Positions 1 through 64,000 of a stretch of DNA of 64,000 bases are shown in pieces. The notes beneath the pieces are model-generated. The model made no database searches and was not told where the DNA came from. It was given only the letters and a program-made list of their open reading frames with translations. The translations under genes were made by a program, and so were the position numbers. Numbering within the stretch: the stretch's first letter is position 1; each line of letters starts with the position of its first letter. Source of the DNA: Micromonospora parathelypteridis (GTDB lineage Bacteria; Actinomycetota; Actinomycetes; Mycobacteriales; Micromonosporaceae); NCBI RefSeq assembly GCF_014201145.1, contig NZ_JACHDP010000001.1:2480001-2544000 (forward strand), read 5' to 3'.

Positions 1-288
1 GACCCGCGCGGAGACCTCGATCTCGGTCCCCTGGTCATCGTCCGGGACCACCACCGGCCGGGTGAAACGAACCCCGTACTCGACCACCGCGTCCGGCGAA
101 CCGGCCCACTCCGTGATCGCCCGCCCGACCAGCGCCATGGTGAACATGCCGTGGGCGATCACCCCGGGCAGTCCTACCTTGGTGGCGAACCTGTCGCTCC
201 AGTGGATCGGGTTGAAGTCACCCGAGGCACCGGCATAGCGAACCAGGTCCGCGCGGGTCACTCGGAACGTCTTGGCTGGAAACTCCAT
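1..288 (-). CDS. hadB: (3R)-hydroxyacyl-ACP dehydratase subunit HadB, MaoC hot-dog fold (partial)
   Basis: Catalytic subunit of the FAS-II-type 3-hydroxyacyl dehydratase, which removes water from 3-hydroxyacyl-ACP. The start is the ATG at 286-288, two bases beyond the hadA stop, so the pair is translationally coupled. The gene runs off the left edge, so only about 96 residues are visible. They contain the MaoC active site: SGDFNPIHW, with the hydratase Asp and His, followed by VIAHGMF. The family is usually about 140 residues, so roughly two thirds is present. Identity rests on the motif and on the hadA-rpmG-tRNA synteny seen in mycobacteria. Confidence 0.88.
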   Translation of the reverse strand, partial: MEFPAKTFRVTRADLVRYAGASGDFNPIHWSDRFATKVGLPGVIAHGMFTMALVGRAITEWAGSPDAVVEYGVRFTRPVVVPDDDQGTEIEVSARV

Positions 289-289
289 C

Positions 290-736
290 TCAGGCCTCCC
301 CGCGTACGACGATCTTGGACCAGACGGCGACCACCGGCTCCCCGCCGACGGTGGTCACGTCGGTGCGCGTGGTCAGGAAGCCGTGCCCGCCCCGGGTGCT
401 GACGTCCTCGATGGTGTTGGTGCAGACCAGCTCGTCACCGGCGACCACGGGCCGGGTGTACGCGAACCGCTGGTCACCGTGCACCACCCGGCTGTAGTCG
501 ATACCCAGGGCTGGGTCCTCGACGATCTGGCTGCTCGCGGCCATCGTGACGATCACCGGGAAGGTCGGTGGGGCCAGCAGATCGGGGTGGCCCAGCGCCT
601 GCGCGGCCTCCAGGTCGTGATGGGCCGGGTCGGTGGCACCGATGGCGGTGGCGAACTCGCGGATCTTTTCTCGGCCCACCTGATAGGGGGCGGTCGGCGG
701 ATAGGTCCGGCCGACGAAGGAAGGGTCCAGAGACAT
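290..736 (-). CDS. hadA: (3R)-hydroxyacyl-ACP dehydratase subunit HadA-like, MaoC N-terminal-type
   Basis: A 148-residue MaoC-like hot-dog protein, the non-catalytic partner that binds the acyl chain in HadAB dimers. It begins MSLDPSFVGRTYPP and has the family segments LAPPTFPVIVT and VVHGDQRFAYTRPV, but not the D-x4-H catalytic pair that HadB shows. It lies between rpmG and hadB in the order conserved in mycobacteria (thrT-metT-rpmG2-hadA-hadB). No mycolic acids are expected outside Mycobacteriales, so a general FAS-II role is the safer inference here. Confidence 0.85.
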   Translation of the reverse strand: MSLDPSFVGRTYPPTAPYQVGREKIREFATAIGATDPAHHDLEAAQALGHPDLLAPPTFPVIVTMAASSQIVEDPALGIDYSRVVHGDQRFAYTRPVVAGDELVCTNTIEDVSTRGGHGFLTTRTDVTTVGGEPVVAVWSKIVVRGEA

Positions 737-837
737 GTCGCGAACCTACACGGAAAGCACAATCGCCGACCTGCTCGGCAGGCGGCGGCGTAGCCGCGCC
801 AAACCGGTCAGATCGGCGATTGGAAAGCTTCGACAGC

Positions 838-857
838 GGCCGGCAGGAGAGCCGGCC
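838..857 (-). terminator. Hairpin just downstream of rpmG
   Basis: A perfect 7-bp stem (GGCCGGC at 838-844, GCCGGCC at 851-857) with a 6-nt loop lies 5 nt past the rpmG stop. There is no U-tract. It may partly separate rpmG from hadA. A second, looser inverted repeat (760-769 with 813-822) lies in the same gap. Confidence 0.45.
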
Positions 858-862
858 AGCGG

Positions 863-1030
863 TCAGCGGGTCTCGCGGTGGACCGTGTGACGACCGTCGC
901 GCGGGCAGAACTTCTTCAGCTCGATGCGGTCGGGGTCGTTACGGCGGTTCTTGCGCGTGATGTAGTTGCGCTCCTTGCACTCCACACACGCCAAAGTGAT
1001 CTTCGGCCGGACATCGGTAGCCTTCGCCAC
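863..1030 (-). CDS. rpmG: 50S ribosomal protein L33
   Basis: A 55-residue ribosomal protein L33 starting at GTG 1028-1030. The sequence has the canonical stretch [18 protein letters not shown] and the basic [15 protein letters not shown] segment. The zinc ribbon is incomplete: the first pair CxxC (Cys15, Cys18) and Cys42 are present, but the fourth ligand of the usual CPxC is Asp45 (FCPRDGRHT). The gene follows tRNA-Thr and tRNA-Met on the same strand and precedes hadA, as in mycobacteria. It is too short to be found by ORF length alone, but the family is unmistakable. Confidence 0.96.
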
Positions 1031-1163
1031 GGCGGAGTGCCTTCCTCGCTAACGGAAACAACTACGACGCGCCAGCCTAGACGCTGACAGCGCGGACATG
1101 CAAAGTGGGCGCCGGAAGCGCCCATTTCTTACGACCACCGGCAACGAGCCCGGAAGACGAGAG

Positions 1164-1236
1164 TAGCGGTGGCCGGACTTGAACCGGCGACACAGCGATT
1201 ATGAGCCGCTTGCTCTACCATCTGAGCTACACCGCT
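1164..1236 (-). tRNA. tRNA-Met (CAT)
   Basis: A 73-nt cloverleaf read on the minus strand. The acceptor AGCGGTG pairs with CACCGCT, the T-arm is GCCGG-TTCAAGT-CCGGC, and the anticodon is CAT in the loop of GGCTCATAATC. The discriminator is A and no CCA is encoded. It lies 25 nt downstream of tRNA-Thr. Confidence 0.96.
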
Positions 1237-1260
1237 GCGATGGGTCCAGCTGAACCCTCG

Positions 1261-1333
1261 AGCCCCCTTACGGAATCGAACCGTAGACCTTCTCCTTACC
1301 ATGGAGACGCTCTGCCGACTGAGCTAAGGGGGC
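1261..1333 (-). tRNA. tRNA-Thr (GGT)
   Basis: A 73-nt cloverleaf on the minus strand with acceptor GCCCCCT/AGGGGGC. The anticodon stem TCTCC/GGAGA encloses a loop with GGT. It is the first gene of the tRNA-Thr, tRNA-Met, rpmG, hadA, hadB run. Confidence 0.96.
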
Positions 1334-1426
1334 CTGCGCGATCTCCCCGTGGGGCGCGCAGAAGTAAGAGTACACGGCCCGGCTCGACAGGTGAAATCGG
1401 ATCCCCGGTGATCGTCTACGCCCTGC

Positions 1427-3952
1427 TCAGGGCACGACCCGGAGGCGCGGCAGCTCCCCGTTGGAGATCGTTTCCGGCTCGACCTGGGCGCCGAACCAGG
1501 CGGCCAACCGCTCGTACGGCAGCGGCCGGCTGAACAGGAAGCCCTGCCCGATCTCACAACCGATGTCCTGGAGAAGCTCCAGGGTCAGCTCACTCTCCAC
1601 GCCCTCGGCGACCACGGCCAGGCCGAACTGCTGCGAGAGGGTCACCACGGCGTTGACGATGGCCAGGTCCCCCGGGTCGGTCGCCATGCCCTGCACGAAG
1701 GAGCGGTCGACCTTCACCTCGTGCACCGGCAGCCGGCGGAGGTGCGCCAGAGACGAGTCGCCGGTGCCGAAGTCGTCCACCGAGAGTCGGACACCGAGGT
1801 CGCGTAGCCGGCGCAGGGTCGGGATGGGCCGGTCCGTGCCGTCCAGCACGCCCGCCTCGGTGATTTCCAGGGTCAGTCGCTGCGCCGGCACCTTGTACTC
1901 GGTCAGCAACTCCTGGACCCGGTCCGGGAAGTGCTGGTCGGTGAGCGTACGGGCCGACAGGTTGACCGCGATGGGCAGCGGCTGATCGGCCAGCGCCCAG
2001 TCGCGGCTGCGGCGCAGCCCCTCGCGGAGCACCACCTCGGTGAGCCGGCTCAACTGGCCGGTGTGCTCGGCCACCGCCACGAAGTCCTCGGGAGCGACCG
2101 TGCCGTGGGTCGGGTGCTCCCACCGGGCCAGGCACTCGACACCAACCAGACGCCGGTCCCGCAGGGTCACCTTGGGCTGGAAGTAGACCTCCAGCTCGTC
2201 CTGGTCCAGTGCTCGGCGCAGATCGCCGGCCAGGCCCAGCCGGCGCAGCGATCGGGACTCCAACGCAGGGTTGAAGAGCTGCACGCTGCCCGGCACCGAC
2301 TTGGCTGCCGTGGCGGCCAGGTCGACCCTGAGCAGGAGGGTCGCCGCATCGCTGCCGTGATCGGGATGCACGGCCACCCCGACGGCGGTGTTCACGTCGA
2401 GGGTGAGCGCGTCGAAGACCATCTCGTCGCGGATCTGGTCGCGCAGTTGAGCGGCCAACTCGAGCGCCGCGTCAGCGCTCTCCAACCGCAGTGTCACCAG
2501 GAACTCGTCCCCACCGGCCCGACCGACCAGAGCCGACGACGGGGCGCTGGCCCGCAACCGGCTGGCGACCTCGGCGAGGACCTTGTCCCCGGCCGCGTGA
2601 CCGAGGGACTCGTTGACCTGGCGCAGCCCGTCGACGTCGAAGAGCAACAGCGCCACCACCTCGCCGGGGGCAGCGATCTTGAAGGACTCCGCGAGCGCGC
2701 CGGTGATCCGCCGACGGTTGGGCAGCCTGGTCAGCGCGTCGTGGTACGCGTCGTGCCGGAGCCGGTCGACCAGCCGCGAGTTTTCCAAGGCGACGGCGGC
2801 ATGCGCCGCAACGGTCTCGAAGATGGGGATGTCGGCCGGAGCGAAATGACCCACGTCGCTGAGCCGGTTGACCACCTCCAGCGTGCCGATCACCGCCTGC
2901 CCCGATCGCAGCGGTACCGCGATGACGTCCTTGACCTTGGAGTCGGCGAGCGCGGACCGCAGCGCCGGATCACCGCCGAAGGCCCGACCCAGGGCGATCG
3001 TCTGGCCCGACTCACGGGTCTTCTCCCGGAACACCGGCGGGGTCCGGGCGACATCCAGGAGGCCCCGGTCGTCGAGGCGTGCGGTCAGCAGGACCTCCGG
3101 GTGCCGACCCTGCGCCGGGAGCCACAGCGTGGCGTACTCCGCCTGCATGAGAGATCGGATGCGGCCGAGCAGCGCATCCGTCAGGGTGCCCTCCTGACCC
3201 GCCTCGCTCATCGCCCGGGTCAGCTCGTACATGTCGCCCAGGGTGCGGTGCTGCCGGATGAACTGCGAGTACGAGCGGTAGAGCATGACGCCGGCCACCG
3301 CCAGGGCCAGTAGGAGCAGGGTCGACCAGAGGGTCGTCGCCAGCACGATCAGGATGATCATCCCGATCGCGACGCTCAGTGCCGTGGTCAGCAGAACCTG
3401 GACGGTCGTACTCGTCGTCTCCCGGGTGCCCTGCCAGCCCTGCAGGAGAGTGATCACGCCGACCACGGCGACCAGACTGATCAGCGAGTTGGCGGCGACG
3501 CCGGCGAAGACCGCACCCCACGTCGCCGGCCCCACCCCGACGTGCGGTGGCATGGCGGCCAACACCAGACCGGCCACCGAGACTCCGGCCGCCGCCCGGG
3601 CGACGTTGAACCAGAACTTCGGCGGCGCGTAACCGCGGTGCATCTGGGTGAAGAGTTCGGCCGCCGTAGCGACGACGACCATGAGCAGCGGCGACAGCCA
3701 ATACAGGGCGAGCACGAGCGGGATCTCGCTGAGCGTCACCACGACCGCCTGGCGGCGGACCACGAAGCTGAGCGTTGGTATCCCGGCAGCAACCATCACC
3801 ACCAGCAACGCCACAGCAATCGGCCAGTCCGCCAGGCGGATCGGCACCGAAAGCGCGAGAACCAGCGATCCCACCAACGCGATCCCGGCGAGGGGAGCCG
3901 TGATCAGCCAGGCGTGCTCGGTCGTACGACGTCGGACAGCCTTAGGTGACAC
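1427..3952 (-). CDS. Membrane GAF-GGDEF-EAL cyclic-di-GMP turnover protein
   Basis: An 841-residue protein that probably makes or degrades c-di-GMP at the membrane. Residues about 15-230 hold several hydrophobic helices. A GAF-like sensor follows (about 245-395), then a GGDEF domain with an intact AGGDEF motif (about 400-560) and an EAL domain (about 580-830). The EAL signature reads ECL (GVECLARWEHP), but the other catalytic blocks are present: NLSARTL, LEITEAGV, DDFGTGDSSL, KVDRSFV and AEGVES. No RxxD inhibitory site is seen before GGDEF. Which activity dominates cannot be told from sequence. It ends about 94 nt before tRNA-Thr in the same direction of reading. Confidence 0.93.
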   Translation of the reverse strand: MSPKAVRRRTTEHAWLITAPLAGIALVGSLVLALSVPIRLADWPIAVALLVVMVAAGIPTLSFVVRRQAVVVTLSEIPLVLALYWLSPLLMVVVATAAELFTQMHRGYAPPKFWFNVARAAAGVSVAGLVLAAMPPHVGVGPATWGAVFAGVAANSLISLVAVVGVITLLQGWQGTRETTSTTVQVLLTTALSVAIGMIILIVLATTLWSTLLLLALAVAGVMLYRSYSQFIRQHRTLGDMYELTRAMSEAGQEGTLTDALLGRIRSLMQAEYATLWLPAQGRHPEVLLTARLDDRGLLDVARTPPVFREKTRESGQTIALGRAFGGDPALRSALADSKVKDVIAVPLRSGQAVIGTLEVVNRLSDVGHFAPADIPIFETVAAHAAVALENSRLVDRLRHDAYHDALTRLPNRRRITGALAESFKIAAPGEVVALLLFDVDGLRQVNESLGHAAGDKVLAEVASRLRASAPSSALVGRAGGDEFLVTLRLESADAALELAAQLRDQIRDEMVFDALTLDVNTAVGVAVHPDHGSDAATLLLRVDLAATAAKSVPGSVQLFNPALESRSLRRLGLAGDLRRALDQDELEVYFQPKVTLRDRRLVGVECLARWEHPTHGTVAPEDFVAVAEHTGQLSRLTEVVLREGLRRSRDWALADQPLPIAVNLSARTLTDQHFPDRVQELLTEYKVPAQRLTLEITEAGVLDGTDRPIPTLRRLRDLGVRLSVDDFGTGDSSLAHLRRLPVHEVKVDRSFVQGMATDPGDLAIVNAVVTLSQQFGLAVVAEGVESELTLELLQDIGCEIGQGFLFSRPLPYERLAAWFGAQVEPETISNGELPRLRVVP

Positions 3953-3993
3953 CGCACCGCCCTGTCATCGATCACGTCGCCGCCGCACCGGGG

Positions 3994-4173
3994 TCACCGA
4001 CCGACGACTGACTGCACTCCACTCGGAACCGAAACGCTGTGGCCCGCCGGGGCGCCCCACTCGATAGCGGTGGACTGGAAGGCACCGCCGAGTTGGGCAC
4101 CTAGGAGGCCAACGGCCAGCGCGGCGAGGGCAAGCGACGCCATACGCAGCCGGCCAAACTTTCGACCAGACAT
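3994..4173 (-). CDS. Small secreted or membrane peptide
   Basis: A 59-residue ORF. The start at ATG 4171-4173 is chosen because AGGAG lies 6 nt upstream; a longer in-frame start at 4260 lacks a ribosome site. The N-terminus MSGRKFGRLRM is basic, then a hydrophobic stretch ASLALAALAVGLLGAQ resembles a signal peptide, followed by a short Ser/Val-rich tail. No family is recognised. It reads in the same direction as the GGDEF/EAL gene, which starts 42 nt past its stop. Confidence 0.6.
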   Translation of the reverse strand: MSGRKFGRLRMASLALAALAVGLLGAQLGGAFQSTAIEWGAPAGHSVSVPSGVQSVVGR

Positions 4174-4688
4174 GTGGAACTCCTGTCGGCAGGGGGGCTG
4201 TGCGGGGATGGAGATTCCACGATGGTGCCACAGCGGCGTCCGCCAGGAAAGTTCTCCCACCCGTGATCAGGCCGACCGACCCGCGAGCCGACCCGCTCGG
4301 CCGGGCGGGGACAACGTCCGGCCAGACGATCTGCTGATCAACCCACGCCTGTATGCCCCAAAAAAAGACCTAGCAGAGGAAAGGCACCTACTAGACGTAA
4401 CAGTTGATATGAAGTGCGCGCCTCTCCGCCCAAGTACGCACGCTACTCGCCGCTACCTCCCGGCAACAGGTCTGGTTTCTGTCCGTACCCGGGAGTCGAG
4501 TTGGCGACATCGGAAGAAGGAATTGTCGCCCGGCTGGCCGACGTCGGCCGCCGCGCCATCGATGCAGGCACATCAGTTCGGCAATGGCGCGGCATCCAGT
4601 CCGGATGGCGTCGCGGCGGTCAGGCTTATCCGGTACGCGGGCACAGCGTTCACTGGGCAGGGAGAGTCACCAGCCGGCCGAAGCGCGG
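4174..4688. other. Intergenic stretch with no convincing gene
   Basis: No ORF here has recognisable protein features and a ribosome site. A plus-strand frame through about 4498-4590 gives a plausible short piece (ATSEEGIVARLADVGRRAID), but it has no clear end and may be a gene relic. Base composition around 4340-4420 is visibly poorer in G+C than its surroundings. Confidence 0.5.
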
Positions 4689-4826
4689 TCAGCGGTTGCG
4701 CAGCGGCCGGAACGCGGCCCGCATCTCGGCGGAGAAGAGCTCCGGCACCTCCCAGGCCGGGAAGTGGCCGCCGCTGTCGGCCTCGCTGAAGTACGAGACG
4801 TTGGGGTAGGCCACCTCCGTCGGCTG
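4689..4826 (-). pseudogene. C-terminal remnant of an epoxide hydrolase-type alpha/beta hydrolase
   Basis: About 44 codons before a TGA at 4689-4691 read as the end of an epoxide hydrolase: SYFSEADSGGHFPAWEVPEL, then FSAEMRAAFRPLRNR. The GGHF histidine is the third member of the family's catalytic triad. Homology stops abruptly upstream near 4826, and the N-terminal 300 or so residues, including the nucleophile, are absent. It is therefore a deletion remnant and cannot be active. Confidence 0.75.
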
Positions 4827-4965
4827 ATGCGCGACACCCCTTGCCAACTGATCTGCGACACCTCATCGCGCTGAGCGCGGCACGACGGTGCAATCAACCT
4901 CGAAGGCTCCGAGGACCTGAGGTGGAGGCCGACAGACTGTCAGACCCGCCTCTCACCATGTCGTC

Positions 4966-5337
4966 ATGTTGCAGGGAAGGGTTATCGCCGAGAGCCTCCG
5001 CGTCGGATGTGACCTGCAGGTCCGGGACCTTCGGATTACCCGGATCGATCGGCAGGACGTATCCGCTGCTGCTGGTAGCCACCAGCCTGACGTGTGGACA
5101 CTGCTGGATGTCGAGGGCCCTGATGACACTGCTGACGAACTCGCGTCCGCGCTGGCAGACGCTCTGGTCGGAGGCCAGGGCTGGTACGCCGACTTCCGCG
5201 TCGCCGATGACCATGTCGTGGTCTTTCCTGGGCGGATCTTCCGCTACGCCATTGGTGACCAGACAGGGCGCGCCGAGGCCGTGAGGCACGGAAGGCTCGC
5301 GGGTGTGCCCACACACCAACTCGATTGGGGCGACTAA
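4966..5337 (+). CDS. Conserved actinobacterial protein of unknown function
   Basis: A 123-residue acidic protein that begins MLQGRVIAESLRVG. It contains WTLLDVEG, a run of ADELASALADAL, and a core GQGWYADFRVADDHVVVFPG followed by RIFRY. I recall this pattern as a small conserved hypothetical in actinobacteria but cannot name a function. There are no membrane segments or catalytic motifs. It converges on the hydrolase at 5399, with a small hairpin between the two. Confidence 0.72.
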   Translation: MLQGRVIAESLRVGCDLQVRDLRITRIDRQDVSAAAGSHQPDVWTLLDVEGPDDTADELASALADALVGGQGWYADFRVADDHVVVFPGRIFRYAIGDQTGRAEAVRHGRLAGVPTHQLDWGD

Positions 5338-5353
5338 ACCGACAGCTGAAGGT

Positions 5354-5374
5354 TGCCGCCGGGCAGCGGCGGCA
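5354..5374. terminator. Hairpin between convergent genes
   Basis: The stem TGCCGCC (5354-5360) pairs with GGCGGCA (5368-5374) around a 7-nt loop. It sits in the 61-nt gap between two convergent genes, which suits a bidirectional terminator. Confidence 0.4.
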
Positions 5375-5398
5375 GCGGCGCCGTGCGGGGACGGACGC

Positions 5399-6262
5399 TC
5401 ATGACAGAAAGTGGTGCAGCGCTGCGGTCAGGTCGTCGGGGTTCTCCTCGGCGACGTGGTGGCCGGACTCGATCGAGTGGCCGCGTAGATCGGCGGCCCA
5501 CGGGCGCCAGACTGCTAGTGGATCGCCGTACAGATCTTCCATGTCGTCCCGGGTCGACCACAGAAACAGAGTTGGGCAGCGGACAGTGCGACCGTCACGC
5601 CGGTCCGCTTCCTCGTGCGCTCGGTCAACACCGAGGCCGGCTCGGTAGTCCTCCAGCATCGCCCGCACGGTGGCCGCATCGTGGATGGCGTGCCGAAACT
5701 CCTGGTAGTTCTCGGCTCCCATGCTCTCGGGCCGGGCCTTACTGGCGTACCAGGCATCGGGGTCGGCGGCGATGGCTCGCTCCGGCTTGTCTGGCTGGGC
5801 GAAGAAGAACCAGTGGTACCAGTCATGGGCGAACTTCGCATCACACCTGGCAAGAGCCTCACTGATGGGTACACCGTCGATGACTACCAATCGACTGACC
5901 GCATCGGGATGGTCCAGCGCCAGGCGTAACGCCACATACGATCCGCGGTCGTGCCCGACGGTGGCGAACGTCGTATGGCCCAGCTCATCCATCAGCTGCA
6001 CCATGTCCGCCGCAACCACCCGCTTGGACTGCTGCGAGTGATCCGCGAGAATCTTCGCCTTGCCGGATTGCCCGTAGCCGCGCATGTCGGGACAGACGAC
6101 GGTGAACCCGCGATCAACCAGCTGGGGCGCGACTCGATGCCACGTCGATCCCGTACGGGGATGTCCATGAATGAGTAGGACCGGAAGCCCGTGCCCCGCA
6201 TGCCGGACCCGGAGCTCGACCTCCCCGACATCGATCCGCTCGTCCTCGAAGCCGTCAAACAT
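5399..6262 (-). CDS. Alpha/beta hydrolase, haloacetate (fluoroacetate) dehalogenase-like
   Basis: A 287-residue hydrolase. The nucleophile elbow is GHDRGSY with an Asp nucleophile, the oxyanion region is HGHPRTGSTWH, and the triad His lies in ESGHHVAEE. Cap residues match fluoroacetate dehalogenases: the His-Trp pair in WYHWFFFAQ and the Tyr in DYRAGL, which in that family form the halide pocket. The first carboxylate-binding Arg (HDR) is present, but the second is Tyr (GSY where the family has GGR). The substrate may therefore differ from fluoroacetate. An epoxide hydrolase role is the alternative. No operon partner is seen. Confidence 0.82.
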   Translation of the reverse strand: MFDGFEDERIDVGEVELRVRHAGHGLPVLLIHGHPRTGSTWHRVAPQLVDRGFTVVCPDMRGYGQSGKAKILADHSQQSKRVVAADMVQLMDELGHTTFATVGHDRGSYVALRLALDHPDAVSRLVVIDGVPISEALARCDAKFAHDWYHWFFFAQPDKPERAIAADPDAWYASKARPESMGAENYQEFRHAIHDAATVRAMLEDYRAGLGVDRAHEEADRRDGRTVRCPTLFLWSTRDDMEDLYGDPLAVWRPWAADLRGHSIESGHHVAEENPDDLTAALHHFLS

Positions 6263-6316
6263 GCGCGACTAGTTTCCGGGCCCCCACCGAGCAAACATCC
6301 GCTCATCGGCTACTTG

Positions 6317-6356
6317 TTTCATTGGCCTGCGACCGCTTTCATTGGCCTGCGACCGC
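6317..6356. repeat. Tandem duplication of a 20-bp unit
   Basis: The 20-bp unit beginning TTTCATTGGCC occurs twice head-to-tail (6317-6336, 6337-6356). It lies in the gap between the hydrolase and the attachment site. No function is apparent; replication slippage is the simplest explanation. Confidence 0.8.
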
Positions 6357-6550
6357 GGCCCGGCCATGACAGGAGGCTGCGTCGACGGCCGTCCCCTGTC
6401 GCCCCCAGATCGCTGGGAGTTGCCGCAAGTCACCTGGGTGGTTGTGTGACTGCCGTTTCTGCCGGCACCACGCAAGCAAGAACAGTCGGTGACACGTATG
6501 TGGCACAGCCAGGGAGACCGAGCGGGTCGGAGCTGGACCGAGCAGGACTC

Positions 6551-6600
6551 ACGAGAGAGGCCCCCGACCGGCGTTCACGCTGGTCGGGGGCCTCTCTCGT
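6551..6600. terminator. Strong hairpin abutting attL, probably the original tRNA-Tyr terminator
   Basis: Perfect 19-bp arms (6551-6569 and 6582-6600) enclose a 12-nt loop that can itself fold. The right arm ends where the 58-bp att repeat begins, that is, just past the 3' end of the tRNA-Tyr copy. Before the element inserted, this would have been the terminator of tRNA-Tyr; it is now 20.5 kb away from that gene. Confidence 0.75.
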
Positions 6601-6657
6601 GCACCTGGTGGCGGGTAGAGGATTCGAACCTCTGAAGCTTTCGCGACGGATTTACAG
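6600..6657 (-). repeat. attL: 58-bp copy of the tRNA-Tyr 3' half
   Basis: It is identical over 58 bp to 27147-27204. It holds the tRNA-Tyr 3' part from the anticodon loop through the T-arm, acceptor strand and CCA. Identity stops two bases past the anticodon, so the 5' half is missing and this copy is not a tRNA gene. It marks the left end of the integrated element. Confidence 0.93.
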
Positions 6658-6767
6658 GGCGTCCGCGATCTTGGCCGCGTCAGGTGTGCTGACCTGCTCC
6701 TTCTCGTTCCGCCCCAAGGTCGGAGGTGCTGGCCGCCCACCATCTGCCCACGCGCCGAACGTCCAGA

Positions 6768-7577
6768 TCAGTAATAGAGGAACCCGCGGATCACCGCGAC
6801 GACCGCCAGCAAGATGGCAATCCCCCAGACAACGTTCCGTCCAGTCGAGCCGAAGATCAAATAGGCGATCTGGGCCAGTAAGAAGATCGAACTCAGCACC
6901 AGATCTACGAGCAGCAGCACGACGGTGAGCGCCAAGCGCAGCAGGAACCAGACAAACCCCAGGCCGCACCACTTGTCGATTGTCGAGTCATCGTATGCCC
7001 AGCGGGTGAACACGAAGGGCTTGTAGAGGGAGGACTCCCAACCCCGGCTCCACTTCGCGCCGACGCTGGACCAGTACGAGTCCCCACCTTCCTTCACGTT
7101 CGCTTGATCCACTCGCTTGAACTGGATCTTCTTGACGGCACCCCCGGTGACGTCGATCAACACCTGGCCATCCTTGACCTGGATGGTGGTGGTTCCGTTC
7201 ACGACCACGGTGAGCTGGTCGCGTCCGGTCTGGACCTTGAACACCCTGTCAAACCCGGTGGCACCCTTCTTGCGGTCCCGAAGCAGGACGTAGATCGTGC
7301 TTCCATCTCGGGGTGGGAGGGAGTACTCCGCCCCGATCGAGAACTCGCCGATCGGAGTGACAATGCTCGTCTCGCCCTCAACCGCAACGCCATCCGGACC
7401 GACTGTCAGGGCCACCGGCAGCAGCGCAGGCTTGTATTTGACCTTGCCCTTACCCTCCCCCTCTGGGTCGCAGCCAGCGAGTACCAGCGCCAGAAGTAGA
7501 GGAATGAGCGTCAACCATATGGTGCGGTCTCGATATCGCCGTATTGGTGCAAGACTCGGGGCGCCCGCCGTTGCCAC
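6768..7577 (-). CDS. Putative lipoprotein with C-terminal membrane helices
   Basis: The frame is open to 7724, but a GTG at 7575-7577 gives a better N-terminus, because a lipobox LVLAGC then follows about 35 residues in, after WLTLIPLLLALV. The start is uncertain. The middle is a beta-rich domain (VALTVGPDGVAVEGETSIVT, then RDQLTVVVNGTTTIQV). The last 70 residues hold two or three hydrophobic helices ending in RGFLYY. A lipid-anchored N-terminus plus C-terminal helices is an unusual topology. No family is recognised. It is the gene nearest attL. Confidence 0.6.
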   Translation of the reverse strand: MATAGAPSLAPIRRYRDRTIWLTLIPLLLALVLAGCDPEGEGKGKVKYKPALLPVALTVGPDGVAVEGETSIVTPIGEFSIGAEYSLPPRDGSTIYVLLRDRKKGATGFDRVFKVQTGRDQLTVVVNGTTTIQVKDGQVLIDVTGGAVKKIQFKRVDQANVKEGGDSYWSSVGAKWSRGWESSLYKPFVFTRWAYDDSTIDKWCGLGFVWFLLRLALTVVLLLVDLVLSSIFLLAQIAYLIFGSTGRNVVWGIAILLAVVAVIRGFLYY

Positions 7578-7727
7578 TCCCCGACCGCAGGCAGAATGCA
7601 CCTTCACCGTGTACCGCCCGCCTGACCTGCGACTCTCGACGCCGAGACAGCTACACATGGTCGCCACATGATTACGAGTGTCCCTGAACTGGTCAAGCCA
7701 CTCTCGATCGACGGTGCATCGCACTCT

Positions 7728-7961
7728 CTATTGATCCCGAGTCCTACCTCTGCCGGGTCGGACCGCCGGCGCATCTGCGAGAGCATCGCTGATGTTGTCG
7801 TTCATGGTGTCGTCTCCCCCGCCGATGCAGTTGGCGTAGGCCCGGAGCAAGACGGCGACGCCGTGGCCCAGGCGCCGGGCAACCTCGGTCGGCGGGACGC
7901 CGGCATTCAGCCAGAGCGAGGCCGCTGCGTGCCACACGTCGTACGGCCGCAAGACGAGCTG
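7728..7961 (-). pseudogene. Duplicated 3' end of the element integrase gene
   Basis: This frame repeats the last 60 or so residues of the intact integrase at 8526: HAAASLWLNAGVPPTEVARR is identical, followed by LGHGVAVLLRAYANCI and GGDDTMND. The catalytic box has decayed: DLRH in the intact protein is DVWH here, which removes the box II Arg. The tail after DALA is extended by unrelated residues, and a stop lies a short way upstream. It is a remnant of a second, related integrase or of a partial duplication. Confidence 0.85.
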
Positions 7962-8007
7962 CGGATAAGCAAGCGACAGCGGGGGCTCGCTGCCCGATCA
8001 TGTAGCG

Positions 8008-8514
8008 ATGCTCGGTCAGGATGCTCTCGCTCGCCTCCAGGACGCCACCACTCTTTGGAGCATCAGGCACGGCACGGCGGCCGAGGTGATCGAGGCCGTC
8101 TGTGACTGCCTCGTGGCGGGCGTTGACAGCCCCTCGCTGCGCATCCTGGCCGGAGTCTCGCCCTCCGCCAGCAGCCATGAACTGCTCCAGTGGCTTGAAC
8201 CCACCCTTGACGAGCTTGGCCTGACCTTCTTCCCCGAAGGCAGCCAAGAGGGCAAGGACGCTGCCGTACGCATCATGGCGACCAAGCTTCTCGCTGGCAC
8301 CCTCTCCCCGCGCGAGCTGGCGCGTTGGGCTCACTCGGTCATCGGGCACGACGGCACGCCGCTCGCGGAAGAGTTGGTCATGCTCGACGACATCTACGAC
8401 ATGCTGGAGTTCTGCGAGGAGACCGAAGCGGACATCGATGCACGCGTTCTGGCCGAGGCCCGGCGCTTGACCGCTACTGGCGACGCCACGTCGGCCGCTG
8501 ACTCCACCGTCTGA
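8008..8514 (+). CDS. Conserved protein of unknown function, between two integrase 3' ends
   Basis: A 168-residue, mostly helical acidic protein starting MLGQDALARLQDA. It contains PRELARWAHSVIGHDG and LVMLDDIYDMLEFCEETEAD, a pattern I recall from actinobacterial hypothetical proteins often found as small cargo genes. No signal peptide, membrane helix or catalytic motif is seen, and no good ribosome site precedes the ATG. It is oriented against all its neighbours and is trapped between the integrase remnant and the intact integrase, converging on the latter. An immunity or adaptor role is possible but unsupported. Confidence 0.65.
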   Translation: MLGQDALARLQDATTLWSIRHGTAAEVIEAVCDCLVAGVDSPSLRILAGVSPSASSHELLQWLEPTLDELGLTFFPEGSQEGKDAAVRIMATKLLAGTLSPRELARWAHSVIGHDGTPLAEELVMLDDIYDMLEFCEETEADIDARVLAEARRLTATGDATSAADSTV

Positions 8515-8525
8515 TTCATACGGGG

Positions 8526-9962
8526 TCACGCCAGAGCCTCGCCGATCTTGTCGTTCATGGTGTCGTCGCCGCCGTCGATGCAGTTCGCGTAGACGCGGAG
8601 CAGGACGGCGACGCCATGGCCCAGGCGCCGGGCGACCTCGGTGGGCGGCACGCCGGCATTCAGCCAGAGCGAGGCCGCCGCGTGCCGCAGGTCGTAGGGC
8701 CGGCGGACGAGCGGCGAGGCGACCTGCGATTCGGTGAGCGCCTTCTCCCGGGCGAGCTTCCACCACCGGTCGTAGACCGACTCAGAGAGCGGCCCACCGT
8801 GCAGGCCCCGGAAGAACCGACCGTCCGGGCCGACCCCGTGATTCTCGACGTGCGCGCACAGCAGTTCGACGAGCCGGGGCGGGATCGGGACCGTGCGAGT
8901 CTCGGCCCTCCCCCGGTGCTTGAGTCCGCGCCGCTCGTGGGAGCCGCCGTCATCGGTCCAGTGCGACCCGGCGCGCGGCGAGGTGCCGGCGAGCACCAGG
9001 CGGCCCCAGCGATGTTCGATCTTCTCGTGGTCGCAGGACCGGGAAGGCTTGACGGCCGCCAGGTCGTCGAAGTCGGCCCCGCAGTCGGCGCACCGGCCGG
9101 CAAGGTCGCAGTCCTCCCGCCGAAGGTCCGCGGCTTCCGACGGCCGCATCCCCGCGTAGTAGAGGCAACCGAAGAACGCGGTGACCTTGTCGGCACGTTT
9201 GCCGAGAGATTTCACCGCCTCCAGCAGCGTGGCGACCTGCGCCGGGTTCGCCACCACACGCCGGTCGATGGACTGCGCGACCTCGGGGGCGGTCCACTGG
9301 ACCCGGTCGACCGGGTTGGAATCGATCAGCTCCAGCTCGACGGCGTACCCGAGCACGTTGTAGAAGGTGGCCCGCTTCCGCTGGACGGTGGAGGCAGCCG
9401 CGGGCTTGCCGTCGAGGCGTACGCACAGGCTGTCGAGGACGCGGCGGACCATCGCCGGTGAGTCGAGTTCGACTACCGGGAGGGACGCGGTTTCCAGCCA
9501 GGCGAGGGCCGCCGCGTGTTCGGCCGGGATCTCCTCGGACCAGCGGCGTGGGTTGAGGCCGTAGAGGTACAGCGCCTCACGGAGCAGGGCGTCAGTCGGT
9601 CGGCCCCGCTTCGCTGGCCGAGTCAGGGTCACCGTGATCGAGGTCAACGCTTCGACGATCGACCGCCGGGTCTTGGCCGCCGCCCGGGGCCACTTCATCT
9701 CGACGTACGCGCGGCTGTGCGCGTACCAGGTGGTGGGGTTCTTGGTTCTGGCCTCGGAGACCGGGCGGCCGGTGGCCGGGTCGAAGGGCTCCCCAGCGTT
9801 GGCCGCCTGGACCAGCTCGGCGCGGAACGAGTGCGCCAGGGCCTTGGTACGGAACATGTCCTCGAAGCGTTGGCCGCTCACCGCCCAGCGGACCCGCCAC
9901 GGCCGAGCCTTCCGATCAGCACGCTTGGCGATCTCCCAGATCTGGACCTCGTAGCTCTTCAT
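8526..9962 (-). CDS. int: Tyrosine site-specific integrase of the AICE
   Basis: A 478-residue tyrosine recombinase that integrates and excises the element at tRNA-Tyr. The ATG at 9960-9962 overlaps the xis stop (ATGA), so it is preferred to an in-frame start 30 nt upstream. The N-terminal half is the arm- and core-binding region. Catalytic elements are Arg in YAGMRPSEA, the box II segment PYDLRHAAA (Tyr where many relatives have His), His in LGHGVAV and the nucleophile Tyr in RVYANCID. An insert with CADCGADF and a distant Cys/His pair (RSCDHE) resembles a zinc knuckle. A degenerate copy of its last 60 residues lies at 7728. Confidence 0.95.
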   Translation of the reverse strand: MKSYEVQIWEIAKRADRKARPWRVRWAVSGQRFEDMFRTKALAHSFRAELVQAANAGEPFDPATGRPVSEARTKNPTTWYAHSRAYVEMKWPRAAAKTRRSIVEALTSITVTLTRPAKRGRPTDALLREALYLYGLNPRRWSEEIPAEHAAALAWLETASLPVVELDSPAMVRRVLDSLCVRLDGKPAAASTVQRKRATFYNVLGYAVELELIDSNPVDRVQWTAPEVAQSIDRRVVANPAQVATLLEAVKSLGKRADKVTAFFGCLYYAGMRPSEAADLRREDCDLAGRCADCGADFDDLAAVKPSRSCDHEKIEHRWGRLVLAGTSPRAGSHWTDDGGSHERRGLKHRGRAETRTVPIPPRLVELLCAHVENHGVGPDGRFFRGLHGGPLSESVYDRWWKLAREKALTESQVASPLVRRPYDLRHAAASLWLNAGVPPTEVARRLGHGVAVLLRVYANCIDGGDDTMNDKIGEALA

Positions 9963-10144
9963 GCGGCGTCCTGCTCCAGGTCGCCGAGCCACCGACCGAG
10001 CGCCGACCGGCGGACCCGGAGCTGCCCGTTCGGAAGCTTGATCACCCGCGGCCCCTTGCCGGTCTGCCGCCAGTAGAACCAGGTCGAGCGGGGTACGCGC
10101 AGTTCAGCGAGCACTTCCGGCACGGTCAACAACTCCTCGTTCAC
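9959..10144 (-). CDS. xis: Excisionase / MerR-type helix-turn-helix protein
   Basis: A 61-residue HTH_17-type protein: LLTVPEVLAELRVPRSTWFY then WRQTGKGPRVIKLPNGQLR, the standard excisionase winged helix. The start GTG at 10142-10144 overlaps the repSA stop (GTGA), and its own stop overlaps the int start (ATGA). This places repSA, xis and int in one translationally coupled run, as in pSAM2. It should direct the integrase towards excision. Confidence 0.93.
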   Translation of the reverse strand: MNEELLTVPEVLAELRVPRSTWFYWRQTGKGPRVIKLPNGQLRVRRSALGRWLGDLEQDAA

Positions 10145-11895
10145 TGCGTCTCCTCCCCGTTGTGCTGTGCGCTGTGCTGAGTTGCCGAAAGATCTGTGGA
10201 CCCCTGCGCGGCCCGGTCTTTGGCTGCGAGCAGTTCGGACCGCCAGCGGGCCCGTTCGCTGATCGATCGCATGAGTCGGTGGGTCATCGGGCCGACGTCC
10301 GGGTCATCCGGTCGGGCCAACTCCCAGGCGTGCCGGACCCGTTCGGTGGTGTCGCCCTGGTCGTCGACGAGCTGCGTGCCGTCGGTGGTGACGCCGAGCA
10401 GTGCTCGTACCCAGGCCCGCGCGTCGTGCTTGTGGTCGGCGAGGGTCTTGCCGGACCAGTCGCGGGAGATGAGGATGCGCCGGCCGCCGATTCCGAGGGT
10501 GTCGCGCTGGTGGACCTTGCCCTTGCAGCGGCCCGGCTTGAGCTTGGCGTGCGTCTTCTTGGGCTGGACGCCGTAGAGCAGCCAGTTAGCGCACCGCTCG
10601 GTGCAGGGAGTCAGCTGGAGTTGGTGCCAGAGCCGGTCGAGATGCTTGCGTTGCCGGTCGGTGGTCGCCTTGTGGCAGTCGCCGGTGTGCTTGGTGATGT
10701 ATTTCGTGACGTACCGGATGGTCCGTTCGGCGTCCTCGGTGCCGGGCATGACGCCGCGGGCATCGACCTGGGCGCCGAAGCGCACGACGTGCACAGGCTC
10801 GGCGTCCGGGTCGTCGTCGATGATGTCGAGGGCTTCCGTCCAGGTGGTCAGCGGCTCGCGGGTGTCTGGGTCTACCCATGTCGCCGCCTGCTCGTCCCAG
10901 ATTGGGAGCCGGTCGAGGGTGTAACGCTGGACGTCGACCGAGGGCCACCACACCTGGTGATAGGTCGCCGCCGCCACGGTGCGGAGGACGTCCCGGGGGA
11001 TGGTGCCCCGGATGGCGAAGTGGGCGTGCGGAGCGAGACGGCGTTGCGGCTCGACGCAGCCGGCGTACTGGACGTTCCAGCCCACGCACCGCCGAAGGTT
11101 CTGCCAGAACCGGTCGAGAAGCCGGGGGAAGTGCACGGCGTCCCAGGCTGCGCGGCGGTAGTCGTACCTGGCGGGGTTGACCGGGGTGCCGTCGGGGCGG
11201 ACCGGGCCGTACGAGTCGAGGGTGAGCGTGAGCCACATCGACGGTTGGTAGGTGGCGCCATCCGGGGCGGTGTAGGTCTTGCCGACGGTGCGCCGCTCAA
11301 CCTTGCGCCGGGGCAGCTCGGGGGCATCCTGGCGCCGTTTGGTGGAGCGCTTGCGTCGCTGGCCAGGCTCGTCGTCCTGGTCCTCGTCGTCGGTGGCATG
11401 GGGTGGTCCGACGCGCCCGCGCAAACCTTCAGCGGCGATGGCTTCCTCTACCTCGCGGATAGCCTCGTCGAGGTCGGTCACCTGGTCCCACTGGGCGGCG
11501 CGTACGGCCTCGTCGCGGGAGAACTCCAGGTGTGCGCGGAACAGGATCAGTGACTTCTGCGCCTCGGTCGCGGGTTCCGGGCCGGGTAGTGGTTCGTCGT
11601 CGCGGTGCCAGCCCTCGCGGATCTGGGCCTGCCGTAGCCGGCGGTTCTTCTTGGCGCACGGCGGGCACTTGTCCTCCCGGGTCGCCCCGCAGGGCAGGTC
11701 GATGACCTCGGTCAGGCCGGTGTCGAGGTCGGTCCGGCGCATGGCGAGCGGACGGACGCAGACGCCGTACTCGATGGCGATGTCCTTGAGGACGTCGATC
11801 GAACGCGGCAGCGCCATGCGGGCCGCCCGCGACCCCGGCCGAGGAGCAATCGGGGTCGGGGCGGGTTCGAGGCCGGGCAGGGTGGGAGCCGTCAT
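10141..11895 (-). CDS. repSA: RepSA-type rolling-circle replication initiator
   Basis: A 584-residue initiator that nicks the element's origin. The HUH motif is PHAHFAIRG (His290 and His292), and the nucleophile motif is RYVTKYITKH (near Tyr395). A Cys-rich patch (CGATREDKCPPCAKK) near residue 73 is typical of this family. The start ATG at 11893-11895 overlaps the upstream gene's stop (ATGA); an in-frame extension to 12024 lies inside that gene and is rejected. The double-strand origin is not evident by eye. It allows the autonomous copies needed for conjugation. Confidence 0.93.
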   Translation of the reverse strand: MTAPTLPGLEPAPTPIAPRPGSRAARMALPRSIDVLKDIAIEYGVCVRPLAMRRTDLDTGLTEVIDLPCGATREDKCPPCAKKNRRLRQAQIREGWHRDDEPLPGPEPATEAQKSLILFRAHLEFSRDEAVRAAQWDQVTDLDEAIREVEEAIAAEGLRGRVGPPHATDDEDQDDEPGQRRKRSTKRRQDAPELPRRKVERRTVGKTYTAPDGATYQPSMWLTLTLDSYGPVRPDGTPVNPARYDYRRAAWDAVHFPRLLDRFWQNLRRCVGWNVQYAGCVEPQRRLAPHAHFAIRGTIPRDVLRTVAAATYHQVWWPSVDVQRYTLDRLPIWDEQAATWVDPDTREPLTTWTEALDIIDDDPDAEPVHVVRFGAQVDARGVMPGTEDAERTIRYVTKYITKHTGDCHKATTDRQRKHLDRLWHQLQLTPCTERCANWLLYGVQPKKTHAKLKPGRCKGKVHQRDTLGIGGRRILISRDWSGKTLADHKHDARAWVRALLGVTTDGTQLVDDQGDTTERVRHAWELARPDDPDVGPMTHRLMRSISERARWRSELLAAKDRAAQGSTDLSATQHSAQHNGEETQ

Positions 11896-12434
11896 CGGAT
11901 GATCCCGACGACCTGGGGCCGATTGGGCTGGACGACACCGACCCGAGGCAGCACCGCGGCTGATGCCGGCGGCATCACCGGAGCCGGCGGCGCGGGTTCG
12001 ACAGGCTGCGGCTCGTCGTACCAATCGCCCTGCGGCTGATCGGGCTCCGCTGCCGGCGCGGCGGTGGGTGCGCTGGACAGGACGACCTTCACCAGGGCGA
12101 GGAAGGCCAGCGACGGCACCGCCGCGACGATCCAGCCCCAGACGGACGGTTCGGCTTCGGCGACCTGGGCGGCGAGGGAGAGCAGCGCGAACGCGATCAG
12201 GAGGACGCCGACCAGGCCGACAGGTCGACCGGTGCGACGGCGGGCACGGATCTCCAGGCCGAGGTAGATCGCCATCAGCTCGACCGCCACGGCGTTGGCC
12301 CAGCCGATCCAGTCGGGCTGGCCGTGGGCAACGGTCAGGTCGTGGACGTGGGTGAAGGCGGCGGCGCCGGCCATGGTGCCGATGGCGAGCAGGATCAGCA
12401 CCCGGACGCCGGACTCGGCGCGTTCGCGGATCAT
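11892..12434 (-). CDS. DUF2637-like membrane protein, probable spread (Spd) protein
   Basis: A 180-residue protein with about four hydrophobic helices in its first 120 residues (LILLAIGTMAGAAAF; WANAVAVELMAIYLGLEI; LVGVLLIAFALLSLAA; WIVAAVPSLAFLALV), then a Pro/Ala-rich cytoplasmic tail. The helical part matches DUF2637 proteins found between repSA and tra in AICEs, where Spd proteins help spread plasmid DNA within the recipient mycelium. Both ends overlap neighbours by 4 nt. Confidence 0.82.
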   Translation of the reverse strand: MIRERAESGVRVLILLAIGTMAGAAAFTHVHDLTVAHGQPDWIGWANAVAVELMAIYLGLEIRARRRTGRPVGLVGVLLIAFALLSLAAQVAEAEPSVWGWIVAAVPSLAFLALVKVVLSSAPTAAPAAEPDQPQGDWYDEPQPVEPAPPAPVMPPASAAVLPRVGVVQPNRPQVVGIIR

Positions 12435-12619
12435 CGGCCGCTGCCGTTGTCGCGGACGGTCAGGGTGATGCAGATCTGCTGGCCGTTCAGGTCACGGCGG
12501 CGGTTGACCATGTGCGCCAGGCCGTGCAGGGCACCGGCGAGCCGGTCCGGGGAGCCGTTGAGTTCGATGTGCAGCGGCTTGAGGCGGTGGGTGCCGAGGA
12601 AGAAGCTTTTGAGGGACAT
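12431..12619 (-). CDS. Small AICE backbone protein, unknown function
   Basis: A 62-residue protein beginning MSLKSFFLGTHRLKPLHIEL. It has a good ribosome site (GGAGG 6 nt before the ATG) and its stop overlaps the next start (ATGA). It is basic with no hydrophobic helix. Its position between the translocase and spread genes suggests a transfer-related role, but nothing in the sequence proves it. Confidence 0.7.
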   Translation of the reverse strand: MSLKSFFLGTHRLKPLHIELNGSPDRLAGALHGLAHMVNRRRDLNGQQICITLTVRDNGSGR

Positions 12620-12622
12620 CGG

Positions 12623-12889
12623 TTACCTCCGGGCCGGGGCGACGCGGGTACGGATGTGGTCGGGTGGCTCGCCGAGGGAGGCCACCGCTTCGGAGAGGCA
12701 GCGCCACAGCGCCCACGCCTCGTCAGGGGTCAGGTACATGCGGCGCCGGCCGCCGCCTACTGCGAGATAGACCGGGTACGCATCGGGCCGGGCGGGGTCG
12801 ACGCGAACGGACACCGCCGTGCTGGTGGCGCCGTCGGTGCCGGGAGCGCGCAGCCGGTAGAAGGTTCGGCCGTCGGTCGGGGCGGTCAC
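12623..12889 (-). CDS. Small AICE backbone protein, unknown function
   Basis: An 88-residue protein beginning MTAPTDGRTFYRLRAPGTDG. It contains RPDAYPVYLAVGGGRRRMYL and a C-terminal helix with DEAWALWRCLSEAV. The GTG start overlaps the traB stop (GTGA), so it is translated after the translocase in the same operon. No enzyme motif or membrane segment is seen. Similar-sized genes occupy this slot in other AICEs. Confidence 0.7.
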   Translation of the reverse strand: MTAPTDGRTFYRLRAPGTDGATSTAVSVRVDPARPDAYPVYLAVGGGRRRMYLTPDEAWALWRCLSEAVASLGEPPDHIRTRVAPARR

Positions 12890-14511
12890 CGCGGCTCACC
12901 CCCGTCGGTGTCCCGGTCGAGGATGTTCAGCAGCGAATCCGGAAGCAGTGGTCCGCGACGCTGCCGGGGCAGAGGCGGCCGGGTTGGTTCGGTGGCGGTT
13001 TCCCGGCCGACCTGGGCGAGGATGTCCGCCGCGTCGGCCGGCGCCGGGTACTCGGCGGCCAGCTCCCGGATGTGGTCGTCAGAGATGTAGGAAAAGCGCA
13101 CCCGCGCCGGCTCTGGAATGCCGTCGAGAATCACGTAGCCGACCCCCTTGGCCCAGCGGGGCATCTGGTCGGCGAGGGCACCCCGGTTGCGGGCACCGTC
13201 ACCCAACACGAGGTCGACCTGAGCAGCCTCGGTCAGGCCGAGCGCGATCCGGGTCGGGAACAGGTCCCGGAACGGCAGCACCTCCTTGCGGGGGTCCTGC
13301 AACGCGGCCACCACCAGGACGCCGACGCCGGCACCCTGCGACAGCAGCAGACCGAGCGACCCGGCGACGCGCTTACGCAGGTCGACATCCTGGAGGTACG
13401 CGGTCAGTGCCGCCATCTCGTCGATGACGACCACGACCAGGGGGTCATCCAGGGTCGGCGTGTGGACCCGCACCGCGCCGGCAAGCCGGGTCTGCCGCTC
13501 CCGCATCACTGTCACGGCCTCGTCGAGCAGATCGGCCATGGCCTCGAACGACTTGCAGGCGAACCGCGCGAACAACGGCCGACCCATCGCGAACTCCATG
13601 CCGCCCTTGGGATCGATCACCCAGAGCCGGACCAGCCCGGAGGAGATCCCACCGGCCAGGACCCGGACCAGCGACCACAGCACCGAGCCCTTACCGGAGC
13701 GGGTGGCACCGCCGATGAGTACGTGCGTGGCCAGCAGGTGCAGGCACCAGTGCCGCAGGTCTTCCCGTCGAGCCAGGGGTAGCGCGGTGAAGTCGGGCAC
13801 CGATGGGACGTCGAACGGGTCGACCAGGGTGCGCAGCGCATCCGTGCGGACCACCACCAGGTAGACCACCGACGGCCGGTCGCGGAACCGCAACCGGTCC
13901 ACCGCGCCCAGGACCAGCGCCCAGTAGCCCGACCGGATCGGCGGTTCATCGGGACGCTCGGAGTAGACCCGGGCGTGCCGCCGGCCGAAGGCGTACGCCA
14001 GGTTCGCCGTCGCCTTCTGGAACTCCTCCGGTGTCTGGCCGCGGACCATGCGGATGGTCAGCACGTCGAGCGCCTGATCCGAACGGACCCGCAGCAACTC
14101 CGGCAGGACCGTGCGATGGTCGTACACCTTGGCCAGCCCGCAGAGGGTCATTGCCTCGCGCCAGGCCCGCCGGTAGACGAAGAGTTGGCGGAACCGGCCG
14201 AGGATCGGGCCGGCGCACCAGGTCCACCAGGACGACTCGTGCCGCCACCGCCACAGCGCCGAGACGGCAGCGGCCAGGACCACGGGCACGATCACGCCGG
14301 ACCGGCCGAACTCGCGGTAGAGGCTCACCCCAGCCACGACCAGGGCGACGGCGAGCGGGTGGCGAAGACACCACCACAGGCCACGCCACAGCCACCGCAG
14401 CACCAGGCCGACCGCGATCAGCCAGACCGGCAACTCCAGCCGGCGCGGCCGGATCACCATCAGATCCCCGGCGGTGGTCATCACGACCTCGCCACGCGGC
14501 CGGCGCATCAT
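12886..14511 (-). CDS. FtsK/SpoIIIE-type DNA translocase TraB, conjugal transfer
   Basis: A 541-residue protein that pumps double-stranded element DNA between mycelia, the single-protein transfer mode of AICEs. Hydrophobic helices lie at about 28-50 and 50-87. Walker A is GGATRSGKGS (267-276), Walker B is VVVVIDE (about 358-364), and the FtsK segment ALQDPRKEVLPFRDLFPTR follows. Starts at 14511, 14508 or 14481 are all in frame; the last has GAGG nearby. An 18-codon ORF ends over the first start codons. A hairpin separates the gene from pra. Confidence 0.93.
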   Translation of the reverse strand: MMRRPRGEVVMTTAGDLMVIRPRRLELPVWLIAVGLVLRWLWRGLWWCLRHPLAVALVVAGVSLYREFGRSGVIVPVVLAAAVSALWRWRHESSWWTWCAGPILGRFRQLFVYRRAWREAMTLCGLAKVYDHRTVLPELLRVRSDQALDVLTIRMVRGQTPEEFQKATANLAYAFGRRHARVYSERPDEPPIRSGYWALVLGAVDRLRFRDRPSVVYLVVVRTDALRTLVDPFDVPSVPDFTALPLARREDLRHWCLHLLATHVLIGGATRSGKGSVLWSLVRVLAGGISSGLVRLWVIDPKGGMEFAMGRPLFARFACKSFEAMADLLDEAVTVMRERQTRLAGAVRVHTPTLDDPLVVVVIDEMAALTAYLQDVDLRKRVAGSLGLLLSQGAGVGVLVVAALQDPRKEVLPFRDLFPTRIALGLTEAAQVDLVLGDGARNRGALADQMPRWAKGVGYVILDGIPEPARVRFSYISDDHIRELAAEYPAPADAADILAQVGRETATEPTRPPLPRQRRGPLLPDSLLNILDRDTDGGEPR

Positions 14512-14564
14512 CGCGCACCCGCCACTGTGGGCCGCCGCAGGACGGCAGGCATACGCTTGGACAT
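14508..14564 (-). CDS. 18-residue leader-type ORF overlapping the traB start
   Basis: ATG 14562-14564 preceded by GAGAGG opens an 18-codon frame, MSKRMPAVLRRPTVAGAR, that stops at 14508-14510 over the ATGATGA where traB begins. It is basic. It could be a small protein or a coupling leader that feeds ribosomes to traB. The evidence is only its ribosome site and precise overlap. Confidence 0.4.
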   Translation of the reverse strand: MSKRMPAVLRRPTVAGAR

Positions 14565-14603
14565 GTCACTACCTCTCTCGGCAGAGCAGGGGAAAGAGAC
14601 AGA

Positions 14604-14643
14604 GGGCGGGGCTGCCGTCCGCCAAGACCTGACAGCCCCGCCC
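14604..14643 (-). terminator. Hairpin between pra and the transfer operon
   Basis: The perfect 11-bp stem GGGCGGGGCTG (14604-14614) pairs with CAGCCCCGCCC (14633-14643) around 18 nt. It lies 13 nt past the pra stop and before the 18-codon ORF. It probably terminates or attenuates pra transcripts, so that the transfer operon depends on readthrough or its own promoter. Confidence 0.7.
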
Positions 14644-14656
14644 CCACCAAATGCGG

Positions 14657-15052
14657 CTACTGCGCCGCCTTCGCGGCCACGCCCGCCGGGGCACGCATCC
14701 CGGTCGCCCGCAGCGAATACGCCATCCGACCGTTGTTGCCCACGTACGGCGTGACGGTCATGCCGTCGAACTCCACCGCCTCGAACAGGCCGCCCGTCGG
14801 CGGGACCGGCTGGTAGTCCGCCGAGATCTTGACCGTCGTCTCCCGCGACCGCTTCCCCAGCTCCGGATCCAGGTCCATCACCCGGACCTGCCACACCCGC
14901 TGGCCGGTCAGCTTGTCCTTCGCCGGGCTACGCCGACCGGTCTTCTCGTCGTAGTCCTCGACCTCGCCCAGGGACTCGGGCACCAACGCGCACCCCGCCG
15001 GGAACACGTCCTCACACCGCACCGCGAACCTCGTGCCGCCTCGCAGAGCCAC
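14657..15052 (-). CDS. Pra-like activator of AICE replication, integration and excision
   Basis: A 131-residue protein with the pattern of AICE proteins annotated as replication, integration and excision activators: FAVRCEDVFPAGCALVPESL, then GQRVWQVRVMDLDPE, VKISADYQPVPPTGG and MAYSLRATGM. In pSAM2, Pra switches on the int-xis-repSA genes and is held off by KorSA. The GTG start at 15050-15052 has GGAGG 7 nt upstream. Two exact inverted operator copies lie 22-71 nt before the start, so the pSAM2 circuit seems conserved here. Confidence 0.82.
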   Translation of the reverse strand: MALRGGTRFAVRCEDVFPAGCALVPESLGEVEDYDEKTGRRSPAKDKLTGQRVWQVRVMDLDPELGKRSRETTVKISADYQPVPPTGGLFEAVEFDGMTVTPYVGNNGRMAYSLRATGMRAPAGVAAKAAQ

Positions 15053-15073
15053 CGCTCAACCTCCAACTTGTTA

Positions 15074-15123
15074 ACTTGTCTGCCAAGTTGCGGTCCAAGG
15101 TAGACGGCACTTGGCAGACAAGT
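15074..15123. promoter_or_regulatory. Paired operator upstream of pra, probable KorSA-like repressor site
   Basis: ACTTGTCTGCCAAGT (15074-15088) and its exact reverse complement (15109-15123) face each other 35 bp apart centre to centre. Each is also an ACTTG-N5-CAAGT palindrome. A related palindrome lies just before the GntR repressor gene at 20198. In pSAM2 the GntR-family KorSA binds palindromes at pra and at its own gene; the assignment here is by analogy. Confidence 0.75.
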
Positions 15124-15331
15124 CAACAACTCATGGCATGCCGTGGAGTCGCCGGCGACCCGGCCGTAAGACCTTGAAGCCGCCCAGTGCGGGGGTAGAA
15201 CCCCTATGACACGTTTTGCCCAGCAATGAGCTCCGACTCCCTGGCCCTGCTGTACGTATCGCCCAACGCCATGTTCATTTAGGATGGAGATCCCAGGATG
15301 ATCAATCGCATTTGATGGGAATCGTTATCCC

Positions 15332-16777
15332 TTGAGCATCGAAGAATCCCCCGTTGAAATCGGGTCCAGCGAGGCAGACTTTACGCCAGAGGTTGAGATC
15401 GACAATCAAGATCCTCACCTTGAAGCACACCCCCACCTCCCCCCCATTGACGTGGCGACCGAACTCCTTTCCGCTTCCGGATGGTCCATTACATATGACG
15501 CTGAGGGCCGCTATGAGATAAAGAGCAATCCTCAAGCAGATGCGGCCGCCAAATGCAGTTCGGTTGGTGTCAGGTTACTTGCACACGAACATTCGTTCGG
15601 ATTTACGCCGACCGACAAACATGTCGGACATATATCCGCTGACAACCGATACGTCGAATTTGTCCTCAAAGCTCTTGAAAGCAGGTTTGGGCGTGGCCAA
15701 ATCCACCTCGACGTCGCCTGTTCGCATTCACTCAGGAGCAACGACCATCCTTCGCTCTTCCCGAATGCACGAACTCACCTAGGCATGGCGGAGCCTGGCC
15801 CTGCAATCTGGGCCCACGTGCACAGTCCGCGCGCGAGGACCTGCATCGAGATTTCAGCCGCGAGCGCGAGCATGGCGTTTCAAATGCTTGAGGCGGAGGC
15901 TCGTTGGGGGTCCCCTTGGTCGAGAGACGGCCGAGAGTTAACGCGGTTCTACTCGATCAAGATTCGATTCGAAAACGATCTCGGCCGCTCGGTAGCCCTA
16001 CATGTGGCAGAAGAATTGGCTCGATCCCTGCTCTTTGAAGCCGCCGCTTCATTGCGCACGTCGACGAGCCTCATTCCCAGAAGGGAGCGAGGGTCGTATC
16101 ATGCCCGTATAGCTTCGCGCCTTGCGACTCTGCGCTTTCCTGTCGCACGGTTCAATGATCAGGCTGCCGCCCTCTTCCAACTTGCCTCCGATCATTTCAA
16201 CCAGACCGTCCTAAACCGTTACATTCTCTACTACCAAAGCGTCGAATACTACCTACCGCTGCATGACCGGAAGGCAGCCATCCAACAGATTCGGCGGACC
16301 TTGCACTCCCCACTTTTTAGCCTGTCCGAGGATGAAGACGTACTTAGCCTGATTGGCATCCTAGGCAGGCAATCATCCAAAAGTGAGCGCGATTCGTTCG
16401 TAGACTTGGTTGCCGACTCCGTGGGGTCCGACAGAATAATGAATTGGTTGACACAACTCGAACGATCCGTACCAGAGCATTTTACAAAGAGAGGGCCCAT
16501 CAAGCATGTCACCACTCTCTCGTCCAAGGACACATCGCGAGACATCGTCAAGCAAGTCGCAAATCGTATTTACGACGTCAGGTGCCGCATAGTCCACTCC
16601 AAAGCCGGCGGCGGCAAGGAAGGCATTGAAGCAATCTTCCCAGGAGATCGCGAAGCGAATGCCCTGCAGCCAGATCTAGAACTGTTGCGGGTGGTGGCCA
16701 TAGAAGTGATCTCCGGTTTCGGGTCACCGCTAACCCTTGTGGGCGCGATGGACACCGATGCCCGGAACGATGCGTAA
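15332..16777 (+). CDS. HEPN (Apea-like) domain protein, candidate defence or abortive-infection gene
   Basis: A 481-residue cytoplasmic protein opened by TTG; no ATG or GTG is available in frame before residue 150, so the start is uncertain. The C-terminus carries a HEPN RNase-type motif: IYDVRCRIVHSKAG, an Rx4H (Arg417-His422). A preceding helix reads YILYYQSVEYYLPL, a pattern common in proteins that carry Apea-like HEPN domains. The N-terminal 280 residues are unrecognised. The gene is clearly lower in G+C than the AICE backbone, which suggests recent acquisition as cargo. HEPN proteins often cleave RNA in antiviral systems; that role is inference. Confidence 0.75.
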   Translation: MSIEESPVEIGSSEADFTPEVEIDNQDPHLEAHPHLPPIDVATELLSASGWSITYDAEGRYEIKSNPQADAAAKCSSVGVRLLAHEHSFGFTPTDKHVGHISADNRYVEFVLKALESRFGRGQIHLDVACSHSLRSNDHPSLFPNARTHLGMAEPGPAIWAHVHSPRARTCIEISAASASMAFQMLEAEARWGSPWSRDGRELTRFYSIKIRFENDLGRSVALHVAEELARSLLFEAAASLRTSTSLIPRRERGSYHARIASRLATLRFPVARFNDQAAALFQLASDHFNQTVLNRYILYYQSVEYYLPLHDRKAAIQQIRRTLHSPLFSLSEDEDVLSLIGILGRQSSKSERDSFVDLVADSVGSDRIMNWLTQLERSVPEHFTKRGPIKHVTTLSSKDTSRDIVKQVANRIYDVRCRIVHSKAGGGKEGIEAIFPGDREANALQPDLELLRVVAIEVISGFGSPLTLVGAMDTDARNDA

Positions 16778-16805
16778 GGGCGTTTTTTCTGGGTAGAGGG
16801 CCAGC

Positions 16806-17249
16806 ATGGCAGGAAGGAAACACACGAAGCCGGTTGATGAGTCGCATGCGCGGCCGGGAAAGACGGAAGACATAACCGTTGAGGCCTTAGGCGAATTGAG
16901 CAAGGCGCTCGAAACGATCCATCGGGTGCGAGGTCACCTGTACTCGGCACACCAACTCGTCGGCGGGGCGGACCTCACACTTGACCGTGTCGTGAAGCTA
17001 TTCCGCGAAGCCGGACACGACGAGATGGCCGACCGGGTCGAACACGAGCTCCTGGGCCGCAACGTCCTACCAGGCCGGTGGACGTTCCAGATCGTGGAGG
17101 AGTTCGACGACGGCTACTACGCCGCGTTCCAGGAGATCGAGCGGGACGCGCGGGAGAAGTTGGCCGGCGGTCGGCGGCACATCTTTGAGGCGGAGATGAA
17201 GGAGCGGCGGCGTACCCACGGGATGCCAGGGCACGAAGCTACGCCGTAG
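16806..17249 (+). CDS. Conserved AICE-associated protein of unknown function
   Basis: A 147-residue hydrophilic, mostly helical protein starting MAGRKHTKPVDESHARPGK, with GAGGG about 6 nt before the ATG. It contains IHRVRGHLYSAHQLVGGADL and GRWTFQIVEEFDDGYYAAFQ. I recall similar proteins in actinobacterial mobile elements, but no function. It follows the HEPN gene by 28 nt on the same strand, so the two may be co-transcribed, although its G+C looks host-like. It converges with the GT2 gene, overlapping it by 11 nt. Confidence 0.7.
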   Translation: MAGRKHTKPVDESHARPGKTEDITVEALGELSKALETIHRVRGHLYSAHQLVGGADLTLDRVVKLFREAGHDEMADRVEHELLGRNVLPGRWTFQIVEEFDDGYYAAFQEIERDAREKLAGGRRHIFEAEMKERRRTHGMPGHEATP

Positions 17250-18015
17250 CGCGACCGCCGAAGCCGTTCGGGATCATCGAGGCTAGGGCGTTGGCTCTGG
17301 CCTCGATGATCCGCATCCGAGCCCGGTATTCGGCCGGCTCTCGGTGCGCGCCCTGGCTGGTCACCTGGCCGGGCCACTTGCGGTAAAGCAGGCCGTACTC
17401 CCGGGTGAAGTAGCCCGCGCTGACCGCGTTGGCGGCGAGTAACAGGCCGGTGTCCTCGGAGGCCGGCAGCGCCATCCAGCCGCCGAGGGCGAACACAAGA
17501 TCCCGCCGCAGGCACAGGGTCGCCGGGTGCACCGAGGCCCGGTAGTCATTGGCCTTCCAGAACGACAGGACCGAACCGCGGTCGATGACGCCGCCGGCCG
17601 GGTCCTTGTCCCATCCTGCGGTCGACCCGTCGGGCAGCAGGTCGAGTACCCGCGAGGTGGTCCAGCCGATCTGCGGGTGCGCGTCGAACGCGGCGATGTC
17701 CCGCGCGAGCGCACCGGCGGTCAACTGGTCGTCGGCGTCCAGGACCTTGATGAGTTGCCCGGAGACCCGGGAGAGAGCGAGGGTACGGGCGACACCAGGC
17801 CCACCGGGACGGCCGGTGCCCAGACTGATCCGGAGATCGTCAGGGAGCGCGTCGACCAGGGCGCCGGTCTGCCCGTCCTCCTGGACGAGCCATTCCCAGT
17901 CCCAGCCGTCAGGCATCTCCTGCTTGGCCAATGACTCGTAGGCGCCAGGCAGGTGCTCGATGCTGGGCGCGTGGACCGGGGTGATGACCGAGACGAGCTG
18001 CGTCAAGTTTTCCAC
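17239..18015 (-). CDS. Family 2 glycosyltransferase
   Basis: A 258-residue GT-A fold enzyme. The nucleotide-binding N-terminus VSVITPVHAPSIEHL and the metal-binding DADD in IKVLDADDQL (a DxD) are present, and ASEDTGLLL occupies the place of the catalytic ED. No membrane helix is seen, so it is cytosolic. The GTG start overlaps the GntR gene's 3' end by 13 nt; it is the last gene of a four-gene coupled operon with two DUF6907-like genes and a GntR regulator. This GT2/GntR pair is a recurrent AICE cargo; its acceptor is unknown. Confidence 0.85.
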   Translation of the reverse strand: MENLTQLVSVITPVHAPSIEHLPGAYESLAKQEMPDGWDWEWLVQEDGQTGALVDALPDDLRISLGTGRPGGPGVARTLALSRVSGQLIKVLDADDQLTAGALARDIAAFDAHPQIGWTTSRVLDLLPDGSTAGWDKDPAGGVIDRGSVLSFWKANDYRASVHPATLCLRRDLVFALGGWMALPASEDTGLLLAANAVSAGYFTREYGLLYRKWPGQVTSQGAHREPAEYRARMRIIEARANALASMIPNGFGGRATA

Positions 18016-18977
18016 CGCTGGAGTTTGTGGGAGTAGACAAGCTCGGTGCGGTCGCCCGGCATCACCACGTCGGCGACCTCGACGATCCGACCCGTGGTGT
18101 CGGTCGAGGTCTTCCGCACGGTGAGCACGGAGACGCCCGGGTCGATGTCCAGCAGCTCGGCCTCATCGGGCGACGGCGGGCGGGCGCGAATCTCGTCGTC
18201 GATCCGGTCCAACTCGATACCCAGCGTGTAGAGCTGATGCTGCGTGCCGCCCGGCCACGGTTCCTTGCCCGCGTCGAGCAGATCCGGGTTCGCGGCCACC
18301 AGATCGTGCGGCAGGTAGGAGTACGACACGGTCAGCGGCGCGTTCTCATGCCGCGACGACGTCCAGTAGACCCGGCGCAGCAGCGGCGTACCCGGCTCGA
18401 CCTGCAAGGCCGCCGCCATCTCCGCATCAGCCTCCACCCGCGAGTACTCGGCGTGGAACTTCAGATCGTCGACGGTCAGGCCGGTGTCGTGCTCGGTGGC
18501 GCCAGTCTTTAGCCGCTCGTCCTCGTCGAGCAGGACGCGATCCTTCTCCCACTGGTAGCGCTCGGTGTTGCGACGGCGTACCCGCTGGCGGGGTGCCCGC
18601 ACGTAGGTGCCGCGCCCCTGCTCCGCGCGGACCAGGCCCCATTCGCGGAGCTGCCGGATGGCGTTGCGGACGCTTGTGCGCGACAGGCCCGAGGTGTCGG
18701 CCAACTCGGTCTCGCTGGGCATCAGAGTGCCGGGGGCAAGTTCACCGCTCACGATCTTCGCCCGCAACTCTTCCGCGAGTTGCAGGTAGCGAGGGCGCCA
18801 GTCCCGGCCTTGCACACCGGTCACCGTACCCCCTAGACGTTCCAACGTCTGCCAGGCGGTCCCGCCGGCCGGCCGCTCAGGCACCGGGGGTACGACGACC
18901 GCCGGTCGCGGTTGTCGCCCAGGGCGTGATCCGGGGGTACGAGGTACAGCCACACCCGGACGTCTGTTGGTGTTCAC
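18003..18977 (-). CDS. GntR/UTRA-family transcriptional regulator
   Basis: A 324-residue regulator. After a Pro/Arg-rich N-terminal 55 residues come the GntR winged helix (RYLQLAEELRAKIVSGELAP, then LMPSETELADTSGLSRTSVR and EQGRGTYVR) and a UTRA effector domain starting near YSRVEADAEMAAAL and ending VSVLTVRKTSTD. The GTG start overlaps the upstream stop (GTGA). Its ligand is unknown. It is larger than, and distinct from, the KorSA-like regulator at 20198 and probably controls its own operon. Confidence 0.9.
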   Translation of the reverse strand: MNTNRRPGVAVPRTPGSRPGRQPRPAVVVPPVPERPAGGTAWQTLERLGGTVTGVQGRDWRPRYLQLAEELRAKIVSGELAPGTLMPSETELADTSGLSRTSVRNAIRQLREWGLVRAEQGRGTYVRAPRQRVRRRNTERYQWEKDRVLLDEDERLKTGATEHDTGLTVDDLKFHAEYSRVEADAEMAAALQVEPGTPLLRRVYWTSSRHENAPLTVSYSYLPHDLVAANPDLLDAGKEPWPGGTQHQLYTLGIELDRIDDEIRARPPSPDEAELLDIDPGVSVLTVRKTSTDTTGRIVEVADVVMPGDRTELVYSHKLQRWKT

Positions 18978-19318
18978 CGCGTCTCCCCCGCCTGCTCGCC
19001 TCCATCAGCCGGGGTCAGCATCTCCAGGCGGGCGTGCGTCAGCTCGTCAATGAGCCGGTCCACCTGCGCGCCGGACAGAAGCGCGGTCTGCGTCGCGCCG
19101 TAACGAGTCACATCGAGCTTCACGGCCAGGTCCCGCCGGGCAAAGCGGTCCACGAGCAGTTGAACAGAGACCCACCCGCTGCGCTCCCGTCCGATCGTGG
19201 CGAGGAGCCCTCGGTGCATCGGATCGTTCGGTCCGCAGCCCCGACACCACACCGGGCACACGACCGCAGCGGTCGACGACGGCGGTTGGTCCCCTGTGAG
19301 TGGGACGCCTTCACTCAT
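18974..19318 (-). CDS. DUF6907-like small protein (copy 2)
   Basis: A 114-residue protein with a Cys-Trp-Cys zinc-type motif near its start (VVCPVWCRGCGPNDPMHRG), a middle beta-rich segment (VSVQLLVDRFARRDLAVKLD) and a C-terminal helix (LLSGAQVDRLIDELTHARLE). The layout matches DUF6907 proteins of streptomycetes. It overlaps the upstream paralogue by 8 nt and the GntR gene by 4 nt. The function is unknown. Confidence 0.75.
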   Translation of the reverse strand: MSEGVPLTGDQPPSSTAAVVCPVWCRGCGPNDPMHRGLLATIGRERSGWVSVQLLVDRFARRDLAVKLDVTRYGATQTALLSGAQVDRLIDELTHARLEMLTPADGGEQAGETR

Positions 19319-19655
19319 CGTCGGCCTTCGGCTCTCCGAGTACCTGCTTCACCAGGGCGCCAAGTTGCTCGGCCAGTTCGATCGCCTGTAGCAACGACAA
19401 CTCGGCCCAGGCGATCCCGCTACGGCAGGTCACGTGAACACCGACCAGGGCACCATCCAAAGCCTCAGCACCGATGAGGTACGTGACGACCAGGCCGGCC
19501 GCACGGCCGTCGCCAACTCGCTGCATCGGGCCGCGATGACGGCGGGCCATGTGTGCCATCACCGGCGGCACGAGGTAGCCGCAGCGTTCCGGGTCGCACC
19601 AGTCCGGGTGGCTCGTGACCTTAGATGGCTTGTTCGTACGGCTCACCGCGGCCAC
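19311..19655 (-). CDS. DUF6907-like small protein (copy 1)
   Basis: A 114-residue paralogue of the next gene. It has the same Cys-Trp-Cys start motif (HPDWCDPERCG), then a beta segment LVGVHVTCRSGIAWAEL and a C-terminal helix LLQAIELAEQLGALVKQVL. It is the first gene of the DUF6907-DUF6907-GntR-GT2 operon. The two copies have diverged strongly outside the motif, so the duplication is old. Confidence 0.75.
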   Translation of the reverse strand: MAAVSRTNKPSKVTSHPDWCDPERCGYLVPPVMAHMARRHRGPMQRVGDGRAAGLVVTYLIGAEALDGALVGVHVTCRSGIAWAELSLLQAIELAEQLGALVKQVLGEPKADDE

Positions 19656-20160
19656 CGCCCGCCGTTGCCTCGGTGGAGCTGCGCCCGGGTCATCAGCGGC
19701 GCAAGCCGGAGCACGGGCAACTCACGGGTTGCCCCGGTGGACCACCGCGGCGAGATCGTCCCAGAAGCCGTGCGTGGACCCGGCGGCTGATTGCTGCTAG
19801 CACTCATGGCGGATGGTCGTCTCCAGAGCCGCCAGGACGAGAACCAGCGGCTCCGGCGATGAGAACCAGACATCGCACCTCCACAGGTAGACGGGGACCG
19901 GTGGCCGGCCACGGGGGAATGCAGCCGGCCACCGGCCCGGATGAAGGCACGGCGCACCGTCCGACGCCGGACGGGCCGGGTATCGCCGAGCCAACTTGTA
20001 GGCGCGGCTACCGCAACCGGTCCGACAGGACGCCGCGCATCAGGTGCGACCAGGGCCGGCGCGAGGCCACCCCTGACACGAGCCGTCACCCCAGCCGCAC
20101 ATCAGGAAACGTATCTACAAGTGGACGAGTTGTCTAGACGTCGAAACGGGTCACTTGGTT
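19656..20160. other. Divergent intergenic region between the DUF6907 operon and the KorSA-like gene
   Basis: About 500 bp with no strong gene. It contains one doubtful short frame (listed separately) and, at its right end, half-site-like CAAGT and ACTTGG copies next to the operator at 20161. It probably holds the promoters of the two divergent transcripts, but I see no clear -10/-35 boxes. Confidence 0.5.
19797..19994 (-). CDS. Doubtful small ORF, possible decayed zinc-ribbon protein
   Basis: A 65-codon frame ending VPVYLWRCDVWFSSPEP, then LVLAALETTIRHEC. The spacing resembles small AICE proteins with a C-x2-C...H-x3-C ribbon, but the second Cys is Trp here. The N-terminal half looks like random GC-rich translation. 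It may be a relic or noise; the start is not defined. Confidence 0.25.
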   Translation of the reverse strand: MARRYPARPASDGAPCLHPGRWPAAFPRGRPPVPVYLWRCDVWFSSPEPLVLVLAALETTIRHEC

Positions 20161-20182
20161 GGCACTTGGTAAGACAAGTGCC
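20161..20182. promoter_or_regulatory. Operator before the KorSA-like repressor gene
   Basis: The perfect 8-bp palindrome arms GGCACTTG (20161-20168) and CAAGTGCC (20175-20182) are separated by 6 nt, 15 nt before the GTG start. The ACTTG/CAAGT core is the same as in the paired sites before pra. This supports autoregulation plus repression of pra by one protein. Confidence 0.7.
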
Positions 20183-20197
20183 AGGTACGGTGAGCAG

Positions 20198-20620
20198 GTG
20201 CCCACCCCGCACTACGGACAGCCCCGCTACCGCGTCATCGCCGACGAGTTGAAAGCGCGCATCGAGAGCGGCTTCATCCCGCCCGGAGCCCTCTTGCCGG
20301 CTGAGAGCGCGCTCACCGCCCAATTCCAGGCAGCGCGTGGCACGGTGCGTCAGGCGATAGCCGCGTTGCGCGAGGCGGGCTTGGTGACCACCGAACACGG
20401 CCGAGGAACCTATGCGACCCCCCGCCGGCACGAGCGTGGGCCAGACGAGGGTTCCGAGACGGAAACGCAACAGCGCCACGTCGCCGCTGACGCAGAGCTT
20501 GCAGCCCTATTCGCTGTCGAGGTGGGCACGGCCCTGATGGAACAACAGCGCCTTACTCGAACAAACGGAGCAGTCGGAACAGTCGTCAGAACCTACCGAC
20601 TGCTTCAGACAGAGCGATAG
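20198..20620 (+). CDS. KorSA-like GntR-family repressor
   Basis: A 140-residue protein from GTG 20198. The winged helix-turn-helix is complete: RYRVIADELKARIESGFIPP, LLPAESALTAQFQAARGTVR, TEHGRGTYA. The effector part is only about 50 residues (from HVAADAELAALFAV to RTYRLLQTER), far shorter than a full UTRA domain, as in KorSA-type proteins. The start is chosen because the longer frame would run over the operator. By analogy with pSAM2 it keeps the element integrated by repressing pra. It is transcribed towards the methyltransferase gene. Confidence 0.85.
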   Translation: MPTPHYGQPRYRVIADELKARIESGFIPPGALLPAESALTAQFQAARGTVRQAIAALREAGLVTTEHGRGTYATPRRHERGPDEGSETETQQRHVAADAELAALFAVEVGTALMEQQRLTRTNGAVGTVVRTYRLLQTER

Positions 20621-20655
20621 ACCAGCCCGCACCTTCGATACGTCCTAAAGGCGGC

Positions 20656-20686
20656 CCTAGGCGGTCCGCGCGCGCCACCGCCTAGG
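20656..20686 (+). terminator. Hairpin after the KorSA-like gene
   Basis: The 10-bp perfect stem CCTAGGCGGT (20656-20665) pairs with ACCGCCTAGG (20677-20686) around an 11-nt GC-only loop, 35 nt past the stop codon. Confidence 0.7.
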
Positions 20687-21082
20687 CGCGCGTCCGCCGC
20701 TCCGACTCGGCTACGAAAAAATGCCCGGCGGCCGGCACGGAAGCTACGGCCGCAAGCCGGCCGAGCCGCGCGGCCAGCACCGCGCGGCGTAGGGAAGCGT
20801 ACGACGGTCGCGTCGGCGAACTTTCGGTGATCGCGGGGCTACGCCTACTGCGTCTCCGGCCGGGGTGCTCAGGCTCCACAGTGGTCGCAACCTCCATCGG
20901 CGGGCTGTTGTCCGTGGGTGGTTGCGGAAGCCATCCCGCCTACCCTCGATCCGGCAAGCCGAGCAGACCACCCCCCGACCCGCCTGCGTCCGAACTTGCG
21001 TCAAGCCATCTTGACGTGGTGGACCGAGAGCCGGCCCGCTCCCAAGAAGGGCGAGTCGACGGCAGATGAGATGCCGTTAGGG
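20687..21082. other. Gap with no gene seen
   Basis: About 400 bp lie between the repressor's terminator and the convergent methyltransferase 3' end. The frames here have no recognisable features. Composition shifts to lower G+C towards the methyltransferase. Confidence 0.5.
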
Positions 21083-22156
21083 TCAGCGGCCCCCCCTTAG
21101 CCGAGAGCGGCCTTTCTGACGGTTTTGAAGAATCGCTAGGACCGCCGCACCGAGTGCTTGCGCCATCCGCACAGGAACAGCATTACCAATCTGCCGTTCA
21201 ATGGAACCGAAGTCCCCTACAAAGCGATAGTTCGAAGGGAACGTCTGAAATGCGGCCGCTTCGCGAAGAGTCAGGCCACGGTGTTCAGTCGGGTGAATGA
21301 AAGAGCCGCAGGCAGGCGTGACGCACCTAGTCGTCATCGTTGGAGCAGGAGCGTCCAACCGAACCCGCCCATAAGAGGCAGTCGCGTTTCTTTTCCTCAG
21401 ATTGATGTGGCAGGCCAACTGGTGCTCCGGCGGCAGATCAAAACGGTTACCACCAACGGGCACGGCAGCAATACGAGCAGCAACTTTGGGCGAGTGGCGG
21501 CGATGCTTGTTCAGAGCGTCGTCGGGAGCGGCTTTGTGGCGGAGCTCGTCTAACGCTTCTTTTGCCGTCTTGGGTGCTTGCGCAAACCACTCACCCAGTA
21601 GCTCAGGGAGAGTGCCAGGCAAGTGGCCACGTCGACCTCGGACCGCCACCATGATAAGGCGTCGCCGCCGCTGCGGCACACCGACCATTGCGGCATCCAG
21701 CTTGAAGGAGACAAACGAGTAGCCCAACGAGGCAAGCGCTTCCTTCATCCGACTGAATCGCACGTCCCGCTCGAGCCCCGGCACATTCTCTAGCAGGACC
21801 GCAGACGGGCGCAGGGATCTAATGAATCGTATGACGTCTAGGACGAGGTCGTTACGCTCGCTGTTATTTGCCGTCTCTCCGCCGTGCGCGAGGGTCGAAA
21901 AGCCCTGACATGGCGGACAAGCCTTTAGGAGAGTTAGCTGACCGGGTTCGAGCCCCAAATCTCGTCGCAACTGGCTAGCAGCCAGCGTCCGGATGTCCTG
22001 CTCCCACAGCTTCGTGGCCGGTTGGTTGAGCCGGTACGAGGCCGCGGCTGCGGCGTCGTTCTCCACTGCCCCGATGACGGCAAAGCCCGCAGCACGTAAC
22101 CCTTCCGTGGCACCGCCTGCTCCAGCAAACAGGTCGATGCACGTCAGGTGATCCAC
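21083..22156 (-). CDS. DNA (cytosine-5) methyltransferase
   Basis: A 357-residue C5-cytosine methyltransferase with all diagnostic motifs in order: SAM-binding motif I (CIDLFAGAGGATEGLRAAGF, residues 6-25), catalytic motif IV CPPCQGFS (Cys83), motif VI LLENVPG (121-127), motif VIII VPQRRRRL (160-167), a variable target-recognition region of about 100 residues, motif IX PAPTMTTRC and motif X QIGNAVP. It is complete and should be active; the target sequence cannot be read from the protein. The start is GTG 22154-22156. It diverges from a GHKL ATPase-nuclease gene, a pairing that signals restriction-modification. G+C is lower than in the AICE backbone. Confidence 0.95.
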   Translation of the reverse strand: MDHLTCIDLFAGAGGATEGLRAAGFAVIGAVENDAAAAASYRLNQPATKLWEQDIRTLAASQLRRDLGLEPGQLTLLKACPPCQGFSTLAHGGETANNSERNDLVLDVIRFIRSLRPSAVLLENVPGLERDVRFSRMKEALASLGYSFVSFKLDAAMVGVPQRRRRLIMVAVRGRRGHLPGTLPELLGEWFAQAPKTAKEALDELRHKAAPDDALNKHRRHSPKVAARIAAVPVGGNRFDLPPEHQLACHINLRKRNATASYGRVRLDAPAPTMTTRCVTPACGSFIHPTEHRGLTLREAAAFQTFPSNYRFVGDFGSIERQIGNAVPVRMAQALGAAVLAILQNRQKGRSRLRGGR

Positions 22157-22282
22157 GAAGGCATGCTACATGATCAATGGTGATGGCCGCGACGGTGACA
22201 TTCCGTGACAACCTGGTCTACAGGGGGGTAGCGCTCAAGGTTCTCCTGGGTCACGATGCTGGTCTACACGATGGAGGGTGAC

Positions 22283-24571
22283 GTGCAGGAGATGCAGGAG
22301 CCGACAGTGCCAGCGGGTGGGGGAACCTCAGATCAGGTGGGTGAGGTCGCCGCGTCGGGCGTGCCAGCGATGAGGCAACCGGGTGATGGCCAGCCGCCGA
22401 AGCACAAATACACGATGAAGATCAGTCGCCTGACGATCGACAAGCTGGGCATCAAACTGTACGACCGAGTCACGGCTGTTTTGGCGGAGCTCATTGCCAA
22501 CTCCTATGATGCTGACGCCGAGAAAGTTGAGATCATTCTCCCGTGGGGGGTCTTCCTTAGCGCGGGCAGCTCGAAGACGGGGCCGGCGGACGCGGCTCAG
22601 GTTATACAACCGGCTCAAGATCCTGTTACTAATTCGCCCATACCCTCCGCTCAAACGGCACTTGTTGCGTTTGAAGACGCCCAGCCTGTCGTGACCATGC
22701 ACGAGATAACGATCGATGACGATGGTCATGGCATGACGGCAGAAGAGCTAAACCAGTACTACTTATCCGTCGGAGCCGACCGCCGCAAGCGGACTGGCAG
22801 TGACAAATCTCGTGACAAGTTACGGCCAGTGATGGGGCGTAAGGGGATCGGCAAGCTTGCCCCATTCGGTATTTGCGAGACGGTGGAGGTAATTACCGCT
22901 GGGGGCGACGCAACAGCGAAGGGCTACCGCGTTTCGCACATCGTTATGCGACTCGGTGAGATGTTGGCCGACACTGACGCCGAATACAACCCGGAGCCAG
23001 GCGAGCTCGATGGGACATACACACCGAACCATGGTACTACGATCAAGCTTCGCGACTTTTTCCGCAAACGCGTCCCTAGCCGTGAAGAATTGGACCGTCA
23101 GCTCTGCGCTCGCTTCGGTTTGACGCGAGAGGATTGGAAAGTAACGATCCAAAATTCTTTGCAAAGCGACCAGTCTTTCGAATTGGGAACGCTTAAGATT
23201 GACTATCTTGAAGACACGAAGATTGAACTTTCAGATCGCCCTGTTCCATATGGAGACACCTACCTCCCCGTGACCGGTTTCGTAGCGTACGCACGGAAGC
23301 CGTATAAGGACCCCGCCATGGCGGGGGTTCGTGTCTATGCGCGCGGTAAGATCGTTGCGCAGACGCGGGACTTTGATATTAACTCTGGCTTCACCGGTGA
23401 ATTCAAGATGCGGTCTTACCTAGTCGGAGAGATTCACGCCGAATGGCTCGACCAGGAGGACGATCTTGTCCGTTCAGACCGACAGGACATCATCTGGGCC
23501 TCTGACCAGGGTGAGGCCCTGAAGCTCTGGGGCCAACTCGTAGTTAAGGAACTCGCCAAGCGTGCTGACGAGGCGATGCGCAAGGAGAAGTGGAAGGAGT
23601 TCCAGAAGAAGGCCGAGCTTGATAAGAAACTGGGGAGTTCCTCAACGAACGAGCCAGAGCTTCGGGAGTCCGTCACGGAGGCCGCAAAACTGCTAGTAAA
23701 GGATGTGGATCCGGAGGCGCTCGAAGACCAAGAGCATGTCGACCGAATAGCCGACCTGGCGATTGCTATCGGTCCGCACCGAACTCTGCTAGGGACGCTC
23801 AGGGAGGTAGCAGAAACAACTGCTACGACAGTCGACGCCGTCATGGCCCTATTTCATCGTGCACGACTTGCCGAGATGTATTCGCTCGGACAAGTTGCCG
23901 ATAAGCGCTTAGAAGTGATAGCGAAACTTGAGCAACTGGTTGCTGACCCCGCCACCCTCGAGCGGCCGCTGCAAGAGTTGATCGAGCAGGCCCCATGGAT
24001 CCTTGCCCCAGAATGGACGCCACTCGGCATGAATGAGTCGCTGAAGCGCGTCCGTGCGAGTTTCGAGGCGTGGTACTTCAAGAACTTTGGCGAAGAAATC
24101 GTGACCTCCGCAATCGACAACAAGCGGAAGGAGCCCGATTTCGTCATGCTGAATGAGTCCGGCACCCTCTGGATCGTGGAGATCAAACGGCTCGAATATC
24201 ACTTGACCAATGGCGAGTACGAGCGTGGTACGGATTATCTTCAGGCTCTTAACAACTTTCTTGACGGCAATCCAGAATTGGGGAATCAGTTCCCGTTCCG
24301 ACGCCTCACCTTCGTGGTAGATCACGTCGATAAGCTTGGCTCGATGGCTAAATCCTCATTGGAGTCGGACCCAAGGATCAACCGACAAACCTGGCATGGG
24401 CTCTTGGACCTGACAAAGCGCGCGCACAAAGATTTCCTTGCCAGGGTCGACGCAGTCAAGGCTGGGCAAGCAATGGGCGCTGCTCAAGATACGGAGGCCG
24501 AGGACGGCGACTTCGTTCTGTTCGAAGTCGACAGCCAGGGTTCGGTGAGCGTTTCTGAGGAAGTTCGCTAG
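22283..24571 (+). CDS. MORC-type GHKL ATPase fused to a C-terminal PD-(D/E)xK nuclease (predicted restriction component)
   Basis: A 762-residue protein from GTG 22283, chosen for its GGAGG 5 nt upstream; ATG 22256 is a possible longer start. The GHKL ATPase signature is complete: N-box AELIANSYDADA (about 69-79), G1 IDDDGHGM (144-151), G2 GRKGIGKLA (185-193), with a Pro/Ala-rich insert between N and G1. A middle region with coiled-coil character (KEKWKEFQKKAELDKKL) links to a C-terminal PD-(D/E)xK fold: EPDFVML, then LWIVEIKR (Asp619, Glu633, Lys635). Bacterial MORC/MutL-like ATPases beside cytosine methylases were predicted as restriction systems by Iyer, Abhiman and Aravind. It diverges from the methyltransferase across 126 bp. 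Confidence 0.88.
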   Translation: MQEMQEPTVPAGGGTSDQVGEVAASGVPAMRQPGDGQPPKHKYTMKISRLTIDKLGIKLYDRVTAVLAELIANSYDADAEKVEIILPWGVFLSAGSSKTGPADAAQVIQPAQDPVTNSPIPSAQTALVAFEDAQPVVTMHEITIDDDGHGMTAEELNQYYLSVGADRRKRTGSDKSRDKLRPVMGRKGIGKLAPFGICETVEVITAGGDATAKGYRVSHIVMRLGEMLADTDAEYNPEPGELDGTYTPNHGTTIKLRDFFRKRVPSREELDRQLCARFGLTREDWKVTIQNSLQSDQSFELGTLKIDYLEDTKIELSDRPVPYGDTYLPVTGFVAYARKPYKDPAMAGVRVYARGKIVAQTRDFDINSGFTGEFKMRSYLVGEIHAEWLDQEDDLVRSDRQDIIWASDQGEALKLWGQLVVKELAKRADEAMRKEKWKEFQKKAELDKKLGSSSTNEPELRESVTEAAKLLVKDVDPEALEDQEHVDRIADLAIAIGPHRTLLGTLREVAETTATTVDAVMALFHRARLAEMYSLGQVADKRLEVIAKLEQLVADPATLERPLQELIEQAPWILAPEWTPLGMNESLKRVRASFEAWYFKNFGEEIVTSAIDNKRKEPDFVMLNESGTLWIVEIKRLEYHLTNGEYERGTDYLQALNNFLDGNPELGNQFPFRRLTFVVDHVDKLGSMAKSSLESDPRINRQTWHGLLDLTKRAHKDFLARVDAVKAGQAMGAAQDTEAEDGDFVLFEVDSQGSVSVSEEVR

Positions 24572-24594
24572 CCTCCAACGCATTCAGCATCAGC

Positions 24595-24640
24595 GGCTTG
24601 AGAGGCCCGGTTGAAGGTCCGTGGCCGAGCCTCTCAAGCC
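24595..24640 (+). terminator. Terminator after the GHKL-nuclease gene
   Basis: Perfect 12-bp arms GGCTTGAGAGGC (24595-24606) and GCCTCTCAAGCC (24629-24640) with a 22-nt loop, 23 nt past the stop codon. Confidence 0.8.
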
Positions 24641-24729
24641 CAAGGTTTGCCGTGGCTCGGTAGACGGTATCGGTATCAGTGCCGGCAATGATTCCGGCGA
24701 GTCCGGGCTAACGAGGGCGGGAGAGTGCC

Positions 24730-25428
24730 TTAGCTCGGATCGCTCTGCGGATTTTCTTCACCGGGCACCTGCGCCGCCTCGGCGCCGGAGCTTTTTCTAC
24801 GCCGCTCCCGCTCCTCACGCTTCTCGCGGTCGATATCCTCAAGGATCGCCTCTTCGTCGGCTAGAGCTGCCTCGTAGGCCGCAACGAAGCTGGGCGGTGC
24901 GGGAGGCGGGTTACCTTGCACGTAGGCCGCGACAAGAGCGAGACCGTACCGATTGCAGTTATGGGCGATGAGCCAGTCGCGGTCCCCTTCGAAGTTGTTG
25001 ATGGCACTCCTGCTGTAGAACCTCGTGAGCTGGTACAGACGCTCACGTAGCGGCGTTGGCGCGGCCGCAGTGTGGGCCTGGATCTCCCGGAGGAGACGAC
25101 TCTCTGTATTGCGACCGTCGGCGGTGAGGGAATGGTTCTCATCTCGCTCCACGACGTACAGGTGTTCAATGTCCAGCAACAGTTGTCGGATAGCCATGAC
25201 GGCCTGCCGCTCGTGATCCCGCCTGCGAAGCCATGCCTCTCGCTGCCAACCCAGCGCGAACAGGACTGTAGCCGTCGTTGTGCCTATACCACCAAGCCAG
25301 TCCGGAAATGACCCCCAGTCGACAACTCGATTACCGACGATGGCAGACATGCTGAGGGCCACACCTGTGATGCTCAGAGCGATGCAGCCGATGAGTAGGT
25401 TCCGGGTTGTGGCAGCAGGCTTCTTCAT
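24730..25428 (-). CDS. Two-helix membrane protein of unknown function
   Basis: About 232 residues from ATG 25426-25428 (MKKPAATTRNLLIG); an in-frame GTG at 25455 is possible and neither has a strong ribosome site. Two hydrophobic helices lie near the start (LLIGCIALSITGVALSMSAI and WLGGIGTTTATVLFALGW), followed by a long hydrophilic, helical domain and a charged tail (REKREERERRRKSS). The topology suggests a small membrane anchor with a cytoplasmic sensor or effector part. No family is recognised. It converges on the GHKL-nuclease gene and may belong to the same cargo block. Confidence 0.65.
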   Translation of the reverse strand: MKKPAATTRNLLIGCIALSITGVALSMSAIVGNRVVDWGSFPDWLGGIGTTTATVLFALGWQREAWLRRRDHERQAVMAIRQLLLDIEHLYVVERDENHSLTADGRNTESRLLREIQAHTAAAPTPLRERLYQLTRFYSRSAINNFEGDRDWLIAHNCNRYGLALVAAYVQGNPPPAPPSFVAAYEAALADEEAILEDIDREKREERERRRKSSGAEAAQVPGEENPQSDPS

Positions 25429-25455
25429 TAGGGCCACTTTGCCGGGCTCCCTCAC

Positions 25456-25796
25456 ATGCGGCGATGTCGGATAGACGACACCGAGTTGGCGCTGCGGACG
25501 ACCAAGTATCCGGACGACGGCGGGGGATCAGCGCGGCACGACCGTGGTAAATCGCACTCGTTCGTCGGGTTGCGGGACGACGCGGGATCGTGTCTATGAC
25601 CGGCTCCGACCAGGCTTGGCCTTGCAAAGCCTCGAAGCGACGTTCAAACCTCAGCCCTCTCGAGCCCAAGTCCGGAAGCCCGCCGAGGTTTGTGCGACAT
25701 CTGGGTGGCTAGACGCGCAAGTGTCAGGGAGCTTGGGTAGTAAGGGCTTTCCGCTTAACGGCTAGCCCAGAACATCGGCTCTACGCCGGCAGCGCC
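25456..25796. other. Gap with no gene seen
   Basis: About 340 bp between two minus-strand cargo genes. No frame shows recognisable protein features. It probably contains the promoter of the gene at 24730. Confidence 0.45.
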
Positions 25797-26369
25797 CTAC
25801 AATCGACTCCACCTCGTCTCCAGTTCTTCATTCGGATTAGGGATGCGGACTGGCCGTCGACGAAAGAAGGGCAAGAGCTTGCCGAGGCTGAACCAGAGTC
25901 TTTTCGGAAAGGATCGTCGGGCCAGCGGGTCAAACTCTAGCTCGAGACCCGTGCGTTCACGTCTAATCCAAACCCGCCCGATCGAATCCTCAAATTGTAT
26001 TCCCTTGAGCGACCAGGCCGACCCTACGACCAGGGGAATTTCGACGTCGGTGACCTCTTTCGGCGGCAACGCTCCCACAGGAAGTTCCACGTACCTTCCC
26101 CTCCTCGGCCCGGTACCAGAGGGGATTGCTTGATAGACCACGAAGCAGTGGTAGACGGCCGCGTCAGAGCTATTACGTACGCGGACGACGCGGAGCCCAC
26201 CCGTTGGAACCCAAGCCGAAACCAGGCTAGCCTGCTGGCGGCGGTGTTCTTCAATTTCCTCCGAACGCTGAGCCAGTGTGTTGGCTAGAAGCCTGAGGCT
26301 AATCAGCAGGGCAATCGTCGAACCGACAGCGGAGACCCATGCCGGCACCGTGCCCCAAATACCGTCCAC
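25797..26369 (-). CDS. Single-helix membrane protein with a beta-sandwich-like domain, unknown function
   Basis: A 190-residue protein with one N-terminal helix (VPAWVSAVGSTIALLISLRL), a short coiled linker (SEEIEEHRRQQ) and a beta-rich domain (LRVVRVRNSSDAAVYHCFVV, then LPPKEVTDVEIPLVVG). This layout (helix, charged linker, Asn-Ser-Ser-containing beta domain) recurs in actinobacterial hypothetical proteins. Its C-terminus is basic. It is the last cargo gene before attR. Its function is unknown. Confidence 0.65.
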   Translation of the reverse strand: MDGIWGTVPAWVSAVGSTIALLISLRLLANTLAQRSEEIEEHRRQQASLVSAWVPTGGLRVVRVRNSSDAAVYHCFVVYQAIPSGTGPRRGRYVELPVGALPPKEVTDVEIPLVVGSAWSLKGIQFEDSIGRVWIRRERTGLELEFDPLARRSFPKRLWFSLGKLLPFFRRRPVRIPNPNEELETRWSRL

Positions 26370-27109
26370 AGCAGAACTATAGGTCTTGCTCGCAATGTCG
26401 CCAGTGGTAAGAGTTCAGCAACGGCCGCTCGTATGCGTTCAGGCCTTCGCTGTCGGCAAGCTGACCAGCGTGAGGAGGTTGACCTGCTCACTGCGGCCGC
26501 CATCAGGAAGATCGGCACCGTAGAGGAGCAGCGCGAGACGGTCCTCCGGTCCAGGGGTTGCAGAAGCCGTAGGCGACGACGCCGTCACCCGCCGATCCAG
26601 GCTGTCCCTAATATGCCCTCCGTCCTACGCTGCTGCCGATTTCTTCTGTTCTGGATCAAGGCGCCGCGCTCCGCGCGACGCGGGGCGGTAACCCGGCCGG
26701 CGGCAAGCCGCCCCGGCCGCCTCCGGCGCCGGGGCGGGAAGCCACCGACTGCCGCCGGCCCGCCGCCCCAAGTCTGCTGATCCTTGCGGCAGCACGATCA
26801 CAGCCAGGCGGTACGGAAGCCGAACCGGTCGGCTTCGTCGACGATCAGGGCTTCCGACTGCCGCGCCAGTCCAACCCCGGGACTGGCTTGCCCCCGGCCT
26901 CCCCGCAGCCGGCGACACATCACCGCGCAGACCCCTCAGCCGATCGCCACAGGCACGGACTCCGCCAGGCGAGGACCCCAAGACACCAGCCGCAGCGTTC
27001 ACAGCCCTAGAAGGGCCCCTCGGCGGCAAGATCAACCTGCCCACGATCTGCCCACAACGAGTCGTCAACGGCTGGACTCAGCCGGACTCGGCTAGATCAA
27101 CGACGACGA
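26370..27109. other. Right-end region of the AICE without a gene
   Basis: About 740 bp up to the attR-proximal hairpin. The frames look like noise. Around 27037-27056 the string CTGCCCAC occurs twice in close succession (CCTGCCCACGATCTGCCCAC), and ATCTGCCCAC recurs near 6742 at the left end; these could be integrase or Xis arm sites. No gene is supported. Confidence 0.45.
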
Positions 27110-27139
27110 CCCCTGACCAGCATCTCTGCTGATCAGGGG
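27110..27139 (-). terminator. Element-supplied terminator for tRNA-Tyr
   Basis: The 13-bp arms CCCCTGACCAGCA (27110-27122) and TGCTGATCAGGGG (27127-27139) have one mismatch and a TCTC loop, 13 nt past the tRNA CCA on the element side. It replaces the terminator that the insertion moved to 6551-6600. Confidence 0.75.
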
Positions 27140-27146
27140 CCGTGTC

Positions 27147-27204
27147 TGCACCTGGTGGCGGGTAGAGGATTCGAACCTCTGAAGCTTTCGCGACGGATTT
27201 ACAG
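27147..27204 (-). repeat. attR: 58-bp att core within the intact tRNA-Tyr
   Basis: It is identical to 6600-6657. The copy runs from just outside the CCA end to the anticodon loop of the functional tRNA-Tyr gene. The element therefore restores the tRNA 3' half on integration, the usual AICE strategy. Confidence 0.93.
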
Positions 27205-27236
27205 TCCGCTCCCATTGGCCGCTCGGGCAACCCGCC
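27153..27236 (-). tRNA. tRNA-Tyr (GTA)
   Basis: 84 nt including an encoded CCA. The acceptor GGCGGGT pairs with ACCCGCC, the anticodon stem-loop GGACTGTAAATCC carries GTA, a long variable arm is present (type II tRNA, as expected for bacterial Tyr), and the T-arm reads AGAGG-TTCGAAT-CCTCT. It is the integration target of the AICE. Confidence 0.96.
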
Positions 27237-27383
27237 AGGGCACCCCACCGCGTCGCAACGCGGCGGCGGAAGCAAGAATAGCGGCTCCCCCCGGTACCGG
27301 CGCAACCGGGTACGGTCAGGGGGTCGTGCCGCTGGTCGGTGGCCGACGGCAGGCCCAGACCGCCGGACAGCAGGAGCAGAAAC

Positions 27384-27878
27384 ATGGCAGCAAACCCGTC
27401 GTTCGACATCGTGAGCAAGGTTGACCGCCAGGAGGTCGACAACGCCCTCCGGCAGGCGGAGAAGGAGCTCGCGACGCGGTTCGACTTTCGCGGCACCGGC
27501 GCGGAGATCTCCTGGTCTGGTGAGGAGGCGATCGGCCTTCAGGCGGAGACCGAGGAGCGGGTTCGCGCCGCGCTGGACGTGTTCAAGGAGAAGTTGGTCA
27601 AGCGGAACATCTCGCTGAAGTCGTTGGACGCCGGCGAGCCGCGCCCGTCCGGCAAGATCTTCAAGATCGACTGCAAGGTGATCCAGGGCATCGAGACGGA
27701 CAAGGCCAAGGCGATCAGCAAGAAGATCCGCGACGAGGGCCCCAAGGGCGTGCAGGCGCAGATCCAGGGCGACCAGCTGCGGGTCACCGGCAAGAAGAGG
27801 GACGATCTCCAGGCGGTCATCTCGCTGCTCAAGGGCGAGGACTTCGGCGTCGCCCTCCAGTTCAACAACTACAGGTAA
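27384..27878 (+). CDS. yajQ: YajQ/UPF0234 family nucleotide-binding protein
   Basis: A 164-residue protein starting [20 protein letters not shown], with GGAG 7 nt before the ATG. The conserved blocks [18 protein letters not shown]-like [20 protein letters not shown], and the C-terminal [16 protein letters not shown] cover the full family length. Some YajQ proteins bind c-di-GMP and act as regulators; the role here is not known. Its last 21 bp recur at 28883-28903, marking an old insertion immediately downstream. Confidence 0.95.
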
Positions 27879-28005
27879 GCCGCTGGCTGCGGCGCAGGTC
27901 CTCGTCTGGGTCGCCCTGTGCTACCTGTGCACTCGTCGTCGCCAAGGGTCATCGTTGGTTGGCTTTGACCGACCTCCGACGGCCTGGCGACGGCCTGGGA
28001 GACAG

Positions 28006-28332
28006 CTAGCGGAGTGGAACAGGAAGAGGGATCTCTCCCTTGAGCGCCTTCTCAGCCAGCTCCAGACGAGCCGGATGGAGAATGTCGTCTTGTAGAGGGT
28101 GTCTGGGCACGCTAATACAGCGCTGGCCGGGCGAGACGCTACAAACGGGGCACTGGAGAAAGAGTCCGCTCGATGGCACTAGCTCCACACCTTGGGATAG
28201 CGCGGACCTGCCGATCTTGACGATCGACTTGTACAGCTCTGGATCCCGATGCCGCGAAGCAGCAGCAGCTACCTCTCGCAGCCCTTCCCAGAACCGTTCG
28301 GCAGCCCTTGGCTCGTTTATGTCGATGCGCAC
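28006..28332 (-). CDS. Small protein with a Cys-rich zinc-finger-like segment
   Basis: 108 residues from GTG 28330-28332, chosen because GGAAGG lies 7 nt upstream; the frame is open to 28392. It begins MRIDINEPRAAERFWEGLRE. Near the C-terminus is a putative metal site, FLQCPVCSVSPGQRCISVP followed by RHPLQDDILHPARLE, similar to short Cys/His fingers found in actinobacterial phage and mobile-element proteins. It probably belongs to the decayed element after yajQ. No function is known. Confidence 0.55.
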   Translation of the reverse strand: MRIDINEPRAAERFWEGLREVAAAASRHRDPELYKSIVKIGRSALSQGVELVPSSGLFLQCPVCSVSPGQRCISVPRHPLQDDILHPARLELAEKALKGEIPLPVPLR

Positions 28333-28425
28333 GACTGCGCCTTCCCACCATCGGGCCGGAGGAACCTGAGGGCAGGCCATCGGCCTGCCCACGACTCCTG
28401 CCCGACGGTCGCAGGGGATCCGCGG

Positions 28426-28608
28426 TCACGGACGGTAGGGCCGTCGCCTGCGCCGCGTAGCGCCCTTGAGCTTGCAGGGGTATGCGTTGTGGCGCTCGTA
28501 GTCGGTGCCGTAGCACTCCGCAGCAGCACCGACCACCGCGGTCGCTCGGTCCCAATCGCCCCGCTCCTCGGCAACGCGCGCAGTCCCAGACCGGTGAGGC
28601 ACGGACAT
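28426..28608 (-). CDS. Doubtful short ORF in the decayed element
   Basis: A 60-codon frame reading ARVAEERGDWDRATAVVGAA, then ECYGTDYERHNAYPCKLKG and a basic tail. The middle looks protein-like, but the start is unsupported and no family is recognised. It could be the 3' remnant of a larger gene. Confidence 0.3.
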   Translation of the reverse strand: MSVPHRSGTARVAEERGDWDRATAVVGAAAECYGTDYERHNAYPCKLKGATRRRRRPYRP

Positions 28609-28645
28609 CAGCGAAGGTGGCCTGGACCCTCAGCAGACATCGATC

Positions 28646-28819
28646 GTTCCAGCCCTGGCCGTGGAAGACATCGACCTCCTTCGGGGCACCCTGCATGTCG
28701 TCCGTCAGTTGAAGATTGTGGGTAGCCGGCTCGTCTCCGCGCTGCCCAAGGGTCGCAAGACACGAGACATCCCGTTGCCCGCGTTGGTGGGGACAGCCCT
28801 TACTGGTCACCTGGAGGGT
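28646..28819 (+). pseudogene. Fragment of a phage-type tyrosine integrase
   Basis: A stretch of about 58 codons reads PALAVEDIDLLRGTLHVVRQ, then LKIVGSRLVSALPKGRKTRD and IPLPALVGTALTGHLEG. This is the segment after the catalytic Arg region of actinophage-type integrases. It lacks both the N-terminal half and the box II/Tyr region. It differs in sequence from the AICE integrase, so it comes from another element, presumably the one that targeted yajQ. Confidence 0.75.
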
Positions 28820-28908
28820 GCCGCTAACACTGCCGTGGGAGATGCCCGGCGGTGCTCCGATCACCGTCAACCTGGTCGTCCACCAGTTCAACAACTACCG
28901 GTAGCGGC

Positions 28909-29436
28909 TCAGTAGACGACGGTGTACCAGTGTGCGGTCTCGCCGGGTAGCGGCGCCAACCGCACGTTGGTGCCGCCCGGGTGGTCGAACATGCGCACCC
29001 CGTCGCCGAGCAGCACCGGGGCGAAGAACATGAGGATCTCGTCGAGCAGCCCGGCTTGAATGCACTGCTTGGCGACGTTCGCGCCGAGGACGTTCACGTA
29101 CTTGTCCCCGGCGGCCTCCTTGGCCTGCGCGACGGCGGTGTGCAGGTCACCGACGAACGTGATGTCCGGGGGTGGCTCGGCCGGCGGCCGGTGGGTGAGT
29201 ACGAAGACCGGCCCGTGGTACTGACCACCGAATGCGCCTTCGCTGTCGGTGCCGCGGTTCGGGTCGTCGCCGCCGAAGGTGCCGTTGCCGGCCAGGATCG
29301 CCCCGACGTTGTCGAGCAGGCGCTCCGCCGTCGGATTGTCGCCGCCGAGGTGCTCGGTCAGCCACGACATGTCGCCGCCTGGGCCGGCGATGTAGCCGTC
29401 GAGCGACGCCGTCGCCGAATAGAGGACCTTGGCCAC
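28909..29436 (-). CDS. Dihydrofolate reductase-family (RibD C-terminal-like) protein
   Basis: A 175-residue protein of the RibD C-terminal/DHFR-like superfamily. It starts MAKVLYSATASLDGYIAGPG, with the family's SLDGYIA motif, and has GNGTFGGDDPNRG and the NADPH-binding VNVLGANVAKQCIQAGLLDE, then FAPVLLGDGVRMFD. The substrate is unknown; many such proteins are not true DHFRs. It stands alone, ending a few bases past the yajQ-like repeat. Confidence 0.9.
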   Translation of the reverse strand: MAKVLYSATASLDGYIAGPGGDMSWLTEHLGGDNPTAERLLDNVGAILAGNGTFGGDDPNRGTDSEGAFGGQYHGPVFVLTHRPPAEPPPDITFVGDLHTAVAQAKEAAGDKYVNVLGANVAKQCIQAGLLDEILMFFAPVLLGDGVRMFDHPGGTNVRLAPLPGETAHWYTVVY

Positions 29437-29498
29437 GAATTTCTCCTCTCCGCGGCGTTCAGTCTGCTGTCCGTCGGCGGCAGGAGCAACGGCTCAGG

Positions 29499-30758
29499 TC
29501 AGACGGTGAGCGGCTCTTCGGTGCGTACCGCCGTGTTTTCGGCACGGGCGATGGACCCGGTGGGCGACGCGGCGACCGCGGCCCCGACGGCGACCGCCGC
29601 CCCGGCGAACAGGAACGCCCACCGGACGCCACCGGCGTGATCGACGATCAGGCCGGCCACCGAGCCGCCGGCGGCGCTCGCCGCCACCGCCACGGTGACG
29701 ACCCAGGTGTACGCCTCGTTCAGCATGCCGGTGGGTGCGATCCGGCCGACCAGGGTGTTCTCCAGGGTCAGCGCGGGCGCGATGGTGGCCCCACCGAAGA
29801 CCAACGCGACACCCAGCGCCAGCGGGGTGGGCATCACCGCGAACACCACGAAGGTGCCGGCCAGGGCGGCGAGTAGCAGGGCGAACTGGCGGGTCATGTT
29901 CAGTGCTGGTTTGCGAACGCCGAACCAGAACCCGCCGATGGCGCTGCCGATCCCCCAGACCGCGAGCAGGAGGCCGGCCAGGCTCTCCGGGTCGTCGGTG
30001 GTGTGGCCGCTCGCGTACGCCGGGACGATCACCCCGGCGGCGCCGAACGCGATGCCCAGGCCGGCCACGCAGACCAGCAGGGCCGGGAAGCCGGCGACCC
30101 GCAGCGGGCCGAGCCCTCGGGCGTGGTGCTCCCGCGCGTGCGGACGCCAGCCGCGCATGACCCGGCCGAGGGCCACGGCGGTCGTGCCGACGAGGGTGAC
30201 CACGGCCGCACCGATCAGCGCGGCCGCCGCGTCGGCGAACAGGACGAAGCCGGCCACGAGCAGGGGGCCGAGCACGAAGACGATTTCGAACAGCGAGGTC
30301 TCGGCGGCCAGGGCGGTGTTGCGCAGGGGGTACCGGCCGGAGTTGGGGCCGGTCAGGTCGTTCCAGGCGCCACGGATGGCGGCGGTGAGCGGCGGGTACG
30401 TGGCACCGGCCACGGCTGAGGCGACGTAGATGGCAGCGAGGGCGTCGTCGCCCGAGCGGCTGGCCAGCAGCAGGCCGATGAGTGCCAGCGGGTGGGCCAC
30501 AGCGGTGACCAGCAGGACGGGGCTCGGGCCGACCCGGTCGGCGATCCGCCCGGCCACCGGGCTGAGCGCGGCGCCGGCGACGGCGTAGATCCCGCCCGCG
30601 ATGGCGGCCAGCGAGTATCGCCCGGTCACCTGCTCGACGACCAGGAGCAGCGCCAGCGGGGTCATGCCGATCCCGAGCCGCCCGATGATGCCGAGGACCA
30701 GCAACATCGGCGCGCCGGGAATCCGCCAGACACCCAGGTACTGACGCAGCGCGGCCAC
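29499..30758 (-). CDS. MFS transporter, 12 membrane helices
   Basis: About 419 residues from GTG 30756-30758, with AGGAGG 8 nt upstream; the open frame to 30848 is rejected. It has roughly twelve hydrophobic helices and the MFS loop motif [18 protein letters not shown] after helix 2, plus the second-half equivalent [10 protein letters not shown]. The C-terminal tail is short. It resembles drug-efflux-type MFS proteins, but the substrate cannot be told. It lies upstream of the DHFR-like gene on the same strand, 62 nt away. Confidence 0.88.
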
Positions 30759-30852
30759 CGTGAACCTCCTGGGGATGTAATGAGCGAGAGCCGTTACGAC
30801 CCTAACGCCACCGACGTGTCGGCTGATACCGGATATCTGCCCCGGCACAGCA

Positions 30853-30889
30853 CTCCGCCCGCACCCGGTGTGACCGGGTACGGGCGGAG
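30853..30889 (-). terminator. Terminator downstream of htpX
   Basis: A compound hairpin: outer arms CTCCGCCCG (30853-30861) and CGGGCGGAG (30881-30889), inner arms ACCCGG and CCGGGT. It lies 17 nt past the htpX stop on the minus strand. Confidence 0.75.
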
Positions 30890-30905
30890 GCGTAAATTCA
30901 GCGGG

Positions 30906-31781
30906 TCAGCGTTGGAACTGCACCGGCCCCGAGTTGGCGGCCATCTGCTCCAGCCGGGCGACGCGGTCCTCCATCTTCGGGTGGGTGGAGAAGAGCGCGG
31001 CCATGCCGCCGCCCCGGAACGGGTTGGCGATCATGAGGTGCGCGGTGCTGGTGAGCTGGCCCTGGGCCGGCAACGGCCGACGTCGAGCCACCGCATCGAT
31101 CTTGCGAAGTGCGCTGGCCAGGGCCAGCGGGTCACGGCTCAACTCGGCGCCCGAGGCATCCGCCTGGAACTCGCGGCTCCGGCTGATCGCCAACTGGATC
31201 ACGGTGGCCGCGATCGGGCCGAGGATCAGGGTCAGCAGCAGCACGGCCGGGTTGGGCCTGTCCTCGTCGTCCCCACCGCCCAGCGGGATGAAGAAGGCGA
31301 GGTTCGCCAGCAGGGTGATGATGCTGGCCAGACCTGCCGCCACGCTGGAGATCAGGATGTCCCTGTTGTAGACGTGTGACAGCTCGTGCCCGATCACACC
31401 GCGCAGCTCGCGGTAGTCGAGGATCTCGGTGATGCCCTGGGTTACGCAGACCGCTGCGTGCTGCGGGTTACGACCCGTGGCGAACGCGTTGGGCTGCGCG
31501 GTCGGGCTGACGTAGAGCCGTGGCATCGGTTGGCGGGCGTCGGTCGCCAACTCGCGCACCATCCGGTACAGCTCGGGGAACTGTGCCTCGGTGACCGGTT
31601 GCGCCCTCATCGAGCGCAGTGCGAGCTTGTCGGAGTAGAAGTAGGAAACGCCGTTCATGACCAACGAGATAAGGACGGCGATGACCAGGCCGCCACTGCC
31701 GCCGAACCCGTAGCCCACCGCGAGAATCAGTGCGGAGAGCAGGCCGAGCAGCGCGGCGGTCTTCAGACGGTTGTGGTGCAC
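30906..31781 (-). CDS. htpX: Membrane zinc metalloprotease HtpX
   Basis: 291 residues from GTG 31779-31781, preceded by GGAGA. Two N-terminal helices ([19 protein letters not shown] and [18 protein letters not shown]) are followed by the protease domain. The zinc site is [11 protein letters not shown], with the third ligand Glu in [13 protein letters not shown]; two further helices follow the zinc site. HtpX degrades misfolded membrane proteins. It ends [16 protein letters not shown], the usual C-terminal motif. Confidence 0.95.
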
Positions 31782-31902
31782 GATCTCTCCTTCGGTGCAC
31801 GGATCGCCGGGATCCGCTGACCGGTGTAACAACCCGGTACCCACCAACCATCCGTCTCAACGCTGAGAGTTCACTGAGACTGGAGTCGCAGATCAGGTGT
31901 GG

Positions 31903-33390
31903 TCAGCGGCCGGCCAGGTCGAGCACCAACTGCGGGGCGACGCCGAGCACCACGGCGGCCACCGTCGCCACCGCCAGCACCACAGCCACCACACCCACCA
32001 GGGGTACGGCCGCAGCGCCGCCGCCATTCGGGGCGGCGAGGGGCGTGGGCGTCCAGAGCGCGGCGGTCACCCGCAGGTAGTAGGCCAGCCCGATCACCGC
32101 GTTCAGCGCCACCACCAGCGCCAGCCAGGCCGCCCCGCCGTCCAGCAACGCCCGCACCACGGTCACCTTCGCGAACAGGCCGGCCAGCCCCGGGGGCAGG
32201 CCCGCCAGACCCACCAGCGCGAGCCCGAGCGCGGCGGCCCGCCACGGGTGCCGACGGGCCGCCCCGCGCAGGTCGTCCACCGTGCCGCCATCCGCGCCCG
32301 CCGGGCGCAGCGCGGTCACCCCGGCGAACGCGGCCAGCTCCAACACCACGAAGAAGACGGCGTACGCCACCGCGGCGGCGTACGCGGCGGCCCGTGCCTC
32401 GTCCGTGCGGCCGGCAGCCAGCGCCAGAGCGCCCAGCGGGGCGAGGATGTAACCGGCCTGCGCGACGGACGACCAGGCGAGCAGCCGGACGGTACGCCGC
32501 TGGCGCAGGGCGACGAGGTTGCCGACGGTCATGGTGAGCACCGCGAGCAGGGCGAGCACCGGGCCGGTCTGATCCGCCGGCAGCGCCCGCTGCACCACGG
32601 CGAGCAGAGCGACCAGGCCGCCCAGCTTCGACGCCGTGGACAGGTACGCGGCCACCGGCAGCGGCGCGCCGTCGTAGGTGGCCGGCGCCCAGGCGTGGAA
32701 CGGCACCGCCGCCACCTTGAAGGCCAGCCCGACCAGCAGCACCGCCACCGCGGCGGTGGTCAGCGGCAGGTCCCGCAGCTCTGGCCGCTCGGCGAGCAAT
32801 GTGCTGAGCCGGTCCAGGTGCAGCCCACCGGTCACCGCGTACAGCAGCGCGGCGCCGAGCAGGGTCAGCGTGGTCGCCACCACGCTGACCACGAAGAACG
32901 TCAGTGCCGCCTCGGCACTGGCGAGGCTGCCCCGGCGCAGACCGACCAACACGTACAGCGGCAGCGTCAGCGTCTCCAGGGCGACGATCAGGGTGATCAG
33001 GTCGCCGGCCGCGCCGAGCACCACACCGCCGGTCATCGAGCAGGCCAGCAGGAAGACGTACTCCCCCACCGGCGACCGCCCGGCGAGCAGCGCCGGCACG
33101 GAGAGCCCGAGCACGCCCAGGGTGAGCAGCGCCACCACCGTGGCAACCAGCGCGGCCCGGCCTCCGAAGATCCAGGAGCAGTCGGCGCCGACGCAGAACG
33201 TCCGCCGCTCCCCGCCCACGCCGACCAGGACGGCACCGACGGCGGTGCCGAGCGCGCCGAGCGCCGCCACCACGATCGTGGCCCGTGGCCGGGCCAGGAG
33301 CAGGTCGGTGAGGAGCACGAGCACGGCGGTGCCGGCGGCCAGGTAGGCCGGCAACAGCGCGACGTTGTCCACGCTCTGCACGCCAGTCAT
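31903..33390 (-). CDS. nuoN: NADH-quinone oxidoreductase subunit N
   Basis: A 495-residue antiporter-like proton-pumping subunit of complex I, starting MTGVQSVDNVALLPAYLAAG. It has about 14 hydrophobic helices and the family signatures EYVFLLACSMTGGVVLGAAG, LKVAAVPFHAWAPATYDGAP and LLAWSSVAQAGYIL. The ATG at 33388-33390 overlaps the nuoM stop (ATGA). It is the last gene of the nuoI-N run. A much longer open frame through 34908 is an antisense-style artefact of GC-rich sequence and was ignored. Confidence 0.95.
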   Translation of the reverse strand: MTGVQSVDNVALLPAYLAAGTAVLVLLTDLLLARPRATIVVAALGALGTAVGAVLVGVGGERRTFCVGADCSWIFGGRAALVATVVALLTLGVLGLSVPALLAGRSPVGEYVFLLACSMTGGVVLGAAGDLITLIVALETLTLPLYVLVGLRRGSLASAEAALTFFVVSVVATTLTLLGAALLYAVTGGLHLDRLSTLLAERPELRDLPLTTAAVAVLLVGLAFKVAAVPFHAWAPATYDGAPLPVAAYLSTASKLGGLVALLAVVQRALPADQTGPVLALLAVLTMTVGNLVALRQRRTVRLLAWSSVAQAGYILAPLGALALAAGRTDEARAAAYAAAVAYAVFFVVLELAAFAGVTALRPAGADGGTVDDLRGAARRHPWRAAALGLALVGLAGLPPGLAGLFAKVTVVRALLDGGAAWLALVVALNAVIGLAYYLRVTAALWTPTPLAAPNGGGAAAVPLVGVVAVVLAVATVAAVVLGVAPQLVLDLAGR

Positions 33391-34895
33391 GGGAAGACCA
33401 CCCCAATCAGGGCGTCGACGGGGGCCTCGGCGACGCCGAGGACGAGCGCCGGGGCCAGCCCGATGGCCAACGCGAGCAGCACCAACGGCACCCACGCGGT
33501 CAGCTCCGCACCGGCCAGACCAGGGCCGACGGGCCCGACGGCGGGGCTTGGCCGGTTGTGGGTGACCTGGCGCAGCAGCCGCAGGAAGTACGCCGCGGTG
33601 AGCGCTCCGCCGACCGCGGCCAGCACCCCGAGGGTGGTCCAGAGTGGGCCGCCCACCTGAACGGCCGCGATCACCGCGAACGCCTCGCCCCAGAAACCGG
33701 CCAGGCCGGGCAGGCCGAGCGAAGCGATCGCCGCGAACGCGAGCAGACCAGCCAACCGGGGCGCGGTCTCCCGCAGCCCGGACAGCTCGGCGAGAGTGCC
33801 CGTGCCGGTGCGGTCCTTCACCGCCCCGGCGAGGAAGAACAGCAGGCCGGTGATCACCCCGTGCGCGATGTTGCCGATCAACGCCGCCTGGATGCCGATG
33901 GTGGTCAACGTGGCGACACCCAGCAGCACGAAGCCCATGTGCCCCACGCTCGAGTACGCGATAAGCCGCTTCACGTCGGACTGGGCCAGGCAGACCAGCG
34001 AACCGATCAGGATCGCGGCGACGGCCAGCACGCCGAGCACCGGCGACGCCCAGCGGGCGCCCTCCGGCGCCACCCCCACCGCCACCCGGATCAGACCGTA
34101 GGTGCCCATCTTCAGCAGCACCCCGGCCAGCACGACACTGCCCACCGTGGGGGCCTGGGTGTGCGCGTCGGGCAGCCAGGAGTGCAGCGGCCACAGCGGG
34201 CTCTTCACCGCGAACGCCAACGCGAGCAGGGTGAACGCGGCCAGTTGGGTACCCCGGGACATTCCGGCACCGCCGGTCAACGCCACCACGTCGGCGGTGC
34301 CGGCGGCGGCCACCACGACGTACACGCCGACCAACAGCAACACCGAGCCGAACAGGGTGTAGAGCGCGAACTTGCGGGCCGCCCGACGCCGGTCCGCGCC
34401 ACCCCAGCCGGCGATGATCGCGTACATCGGCAGCAGGACGACCTCGAAGAAGAGGAAGAACAGCACCAGATCCAGGGCGAGGAAGGTGCCCAGGATGCCC
34501 ACCTCGACCACCAGCAGCAGCGCGACCAACGCCCGGCCACTGCCGCCGTCCGGAACCCGCCACATCGTGTACGCGCAGCAGAGCAGCGTGAGCAGCGCGG
34601 TCAACACCACCAGCGGCCAGGAGATGCCATCGACGCCGAGATGGAAACGCAACTCCAGGCCCGGCACCCAGGGCAGGTCCAGTTGGTGCCACGGGCGCAC
34701 CGCCGGCGCGTCCGCCGACCAGGCGAACCAGCCCCGCCCCTCGAACACCAGCGGCACCGCGGCCAACAGGGTCAGCGCCGCCGCTACCGTGCCGACCAGC
34801 CGAGCCGCCCGATCCCGGGGCGTCGCCGCCACCGCGACCGCGCCGAGCGCCGGCACCGCCAGAACGGCGACCAGCAATACCTGCCCAAACGTCAT
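33387..34895 (-). CDS. nuoM: NADH-quinone oxidoreductase subunit M
   Basis: A 502-residue antiporter-like complex I subunit from ATG 34893-34895, overlapping the nuoL stop (ATGA). It carries the NuoM signatures LHLGVDGISWPLVVLTAL-type (FHLGVDGISWPL), LFFLFFEVVLLPMYAI, KSPLWPLHSWLPDAHTQAPT and RLIAYSSVGHMGFVLLG. The conserved Glu of the FFE motif and the Lys of KSPLWP are intact, so proton pumping is plausible. Confidence 0.96.
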   Translation of the reverse strand: MTFGQVLLVAVLAVPALGAVAVAATPRDRAARLVGTVAAALTLLAAVPLVFEGRGWFAWSADAPAVRPWHQLDLPWVPGLELRFHLGVDGISWPLVVLTALLTLLCCAYTMWRVPDGGSGRALVALLLVVEVGILGTFLALDLVLFFLFFEVVLLPMYAIIAGWGGADRRRAARKFALYTLFGSVLLLVGVYVVVAAAGTADVVALTGGAGMSRGTQLAAFTLLALAFAVKSPLWPLHSWLPDAHTQAPTVGSVVLAGVLLKMGTYGLIRVAVGVAPEGARWASPVLGVLAVAAILIGSLVCLAQSDVKRLIAYSSVGHMGFVLLGVATLTTIGIQAALIGNIAHGVITGLLFFLAGAVKDRTGTGTLAELSGLRETAPRLAGLLAFAAIASLGLPGLAGFWGEAFAVIAAVQVGGPLWTTLGVLAAVGGALTAAYFLRLLRQVTHNRPSPAVGPVGPGLAGAELTAWVPLVLLALAIGLAPALVLGVAEAPVDALIGVVFP

Positions 34896-36829
34896 TGGAT
34901 AACTCCAAATACGGCGGCTGCCAAACCGATCAGCAGCGCGCCGGCCAGCACGCTGGCGGCGGCCCGGGGCAGCGCCGCCCGGTGCAGCGCGGCCAGCCCC
35001 GCACCAAGGCCGGACGCGGCCCGCCCGCTGCCCTCGACGGCACCGTCCACCACCACCTCGTCGCCGGCGCGTGTGGCGCGGGCCAGCGCGCGGACGGGGC
35101 GTACGACAAGGGTGTGCTGGACGTCGTCGAGCCGGAACGCGCGGGCGAAGACCGGCCGCAGCGGACCCAGCGCGGCGGCCGGGTCGGCGGCCCGGTTCCG
35201 ACGCCAACCCAGCGTTACCAGCGCCGCGCCGACCAGCAGCAACGCCAACGGCAGCAGCACCCCGGACCCGAGGTGGACCAGGCCGTCCTCGGAGCCCGCC
35301 ACCGGGACGGTGGCGAACCGCAGGCGGTCGGCGAACGCCCCGACGAACCCGGCCAGACCGAGCAGCGCGGCCGGCACGGCCAGCAGCAGCACCGGCCAGC
35401 GCAGCAACGCCGGCGGATCGTGCGGCCGGACCAGCGGCAGGCGTGGCGCGCCGAAGAAGGCGCGCAGCAGCAGCCGACCGGCGTACCAGGCGGTGACCGC
35501 CACACCGACCAAGCCGGCCAGCCACACCAGCCAGCCCACCCAGGACGGTGCCGGGCCGGTGCCCTCCAGCGCGGCCGACTCCGCCACCGTGAGTACGCCG
35601 TCCTTGCTCCAGAAGCCGGCCAACGGCGGCACCCCCGCCAGCGCGCCCAGGCCCACCACGGTGCACCAGAACGTCACCGGCATGCTTCGCCGCAGCCCGC
35701 CCATCTCGGACATCAGGGTGGTACCGACCGCGTGGATCACCGCGCCGGCGGCGAGGAACAGCAACGCCTTGAACGCGGCGTGGGTGAGCAGGTGGAACAG
35801 CGCCGCCGACGGCGAGCCGACCGCCAGTGCGCCCGTCATGTAGCCCAACTGGGACACGGTCGACCAGGCCAGCACCCGCTTGATGTCGTCCTGTGCGGTG
35901 GCGGCGAGCGCGCCGAGCAGCAGTGTGATCGCGCCGAGCACCCCCAGCACGGTCAGCGTGACCGGCGCGGCCGTGAACAGCGGGTAGAGCCGCGCCACCG
36001 CGTACACCCCGGCGGCGACCATCGTCGCCGCGTGGATCAGCGCGGAGATCGGCGTCGGGCCGGCCATCGCGTCCGGCAGCCAGGTGTGCAGCGGGAACTG
36101 CGCGCTCTTGCCGGCCACCCCGGCGAGCAACAGCAGGCCGGCGGCGGTCAACGTCGCACCGGAGTGGTCATGGGCGAGCACGTCGGCGATCCGGAAGCTG
36201 CCCGTCGACACGCCGAGCAACGCGATGCCGAGCAGGAACCCGACGTCACCGACCCGGGTCACCAGGAACGCCTTCATCGCGGCGGCCGGAGCGCCGGGCA
36301 GTCGGCGGTCGTGGGCGATGAGCAGGTACGAGCAGAGGCCCATCACCTCCCAGCCGACCAGCAGCATGATCAGGTCACCGGCGACCACCACCAGCAGCAT
36401 GGCACCGGTGAAGAGGCTGATCTGAGCGGCGTACGGCGGGTAGCGGTGGTCGACGTCCACGTCGTCGTGCGGACCGCGCCGCAGGTAGCCGATCGAGTAG
36501 ACCTGCACGGCCAGGGCGACCGCGGTGACCGCCACCGCGACCAGCGCGGCGGCGCCGTCCAGCCGTACGCCGAGCGTCACCATCAGCCCGCCGACGTCGA
36601 CCCAGGTGGTCGACGTCTCCGTCGGCCCGTCGACCGTCAGCAGGAGCGCCACGGCCAGCGCCAGCGCGCCGGCCGCGCCGATGACGCCGAGCGCGATGGC
36701 CAACCGTCGGGCCCGGTCACCACCGGTCGCACCCGCGCTCGGGTGCCGCGGGGCCGGCGGCAACAGCAGACCGACCAGGCCGGCGACCAGCGGGACGGCG
36801 GGCAGCAGCGCCCCGAGCAGCCCGGTCAC
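34892..36829 (-). CDS. nuoL: NADH-quinone oxidoreductase subunit L
   Basis: A 645-residue subunit from GTG 36827-36829, overlapping nuoK (GTGA). It has the NuoL signatures TGAMLLVVVAGDLIMLLVGW, GWEVMGLCSYLLI, GKSAQFPLHTWLPDAMAGPT and RVLAWSTVSQLGYMTGALAV, plus the C-terminal long amphipathic region. The Glu of WEVMGLCSYLL and the Lys of GKSAQFPLH are intact. It is the largest membrane-arm subunit. Confidence 0.96.
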   Translation of the reverse strand: MTGLLGALLPAVPLVAGLVGLLLPPAPRHPSAGATGGDRARRLAIALGVIGAAGALALAVALLLTVDGPTETSTTWVDVGGLMVTLGVRLDGAAALVAVAVTAVALAVQVYSIGYLRRGPHDDVDVDHRYPPYAAQISLFTGAMLLVVVAGDLIMLLVGWEVMGLCSYLLIAHDRRLPGAPAAAMKAFLVTRVGDVGFLLGIALLGVSTGSFRIADVLAHDHSGATLTAAGLLLLAGVAGKSAQFPLHTWLPDAMAGPTPISALIHAATMVAAGVYAVARLYPLFTAAPVTLTVLGVLGAITLLLGALAATAQDDIKRVLAWSTVSQLGYMTGALAVGSPSAALFHLLTHAAFKALLFLAAGAVIHAVGTTLMSEMGGLRRSMPVTFWCTVVGLGALAGVPPLAGFWSKDGVLTVAESAALEGTGPAPSWVGWLVWLAGLVGVAVTAWYAGRLLLRAFFGAPRLPLVRPHDPPALLRWPVLLLAVPAALLGLAGFVGAFADRLRFATVPVAGSEDGLVHLGSGVLLPLALLLVGAALVTLGWRRNRAADPAAALGPLRPVFARAFRLDDVQHTLVVRPVRALARATRAGDEVVVDGAVEGSGRAASGLGAGLAALHRAALPRAAASVLAGALLIGLAAAVFGVIQ

Positions 36830-37188
36830 CGGCCCGCCTCCGTGTCCAGGACGGCCGGCTCGCGCCCGCCGACGGGATGAGCCGGCTCGGTCAGTGGCAC
36901 GTCATCCACCGCCACGGTGGCCCGCAGCCGGTAGAGCTGCAGGACGATCGCCAGCCCCACCCCGATCTCGGCGGCGGCGAGGACGATGACGAACAGCGCG
37001 AAGACCTGCCCGGAGTGCGGCAACACCGCGCGGGCGGTGGTGTCCGCGGTGACCAGGATCAGGTTGACCGCGTTGAGCATCAGCTCGACTGACATCAGCA
37101 CCAGCACCGCGTTGCGTCGGCGCAGCACGCCGAACACGCCGAGGCCGAACAGCAGCGCCGCGGTGACGTACGGGATGACCGGCCTCAC
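36826..37188 (-). CDS. nuoK: NADH-quinone oxidoreductase subunit K
   Basis: 120 residues with three helices and the NuoK core LMSVELMLNAVNLILV and FVIVLAAAEIGVGLAIVLQL, including both conserved membrane glutamates (SVELM, AAAEI). The C-terminal tail of about 25 residues is longer than in E. coli NuoK (100 residues). GTG starts and 4-nt overlaps link it to nuoJ and nuoL. Confidence 0.95.
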   Translation of the reverse strand: MRPVIPYVTAALLFGLGVFGVLRRRNAVLVLMSVELMLNAVNLILVTADTTARAVLPHSGQVFALFVIVLAAAEIGVGLAIVLQLYRLRATVAVDDVPLTEPAHPVGGREPAVLDTEAGR

Positions 37189-37748
37189 CGGCGACCCCCG
37201 GTCTTGACGTCGATCCCGGGCCGCTCGGCGGCGGCGTCCCCGACTGGGCCGGGTCGGCCGATGTCCGGCCGGGACAGCACGATCGCGCCCACCAGGGCGG
37301 ACAGCAGCAGCACCGAGAGCACCTCGAACGGCAGCACCCAGGATTGGAAGATCTGCTCTCCCAGCCGCTCGGCGGTGCCCGCTCGGGGCAGCGCGACGGT
37401 GCTCCAGCGGTACGCGTCGACGAGCAGGACGGTCAGCCCCAGCCCGGCGCCACCACCGATCAGGGCGGCCGGCCAGCCAGACCGGTCCAGGTCGTCGGAG
37501 GCGCCGATCGGGGCCCGGGTCAGCATCACCGCGAACAGCAGCAGGACCACCACCGCGCCCACATAGATCAGCACCTGCACCCAGGCCACCAGCTCGGCGC
37601 TGAGCACCAGGAAGTCACCGGCCAGCGCGCCCAGACACACCACCAGATAGAGCCCTGCACGGACCAGGTGTTTCGTCGTCACCACCAGCACGCCGGCACC
37701 GACCGCCACCGCGCCGAGGGCGAGCAGCAGCACGTCCGCGCCGGTCAC
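37185..37748 (-). CDS. nuoJ: NADH-quinone oxidoreductase subunit J
   Basis: 187 residues with five helices and the NuoJ segments LVRAGLYLVVCLGALAGDFL and AELVAWVQVLIYVGAVVVLL-type (WVQVLIYVGAVVVLLLFAVM). A GTG start (37746-37748) lies 43 nt past nuoI. The stop overlaps nuoK (GTGA). Confidence 0.95.
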   Translation of the reverse strand: MTGADVLLLALGAVAVGAGVLVVTTKHLVRAGLYLVVCLGALAGDFLVLSAELVAWVQVLIYVGAVVVLLLFAVMLTRAPIGASDDLDRSGWPAALIGGGAGLGLTVLLVDAYRWSTVALPRAGTAERLGEQIFQSWVLPFEVLSVLLLSALVGAIVLSRPDIGRPGPVGDAAAERPGIDVKTGGRR

Positions 37749-37791
37749 CGAGCCGCCCCCACGGCTGGGGCCTGCACTCGTCGGGCGGTCG

Positions 37792-38406
37792 TCACGACGC
37801 CGGACCTGGGTCGGCGCCGGGCTCGGGGCGTACCGATGAAGGGGCCGGACGCGCGGCGGACGCCTTGCGCGCGGCGGCGGTCTCCTCCTTGGCCGGCTCG
37901 CCGTTGGGGTCGTGTGCGGGCGGCGGCGGAACGGTGGCCATCCACTGACCGAGGTGGTCCTTGTCGTGCAGCAGGTCCTTGATGTCGTACTCGGCGTACT
38001 CGAACTCCGGCGACCAGTAGAGCGCGTCGAATGGGCAGACCTCGATGCAGATACCGCAGTACATGCAGAGCGAGAAGTCGATGTCGAACTTGTCGAGCAC
38101 GTTGCGCTGGCGAGGGCGGGCGGCGCCGGGGACCGCCACCTCCTCCTTGTGCGAGTCGATGTAGATGCACCAGTCCGGACATTCCCGGGCGCAGAGCATG
38201 CAGACCGTGCAGTTCTCCTCCGACAACGCGATCACCCCGCGGGAGCGGGGCGGCAGGTCGGGGGCCACGTCCGGGTACTGCTGGGTGGTCGACCGGCTGG
38301 TCATCGTCTTGAGGGTGACCGCCAGCCCCTTCACCAGACCCGCGCCGGGCAGACTACGCGCGCTGGTGGCGCCGGCCGGGTCGCCGTGCTCGCTCGGGTC
38401 GCTCAT
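37792..38406 (-). CDS. nuoI: NADH-quinone oxidoreductase subunit I, two 4Fe-4S clusters
   Basis: 204 residues from ATG 38404-38406, with AGGA 8 nt upstream; a start 9 nt further up is possible. Both ferredoxin-type sites are complete: [12 protein letters not shown] and [12 protein letters not shown]. The N-terminal stretch [13 protein letters not shown] is the usual membrane-associated helix. The C-terminal 40 residues are Ala/Pro-rich. In complex I it carries electrons from the peripheral arm to NuoB, yet the N-module genes are not in this cluster. Confidence 0.95.
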
Positions 38407-38509
38407 GTCGACCATCCTGCCCTGTGGCCTCGACGCGCGCGACCACCACCCGTGGGTGGACGGCCCCAGGATGTACGTGAAGAGGGCGGCTACCTGCCGA
38501 TCAGCTGGA

Positions 38510-38941
38510 TCACGCCCCGGTGGGCCCGCTGACGACGGTCGGGGGCAACATCTCGACGCCGAGCTGTTGGAGCAGTTGGAACAGCTCGTTGCAGCTCCAC
38601 ACCTCGACGATCCGGCCGGCCGCGTCGAACCGCAGGAACGTCGCACCGGAGTAGCTGACCACCTGCCCGGTCGGCGGCACCGGCCCGAACTGTCCGACGT
38701 GTGTGCCGGCAGCCCGCCAGTGCACGGCCACCCGCTCGCCGGCCGCGACCACGTCCACGATCTTGTAGCGGAGGTCCGGGAAGGCCGCCCGCCGTTCCCG
38801 GTGCCAGGCCAGCGTCGCCTCCGGCCCGGTGCCGCCCAGCCCCGGGCACTCCTCGGCGATCAACTCGTACGCCGACTCCTCCCGGCGGGCGTTCCACACG
38901 TCCGCGATGAAACGCCGGGCCGCGGCCTCCACATCCGTCAT
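38510..38941 (-). CDS. SnoaL-like (NTF2-fold) protein, ester cyclase type
   Basis: 143 residues from ATG 38939-38941. SnoaL-like polyketide cyclase/ester cyclase pattern: [20 protein letters not shown], then [34 protein letters not shown] and [18 protein letters not shown]. The small conical fold usually binds a hydrophobic ligand; the function is unknown. It lies between nuoI and the divergent reductase gene and has no obvious link with complex I. Confidence 0.85.
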
Positions 38942-39059
38942 GCCGGCAGGGTATCCGGGCCGGCGGCCCCGGCGACGGGGCCAGGTTGGCTCACGGTGCA
39001 CCAGCGGGCCGGAGATCCGCGAGGATGGGACGGAAGAGGGCAACGGACCGGAGGATGAC

Positions 39060-40079
39060 GTGGGCGAGCAAACAGGCGGGAAGTACGTCGAGCCAGGCGG
39101 CGAGTTCACCCGCGACCAGCGGTACATCGCGACTCGGATCACCGAGGACGGGCGCGACGGGTACCCGGTGGAGCCGGGCCGTTACCGGCTGGCGGTGAGT
39201 CGGGCCTGCCCGTGGGCCAACCGCCTGATCATCGTGCGGCGGCTGCTCGGCCTGGAGGGCGCCATGTCGATGGCGGTGGCCGGCCCGACCCACGACGCCC
39301 GGAGCTGGACCTTCGATCTCGACCCGGACGGGCGGGACCCGGTGCTCGGCATCGAGCGCATCCAGGAGGCGTACTTCAAGCGCTTCCCCGGCTACGAGCG
39401 CGGCATCACCGTCCCGGCGATCGTCGACGTGCCGACCGGGCAGGTGGTGACCAACGACTACGCGCAGATGAGCCTCGACCTGTCCACGCAGTGGGGCGCG
39501 TACCACCGCGACGGTGCCCCGCAGCTCTACCCCGAGCACCTGCGGGCCCAGATCGACGAGGTCAACGACGTGGTCTTCCGGGACGTCAACAACGGCGTCT
39601 ACCGCTGCGGGTTCGCCGGCAGCCAGGAGGCGTACGACAAGGCGTACCACCGGCTCTTCGACCGGCTGGACTGGTTGACCGAGCGGTTGACGGACCAGCG
39701 CTACCTGGTCGGCGACACCATCACCGAGGCGGATGTTCGGCTGTTCACCACGCTGGTCCGCTTCGACCCCGTCTACCACGGTCACTTCAAGTGCAACCGG
39801 CAGAAGTTGAGCGAGATGCCGGTGCTGTGGGCGTACGCGCGGGACCTGTTCCAGACCCCCGGCTTCGGCGACACCATCGACTTCGACCACATCAAGCGGC
39901 ACTACTACGAGGTGCACCGCGACATCAACCCGACCGGAATCGTGCCGCTGGGCCCGGACCTGTCCAACTGGCTCACCCCGCACGGTCGGGAGGCCCTCGG
40001 TGGCCGCCCCTTCGGCGACGGCACGCCGCCCCCGCCTCCGGCCGAGCCCGTCGACCCCGCACACACTCCGCTGCGCTGA
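39060..40079 (+). CDS. Glutathionyl-hydroquinone reductase family (YqjG/Ecm4-type) protein
   Basis: 339 residues from GTG 39060-39062, with GAGG upstream. A thioredoxin-fold N-domain has the catalytic Cys in SRACPWANRLII, and a GST-type helical domain includes YLVGDTITEADVRLFTTLVR and HIKRHYYEVHRDINPTGIVP, which are diagnostic of this family. Family members reduce thiol-conjugated hydroquinones. Actinobacteria make mycothiol rather than glutathione, so mycothiol is the likely partner (inference). It reads opposite to the nuo genes around it and converges with nuoH. Confidence 0.9.
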   Translation: MGEQTGGKYVEPGGEFTRDQRYIATRITEDGRDGYPVEPGRYRLAVSRACPWANRLIIVRRLLGLEGAMSMAVAGPTHDARSWTFDLDPDGRDPVLGIERIQEAYFKRFPGYERGITVPAIVDVPTGQVVTNDYAQMSLDLSTQWGAYHRDGAPQLYPEHLRAQIDEVNDVVFRDVNNGVYRCGFAGSQEAYDKAYHRLFDRLDWLTERLTDQRYLVGDTITEADVRLFTTLVRFDPVYHGHFKCNRQKLSEMPVLWAYARDLFQTPGFGDTIDFDHIKRHYYEVHRDINPTGIVPLGPDLSNWLTPHGREALGGRPFGDGTPPPPPAEPVDPAHTPLR

Positions 40080-40099
40080 GCCGCGGTCGAGTTCGCACC

Positions 40100-40179
40100 G
40101 CAAGATCGCGCTCGATCCTTGTTGTAGTGGTGTTGGCGGCGCGGGAGGCCCCGACATCCAGGATCGAGCGCGATCTTGC
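40100..40179. repeat. Perfect 20-bp inverted repeat between convergent genes
   Basis: The arms at 40100-40119 (GCAAGATCGCGC...) and 40160-40179 are exact reverse complements over 20 bp with a 40-nt loop. It lies between the reductase gene and nuoH, which converge. It could be a bidirectional terminator or a copy of a dispersed palindromic element. It occurs once in this window. Confidence 0.85.
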
Positions 40180-40183
40180 AGGC

Positions 40184-41146
40184 TTACAGGGCGATGCGGA
40201 CGGCTGCGGTGAGGACGAGCTGCGCCAGGGAGGCGGGCACCAGTACCAGCCAGCAGAGGCGTTGGAGCTGGTCCTCGCGTAGGCGGGGGTAGGACACCCG
40301 GAGCCAGATGATCACGAAGGACACGGCGAAGATCTTGAGCAGCGTCCAGAGCCAGCCCAGCTGATCGTCGGCGAACGGGCCCTGCCACCCACCGAGGAAC
40401 AACACCGTGGTCAGCGCGGCGATCACCACGATTCCGACGTACTCGGCGAGCAGGAAGAACGCGAAGCGCAGACCCGTGTACTCGGTCATGTAGCCGAAGA
40501 CCAGCTCCGAGTCGGCCACCGGCATGTCGAACGGCGGCCGACGGATCTCGGCCAGCCCGGCGACGAAGAAGATGATCATCGCGGGCGCCTGCCAGAGCAG
40601 CCACCACGGCTGCCACGCCTCGACGATGCCGGAGAGGCTGAGCGTGCCCGCCGCCATCGCCACCGAGGCGGCGGCCAGCACCAACGGCAGCTCGTAGCCG
40701 AGCAACTGGGCGGCCCCCCGCAAGCCACCGAGCAGGCTGTACTTGTTGGCCGACGCCCACGCCGACATGAGCACCGCCACGACCCCGACACCGACCACGG
40801 CCAGCACGAAGAACAGGCCGATGTCCAATGGTTGCCCGACCAGGTCGTTCGGGCCGAGCGGAATGACCAGCAGCACCAGCAGGTAGGGCACCAGGGCCAC
40901 CGCCGGGGCCAGCCGGAACACCGCCCGGTCCGCCTCGCGCGGGGTCACGTCCTCCTTCTGCACGAACTTGACCCCGTCCGCGACCAACTGGGCCCAGCCG
41001 TGGAAGCCGCCCGCGTACATCGGCCCGAGCCGGCCCTGCATGTGCGCCATCACCTTGTGCTCGGCCTGGCCGACCAGCAACGGCAGGGTGAGGAACGCGA
41101 CCAACACGCCGCCCACCCGCAGCACCAGCTCCACCCAGAGCGGCAT
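40184..41146 (-). CDS. nuoH: NADH-quinone oxidoreductase subunit H
   Basis: 320 residues with eight helices. It anchors the peripheral arm and forms part of the quinone site: GRLGPMYAGGFHGWAQLVAD, then GVKFVQKEDVTP, AEIRRPPFDMPVADSELVFG and YMTEYTGLRFAFFLLAEY. The ATG shares one base with the nuoC stop (TGATG). The segment usually GPNRVGP reads GPMYAGG, a difference I recall in partial actinobacterial Nuo sets. Confidence 0.95.
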   Translation of the reverse strand: MPLWVELVLRVGGVLVAFLTLPLLVGQAEHKVMAHMQGRLGPMYAGGFHGWAQLVADGVKFVQKEDVTPREADRAVFRLAPAVALVPYLLVLLVIPLGPNDLVGQPLDIGLFFVLAVVGVGVVAVLMSAWASANKYSLLGGLRGAAQLLGYELPLVLAAASVAMAAGTLSLSGIVEAWQPWWLLWQAPAMIIFFVAGLAEIRRPPFDMPVADSELVFGYMTEYTGLRFAFFLLAEYVGIVVIAALTTVLFLGGWQGPFADDQLGWLWTLLKIFAVSFVIIWLRVSYPRLREDQLQRLCWLVLVPASLAQLVLTAAVRIAL

Positions 41147-41973
41147 CAGGTCGTACCCCCGTCGTCGTCGGTGCGGCCGTCGCGGGCCGGCTGGTCCGCG
41201 ACCGGACCGGGCGCCGGCTGTTCGGCCGCGGGCGCGGACCTCTCAACCGGGACCGCCGGGCCGTCGTCGGCCGTCGCAGCCCGGGGAGTACGCGCCGGAC
41301 GGGCTCCCGGGGCGGGCCGCGCCGGACGCTCACCGGCCGGCCTGGCCGGGGTGCCGCCACGCGGACCCTCCCCCACGCCACCGGCGCCGGCCGGCGTGGG
41401 CGTGGTGCCCCACTCCCCCGGAGCGGGAACGCCCGGCGGGCGGATCGGTCGACGCCCACCACCGGCCTCGGACTCGCCCGGCTCCTTCGCGCCCGGCCAC
41501 GGCTTGGCCACCCGGGAGGCGAGCACGAACTCCTTGCGCAGCGGGTGCCCCTCGAACTCCGGCGGCAGCAACAGCGGCAGCAGCTCCCCATGGCCGGCGA
41601 AGTCGATGCCGAACATCTCGTGTGTCTCCCGCTCGTGCCAGGCGGCACCCGGGTAGACGTCGACCACCGAGGCGACCGTGGGCGCGTCGCGCGGCAGCCG
41701 GGTACGCAGCAGCACGCCGTGTCGCAGCCGTGTCGACCAGAGGTGCGCCACCACGTCGAAGCCCTCGGTCAACTCGTCGACAGCGGAGAGCCAGTCGAAG
41801 AAATCGCAGGCCAGCGTGGTGTCGTCGCGGGCGGCACGAACGGCGGCCAGCCAGCTCTCCGCCGGCACGTCGACGGTGGCACGGGCGAACCGTTGCCCGC
41901 CGGAGACCGACGGGGTCGCCTCAACCGGCGCGAGCAGCGCGACCAGCCGAGCGCCGACCTCTTCGGGAGTCAT
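41146..41973 (-). CDS. nuoC: NADH-quinone oxidoreductase subunit C with a long Pro/Ala tail
   Basis: 275 residues from ATG 41971-41973; the open frame to 42141 is rejected. The first 170 residues are a standard NuoC 30-kDa domain: VVDVYPGAAWHERETHEMFG, IDFAGHGEL and GHPLRKEFVLASRV. The remaining 100 residues are low-complexity Pro/Ala/Gly/Arg, replacing the NuoD domain or gene that normally follows. The stop overlaps the nuoH start. Confidence 0.93.
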   Translation of the reverse strand: MTPEEVGARLVALLAPVEATPSVSGGQRFARATVDVPAESWLAAVRAARDDTTLACDFFDWLSAVDELTEGFDVVAHLWSTRLRHGVLLRTRLPRDAPTVASVVDVYPGAAWHERETHEMFGIDFAGHGELLPLLLPPEFEGHPLRKEFVLASRVAKPWPGAKEPGESEAGGGRRPIRPPGVPAPGEWGTTPTPAGAGGVGEGPRGGTPARPAGERPARPAPGARPARTPRAATADDGPAVPVERSAPAAEQPAPGPVADQPARDGRTDDDGGTT

Positions 41974-42091
41974 GCCGCTGATCCTAGGACGTCCCGCCGG
42001 TGCGAGCCCGGCCCGCGCCCGTCCGCCGCCGATGCCTGACGATCTGCCGGCTTTGGGCGCGGCGTCGGCGGCGGCGGGGAAAGATGAGGGC

Positions 42092-43138
42092 GTGCGCGCT
42101 GTGACTGTGACACCCGGGGTCGCCAATACGCTGCGCCTCATCGAGGATCAACCCGAGCCGGCTGCCGAGGAGGGCGCGATCCTGGTCGAGGCTCTGGCGG
42201 TGGGGATCTGCGGCACCGACCACGAAATCATCAGCGGCGCGTACGGCGAGGCACCGCCGGGCGCGGACCGCCTGGTCATCGGGCACGAGTCGTTGGGCCG
42301 GGTCCTGGAGGACCCGACCGGCACCCTGCAACCCGGTGACCTGGTGGCCGGGGTGGTACGGCATCCAGACCCGGTGCCCTGCTCCAACTGCGCGGTCGGC
42401 GAATGGGACATGTGCCGCAACGGGCAGTTCACCGAGCACGGCATCAAGGGCTTGCCAGGCTTCGCCCGTGACCGCTGGCGGCTCCAACCGCGCTTCGCGG
42501 TCCGGCTCGACCCGGCGTTGTCGCGGGTCGGCATGCTGCTAGAGCCGACCAGCGTCGTCGCCAAGGCTTGGGACCACATCGAGCGGATCGGGCACCGGGC
42601 CGAGTGGCAGCCCCAGACGGTCCTGGTGACCGGGGCCGGGCCGATCGGGCTGCTGGCCGCACTGCTCGCCACCCAGCGCGGGCTCGCCGTGCACGTGTTG
42701 GACCGGGCGACCGAAGGCCCGAAGCCGGAGCTGGTCGCCGCGCTCGGCGCCACCTACCACGCGGTGCCGGTCAACGATCTGCCCTTCGAACCGGACGTGG
42801 TGGTCGAGTGCACCGGCGCACCCACGGTGGTCCTCGACGTCATGTGCAAGGCGGGGCCAACCGGCATCGTCTGCCTGGCCGGGGTGTCCAGCGGCGGCCG
42901 GAGCATCGACTTCGACGCCGGGGCGCTCAACCGGGCCCTGGTCCTGGAGAACAACGTGGTGTTCGGCTCGGTCAACGCCAACCGCCGACACTGGGATTTC
43001 GCCGTCGAGGCGCTCACCCGCGCCGACCAGGGCTGGCTCAGCTCGCTGATCACCCGCCGGGTGCCGGTGGAGGCGTACGCCGAGGCGTACACCTCCGGAC
43101 CGGACGACATCAAGGTGGTGTTGGAGTTCGCGTCCTGA
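42092..43138 (+). CDS. Zinc-dependent medium-chain dehydrogenase, glucose 1-dehydrogenase-like
   Basis: 348 residues from GTG 42092-42094. Catalytic zinc ligands are in GICGTDHEI and IGHESLG, and the structural zinc cluster is PCSNCAVGEWDMCRNG. The NAD(P)-binding Rossmann motif is VTGAGPIGLLAALLA. The C-terminal part (NNVVFGSVNANRRHWDFAVE) is characteristic of glucose dehydrogenases of the archaeal/actinobacterial type, hence the call. It oxidises a sugar at C1 with NAD(P) as acceptor; the exact substrate is unproven. It diverges from nuoC. Confidence 0.85.
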   Translation: MRAVTVTPGVANTLRLIEDQPEPAAEEGAILVEALAVGICGTDHEIISGAYGEAPPGADRLVIGHESLGRVLEDPTGTLQPGDLVAGVVRHPDPVPCSNCAVGEWDMCRNGQFTEHGIKGLPGFARDRWRLQPRFAVRLDPALSRVGMLLEPTSVVAKAWDHIERIGHRAEWQPQTVLVTGAGPIGLLAALLATQRGLAVHVLDRATEGPKPELVAALGATYHAVPVNDLPFEPDVVVECTGAPTVVLDVMCKAGPTGIVCLAGVSSGGRSIDFDAGALNRALVLENNVVFGSVNANRRHWDFAVEALTRADQGWLSSLITRRVPVEAYAEAYTSGPDDIKVVLEFAS

Positions 43139-43154
43139 GCGACACCCCGCCCGA

Positions 43155-44471
43155 TCAGATGCCCGGCAAACGGCCGTTGCGGAACAGGTCGACGAAGAGC
43201 TGGTGATCCTGGCGGGCGCGCACCCCGTACGCGTGCGCGAAGTCCACCAGGTGGGCGACGAAGCCCGACTCGTCGGTGTCCACCGCGGCGACGATCGCCT
43301 CCTCGGTGGAGTAGTCCACCAGGTCGTGGCTGGATTCGTCGTCGGCGACCGAGTGCATCCGGGCCACCGCCCGGCCGAGGTCGACGAGAACCCCGGTCAG
43401 CTCCTCCGGCTCGTTCACGTCCGACCAGTCCAGGTCGGCGGCGTACGGGGAGACCTCCGCGACGAGCTGGCCGACCCCGTCCAACTCGGTGAAGCCCAGC
43501 CACGGGTCGGCGTGCGCCTGCAACGCCCGCTGCGACTCGGCGGTCCGGTGCCCCTGGTGCTGGAAGTAGCCGCGGACCGACTCGTCGGAGACGTACCGCG
43601 CCACAGCCGGCACCTGCGCCTGCTTCATGTAGATGACGACGTCGTTCTCCAGGGCCTGGGTGTGCCCCTCAAGCAGCAGGTTGTACGACGGCAGCCCGGC
43701 CGAGCCGATGCCCACCCCCTTGCGCAACACGACGTCCTTGATCCGCGCCTCGACCGGCCGGAGCTGGCTCGACGCCACGGGCAGGGTGCCCAGGTAGTCC
43801 TGGAAAGCGGCGCGAACCTTGTCCCGCGTGGCGTCGTCGATCTCGAAGACCCCGTCGCCGACGGAGAAGCGTCGCTCGTAGTTGTCGATGGTGGTCTGCG
43901 CGGCGAGCAGGTCGACGCGGGTGTTGAGCCGAGCCTGCTGGAGCACACGGCGCAGCACCCCGTCGGCGTTCTCCAGGGTGATCGAGCCGATCGCGTCGTC
44001 ACCGCCGGCGGCGATCGCCCGCAGCTCGGTCAGGTACGACCGGGCGAAGCCCGCCACCAGGTCCCCGATCGAGGTGTCGGAGAGCGCCTTGCTGTAGCCG
44101 AGCAGCGCCACGCTGGCCGCGAGCCGACGCAGGTCCCAGGTGAACGGCCCGACGTACGCCTCGTCGAAGTCGTTGACGTTGAACACCAGCTGCCCGGAGG
44201 CGTTCATGTAGGTGCCGAAGTTCTCCGCGTGCAGGTCACCGTGGATCCACACCCGGCTGGTCTGCTCGTTGCTGAACCGGTCGTCGGCGAAGTCGCCGAG
44301 CTGGTCGGCGTAGAACAGCGCGGCGCTGCCCCGGTAGAAGGCGAACGGGGACGCCGCCATCTTGCGGAACTTGCGGCGGAAGGCGGCCGGGTCGGTCGCC
44401 ATCGACGCGCCGAACTCCTCGGTGAGCACGTCGACGATGTGGGCGGACCGCTGGTCCGTGGAGCTGGTCAT
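43155..44471 (-). CDS. DUF2252 family protein (aminoglycoside-phosphotransferase-like fold)
   Basis: 438 residues from ATG 44469-44471. DUF2252 motifs: MAASPFAFYRGSAALFYADQ, then VWIHGDLHAENFGTYMN and VFNVNDFDEAYVGPFTWDLR, which resemble the catalytic HxD and metal-binding D of APH-type kinases, and KGVGIGSAGLPSYNLLLEG. Biochemical function is unknown. It is convergent with the dehydrogenase gene and unrelated to the nuo genes around it. Confidence 0.9.
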   Translation of the reverse strand: MTSSTDQRSAHIVDVLTEEFGASMATDPAAFRRKFRKMAASPFAFYRGSAALFYADQLGDFADDRFSNEQTSRVWIHGDLHAENFGTYMNASGQLVFNVNDFDEAYVGPFTWDLRRLAASVALLGYSKALSDTSIGDLVAGFARSYLTELRAIAAGGDDAIGSITLENADGVLRRVLQQARLNTRVDLLAAQTTIDNYERRFSVGDGVFEIDDATRDKVRAAFQDYLGTLPVASSQLRPVEARIKDVVLRKGVGIGSAGLPSYNLLLEGHTQALENDVVIYMKQAQVPAVARYVSDESVRGYFQHQGHRTAESQRALQAHADPWLGFTELDGVGQLVAEVSPYAADLDWSDVNEPEELTGVLVDLGRAVARMHSVADDESSHDLVDYSTEEAIVAAVDTDESGFVAHLVDFAHAYGVRARQDHQLFVDLFRNGRLPGI

Positions 44472-44695
44472 GATGGGCAGGTTAGCCCTGCCCAGCCACC
44501 CCGTCGTCGAAGAACCACACTGCCCCGTGTAGCCGCCGGGTGAACACGGGGTCGCGGCGGACCGCCGGGTCGCCGAGGCCGGGCCCGCGCAAATCGATGG
44601 TTGTTCGGGTGCAACCAACCCCCGGGTTCACCTGTGTCTATTTTCGTCGGCCGACACGACCGGTGCCGGCCGCTAGCGGAGAGGACCAGGTACAC

Positions 44696-45628
44696 ATGCT
44701 CAAAAAAACGGGGATCCTGCTCACCGCCGTACTGCTCGGCCTGACCGCGACGGTCGCCACCGCCGGCCCCGCGGCCGCCGCACCGGCAGACCGCACCGGC
44801 GGTGCGCTGTCGGTGGGCAAGCTCATCCTGAAGCCGACCGAGCGTGGCTACCAGGGCAGCGTCCCGGTGACTGTCACCAACACCGGCAGCGAGAGCGACT
44901 ACTTCTACTACAAGCTGCGCGAGCCGGTCCCGGGCGCCTTCCAGTTCGATGGCACCGCCTGCGACATGTTCGACATGCGGGTGGAGGAGAACCGCCGGGT
45001 GGCCAACTGCTCCCTGACGGACAACTGGGCGAACCTGGCCCCGGGCGAGAGCGTCCGGAACGTGCTGGACTTCCACGTGCTGACCAACCCACGGCGGTAC
45101 CCGATGAGCATGAGCGGGGGCTGGGTCGAGGTCTACTCCACCAACGGCGGGCTGGTGGCGAGCAAGTCGTTCGGCGCACTGTTCCGGTCAACCAGCGGGT
45201 CGCTGGCCCACCCCCGGCGCTACGTGCAGAACACCCAGCCGGACGCCGCGATCGATTCGGTGGGCCCGGTGACCCTCGATCCGGAGGGCAGCGGCAACCT
45301 CCGCGTGCCGGTGACCATCCGGTACCGGGGAGACGCCCCACACCTCAGCCTGTACATCAAGGCCAGCCCACTGCCCGCGGGGTCGCTGATCCAGTACACG
45401 GTGCCGTCGGAGGGACCGGTGGGGTCGGACGAGGCCCTGGTGCCGGGGCTGCGGATGATGCCCGGCGAGGTGCGCAGCTTCGATCTGCTGATCAGCCCGC
45501 CGACCGACCCGGCCGACGCTCAGGACGTCATCACCCTGACGGTGTCGGCCCTCTGGTACGAGGTTGCGGACGCTCGCCCGAGTGACAACACCGCCCAGAC
45601 CACGCTGGCCGTTTCGGCCGACAGCTGA
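44696..45628 (+). CDS. Secreted Ig/CARDB-like protein of unknown function
   Basis: 310 residues from ATG 44696-44698, with GGAGAGG upstream. A clear Sec signal peptide (MLKKTGILLTAVLLGLTATV, then an ATAGPAAAAPA cleavage region) is followed by two beta-sandwich-like repeats rich in VPVTVTNTGSESDYF and VPVTIRYRGDAPHL patterns. Two Cys (CDMFDM, NCSLTDN) may form a disulfide. There is no sortase motif or membrane tail, so it is probably released. It converges with nuoB. Confidence 0.8.
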   Translation: MLKKTGILLTAVLLGLTATVATAGPAAAAPADRTGGALSVGKLILKPTERGYQGSVPVTVTNTGSESDYFYYKLREPVPGAFQFDGTACDMFDMRVEENRRVANCSLTDNWANLAPGESVRNVLDFHVLTNPRRYPMSMSGGWVEVYSTNGGLVASKSFGALFRSTSGSLAHPRRYVQNTQPDAAIDSVGPVTLDPEGSGNLRVPVTIRYRGDAPHLSLYIKASPLPAGSLIQYTVPSEGPVGSDEALVPGLRMMPGEVRSFDLLISPPTDPADAQDVITLTVSALWYEVADARPSDNTAQTTLAVSADS

Positions 45629-45636
45629 CGCGTACG

Positions 45637-45677
45637 CGGCCGACCGTCGCCCGGATTCGTCCGGCGGCGGTCGGCCG
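45637..45677. terminator. Bidirectional terminator with a TTCG loop
   Basis: A long near-perfect stem (about 18 bp with one bulge) flanks a TTCG tetraloop at 45656-45659. It lies between the secreted-protein gene and nuoB, which converge. Confidence 0.85.
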
Positions 45678-45694
45678 TCGGCGGCTGGCCGTCG

Positions 45695-46276
45695 TCAGTT
45701 CGTGGCGGGTGGGCGTACCGGCGGGGCGGTGAGTGAGTCGACGGAGCGGGGGGCGGCGGCTTCGCGGGGCGGGGCGTCCAGCGGCGCGGCCAGCACGTCC
45801 CGTTGCGGCACACCGCCGATGCCGGACTGCTCGGCGGCGATCTTCTCCTGCAGACGCAGGATGCCGTGCAGCAGTGCCTCCGGTCGGGGCGGGCACCCGG
45901 GCACGTAGACGTCGACCGGGATGAGCTGGTCGACGCCCTTGGTCACCGAGTACGAGTCCCAGTAGGGGCCGCCGCAGTTGGAGCAGGCACCGAACGAGAT
46001 GACGTACTTCGGCTCGGGCATCTGGTCGTAGAGCCGCTTGATCGCCGGAGCCATCTTGTCGGTCACCGTGCCGGACACCACCATCAGGTCGGCCTGCCGA
46101 GGACCGTGGGCGAACGGGATCACGCCGAGCCGGATGAAGTCGTGCCGACCCATGCTGGTCGCGATGAATTCGATCGCGCAGCAGGCCAGGCCGAAGTTGA
46201 ACACCCAGAGCGAGTAGCGCCGGCCCCAGTTCAGCACGAACCGGATCGGCTCACCGAGCACTCCCGGCAGCTGCAC
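45695..46276 (-). CDS. nuoB: NADH-quinone oxidoreductase subunit B, N2 iron-sulfur cluster
   Basis: 193 residues from GTG 46274-46276. All four N2 cluster cysteines are present: the CC pair in [10 protein letters not shown], Cys in [10 protein letters not shown] (two Cys, the first at the conserved site) and Cys in [14 protein letters not shown]. The C-terminal 45 residues are Ala/Pro-rich. It is separated from nuoC by three unrelated genes. No nuoA precedes it; the next gene upstream is a divergent sigma factor. Confidence 0.95.
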
Positions 46277-46471
46277 GAGCGCCCCCTCTCCTCACCGACA
46301 GTGAATCACAGGCGGCGTCGACGCGGTCCGGCAGTGAGCGGCCTGAACGCCGGCCGGTTGTCCCGGACCCGACAAGGCATCGGCACCGGTTGACGCGCAA
46401 CCTACCGACATCCTCGCTTGTGTGACCAGTGCTGGCGAACACACCGCGCGCAGCCACCACGGGGAGGACGA

Positions 46472-47032
46472 GTGCTTGTGACACGAGACGTGCGGGTGGG
46501 TGAACGCCCGCCGGACCCACCGGAAACCACAGCCTCGGCGCCGACAGAGCTGGTCTTCGACGACTTCTACCATGCCCACTTCCGCGGGCTGGTGGTGCAG
46601 CTGACCGCGTACACGGGTGACCGCGGGCAGGCCCAGGACCTGGTCCAGGAGGCGTTCTGTCGGGCGTACGCCCGCTGGGACCGGCTCGCCAGGTACGAGG
46701 ACCCCCTGGCCTGGGTACGCAAGGTCGCCTGGAACCTCGGCCACAACCGCTGGCGGCGGCTGCGGACCGCCCAGACGTGGCTGCTGCGGCAGCGGGAGAC
46801 ACACGTCGCGGAGCCGAGCCCCGACCGGGTCGCCGTCGACACCGCCTTGGCGAAGTTGCCGCCGAAGCAGCGGCGGGCCGTCGTGCTGCACTACCTCGCC
46901 GACCTGACGATCGCGGAGATCGCCGCCCAGGAGCAGGTCGCCGAAGGGACGGTGAAGTCCTGGCTGCACCGGGGTCGGGCCGCACTCGCCACACACTTGC
47001 GCGACAGCACTGAGGAGGTGCGGGATGTCTGA
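46472..47032 (+). CDS. SigE-family ECF RNA polymerase sigma factor (copy 1)
   Basis: 186 residues from GTG 46472-46474, with GGGGAGG 5 nt upstream. Region 2 (FDDFYHAHFRGLVVQLTAYT, then AQDLVQEAFCRAYARWDRL) and region 4 (LPPKQRRAVVLHYLADLTIA, then EGTVKSWLHRGRAAL) are both complete. The 3' end overlaps the next gene by 8 nt, so a membrane partner is co-translated. It probably controls its own operon in response to an envelope signal. A paralogous pair follows. Confidence 0.92.
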   Translation: MLVTRDVRVGERPPDPPETTASAPTELVFDDFYHAHFRGLVVQLTAYTGDRGQAQDLVQEAFCRAYARWDRLARYEDPLAWVRKVAWNLGHNRWRRLRTAQTWLLRQRETHVAEPSPDRVAVDTALAKLPPKQRRAVVLHYLADLTIAEIAAQEQVAEGTVKSWLHRGRAALATHLRDSTEEVRDV

Positions 47033-48221
47033 GCAGGAGACTCTTGACCTCGCCGAAGAGTTCAACCGCTACCGCCTCACCGCGCTGGCAGAGGTCGAGG
47101 CGCCGGGACCCGGCGCCGTTCGGCGGACGGTACGAGGCCGCGGCCGACGCCGGCTGGCGGCCAGCGCCACGACGGCGCTCGCGCTGTTCGCGGGGTCGGC
47201 CGTCGGATACGCCGCGATGAACGGCCCGGACCACCGGCCGGGCCCGGTCGAGCCGACGCCGAGTGTGTCGGTGTCGCCGACGCCGAGCCCGACGCCAACC
47301 CCCAGCCCTTCCGGGACCAGCGCCAGCCCGACCGCGCCCGTGCCGGACGGCCGGATCAGCCGGGCCCAGTTGCTCGGTGCGTCGGTGACCCTGCCGGCAT
47401 GGCGGGCCGGGCCAGGCTGCCCGACGTCGCAGACACGGCTCAGCGCCGACGACAAGGAGGGCGTGAACTGGCTCCTGTCGCTCGACTACGGCGACATCGA
47501 CGGGGACGGCGCGGTGGAGACGGTGGCGCTGGTGCAGTGCGTGTTCGGCAGCGGCGGGCCGATGCAGGTGGTCGCCTTCGATCGCGACGAGGAGGGGAAG
47601 GTGGTGACGCTCGGCCGGGTGGTCGCGACCACCATCGACAAGCCGCAGTGGTTGTTCGCGCTTGATGTCGTGGGCGACGGCACGGTCCGGGTGGAGGTCG
47701 GTGACATCGCTCCCGGGGGCGGCTGGAACGCCGAGTGGTCACAGCGACAGTGGCGGGGCTACCGCTGGAGCGGCGACGCCTTCGCCCAGGTCTCCGGGCC
47801 GACCACCTTCGGTCCGAACCGGCACGACGTGAACCTCGTCGTCACCGCCACCAACCTGGTGCTGGCCGACGCGGCGGACGGCTCCCGGGCCGGCACGGTG
47901 ACCGTGCGCATCCGCAACAGGGTCGGAGCGGCCGCCTATGTGGCCCTGCGGCTCGGCCTGCCGGCGTCGCTCCGCCCGGACGGCGATGGCTGGGCGGCCT
48001 GCCGCAACGACCCGGAGACGACCCGGGAGCCGGTGACCTGCGACCTGAACGGGCTCAAGGCCGGGAAGGATGTCCTGCTCACGCTGGGGTTCCGGGCTGC
48101 GGCGGGCACCACCGTCGGTACGGGCAAGGCGGACGTGGACGCCCGGCCGATGGACGCCGACTTCGACTTCGTGGAGGAGGTCTACGACCTGGACAACACG
48201 GTCACGATCACCTACCGCTGA
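47025..48221 (+). CDS. Membrane-anchored putative anti-sigma/sensor protein (copy 1)
   Basis: A 398-residue partner of the preceding sigma factor. The N-terminal cytoplasmic 45 residues (LAEEFNRYRLTALAEVEAPG) could bind sigma. One membrane helix (AASATTALALFAGSAVGYA) is followed by a Pro/Ser/Thr-rich stalk and an extracellular domain with an FG-GAP/VCBS-type calcium loop (YGDIDGDGAVETVAL). A zinc-binding HxxxCxxC anti-sigma motif is absent, so the anti-sigma role is inferred from operon structure. Confidence 0.75.
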   Translation: MSEQETLDLAEEFNRYRLTALAEVEAPGPGAVRRTVRGRGRRRLAASATTALALFAGSAVGYAAMNGPDHRPGPVEPTPSVSVSPTPSPTPTPSPSGTSASPTAPVPDGRISRAQLLGASVTLPAWRAGPGCPTSQTRLSADDKEGVNWLLSLDYGDIDGDGAVETVALVQCVFGSGGPMQVVAFDRDEEGKVVTLGRVVATTIDKPQWLFALDVVGDGTVRVEVGDIAPGGGWNAEWSQRQWRGYRWSGDAFAQVSGPTTFGPNRHDVNLVVTATNLVLADAADGSRAGTVTVRIRNRVGAAAYVALRLGLPASLRPDGDGWAACRNDPETTREPVTCDLNGLKAGKDVLLTLGFRAAAGTTVGTGKADVDARPMDADFDFVEEVYDLDNTVTITYR

Positions 48222-48363
48222 GCCGGTCCGGCAACCGCTTCGCAGTGCCCGTCGCGCGCGGCCGAGCTGTCGGATTCGCGGCCGAACAAGGCGCAACCGC
48301 ATCCACCGTCTTGAAGTGTTACCGGTGCCCAGGGCACCGGCCCGACGGCAACGGGGAGGGGCA

Positions 48364-48927
48364 GTGACAGCAACGATGGGGGGCCGCGCCAACGAGCCAC
48401 CGGGGGCGATGAGGACCGGCGGGTCGGACGCGGTGACGACGACCTTCGACGAGTTCTACCACGCCCATTTCCGAGGGGTGACCGCGCAACTGTGCGCGTA
48501 CACCGGGGACCTGGGGCACGCGCAGGACCTGGCTCAGGAGGCGTTCCTTCGAGCGCTGGCCCGTTGGGACCGCCTGGTCCGGTACGACGATCCGGTGGCG
48601 TGGGTCCGGCGGGTCGCGTGGAACCTGGCCCGTAGCCGGTGGCGCCGGCTCCGCACCGCCCGCAACCATCTGCTGCGGCAACGGCGGAACGATGCGGAGG
48701 TCGCCGGTCCGACGCCCGACCGCGTGGCCATCGACGCGGCGCTGGCGAAGCTGCCCCCCAACCATCGCCGGGCCGTCATCCTGCACTACCTGGCCGACCT
48801 GCCGGTGCACGAGATAGCCGCCCAGGAAGGGGTGGCTGAGGGGACCGTCAAATCCTGGTTGCATCGCGGCCGAATCGCCATGGCCGGCCTGCTCGACGAG
48901 AACACCGAGGGGGTGTGCGATGTCTGA
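48364..48927 (+). CDS. SigE-family ECF RNA polymerase sigma factor (copy 2)
   Basis: 187 residues from GTG 48364-48366, with GGGGAGGGG just upstream. It is closely similar to copy 1: FDEFYHAHFRGVTAQLCAYT, AQDLAQEAFLRALARWDRLV, LPPNHRRAVILHYLADLPVH, EGTVKSWLHRGRIAM. Its 3' end overlaps the next gene by 8 nt, exactly as in copy 1. The pair arose by duplication of the two-gene unit. Confidence 0.92.
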   Translation: MTATMGGRANEPPGAMRTGGSDAVTTTFDEFYHAHFRGVTAQLCAYTGDLGHAQDLAQEAFLRALARWDRLVRYDDPVAWVRRVAWNLARSRWRRLRTARNHLLRQRRNDAEVAGPTPDRVAIDAALAKLPPNHRRAVILHYLADLPVHEIAAQEGVAEGTVKSWLHRGRIAMAGLLDENTEGVCDV

Positions 48928-50131
48928 CCTCGACCCGCTACTGCGCGAGCGCTTCGCCGCGTACCGCAGTGACGTGACAGCCCGGGTCGTCGGTCCCGGA
49001 CCCGAGCAGACTCGGCACACCCTGCGCCGACGGCGGCGGACGACGGCGGTGGCCCTGGCGGTCGCGGCGGTGACCCTGGTGTTCGCCCCGGTCATCGCCA
49101 ACGCCGCGCTGCGGGAGGATCGAAATCCCCCGTTGCCAGCGGAGTCCGTCGACCCGACCGCCCCGCCGACGTCAGTTCCGACGCCGACCGTCACCGAGCC
49201 GCCCAACGCGTCGGCGACCCCCACGCAGACGCCGCCTGACCCGATCAGCCGGACCCAACTACTCGCCGCCCGCCTCGATCTGCCGGTCTGGCCGCCGGTC
49301 ACGCCGGAGACCTGCACCACCTCGAAGGTGCGGTTGAGGACCATGTCGAACGAGGGCTCCGTGCCGGTGCCGGTGCTCGCCGACGTGCCCGTGGGTCACG
49401 CTGACCTGGACGGTGACGGCGTTGACGAGATAGTCGCCGTCATCGCCTGCCGGTTCGCCGAGGCGTTGGCGAAGCAGGTCGTCGCCTTCGACCGGGACAG
49501 CAGTGGGCAGATCGTGACGCTCGGCCGGGTCGTCCGGACCACCGACGGTGTCGAGGACATCCTCGGGCTGAAGGTCACTGCGGCCGGCTCGATCGAGGTG
49601 CGGGTGGCCGACCTCCAGCCGTGCTGCAGCACTCCGGCGTACTGGAAGCAGGAGCAACTGCGCACGTACCGGTGGGAGGGGAGCCGGTTCACGCAGACCG
49701 ACGGCCCGACGAAGTTCGGGAAGGACCCCCGGCTCACCGATCTGCGCCTGACCATGACGTACGAGCTGGGCGCGTTCGTCGACAACGACGCCCGGCAATA
49801 CCTCACCACCGTCCTGACGGTCAAGAATGCCGGCCCCCGAGACGTGGAGCGGATCAGCTTCGATGGGCTGGGCCTGGGCGACCCGACGGGCGGCGACTGG
49901 TCGAAGTGCGGCCCGCCGCCACCAAAGGAGCCGAACGACTCCGCGTGTCTGCTCCCGGGGATACCGGTCGGTGAAAGCCGCCGGTACACCTTCGAAGAGT
50001 TGATTCCCGGCGGGGCGCGGCAGGAGTACATGGATCCGCAGAACATCGTGGTGTCGCACTGGGACCGACAGGACCGCACGTGGCGCGACCTGACACCGGA
50101 CGACAACAAGGTGACGCTCGATCTCAGTTGA
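48920..50131 (+). CDS. Membrane-anchored putative anti-sigma/sensor protein (copy 2)
   Basis: A 403-residue paralogue of copy 1: cytoplasmic start (LLRERFAAYRSDVTARVVGP), helix (TTAVALAVAAVTLVFAPVIA), Pro/Thr stalk, then the same extracellular domain with a calcium loop (VGHADLDGDGVDEIVAVI) and VVAFDRDSSGQIVTLGRVV. The C-terminal third has diverged strongly from copy 1, which would fit different external ligands. No zinc anti-sigma motif is seen. Confidence 0.75.
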   Translation: MSDLDPLLRERFAAYRSDVTARVVGPGPEQTRHTLRRRRRTTAVALAVAAVTLVFAPVIANAALREDRNPPLPAESVDPTAPPTSVPTPTVTEPPNASATPTQTPPDPISRTQLLAARLDLPVWPPVTPETCTTSKVRLRTMSNEGSVPVPVLADVPVGHADLDGDGVDEIVAVIACRFAEALAKQVVAFDRDSSGQIVTLGRVVRTTDGVEDILGLKVTAAGSIEVRVADLQPCCSTPAYWKQEQLRTYRWEGSRFTQTDGPTKFGKDPRLTDLRLTMTYELGAFVDNDARQYLTTVLTVKNAGPRDVERISFDGLGLGDPTGGDWSKCGPPPPKEPNDSACLLPGIPVGESRRYTFEELIPGGARQEYMDPQNIVVSHWDRQDRTWRDLTPDDNKVTLDLS

Positions 50132-50135
50132 GCCT

Positions 50136-50169
50136 GCCGGTGCCCTGCCCGTGCGGGCAGGGCACCGGC
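50136..50169. terminator. Terminator between the sigma cluster and the decarboxylase gene
   Basis: Perfect 15-bp arms (GCCGGTGCCCTGCCC at 50136-50150 and its complement at 50155-50169) with a GTGC loop. It serves two convergent transcripts. Confidence 0.88.
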
Positions 50170-50183
50170 GGTCAGGCGACCGC

Positions 50184-51668
50184 CTACCAGGCGGGACGTT
50201 GCAGCAGTCCGACGAACTCCACCAGCAGCCGTTCCCGCAGCGCGGGCGGAGCCGCGTCGAGCAGCGTGTTCACCACCGCCATCCGGTCCGGCGTCGGCCC
50301 GTCCCCGGCACCGAGCCCGAGCCCATCCGCGAGCCCGGCGACCAACTCGGGTGTGAGGGCGTCCGGCGTCAGGGCCGTCGCCAGTGCCATCAGCTCGGGC
50401 GGGAGGGCGACCGGGCCGGCAGCCCGGGCCGCGACAACAGCGTCGGCCAGGTCCGGGGCGAACTCGGCCACCCGGGGCGCGACCGAGGCGGTCACCGTGA
50501 GGTGCACGCTGGCGGGCAGACCGGCGTACGACAGCTGGGGTTGGGTGTGCCAACCGCGCATGGTCAGCTCGTCGACCAGGACGAACAGGTCGGGGCCGCC
50601 TTCGTTGGCGGTGAAGCAGACCACAGTGGACTCGGGCTCGGCCATCAGCCGCAACCCGTCGACGGCACGGACCGCGTCGGCCAGGCCGGCGACCGCGTCC
50701 CGGGTGACGGTGGCCAGCCGCAGGTAGCCGTCGTCGCCGAGGTGGCGCAGAGTCGCGTACGCGGCGGCGATCGGCCCACCCGAGCGGGTGGAGGCGATCA
50801 CCGGGTTGATCATCGTGTAGCCGGGCCAGTCGGCGTACGCGAAGTACTGCGGGGCACGCAGCGCGGCGTCGCGGTGCAGCAGCACCGACACGCCCTTCGG
50901 CGCGTACGCGTACTTGTGCAGGTCCACCGAGATGGAGGTGACCCCGGGCACCGCGAAGTCGAACGCCGGCACCGGCTCCCCGAGACGACGCAGGTACGGC
51001 AGGGTCCAGCCGCCGAAGCAGGCGTCCACGTGGCAGCGCACCCCGGCGTCGGCGGCCGCGGCGGCGATCTCCGTGACCGGGTCGACCACCCCGTGCGCGT
51101 AGGACGGCGCGGAGCAGGCGACCAGCACCGTCTCCGGGCGGATCGCGGCGGCCATCGCGGCCGGGTCGGGGCGCAGCGTGTCCGGGGAGACCGGCACGAC
51201 GTCCAGCGCCACCCGCAGGTAGTGCGCCGCCTTGGCGAACGCGGCGTGGGCGGTCGACGGCACCACGATCCGGGGCGCGGTGATTTCCGGGTGGGCGTCC
51301 CGGGCCGTCTTGACGGCGAGGATCAGCGATTCGGTGCCGCCGCTGGTGACGCTGCCGACGACGTCCGGGGCGGTGGTGCCCGGGCCGGCGCCGAGCACCC
51401 GGCCGGCGGCGGCCACCAACGCGTTCTCCATGGCCAGCAGGGACGGGAACGCCGTCGGGTCCAGCCCGTTGACGTGCGCGCTCTCCCGGTGCGCGGCGGC
51501 GGCCAACTCGTCCAGCCCTGCCACCGCCGGGTCGTAGACGTACGCGAACAACTGCCCGCCGTGGGTGGGCCGATCACCGGCGCGCAACTGACGAACCTCC
51601 GCCAGAACCCGCTCCGCGGAAACCCCGGCAGGAAGCACCCCCGCCCCCGCCCTGTTCTCGTCGATCAT
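50184..51668 (-). CDS. PLP-dependent decarboxylase/aldolase, sphingosine-1-phosphate lyase-like
   Basis: 494 residues, PLP fold type I, group II decarboxylase superfamily. The cofactor-phosphate site is VTSGGTESLILAVKTARD, the ring-binding Asp is in RCHVDACFGGW, and the Schiff-base Lys is in ISVDLHKYAYAPKGVSVLL. The arrangement is closest to sphingosine-1-phosphate lyase-type enzymes, but an amino acid decarboxylase is possible. The ATG overlaps the stop of the MFS gene (ATGA), which hints that substrate or product is transported. Confidence 0.85.
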   Translation of the reverse strand: MIDENRAGAGVLPAGVSAERVLAEVRQLRAGDRPTHGGQLFAYVYDPAVAGLDELAAAAHRESAHVNGLDPTAFPSLLAMENALVAAAGRVLGAGPGTTAPDVVGSVTSGGTESLILAVKTARDAHPEITAPRIVVPSTAHAAFAKAAHYLRVALDVVPVSPDTLRPDPAAMAAAIRPETVLVACSAPSYAHGVVDPVTEIAAAAADAGVRCHVDACFGGWTLPYLRRLGEPVPAFDFAVPGVTSISVDLHKYAYAPKGVSVLLHRDAALRAPQYFAYADWPGYTMINPVIASTRSGGPIAAAYATLRHLGDDGYLRLATVTRDAVAGLADAVRAVDGLRLMAEPESTVVCFTANEGGPDLFVLVDELTMRGWHTQPQLSYAGLPASVHLTVTASVAPRVAEFAPDLADAVVAARAAGPVALPPELMALATALTPDALTPELVAGLADGLGLGAGDGPTPDRMAVVNTLLDAAPPALRERLLVEFVGLLQRPAW

Positions 51669-53089
51669 GAAGTAATGGTGCCCTTCTCGTGGCGGTCCCC
51701 CACTGCGACCTCTTGGTCGCCGCGCCGGTCCTGAGCGGCGGCGGCCAGGACGGCGGGGGTCAGGGTGTAGCGGCGCAGAAGGAAGATCGGGGGGCCCACC
51801 AGGAGTGCCGGGATGATCGTGAAGCCGAGGAGGACGCCCAGTCGGGCCGTGTCGGACTGGGCGGCTGCCGTGCCGGTGTCGGAGGACACGTAGCCGGAGA
51901 GCTGGAGCACCAGTCCGTAGATGCCCGGGCCGAGCGCCAGGCCGAAGGTCTCCCCGGCGGTCCACAGACCGGTGAAGACACCCGCCTGCCGTCGACCGGT
52001 GCGCGCCGTGTCGTACGCGATGCAGTCCGGCAGCATCGCCAACGCGAAGACCTGCTGCCCGGCGTACCCGACGCCGAGCACCGCGACCACGAGGTAGACC
52101 GCGACCGGCGGCAGCACCGGCGCGGCGATCAGGGCGAGCGCCCCGGCGGCGAGGATCAGCGAGGCGACGACCAGCGCGGTGCGTTTACCCAACCGGGCAC
52201 CTACCCGGGTCCAGATCGGCATCACCAGCAACGCCGGCCCGACGAAGCAGACGAAGAGCAGGGTCGGCCCGCTCTCGTCGTCGCGCAGGATCTGCCCCGC
52301 GAAGTAGTTGACCCCGGCCAGGATCGTCGCCACCCCGGCGGACTGCACCACGAAGCAGATCAGCAGCGCCCGGAACGGGCGGTTGGCGCCCGCCACGGCG
52401 AGTTGGGCGCGCAGGGTCGGCTCGCTGCCGCCCACCGAGCCGGTCGGCGCGGACCGGGTGCCGAAGAACGCGCCGAGCGCCCCGAGGGCGATCAGCACCG
52501 CCACGAACAGCCCCATCCACCGGTGTCCCGCCACACCGTCGCCACCGGCGGTCACCACCAGCGGGGCCACCGCGCCGGAGACCAGGATGGCCAGCGCCAG
52601 CACCGCGATCCGCCACGTCATGAGCCGGGTGCGCTCGGCGTAGTCGTCGGTCAGCTCCGCCGGCATCGCCACGTACGGCACCTGGAAGAAGGCGAACGCG
52701 GTGGCCGTGGCGAGGAAGGCGAACGCCACGTACGCCGCGGCGGCCGGGCCGTTACCGAACGGCGCGGCGAAGATCGACGCGAACAGGACGGCGAGCGCGA
52801 GGCCGCCGATGAGCAGGTACGGCCGGCGGGCGCCCCAGCGCGACCGGGTGCGGTCGGAGATCCGCCCCGCGACCGGGTTGACCAGCACGTCCCATGCCTT
52901 GGGCAACAGCACCAGCAGGGCGGCCAGTCCGGCGGCCACACCCAGCGTGTCGGTCAGGTAGGGCAGCAGCAGCAGACCGGGCACGGTGCCGAACGCACCG
53001 GTCGCCAGGGATCCGAGCGCGTAGCCGGCGTGCACCGGTCGGGGCAGCGAGCCGGCGGCTGATGAGCCGACGCCGGGCGGCGTTTTCAT
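51665..53089 (-). CDS. MFS/GPH-type cation symporter
   Basis: 474 residues with twelve helices. Features of the glycoside-pentoside-hexuronide:cation symporter family include KAWDVLVNPVAGRISDRTRS, RWGARRPYLLIGGL and FFQVPYVAMPAELTDDYAER, then MLPDCIAYDTARTGRRQAGV. It probably imports an organic solute with Na+ or H+. It is upstream of and coupled to the PLP enzyme gene. Confidence 0.88.
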   Translation of the reverse strand: MKTPPGVGSSAAGSLPRPVHAGYALGSLATGAFGTVPGLLLLPYLTDTLGVAAGLAALLVLLPKAWDVLVNPVAGRISDRTRSRWGARRPYLLIGGLALAVLFASIFAAPFGNGPAAAAYVAFAFLATATAFAFFQVPYVAMPAELTDDYAERTRLMTWRIAVLALAILVSGAVAPLVVTAGGDGVAGHRWMGLFVAVLIALGALGAFFGTRSAPTGSVGGSEPTLRAQLAVAGANRPFRALLICFVVQSAGVATILAGVNYFAGQILRDDESGPTLLFVCFVGPALLVMPIWTRVGARLGKRTALVVASLILAAGALALIAAPVLPPVAVYLVVAVLGVGYAGQQVFALAMLPDCIAYDTARTGRRQAGVFTGLWTAGETFGLALGPGIYGLVLQLSGYVSSDTGTAAAQSDTARLGVLLGFTIIPALLVGPPIFLLRRYTLTPAVLAAAAQDRRGDQEVAVGDRHEKGTITS

Positions 53090-53121
53090 GGGGCCGAATG
53101 TTACTCACGTTATGCCGGGGG

Positions 53122-53436
53122 TCACATCCCCTGATCTGGTGACCAGCCCGCCGCAGCGATGTCCACGCCCTCGCCGCGCAGCGGCGCCCCCTCCGCCCGC
53201 AGTCGGGCCCGCGCCTCCCGCTCGTGCCCCGGCGGCAGCCGGCCACCCGCCGTCACCACCCGGTGCCAGGGCACCGAGCCGCCGTGCCGGGCCATGATGT
53301 TGCCCACCAGCCGAGCCGAGGTGCGACCCGAGCGCTCGGCGAGGGCGTCGGCGACCGCCCCGTACGACATCACCCGGCCCTCCGGGATCCGCTCGACCAG
53401 GTCGAGCACCGCCTCGACGTACTCGTCAGGAGTCAC
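53122..53436 (-). CDS. Alkyltransferase-like (ATL) DNA repair protein, MGMT family
   Basis: 104 residues from GTG 53434-53436. MGMT C-terminal domain: RIPEGRVMSYGAVADALAER, GNIMARHGGSVPWHRVVTAG. The active site is PWHR, so the alkyl-acceptor Cys of the usual PCHR is Trp. Such ATL proteins cannot transfer the alkyl group but bind O6-alkylguanine and hand it to nucleotide excision repair. It diverges from proB. Confidence 0.92.
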   Translation of the reverse strand: MTPDEYVEAVLDLVERIPEGRVMSYGAVADALAERSGRTSARLVGNIMARHGGSVPWHRVVTAGGRLPPGHEREARARLRAEGAPLRGEGVDIAAAGWSPDQGM

Positions 53437-53497
53437 AATCCGCCACCATATGGGAACGCCGACGGGCGGTGCGGCCGTGACCACGCAGAATGGTCGG

Positions 53498-54607
53498 GTG
53501 CGCGACGCAGTCACGACGGCCCGGCGGGTCGTCGTCAAGATCGGATCCTCCTCGTTGACCACCGCCAGCGGCGGGCTGGCCGACGAGCGCGTCGACGCGT
53601 TGGTCGACACCCTCGGCCGGCTCACCGCCGAAGGGCGCGAGGTGGTGCTGGTGTCCTCCGGCGCGATCGCCGCCGGTCTCGCCCCGCTCGGGCTGCCCCG
53701 ACGCCCGCGCGACCTGGCCACCCAGCAGGCCGCCGCCAGCGTCGGGCAGGGGCTGCTGATCGGCCGGTACGCGGCCAGCTTCGCCCGGCACGGCCGCACC
53801 GTCGGGCAGGTGCTGCTCACCGTCGACGACGTGACCCGGCGGGCGCACTACCGCAACGCGTACCGGACGCTGCGCAAACTGCTCGACCTGCGGGCGGTGC
53901 CGATCGTCAACGAGAACGACACGGTTGCCACCCAGGAGATCCGGTTCGGCGACAACGATCGGCTGGCCGCCCTGGTGGCGGCGCTGGTGCACGCCGACCT
54001 GCTGGTCCTCCTCTCCGACGTGGACGCCCTCTGGACCGGCGACCCCACCAAACCGCACTCGACCCGGATCACGGAGGTCCGCGACGACGCGGACCTCGCC
54101 GGGATCACCATCGGCGGGGCCGGCCGCTCCGGCGTCGGCACCGGCGGCATGGTGACCAAGGTCGAGGCCGCCCGGATCGCCACCGGCTTCGGCATCCCGG
54201 TGGTGCTCACCGCCGCCAACCTGGCCGCGCCGGCCCTGGCCGGCGAACCGGTCGGCACGCTGTTCCATCCGCAGCGGCAACGCCCGACCGCCCGGCTGTT
54301 CTGGCTGGCCCACGCCACCTCGCCCCGGGGGCGGCTGCACCTCGACCCGGGCGCGGTGGCCGCCGTCGTCGGGCGGCGCAAGTCGCTGCTGCCCGCCGGC
54401 ATCACCGCCGTGGACGGCACGTTCACCGCCGGCGACCCGGTGGACCTGGTGGACACCGCCGGCGCATCGGTCGCCCGAGGGCTGGTCAACTACGACGCGG
54501 TGGAGCTGCCGGGGCTGCTCGGCCGCTCCACGTCCGAACTCGCCGCGGCACTGGGCCCGGCGTACGAACGAGAGGTCGTCCACCGCGACGACCTCGTCCT
54601 GCTGTGA
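53498..54607 (+). CDS. proB: Glutamate 5-kinase
   Basis: 369 residues from GTG 53498-53500; it catalyses the first step of proline synthesis. The kinase domain has VVVKIGSSSLT, VSSGAIAAGLAPLGL, VPIVNENDTVATQEIRFGDN and GTGGMVTKVEAARIATGFG. The C-terminal PUA domain (about 285-365) contains AVVGRRKSLLPAGITAVDG. proA follows after 36 nt in the same operon. Confidence 0.97.
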   Translation: MRDAVTTARRVVVKIGSSSLTTASGGLADERVDALVDTLGRLTAEGREVVLVSSGAIAAGLAPLGLPRRPRDLATQQAAASVGQGLLIGRYAASFARHGRTVGQVLLTVDDVTRRAHYRNAYRTLRKLLDLRAVPIVNENDTVATQEIRFGDNDRLAALVAALVHADLLVLLSDVDALWTGDPTKPHSTRITEVRDDADLAGITIGGAGRSGVGTGGMVTKVEAARIATGFGIPVVLTAANLAAPALAGEPVGTLFHPQRQRPTARLFWLAHATSPRGRLHLDPGAVAAVVGRRKSLLPAGITAVDGTFTAGDPVDLVDTAGASVARGLVNYDAVELPGLLGRSTSELAAALGPAYEREVVHRDDLVLL

Positions 54608-54643
54608 ACATGGGCATCATTTCCCCACCTGAGGAGTGCTGGC

Positions 54644-55888
54644 ATGAGCGTCGTCGAGCAGGCGCGACGGGCACGGGACGCCGCCGCTGAGTTGGCCGTG
54701 GCCACCCGTACCGTCAAGGACGCCGCGCTGGTGGCGATGGCTGACGCCCTGGTGGCGCGTACCCCGGAGGTCCTGGCCGCGAACGAGACGGACCTGGCGG
54801 CCGGGCGGGAGGCCGGGCTGAGCGCGGCCGTGCTGGACCGGCTCGCCCTCGACGCGGGCCGGGTGGCCGCCATCGCCGACGCGCTGCGCGAGATGGCCGC
54901 ACTGCCCGACCCGGTCGGCGAGGTGGTTCGCGGCTCGACCCTGCCCAACGGGCTGGAGCTGCGCCAGATCCGGGTGCCGTTCGGGGTGGTGGGCATCATC
55001 TACGAGGCGCGGCCGAACGTGACAGTGGACGCCGCCGGGATCTGCCTGAAGTCCGGCAACGCGGCGCTGCTGCGCGGGTCGTCCTCGGCCGCGCACTCCA
55101 ACGCGGCGCTGGTCGCGGTGCTGCGCGACGCGGTCGCCGGGGCCGGGCTGCCGGCCGACGCGGTGCAACTCCTCGACGCCAGCTCCCGCGACTCGGTCAA
55201 GGAGCTGATGCGCGCCCGAGGGCTGGTCGACGTGCTCATCCCGCGCGGTGGCGCGTCCCTGATCCGCACCGTGGTCGAGGAGTCGACCGTGCCGGTGATC
55301 GAGACCGGGGTGGGCAACTGCCACGTCTACGTGGATGCCGCCGCGGACGTGGCGAAAGCCGTCGCGGTGACGCTGAACGCCAAGACGCAACGCCTGTCCA
55401 CCTGCAACACCGCGGAGTCCTTGCTGGTGCACGCGGGCGTCGCCGACACGTTCCTGCCGCCGATGCTGGCCGCCTTCGCCGAGGCCGGGGTGACCGTGCA
55501 CGGCTCGCCCGAGGTGGCGGCATACTCCGCCGCCGTGGTTCCGGCCACCGAGGAGGACTTCGCCACCGAATACCTGTCCGCCGACATCTCGGTCGCGGTG
55601 GTCGATTCGCTGGACGCGGCGGTCGCGCACATCCGCCGTTTCGGCACCGGGCACACCGAGGCGATCCTCACCGACTCGGCGAGCGCGGCCCGCGACTTCG
55701 TCGCCCGGGTGGACGCGGCTGCGGTGATGGTGAACGCCTCGACACGCTTCACCGACGGCGGCGAGTTCGGGTTCGGCGCTGAAATCGGCATCTCGACCCA
55801 GAAACTGCACGCCCGCGGCCCGATGGGCCTGCCCGAGCTGACCTCGACCAAGTACGTGGTCACCGGGGACGGGCACCTGCGGGGCTGA
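54644..55888 (+). CDS. proA: Gamma-glutamyl phosphate reductase
   Basis: 414 residues. It reduces glutamyl-5-phosphate to the semialdehyde. The start is ATG 54644, with GAGGAG 8 nt upstream. The aldehyde dehydrogenase-fold motifs are [36 protein letters not shown] and the catalytic Cys in [17 protein letters not shown]. The end [20 protein letters not shown] is typical. Confidence 0.97.
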
Positions 55889-55973
55889 CCGTCCTCCGTG
55901 GACGGGGTCCCGCCGGGGTGTGCCGGGTCGCTAGTCTGAGGTTGGTTCGGTACGGCTAGTCCGGGGAGGCAGC

Positions 55974-56375
55974 ATGCTGGGTGAGAAGGCCCTGGAAGAG
56001 CAACTGGCGCAGGCGCGGGCCGCGTTGCGGGATGTCAGCCGCACCGTCACGCCCCCGGAACGGGTCGAGTCGGTGGGCGAGGCGGCCGGCGGGCGGCTCC
56101 GGGTCACCGTCGGCAGCGACGGGCGGGTCAGCGCGGTCGACCTCGATCCCCGGCTGCTCCGCGAGGGCTCGGAACAGCTCGCCGAGGAGTTCCGCCGGGC
56201 GGTGAACGCCGCCCTCGACGGACAGGACGAGGCCGGGGCCGGGACGGAGCCGATGCCCGACCTGGCCGCGATGACCGCCACCGTGGAGCGGCTCCAGGAC
56301 CAGGGCCTGCGGCAGATGCGGGAGATCACCCTCGCGGTCGGCGAGACCATGCGGAAACTGCATGGGAGGAGCTGA
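55974..56375 (+). CDS. YbaB/EbfC-family protein at the head of a toxin operon
   Basis: 133 residues with the YbaB core: GGRLRVTVGSDGRVSAVDLD, then LREGSEQLAEEFRRAVNAAL. In Micromonosporaceae such YbaB-like proteins often open operons with WXG100-like proteins and polymorphic toxins. Here they are followed 2 nt later by a WXG100-like gene. A chaperone or DNA-binding role is possible; none is shown. Confidence 0.82.
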   Translation: MLGEKALEEQLAQARAALRDVSRTVTPPERVESVGEAAGGRLRVTVGSDGRVSAVDLDPRLLREGSEQLAEEFRRAVNAALDGQDEAGAGTEPMPDLAAMTATVERLQDQGLRQMREITLAVGETMRKLHGRS

Positions 56376-56377
56376 CG

Positions 56378-56704
56378 ATGAACCCACTCGACGTCGACGT
56401 CGACTCGGTGCGCCGCGGCGCGGAGGAGCTGGCCCAGGCGAAGGAGCAGGTCGGGCAGGCCTTCGACGCGTTCCAGGCGGCGGTGGGCAGCTACGCGGAC
56501 GCCTTCGGCGGCGACGACATCGGGATGCTGCTCGGCGTCGCCCACCAGGCCTGTGTGGACGGGCTGACCGAGTGCCTCAGCACCAACCTCACCGAGCTGG
56601 AGAACTACGCCGCTGGCCTGCACTCGATGGCGGAGGGATACCGGGCCGTCGAGGAGGGCGTCACCGACATCTTCCAATCAATTCTCGGCAAGCTCGGCGG
56701 CTGA
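56378..56704 (+). CDS. WXG100/ESAT-6-like small protein
   Basis: A 108-residue, two-helix protein with MNPLDVDVDSVRRGAEELAQ, FDAFQAAVGSYADAFGGDD and HSMAEGYRAVEEGVTDIFQS. It has WXG100 length and helical pattern, though the Trp-x-Gly turn is replaced by FGGDD. It is probably a type VII secretion partner for the toxin carrier that follows by 27 nt. Confidence 0.8.
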   Translation: MNPLDVDVDSVRRGAEELAQAKEQVGQAFDAFQAAVGSYADAFGGDDIGMLLGVAHQACVDGLTECLSTNLTELENYAAGLHSMAEGYRAVEEGVTDIFQSILGKLGG

Positions 56705-56731
56705 TCCCGCCGCACGGGGAAAGGAGTCGCC

Positions 56732-57229
56732 GTGGGCCTGACGCTCCCGGGTGAGCTCGTGTCGTTCCTCTCGATGATCGGTTACGACTGGCCGGAGTCG
56801 GACGAGACCGCACTGTTCCAGCTTGCCGGCGAGTGGACCGGCATGGCCGACCGGATCAACGGTTCGGTCGCCCAGTTGGAGTCGGCCGCGCGGACGGTGC
56901 TGGACACCAACCGGGGCGAGAGTTTCGCCGCCTTCGCCGAAGAGTGGAACGACGGGGAGTCGGCCCCGCGCAACATCGCCGACGCCACCGACCCGACGAA
57001 CATCATCGCCATCGGGTTGATGGCCGGGGCGGGCATCGTGCTGGCGTTGAAGATCCAGGTGATCGTGCAGCTCATTCTGCTGGCGATCCAGATCGCGCAG
57101 GCGATCGCGACAGCGGTGGTCACCCTGGGGGCGTCGCTGCTGGAGATCCCGATCTTCAAGATGATCACCGGATTGATCGTCGATCAGTTGATCGGCATGG
57201 CGGTGGACGCGGTGCTCAATGGCGGGTAA
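56732..57229 (+). CDS. CpnT-like N-terminal carrier protein of a type VII toxin
   Basis: 165 residues: LPGELVSFLSMIGYDWPESD, AGEWTGMADRINGSVAQLES, then two hydrophobic helices (IGLMAGAGIVLALKIQVIVQ; LILLAIQIAQAIATAVVTLG) and IPIFKMITGLIVDQLIGMAV. This is the standard N-terminal module of large polymorphic toxins in Micromonosporaceae, but here the frame stops right after it. The nuclease ORF begins 11 nt before this stop in the +1 frame, so carrier and toxin are separate polypeptides or are joined by frameshifting. Confidence 0.8.
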   Translation: MGLTLPGELVSFLSMIGYDWPESDETALFQLAGEWTGMADRINGSVAQLESAARTVLDTNRGESFAAFAEEWNDGESAPRNIADATDPTNIIAIGLMAGAGIVLALKIQVIVQLILLAIQIAQAIATAVVTLGASLLEIPIFKMITGLIVDQLIGMAVDAVLNGG

Positions 57230-57845
57230 GAAGCGCGACGCCCCTACGCGGCAGGCCAAGGCGAAGGGCGCGCGAATCGTCTCGGCGTTCCTGGACAACG
57301 ACGAGGTCTTCCGGACCGCCAAGACCACCGGTGCCAAGGTCACCGAGCCCGCGGTACTGCGTCTGAAATACCGACCGGACTTCGACAAGAGAGACTTCGA
57401 CCGCAAGGCGAGGGATCTGGTCCGGCTCGGTCAGGAGGGCAAGCTGTCCAAGGCGAAGTCGGACCGGGATAGCAACAGCGTCTACGACCGCAACAACAAG
57501 ACGATGCGCGACCGTTCGAGCGTGTACCGCGAGCGGATGATCCGGCGGCTGACCAAGAACGGGAAGCTGACAAAGGACCACGGCACCCGGGAGACCAACA
57601 AGTACCTGGCCAACAAGTCCCTGGTGGATCGCCTCTACTACCCCAAGCGGAAACAGCCCACCGCCGTCGGCCAGGGCGTCGACGCGGACCACATCCAGGA
57701 GCTGCAGCTGGATGGGGAGGATGCATACGATAACCTCAGGCTGATGGACGCCTGGACCAACCGCCAGATCGGCAGCGACATCTCCGTCGCGCTGCGGAAC
57801 GTCCCCGAGGGCCACCCGATCATCGTGAAGTGGATCGACGAGTGA
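57219..57845 (+). CDS. HNH/ENDO VII-type nuclease toxin
   Basis: A 208-residue, very basic protein. The N-terminal 140 residues are rich in Lys/Arg/Asp (DFDKRDFDRKARDLVRLGQE). The C-terminal 60 contain VDADHIQELQLDGEDAYDNL and RLMDAWTNRQIGSDI, the DH...N...N arrangement of HNH/ENDO VII-superfamily toxin nucleases. It presumably cleaves DNA of competitors. It overlaps the carrier upstream (11 nt) and the immunity candidate downstream (GTGA). Confidence 0.8.
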   Translation: MAGKKRDAPTRQAKAKGARIVSAFLDNDEVFRTAKTTGAKVTEPAVLRLKYRPDFDKRDFDRKARDLVRLGQEGKLSKAKSDRDSNSVYDRNNKTMRDRSSVYRERMIRRLTKNGKLTKDHGTRETNKYLANKSLVDRLYYPKRKQPTAVGQGVDADHIQELQLDGEDAYDNLRLMDAWTNRQIGSDISVALRNVPEGHPIIVKWIDE

Positions 57846-58462
57846 GCAGCCCCGACGCCACCGGCGTGCTGGCCGAAATCCGGGACAAGCTGGCGCTGCT
57901 CACGCGCCTGGAGGCCGAGCACGGCTTCGGCGTCGTCATCGAGGACCTGGCTCCGCTGGAGCCCCTCCCCGACCTGCCCGGCGTGGCGGAGGCTTACAGC
58001 CTCCTCGGCCGGGTGGAGGGCGACAACTTCCGGTTCAAGCCCCCCGAGGAGATCACCAGCCCGGCGGCCTGGAGCGCCTACACCGTCGACCCGGACGATC
58101 CGATGGGCAGCCCGTTGCCCATCGGCCACGAGATCTGGAGCATTCCGAAAGGCCTACGCAGCGAGATCCCGGGCGGTGCCGCGATCTTCCTGGACATCGA
58201 GGACCTCGAGGTCTACTGGATGGAGCCGGGCGCGTACATGTTCCAGTACGAGCACCCGGACGACGACGTCGAATACACGGTCCTCGCCCCCGACCTCGCC
58301 ACGTTCTTCAACGAGCGGGTGCTCGGTCCGGGCTACCCCGACCTGGTCGCGACAGTCCTCGGCCCCGGAGTCCGCGATCGGCGGCTCCGCAAGGGCCGAC
58401 ATGCCGGAGAGTACGCCGACAACTGGCACCGTCTGCTGATCACCGCCGGCCTGTCGTCCTGA
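57842..58462 (+). CDS. Probable immunity protein for the adjacent nuclease
   Basis: A 206-residue acidic protein from GTG 57842, overlapping the toxin stop (GTGA). It contains LGRVEGDNFRFKPPEEITSP, IPGGAAIFLDIEDLEVYWME and LAPDLATFFNERVLGPGYPD. The SMI1/KNR4-like feel of the last segment is suggestive only. Acidity opposite a basic toxin and strict coupling make immunity the best guess. No signal peptide is present, as expected for a cytoplasmic antidote. Confidence 0.65.
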   Translation: MSSPDATGVLAEIRDKLALLTRLEAEHGFGVVIEDLAPLEPLPDLPGVAEAYSLLGRVEGDNFRFKPPEEITSPAAWSAYTVDPDDPMGSPLPIGHEIWSIPKGLRSEIPGGAAIFLDIEDLEVYWMEPGAYMFQYEHPDDDVEYTVLAPDLATFFNERVLGPGYPDLVATVLGPGVRDRRLRKGRHAGEYADNWHRLLITAGLSS

Positions 58463-58495
58463 CCGAGCCGACTCCTGTGACCACGAAGGATCGTC

Positions 58496-59011
58496 ATGGC
58501 CGCTGATCCCCGGTTCCGTGTCCTCTGGCACGAGGACGAGCTCATCCCGTACCCGCGTGAGGCGTGGCTGGACGGGGGCTTCAGCCCCGACCTGCTCCCC
58601 GCCGGCGACGAGATCCCGCTCGACGTGGCGGTCGTCTACACCGCCTACCTCGAAGACGACGTCGAGCTGTTCGACACCATGCAGCTGACCACCGAGGACG
58701 GCTCGCTGGACATCCGGCTGATCGTGGTGGGCGCGGTCGCCGACAACCCCAACCTGCTCTACGTGCTGGACCCGCGCACCGGCGAGATCCTCCAGTTCGA
58801 CATGAACCAGAAGGACGTCCAGGGCGTCAACAGCAACTTCCGCACGTTCGTCGAGTTCCTCTACCAGTTCGCCCTCTTCGTCGAGGCCGACGAGGGCAAG
58901 GCGGGCCGGGCGGAGCGGGCCGAGACGCTGCGGACGGTGCTGGAGAGCATCGACCCGCCCGCGTTCGCCCCGAACGGCTGGTGGCCGCTGGTGATCAGCC
59001 AGTTGCAGTGA
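58496..59011 (+). CDS. SUKH-4-like immunity protein
   Basis: A 171-residue acidic protein. SUKH-type pattern: FRVLWHEDELIPYPREAWLD, VVGAVADNPNLLYVLDPRTG and VNSNFRTFVEFLYQFALFVE. SUKH proteins are immunity proteins of polymorphic toxin systems. It follows the first immunity candidate by 33 nt and could protect against the same or another nuclease. It converges with the next gene, overlapping by 17 nt. Confidence 0.75.
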   Translation: MAADPRFRVLWHEDELIPYPREAWLDGGFSPDLLPAGDEIPLDVAVVYTAYLEDDVELFDTMQLTTEDGSLDIRLIVVGAVADNPNLLYVLDPRTGEILQFDMNQKDVQGVNSNFRTFVEFLYQFALFVEADEGKAGRAERAETLRTVLESIDPPAFAPNGWWPLVISQLQ

Positions 59012-59843
59012 CCGTCCGGCAGGCCCGGATCGCCCGCAGCGTGGTGTGCACGTCGAACTGGTGACCGTCGTCGCTGTCCCAGCCGCCGTCGCTGCGCTGC
59101 GTCCTGGTGAGCCGCTCGCGGGCCGCGACCAGCAACCAGTGCTCCTCGCCCACGTCGACCCGGCGCAGCGTCCCGGCCAGCCAGGCCACGTCCGCCGGGG
59201 ACAGCTTGGGGATCCGCTCGGCGAGCACCCCCTGGATCAGCGCCGACTCGTAGTACATCTCCTGCCGGTGCAGCACGGCCGCGCTCAGCCAACCGACGGG
59301 CACGAAGGACGGCCAGGTGCCGTCCGGGGCGAGCTGCACCGCGAGCGCCTGCGCGGCGGCCTGCACCACCCCGGCGTACGACCCGCCGACCCGGTGGTCC
59401 AGCGGCCCGGCGGCCCGGGCGTCCCGCCCGCCCACGCTGAGCCAGAAGCCGGCGTTGGCGGTGAGGTAGAGACGGGCCTCCAGGTCGCCCGGCCGGGCCC
59501 ACTCCGGGGCGAGGTCGGCCAGCGACGGGTCCTCGTCCCAGCCGCCGTCGGGCAGCTGGCGGGCGGCGAGCCAGTCCAGCGCGTGCCGGGCCGCAGGCCG
59601 ACCGAGGGCGCCGAGATCGTCCAGCTCGGCGAGGCGGTAACAGGTCGCGTCGACGGAGCCGACGGTACCGTCCAGGACGGCCGGCCAGCCACCGTCGGGC
59701 GTCTGCCCGGTCTCGGCGGCGTCGAGTACCTCGTCCGGCACCGGCGCGCCGGTGCGCAGCCAGGAGAGACGCGCGCGGTCGACCGCGTCTCCGTGCGCCA
59801 CGACGAAGCCGATAGCGGCGTCCATGTCCACCACGGCGGTCAC
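58995..59843 (-). CDS. Terpenoid-cyclase/prenyltransferase alpha-barrel protein
   Basis: 282 residues with repeated QW-like motifs (TPDGGWPAVL, LPDGGWDEDP, RSDGGWDSDD) that define the squalene-cyclase-type alpha/alpha barrel. No DxDD cyclisation motif is seen and the length is under half that of a hopene cyclase, so true cyclase activity is doubtful. The start is GTG 59841-59843; ATG at 59825 is an alternative. The function is unknown. It is on the same strand as moeZ, 85 nt after that gene's stop. Confidence 0.78.
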   Translation of the reverse strand: MTAVVDMDAAIGFVVAHGDAVDRARLSWLRTGAPVPDEVLDAAETGQTPDGGWPAVLDGTVGSVDATCYRLAELDDLGALGRPAARHALDWLAARQLPDGGWDEDPSLADLAPEWARPGDLEARLYLTANAGFWLSVGGRDARAAGPLDHRVGGSYAGVVQAAAQALAVQLAPDGTWPSFVPVGWLSAAVLHRQEMYYESALIQGVLAERIPKLSPADVAWLAGTLRRVDVGEEHWLLVAARERLTRTQRSDGGWDSDDGHQFDVHTTLRAIRACRTVTATG

Positions 59844-59928
59844 GCTACCTGCGGAAAGGTCGTCGCGCCTCGGGGAATCGGCCGAGGCCGGGGCGGGTGA
59901 GTGGCCCGCCGCCGGCCCCGGTCGTCGC

Positions 59929-61110
59929 TCAGTACGCGGGCAGCGACGGGTCGATCTGCTTGATCCAGGAGAGCACGCCGCCCTGCACGTGCACGGCGTC
60001 CCGGAAACCGGCCGCCTTGAGGGCGGCGAGCGCCTCCGCCGAGCGGACGCCGGACTTGCAGTGCAGCACGATCTGCCGGTCCTGCGGCAGCTTCGCGAGG
60101 GCCTCCCCGGAGATGATGTCGCCCTTGGGGATCAGGGTGGCGCCGGGGATGCGGACGATCTCGTACTCGGCCGGCTCCCGTACGTCGACCAGGAAGATGT
60201 CCTTGCCGGCGTCCTGCCACTCCTTCAGCTCCAGAGCGGTGATGGTCGAGTCGACCGTCGCCTCCTGGGCCTCCTCGGAGACCGCGCCGCAGAAGTCCTC
60301 GTAGTCTTCCAGCAGGTCGGTGACCGTCGGGTTCTCGCCGCAGAGCGCGCAGTTCGGGTCCTTGCGGACCTTGATCTTGCGGTATTCCATCTCGAGGGCG
60401 TCGTAGACCATCAGGCGGCCGACCAGCGGCTCACCGATGCCGGTCAGCAGCTTGATCGCCTCGTTCACCTGGATGGAGCCGATCGACGCGCAGAGCACGC
60501 CGAGCACGCCACCCTCGGCGCAGGAGGGGACCATGCCGGGCGGCGGCGGCTCCGGGTAGAGGCAGCGGTAGCAGGGACCGTGCTCGGCCCAGAACACCGA
60601 TGCCTGGCCGTCGAAGCGGTAGATCGAGCCCCAGACGTACGGCTTGCCGAGCAGCACCGCCGCGTCGTTGACCATGTAGCGGGTGGCGAAGTTGTCGGTG
60701 CCGTCGACGATCAGGTCGTACTGGGCGAAGATCTCCCGGACGTTCTCCCGGTCCAGCGCGGTGTTGTGGATCTCCACGTTGACCAGGGGGTTGATCTCGC
60801 GGATCGACGCGGCGGCGGACTCGGCCTTGGACCGGCCGATGTCGGACACGCCGTGGATGATCTGACGCTGGAGGTTCGACTCGTCGACGGTGTCGAAGTC
60901 GATGATGCCGAGCGTGCCGACCCCGGCTGCGGCGAGGTACATCAGGGCGGGCGAGCCGAGGCCACCGGCGCCGACACAGAGCACCCGGGCGTTCTTCAGC
61001 CGCTTCTGCCCGGTCACTCCGACATCCGGGATGATCAGGTGGCGCGAGTAGCGGCGGATCTCGTCAACGGTCAGCTCGGCGGCGGGCTCGACGAGCGGGG
61101 GCAACGACAC
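59929..61110 (-). CDS. moeZ: Adenylyltransferase/sulfurtransferase MoeZ
   Basis: 393 residues. The N-terminal E1-like adenylation domain has VLCVGAGGLGSPALMYLAAA, NLQRQIIH and DGTDNFATRYMVND; zinc Cys pairs are CYRC and CALC. A C-terminal rhodanese domain (about 285-390) has IFLVDVREPAEYEI and the persulfide Cys in VLHCKSGVRSAEA. It activates and sulfurates the C-terminal glycines of small sulfur carriers (MoaD, CysO, ThiS types) in molybdopterin, cysteine and related pathways. Confidence 0.96.
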   Translation of the reverse strand: MSLPPLVEPAAELTVDEIRRYSRHLIIPDVGVTGQKRLKNARVLCVGAGGLGSPALMYLAAAGVGTLGIIDFDTVDESNLQRQIIHGVSDIGRSKAESAAASIREINPLVNVEIHNTALDRENVREIFAQYDLIVDGTDNFATRYMVNDAAVLLGKPYVWGSIYRFDGQASVFWAEHGPCYRCLYPEPPPPGMVPSCAEGGVLGVLCASIGSIQVNEAIKLLTGIGEPLVGRLMVYDALEMEYRKIKVRKDPNCALCGENPTVTDLLEDYEDFCGAVSEEAQEATVDSTITALELKEWQDAGKDIFLVDVREPAEYEIVRIPGATLIPKGDIISGEALAKLPQDRQIVLHCKSGVRSAEALAALKAAGFRDAVHVQGGVLSWIKQIDPSLPAY

Positions 61111-61232
61111 GGTGGACTCCCCGGGATCGGCGGTGTGAACCGCGCCATTGTTGCTCGCGGGAGCCCCACTCGGCCATGAGGGACGCCACTGGTCCGCGAT
61201 GCGGGAGCGGGAATAACCGACGACCCGGCCGA

Positions 61233-62060
61233 TCAGGGGACGATGTCACCCGCGTAGCGACGGCCGTCGAGGTATGGCCAGGCGTTGGCGAGGCAGCCAT
61301 TCAGGCCGTACGTCTGCTGCTGCATCACCGGAGCGGCCTCACCCGGGCCGGGGCAGGCCTCGTGCTCCTCGCCGAACTCGTGGCCCACCTCATGGTTGAT
61401 CACGTAGGTGCGGTAGGTGTCCAGCGGCGCACCGTAGTCGGGGACCGCCTCCATCCAGCGGGCCAGGTTGATGATGACCTGGCCGGGCAGGCGGCAGGAG
61501 GTGTAGCGCTCGGTGGTCAGCCCACCCTCGGCGCACATCAGCTCGGAGGTGACCGGCGTGGCGAGGTAGATGGTGAAGTCGGCGGCCCCGGCGTCGGCCA
61601 CCCGCTGCACCCGCAGCTCGTCGGAGGCGATCCAGCTGCGCGGGTCGGTCAGCACCTCGTCCACCTTGGCGGCGAACGCGTCCGCGTCCTGGCCGGTGCC
61701 GCGTTCGACCGTGACCCGGTAACGCCGCAGCGGCCCGTCCGTGCCGTGCACGGGTGTTTCGCCGTCGGCCGCAGTGAACCGTCCCGCTCCGACCGACGGG
61801 TAGCTGGTGGGCGCCGGGTGCGCGGGCGCCCCTCCTCCGTGGCCCATCTCGCCCTGGGTGGTGGCAGGAGTCTCGGCTGGCGGCTCGCCGCCCCGGTTCA
61901 CCGTCACGACGATGGCGGCGGCGAGCACGAGCAGGCCGAGCAGCAGACTGCGGCGACGTCGCCGGTGCATCCGGACGGTCGCGGGACGCACACCCCCGTA
62001 CACCGACCGGCCTGAGGGGTCGGGCGGCGAGGGCGGGCCGTAAGGGGACGACGGCGTCAT
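61233..62060 (-). CDS. DUF3152 secreted metalloprotease-like protein (copy 1)
   Basis: A 275-residue protein. One N-terminal helix (LLLGLLVLAAAIVVTV) serves as anchor or signal, followed by a Pro-rich linker and the DUF3152 domain: LPGQVIINLARWMEAVPDYG, then the metzincin-like zinc motif NHEVGHEFGEEHEACPGPGE and PVMQQQTYGLNGCLANAWPY. HExGHxxGxxH suggests a zinc protease, though DUF3152 activity is not established. A paralogue lies 101 bp upstream. Confidence 0.85.
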   Translation of the reverse strand: MTPSSPYGPPSPPDPSGRSVYGGVRPATVRMHRRRRRSLLLGLLVLAAAIVVTVNRGGEPPAETPATTQGEMGHGGGAPAHPAPTSYPSVGAGRFTAADGETPVHGTDGPLRRYRVTVERGTGQDADAFAAKVDEVLTDPRSWIASDELRVQRVADAGAADFTIYLATPVTSELMCAEGGLTTERYTSCRLPGQVIINLARWMEAVPDYGAPLDTYRTYVINHEVGHEFGEEHEACPGPGEAAPVMQQQTYGLNGCLANAWPYLDGRRYAGDIVP

Positions 62061-62161
62061 GACGTCGAGCCTGCCAGATTATTCGGGCATTTCCCTGTTT
62101 TTGCCGCTATTGACGCAAGACGCCTGATGGAGGGCAGGGCGGTCGGCGTGTCGGCGGTCGT

Positions 62162-63016
62162 TCAGAGGGCAGGGCCGGCGTAGCGGCGCCCGTCAAGGTA
62201 CGGCCACGGGTTGACCCGGCACCCGTTGAGGAAGAGCGTCTGCTGCATCATCACCGGCGCCGGTCGACCCGAACCGGGGCAGCGCTCGTGCCGGTGCCCG
62301 AGCTGGTGACCCACCTCGTGGTTGACCACGTACGTCCGATAGACCGTCAGCGGCACGCCGGCCGAGACGAAGTGCGGCACGGACAGCCGCCACCGATCCA
62401 GATTGATGATCACCTGGCCGGGCGCGCGGCAGGACGTGTACGGCCGACCCCCGATCCGGATGTCCACCCCACCATCGGCGCACATCCGACCCGCAGTGCG
62501 GGCGGTGGCCAGGTAGACGGTGAAGTCGCGGGGCGCGTCCCCCGGCACCTGCTGCAGCCGCAGCCTGCCGCTGTCGACCCAGCTACCCGGCCCGGCGAGC
62601 GCCGTCTGCACCGCCTGCGCGAAGTCTGCGGCGTCCTCGTTGCTGCCCGACTCCACCGCGACCCGGTAACGCCGCAGCTCACCCGCGCGACCCAGCACCG
62701 GGCCGGAACGCGCGTCGTAGCCGAACGTCCCCGTGCCGGCGCTCGGGACCGCGCCGGACACCCGCAGCACCGGGGGCGGGCTGGACGGCACCGAGTCGGA
62801 GGGCGACGGGCTGACCGACGGCGGCAACGGCGCGGCCACCAGCGGCGGCAGCGTGGCGACCTCCTCGGCGGCCAACTGGTCGGCGCCGGGGCGGCCACCC
62901 GGTCCTTCGGCGATCACGGTCACCACCGCGCCGACCGCCAACACCACCGCCACCAGTTGGGCGAGCAGGGCGAAGCGCCGCTGACGGCGAACAGGGCGGC
63001 GGGCTGAGCTGGGCAT
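62162..63016 (-). CDS. DUF3152 secreted metalloprotease-like protein (copy 2)
   Basis: A 284-residue paralogue of the preceding DUF3152 protein. An N-terminal helix (LLAQLVAVVLAVGAVVTVIA), a Pro/Ser linker (PLPPSVSPSPSDSVPSSPPP) and the same zinc motif VNHEVGHQLGHRHERCPGSG with VMMQQTLFLNGCRVNPWPYL. Both copies end in YLDGRRYAG. The conserved Cys near the motif probably form a disulfide. It reads in the same direction as the hydrolase upstream. Confidence 0.85.
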   Translation of the reverse strand: MPSSARRPVRRQRRFALLAQLVAVVLAVGAVVTVIAEGPGGRPGADQLAAEEVATLPPLVAAPLPPSVSPSPSDSVPSSPPPVLRVSGAVPSAGTGTFGYDARSGPVLGRAGELRRYRVAVESGSNEDAADFAQAVQTALAGPGSWVDSGRLRLQQVPGDAPRDFTVYLATARTAGRMCADGGVDIRIGGRPYTSCRAPGQVIINLDRWRLSVPHFVSAGVPLTVYRTYVVNHEVGHQLGHRHERCPGSGRPAPVMMQQTLFLNGCRVNPWPYLDGRRYAGPAL

Positions 63017-63021
63017 CCGGC

Positions 63022-63996
63022 TCAGCCTGCCAGATCAGACCGCCCGACGGTGTCCCCCGTTTCGGCGAGCAGGCCGACCACCGCCCGGGCGACCAGGCGG
63101 GGAACTTCCAGCTGCGCCACGTGACCGACGCCGTCGAGCATCATCAACCGGCTGTCCCGGATGACCCGGGCGGTCTGCGGCGCGACGCGCACGTCGACCA
63201 GGCGATCCTGTCGGCCGCCCACCACCAGGGTCGGTGCGCGCACCGACGCGGCGAGGCGCCACAGCGAACCCGGCCCCGGCAGGTACGCCCGCAGGAAACT
63301 GGAGACCAGCCCGCGGAACGTCCGGACGTACGCGGCGGCGTAGTGCTCCGCCTCGTAGCGCACCCGGATCTCCTCCAGCGCCTCGGCCCGGCGCTGCGCG
63401 CAGATCCGGCTAAGGTCGGCGACGCAGGCCTCCAACACCTGCTCGGCCATCACCTCCGGGGGAAGCTGGGTGAGCCGTCGGGCGACCAACCGTTCACCCC
63501 TGGGAATGGCGAGCACCGGCAGCATCCGCCCCTGCAGGGAGCGGCGGAAATCCAGGAACGGCAGCGCCGGGGAGATCAGCGTGAGGGTACGGACCAGGTC
63601 CGGCCGGGACCCGGCGACCTGGACCGTGACCGCGCCGCCCAGCGAGTTGCCGAACAGGTGCACGGGGCCCCGACCGGAGTGCTCGATCCAGCGGACGACC
63701 AGATCCGCGAAAGCCGGGATGGTGTAGCGGGGGCCCGGCTCGCTGCGGCCGAAGCCGGGCAGGTCGATGGCCTGACCGTCCAGCCGGTCGGCGAGCAGCC
63801 CGGCCAGGTCGGTCCAGTTCTGCGACGACCCACCCAGCCCGTGCACGTACAGCGCCGGCTCCGCGCCGCTGGCGGTGGCCGGGGTGTCCCGCACGTACGT
63901 GACCAGGCCGTCGAGGCGAACCTCCCGGCCTGGCCACGGCGGCGGGACCTGGTCATCGGGGAGCAGATGGTCCGGCCAGAGGGTGGCACGCTTCAT
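63022..63996 (-). CDS. Alpha/beta hydrolase (serine nucleophile)
   Basis: 324 residues from ATG 63994-63996; a TTG codon directly before it is also possible, and the true start could lie beyond the window edge. Oxyanion segment LYVHGLGGSSQNWTDLAGLL, nucleophile elbow FGNSLGGAVTV (Ser), Asp in GGRQDRLVD and His in DGVGHVAQLE. This is a standard esterase/lipase-type triad with a helical cap. The substrate is unknown. It ends 5 nt before the DUF3152 gene, so the two are probably co-transcribed. Confidence 0.85.
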   Translation of the reverse strand: MKRATLWPDHLLPDDQVPPPWPGREVRLDGLVTYVRDTPATASGAEPALYVHGLGGSSQNWTDLAGLLADRLDGQAIDLPGFGRSEPGPRYTIPAFADLVVRWIEHSGRGPVHLFGNSLGGAVTVQVAGSRPDLVRTLTLISPALPFLDFRRSLQGRMLPVLAIPRGERLVARRLTQLPPEVMAEQVLEACVADLSRICAQRRAEALEEIRVRYEAEHYAAAYVRTFRGLVSSFLRAYLPGPGSLWRLAASVRAPTLVVGGRQDRLVDVRVAPQTARVIRDSRLMMLDGVGHVAQLEVPRLVARAVVGLLAETGDTVGRSDLAG

Positions 63997-64000
63997 CAAT

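Follow-up and report, generated by a model that had tools for sequence, protein, structure and literature searches.

A probable restriction-modification module of a C5 methyltransferase and a GHKL ATPase-nuclease carried by a pSAM2-type conjugative element in Micromonospora parathelypteridis

The Gene Pair

The window analyzed here, a stretch of 64,000 nucleotides of the Micromonospora parathelypteridis genome, contains the divergent genes of a C5-cytosine DNA methyltransferase and of a protein that joins a GHKL ATPase to a PD-(D/E)xK nuclease. Both open reading frames are present at the positions listed below.

21083..22156, minus strand: C5-cytosine DNA methyltransferase (357 aa, GTG start, PCQ Cys83)
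22163..22168, minus strand: TAGCAT, -10-like element, about 6–7 nt upstream of the methyltransferase start codon
22273..22278, plus strand: GGAGGG, likely ribosome-binding site, 4 bases upstream of the nuclease start codon GTG 22283
22283..24571, plus strand: GHKL ATPase, conserved middle region and PD-(D/E)xK nuclease (762 aa, GTG start)
22403..22915, plus strand: GHKL ATP-binding region, residues 50–220 of 771 (E78/N82, D155/G157/G159, G194–K200)
23933..24460, plus strand: C-terminal PD-(D/E)xK (Shedu SduA_C-like) nuclease domain (E569, D628, E642, K644)

The methyltransferase had been described as complete, and this was confirmed by a match to Pfam DNA_methylase spanning residues 5–338 (E 1.6e-52), with Cys83 being the cysteine of PCQ. 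For the nuclease gene, the longest open reading frame begins at ATG 22256 and encodes 771 aa; the GTG at 22283 is the more plausible start, since it has GGAGGG 4 bases upstream. This start leaves an intergenic gap of 126 bp (22157–22282) and bears out the originally predicted 762-residue protein at that distance from the methyltransferase. Residues of the nuclease are given here in the 771 numbering, in which E642 is Glu633 of the 762-residue form. The position of the -10-like element next to the methyltransferase start codon, set against the usual spacing between such an element and the start of transcription, suggests that the methyltransferase mRNA may be leaderless. A literature search for leaderless methyltransferase genes in restriction-modification gave only one off-topic review.

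The Conjugative Element

Both genes of the pair lie between the ends of a pSAM2-type integrative conjugative element (AICE), which extends from 6600 to 27204 and is inserted at a tRNA-Tyr gene.

6600..6657: attL, left AICE end, 58 bp that exactly repeat a portion of tRNA-Tyr in direct orientation
8526..9992, minus strand: AICE tyrosine integrase (PF00589, E 9.8e-11)
10141..12024, minus strand: AICE replication initiator, RepSA of pSAM2 (PF20199, E 4.2e-99)
12886..14511, minus strand: probable transfer protein of the FtsK/SpoIIIE type (PF01580, E 6.3e-8)
27147..27204: attR, the same 58-bp repeat, inside tRNA-Tyr, right end of the AICE
27153..27236, minus strand: tRNA-Tyr

The att repeats form part of a longer imperfect repeat (6561–6657 vs. 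27110–27204, 88%). With its integrase, RepSA, FtsK-like protein and insertion at a tRNA gene flanked by direct repeats, the element has the features by which pSAM2-type AICEs are recognized, and it differs from them in its cargo only. The available sections of the AICE literature report restriction-modification systems among such cargo and give double-stranded DNA as the form in which these elements are transferred. The host of the element is a soil-type bacterium.

The ATPase and Nuclease Domains

A search of Pfam with the nuclease protein identified HATPase_c_3 (E 2.2e-16), and a profile of 49 members, comprising the window protein and 48 homologs picked among 120 listed matches, matched structures of TRAP1/HSP90 (E 3.6e-5). 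Residues E78, N82, D155, G157, G159, G194, G197, G199, and K200 are invariant in all 49 members and are taken by us to be the N, G1, and G2 boxes of the GHKL superfamily, which had been read in the protein originally. The region also carries a variable insertion at about residues 105–148, and it is followed by a middle region, conserved in sequence, at the place where paraMORC3 proteins have an S5 fold. Homologs of the window nuclease are far more numerous than chance would allow: scoring of 7,998 candidates gave 2,537 with E ≤ 1e-3.

An alignment of nuclease domains was made from 40 of 43 stretches, all from divergent members and with that of the window among them (L066, L067, and L052 were left out). 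D628, E642, and K644 occur in 40 of the 40 domains, which upholds the proposed C-terminal nuclease site with its Glu633, and E569 in at least 90%. Matches to the SduA_C profile at E ≤ 0.01 were obtained for 32 of these 40 domains (best 4.5e-7) and support a nuclease fold at the C-terminus. The Pfam gathering score of 27 for SduA_C is not reached by the window protein, either whole (14.8 bits) or as the domain alone (17.7 bits), and no solved structure matched the nuclease-domain profile up to E 10.

At the level of sequence, the methyltransferase, the GHKL ATP-binding site and the PD-(D/E)xK site are thus all intact, and support was obtained at this same level for a two-gene pair resembling restriction-modification, for the joining of GHKL and PD-(D/E)xK in a single chain and for carriage on a conjugative element, as had been predicted.

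Comparison with Known Systems

Comparison with described proteins gave no support to the original label "MORC-type" and showed that the domain order has precedents. The motif of MORC proper (GhXhhpXXRhl, S5 domain) occurs in its exact form in none of the 49 members, and with the p position free and R or K allowed in 48 of them; paraMORC3 is the better fitting class. In the part of the source available, Iyer, Abhiman and Aravind (2008) describe paraMORC3, which they find prevalent in proteobacteria and bacteroidetes, as composed of GHKL, S5 and a C-terminal RE-fold domain with E-D-ExK; some members lie in restriction-modification neighborhoods and others stand alone, and that text names no target. 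The window protein likewise has GHKL with intact ATP-binding motifs and a predicted C-terminal RE-fold domain with E-D-ExK.

The arrangement of an N-terminal GHKL domain and a C-terminal nuclease adjoining a C5 methyltransferase is also that of the BbrUII/HgiDII enzymes, in those members examined, and distant relatives with the same methyltransferase pairing carry the NCBI name BbrUII/HgiDII restriction enzymes. The family model NF050001 covers most of the window protein, but the score of 252 bits lies below the curated cut-off of 550, as do those of all 10 relatives scanned (231–264 bits). The window nuclease is only 23–27% identical to four true members, and the methyltransferase 30–33% identical to the three BbrUII/HgiDII-associated methyltransferases compared. 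The literature, as far as its text was available, gives GTCGAC as the BbrUII/HgiDII target; this candidate was dropped for the window pair because the nuclease falls short of the family cut-off. As judged by these alignments and profiles, the domain order and methyltransferase pairing are not new; they match the paraMORC3 class and, distantly, BbrUII/HgiDII.

The same domain order and nuclease type recur in VcSduA, which the available text of PMC12137116 presents as a Shedu nuclease with a GHKL N-terminus and as a defense system in its own right, whose activity against phage is lost when either the ATPase or the nuclease is mutated. Unlike the window pair, VcSduA is reported in that text without a methyltransferase partner. 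A GHKL nuclease beside a C5 methyltransferase is found in Escherichia phage PhiR44_1, annotated as "ParaMORC3" and "Dcm protein"; there, however, the genes are convergent, the nuclease is 23% identical to that of the window, and it is a true NF050001 member (751 bits). Searches on GHKL with Shedu and methyltransferase, on SduA with GHKL, nuclease and ATPase, and on PhiR44 found no publication.

Linkage and Exchange of Methyltransferase Partners

The methyltransferase and nuclease genes are adjacent, as in Type II restriction-modification. A C5 methyltransferase is encoded within 6 kb of the nuclease in 51 of 80 related loci (Nocardia: 0/27), contrary to the possibility, raised beforehand as a ground for rejection, that homologs would mostly lack such a neighbor. 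The divergent arrangement is common to the 12 closest paired loci (the window, L086, L002–L008, L011, L033, and L036). In a survey of 160 genomes of the genus, the nuclease (E ≤ 1e-50) was found in two, the window's own included, and the methyltransferase (E ≤ 1e-80) in the same two. Starting from the methyltransferase, a survey of the class identified the type in three of 394 genomes, all three with a divergent nuclease; one is the window's and another the already known L048 genome, leaving L118 as the only new locus.

Related nucleases are paired with three different C5 methyltransferase families (A, B, and C), and at one pair of loci the nucleases are 73% identical and the methyltransferases 30%. 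Outside Nocardia, the methyltransferase is replaced by another C5 methyltransferase and not lost. No nuclease column (60% consensus) follows family A vs. C and two run against it. The denominator for this comparison is the 282 columns in which each of the four groups has a consensus, and 113 of these vary; L057 is included in the C group for this denominator and is absent from the column-following counts. The other comparisons, A vs. B (four following, two against) and C vs. B (two following, three against), are weak, group B1 being L040 alone. Rows of L057 in one family comparison are artefacts of a second, non-adjacent methyltransferase assigned to it, and L076 was placed in family A from a 77-residue fragment only. 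The nuclease tree was built without L089, L090, and L092 and the methyltransferase tree without L085, L076, L074, and L092. A site-specific pair in strict co-evolution would not be expected to swap methyltransferase families with no nuclease column following A vs. C.

The Nocardial Homologs

The genomes of the 27 nocardial homologs, besides having no linked C5 methyltransferase, yielded no family A methyltransferase, and the nocardial nuclease is under purifying selection (dN/dS 0.06–0.13, nine pairs). An unlinked partner was sought, and a match of the same kind was obtained in 27 of 27 nuclease-bearing genomes, the six retrieved being one C5 methyltransferase family. This candidate was rejected: the family occurs in 12 of 12 nuclease-positive and, equally, in 20 of 20 nuclease-negative genomes searched (of 111 negatives in total), so that its co-occurrence is uninformative about a link.

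Site avoidance was analyzed in two 400-kb sets of Nocardia sequence, one drawn from 10 nuclease-positive and the other from 10 nuclease-negative genomes, for the 57 palindromes with sufficient expected counts (all 16 tetranucleotides and 41 of 64 hexanucleotides). None of the 57 is absent from the positives. The lowest observed/expected ratios in the positives are those of CTAG (0.36, against 0.33 in negatives) and AGGCCT (0.45, against 0.65 in negatives, p 0.10); GTCGAC has 0.91 and 0.95. The lowest positive/negative ratios were 0.73 and 0.67, and the smallest uncorrected p among the extreme palindromes and GTCGAC was 0.045.

Functional Interpretation

We consider it probable that the pair is a Type II-like restriction-modification module forming cargo of the pSAM2-type AICE, the most likely activity being restriction of incoming double-stranded DNA, gated by ATP and guarded by methylation. 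The methyltransferase, transcribed from a predicted leaderless promoter, would modify host and element DNA. MutL and HSP90 dimerize through their ATP-bound GHKL domains, which provides the picture of a clamp; the nuclease may similarly dimerize and clamp DNA, and its C-terminal domain would then cut DNA that lacks the methyl mark. Since double-stranded DNA is what AICEs transfer, phages and competing elements would be restricted by the pair in its host, and the AICE itself would be protected on arrival. Counting against such a module are the 27 nocardial homologs with neither linked methyltransferase nor family A in the genome, and the methyltransferase family swaps that no nuclease column follows between A and C.

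The nocardial homologs without a linked methyltransferase and the swapping of methyltransferase families, together with the SduA_C-like nuclease, the defense role reported for VcSduA in the text available, the purifying selection in Nocardia and the absence of any missing palindrome there, would suit a Shedu-like defense nuclease triggered by a phage-associated DNA state and not by a fixed unmethylated site, to which the methyltransferase would be accessory or unconnected. This is possible but seems unlikely to us, given that a C5 methyltransferase is kept close by in most related loci, is exchanged for another and not lost outside Nocardia, and co-occurs with the nuclease within the genus. 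A further proposal, which we regard as speculative and rather doubtful, is that of a stable, ATP-gated "missing-mark" nuclease with an exchangeable methyltransferase, served in Nocardia by a core C5 methyltransferase of the host or by none, in which ATP-driven clamping would decide between self and non-self. If true, the nuclease would read no site co-evolving with one methyltransferase, and the decision would not fall to a recognition domain fixed to suit a single such enzyme.

That the pair serves chiefly for addiction, keeping the AICE in the lineage through the death of cells from which it has been lost and defending against phage as a side effect, appears very improbable, although its location inside the element toward attR and its rarity in the genus would agree with this. 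In mechanism, addiction is compatible with a restriction-modification module, the difference being which effect was selected. A regulatory methyltransferase next to a non-cutting GHKL protein is scarcely credible: biochemical evidence for this clade was not found, but the invariant D628, E642, and K644 and the purifying selection on the nuclease in the relatives tested speak against it.

Read as a restriction-modification module, the locus likely encodes a two-gene check of self and non-self DNA, in which one enzyme marks DNA and the other, with a built-in ATP-binding domain, cuts it; its relatives demonstrate that the cutting enzyme can exchange the partner that marks DNA or do without one. 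This places a GHKL-nuclease restriction pair on an element of an actinomycete that transfers double-stranded DNA, and raises the questions of whether protection against one nuclease can come from methyltransferases that are unrelated to each other and whether ATP binding gates the check. With the exchange of partners and the nocardial homologs that have no linked methyltransferase, the role of the ATPase in a two-gene restriction system becomes directly testable.

Organization of the gene pair and predicted expression signals

The restriction pair of the window is formed by the following two genes:

21083-22156, minus strand: C5 methyltransferase, 357 aa
GTG start at 22283, plus strand, 126 bp from the methyltransferase gene: GHKL ATPase/nuclease

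The GTG at 22283 is most likely the nuclease start, since GGAGGG occurs 4 bases 5' of it and a relative (L086) has a GTG start preceded by GAGGAGG. The nuclease gene, unlike the methyltransferase gene, is thereby assigned a putative ribosome-binding site. Upstream of the methyltransferase start codon, a TANNAT hexamer was found in all 13 divergent loci examined with a methyltransferase of the window's family (family A), which counts as conservation and not as 13 independent events because the loci are related. The hexamer has 26 occurrences in 128,000 positions (window, both strands). Its end lies 6 nt from the start codon in 12 loci and 7 nt in locus L036; in a further locus, L118, the hexamer at 6 nt is TAAGGT. 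This spacing is similar to that of a -10 element to the transcription start, and the methyltransferase mRNA is therefore predicted to be leaderless. The -10-like element was not found in L049, where the methyltransferase gene is upstream on the same strand.

The window protein was aligned with 48 homologs picked among the 120 matches listed. The ATP-site residues are invariant in all 49 members, and a profile of these matched TRAP1/HSP90 structures. Located in the C-terminal 176 residues of the nuclease are E569, D628, E642 and K644 (771-aa numbering), the last three of which do not vary among the 40 divergent members of a nuclease-domain alignment. With SduA_C, the Pfam domain of Shedu nucleases, 32 of these 40 C-terminal domains gave a match at E ≤ 0.01; the best E-value was 4.5e-7, and that of the window protein, 0.0042, is weak. 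A restriction-endonuclease fold for this domain is supported at the sequence level.

Location on an integrative conjugative element

An exact 58-bp repeat (6600-6657 and 27147-27204) covers part of a tRNA-Tyr gene (27153-27236). As an integrase, a pSAM2-type RepSA and an FtsK/SpoIIIE protein are encoded between its copies, the intervening element is classed as a pSAM2-type integrative conjugative element (AICE), with the restriction pair as cargo located toward its right end, attR. AICEs are described as transferring double-stranded DNA, with restriction-modification systems among their reported cargo (PMC3218068; PMC9513070). Two ORFs between the nuclease and attR, 24730-25455 (minus strand, 241 aa) and 25797-26369 (minus strand, 190 aa), have no confident family match and are possibly further cargo. 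The element also has an ORF of 481 aa without a Pfam match (15332-16777, plus strand) and a family 2 glycosyltransferase (17239-18015, minus strand).

The tRNA-Tyr regions of eight relatives (L093-L100) were compared with the window. In L094, L096, L097 and L100 the right flank continues through the repeat into sequence resembling the window's left flank. Past the longer imperfect repeat, this match covers only ~10 bases in the first three and reaches 57 bases in L100. A second match to the left flank (4689-4809) was seen in L094. In L095 the repeat alone was matched, in L099 there was no match past the repeat, and L093 and L098 carry additional element-like sequence. An empty site in relatives is thus supported but not proved. 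In the genome of L093, DNA resembling the window's integrase region adjoins the tRNA-Tyr locus, and that of L098 has three tRNA-Tyr-region matches inside ~7 kb, as in tandem elements. The locus looks like an AICE hotspot.

Co-occurrence of nuclease and methyltransferase

Within the genus, the nuclease and the methyltransferase were each found in 2 of 160 genomes, the identical two, one being that of the window. Across the class, a methyltransferase of the window's type occurs in 3 of 394 genomes, all three with a divergent nuclease; only L118 among these was not previously known. A collection scan for nuclease relatives gave 164 candidate stretches, of which 127 were confirmed and the best 80 kept. 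In 51 of these 80 loci the nuclease has a C5 methyltransferase gene no more than 6 kb away, which is a minimum because some contigs stop short of this distance. The remaining 29 comprise 27 from Nocardia, L070 and L071 (a short contig). A C5 methyltransferase also adjoins the nuclease in the three plasmid matches opened (of 23 records) and in the sole phage match. On a plasmid typed as conjugative (CP138365), a distant GHKL nuclease and its C5 methyltransferase lie immediately next to a second C5 methyltransferase and a restriction endonuclease of the HaeIII family.

Nocardial nucleases without a linked partner

The nuclease was found in 37 of 148 Nocardia genomes searched, with two partial matches (G642, G672). 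The 27 nuclease-positive genomes found first (assemblies of unstated completeness) gave no family A methyltransferase, their best match scoring 126 bits versus 364-565 for full-length family A neighbors. The nuclease gene is kept, given dN/dS of 0.06-0.13 across nine nocardial pairs. None of the palindromes tested (16 tetranucleotide, 41 hexanucleotide) was absent in nuclease-bearing Nocardia, so unrestrained cleavage by the nocardial protein at any of these sites, left without protection, can be ruled out. In 32 of 32 Nocardia genomes, whether they have the nuclease or not, there is a core C5 methyltransferase from a family other than the window's; in L101-L106 it is ~400 aa. Matches of this core type also occur in 27 of the 27 genomes (one genome is common to both sets).

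In genome G007, a frame resembling a C5 methyltransferase and interrupted by a single stop codon (C15:52073-53164) lies ~5.9 kb from the nuclease gene; it may be what remains of an earlier partner. In G023, a 78-bit methyltransferase match lies ~14.6 kb from the nuclease on the same contig.

Exchange of methyltransferase partners

The neighboring methyltransferases form three families in their tree (support: A, 100/100; B, 99/96; C, 100/100), with the window's enzyme in family A together with those of L048 and L049. In the midpoint-rooted nuclease tree, a branch with an SH-aLRT value of 100 sets 37 rows apart from the window's side, and each family is found on both sides of it: family A with the window on one and L048, L049 and L076 (a fragment) on the other, family B with L040 and with a third clade, and family C with L034-L039 and with L045 and many others. 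The sharpest case is that of Nocardioides L048 and Labedella L045, whose sister nucleases (support 100) are 73% identical, differing at 194 of 670 positions; their methyltransferases belong to families A and C and are 30% identical. Conversely, between the window and L048, the methyltransferases are 62% and the nucleases 41% identical. No nuclease column tracked family A versus C (282 columns, 113 variable); for A versus B, where one group is a single sequence, four columns track family and two are contrary. Two readings fit: the families modify one site or sites that overlap, or the check made by the nuclease does not depend on a single co-evolving site.

Relation to known systems

Iyer et al. 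(2008) describe paraMORC3 proteins as GHKL, S5 and C-terminal restriction-endonuclease-fold domains, some in restriction-modification neighborhoods and others alone. The window nuclease fits this class, its S5 domain being putative; the exact MORC motif was found in none of the 49 aligned members, the window nuclease included. The NCBI BbrUII/HgiDII restriction enzyme model covers most of the window nuclease, yet the score of 252 bits is below the cut-off of 550; the 10 relatives scanned all lie at 231-264 bits. True members score 766-771 bits in the phylum (L087, L088) and 751 bits in the nuclease of a pair from Escherichia coli phage PhiR44_1. DNA of the latter pair is present in 30 of 5,426 E. 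coli genomes; the 12 matches listed are named BbrUII/HgiDII family restriction enzyme (6) or ATP-binding protein (6), each accompanied by a DNA cytosine methyltransferase. Citing papers give GTCGAC as the recognition site of M.HgiDII and M.BbrUII. The report on VcSduA shows that the GHKL-nuclease domain order can give phage defense, with ATPase and nuclease both required (PMC12137116).

Given the paraMORC3 fit, the BbrUII/HgiDII match and the VcSduA precedent, the window system belongs to an already known kind of system. The less expected part is the swapping of partners, together with a nocardial clade that has no linked partner.
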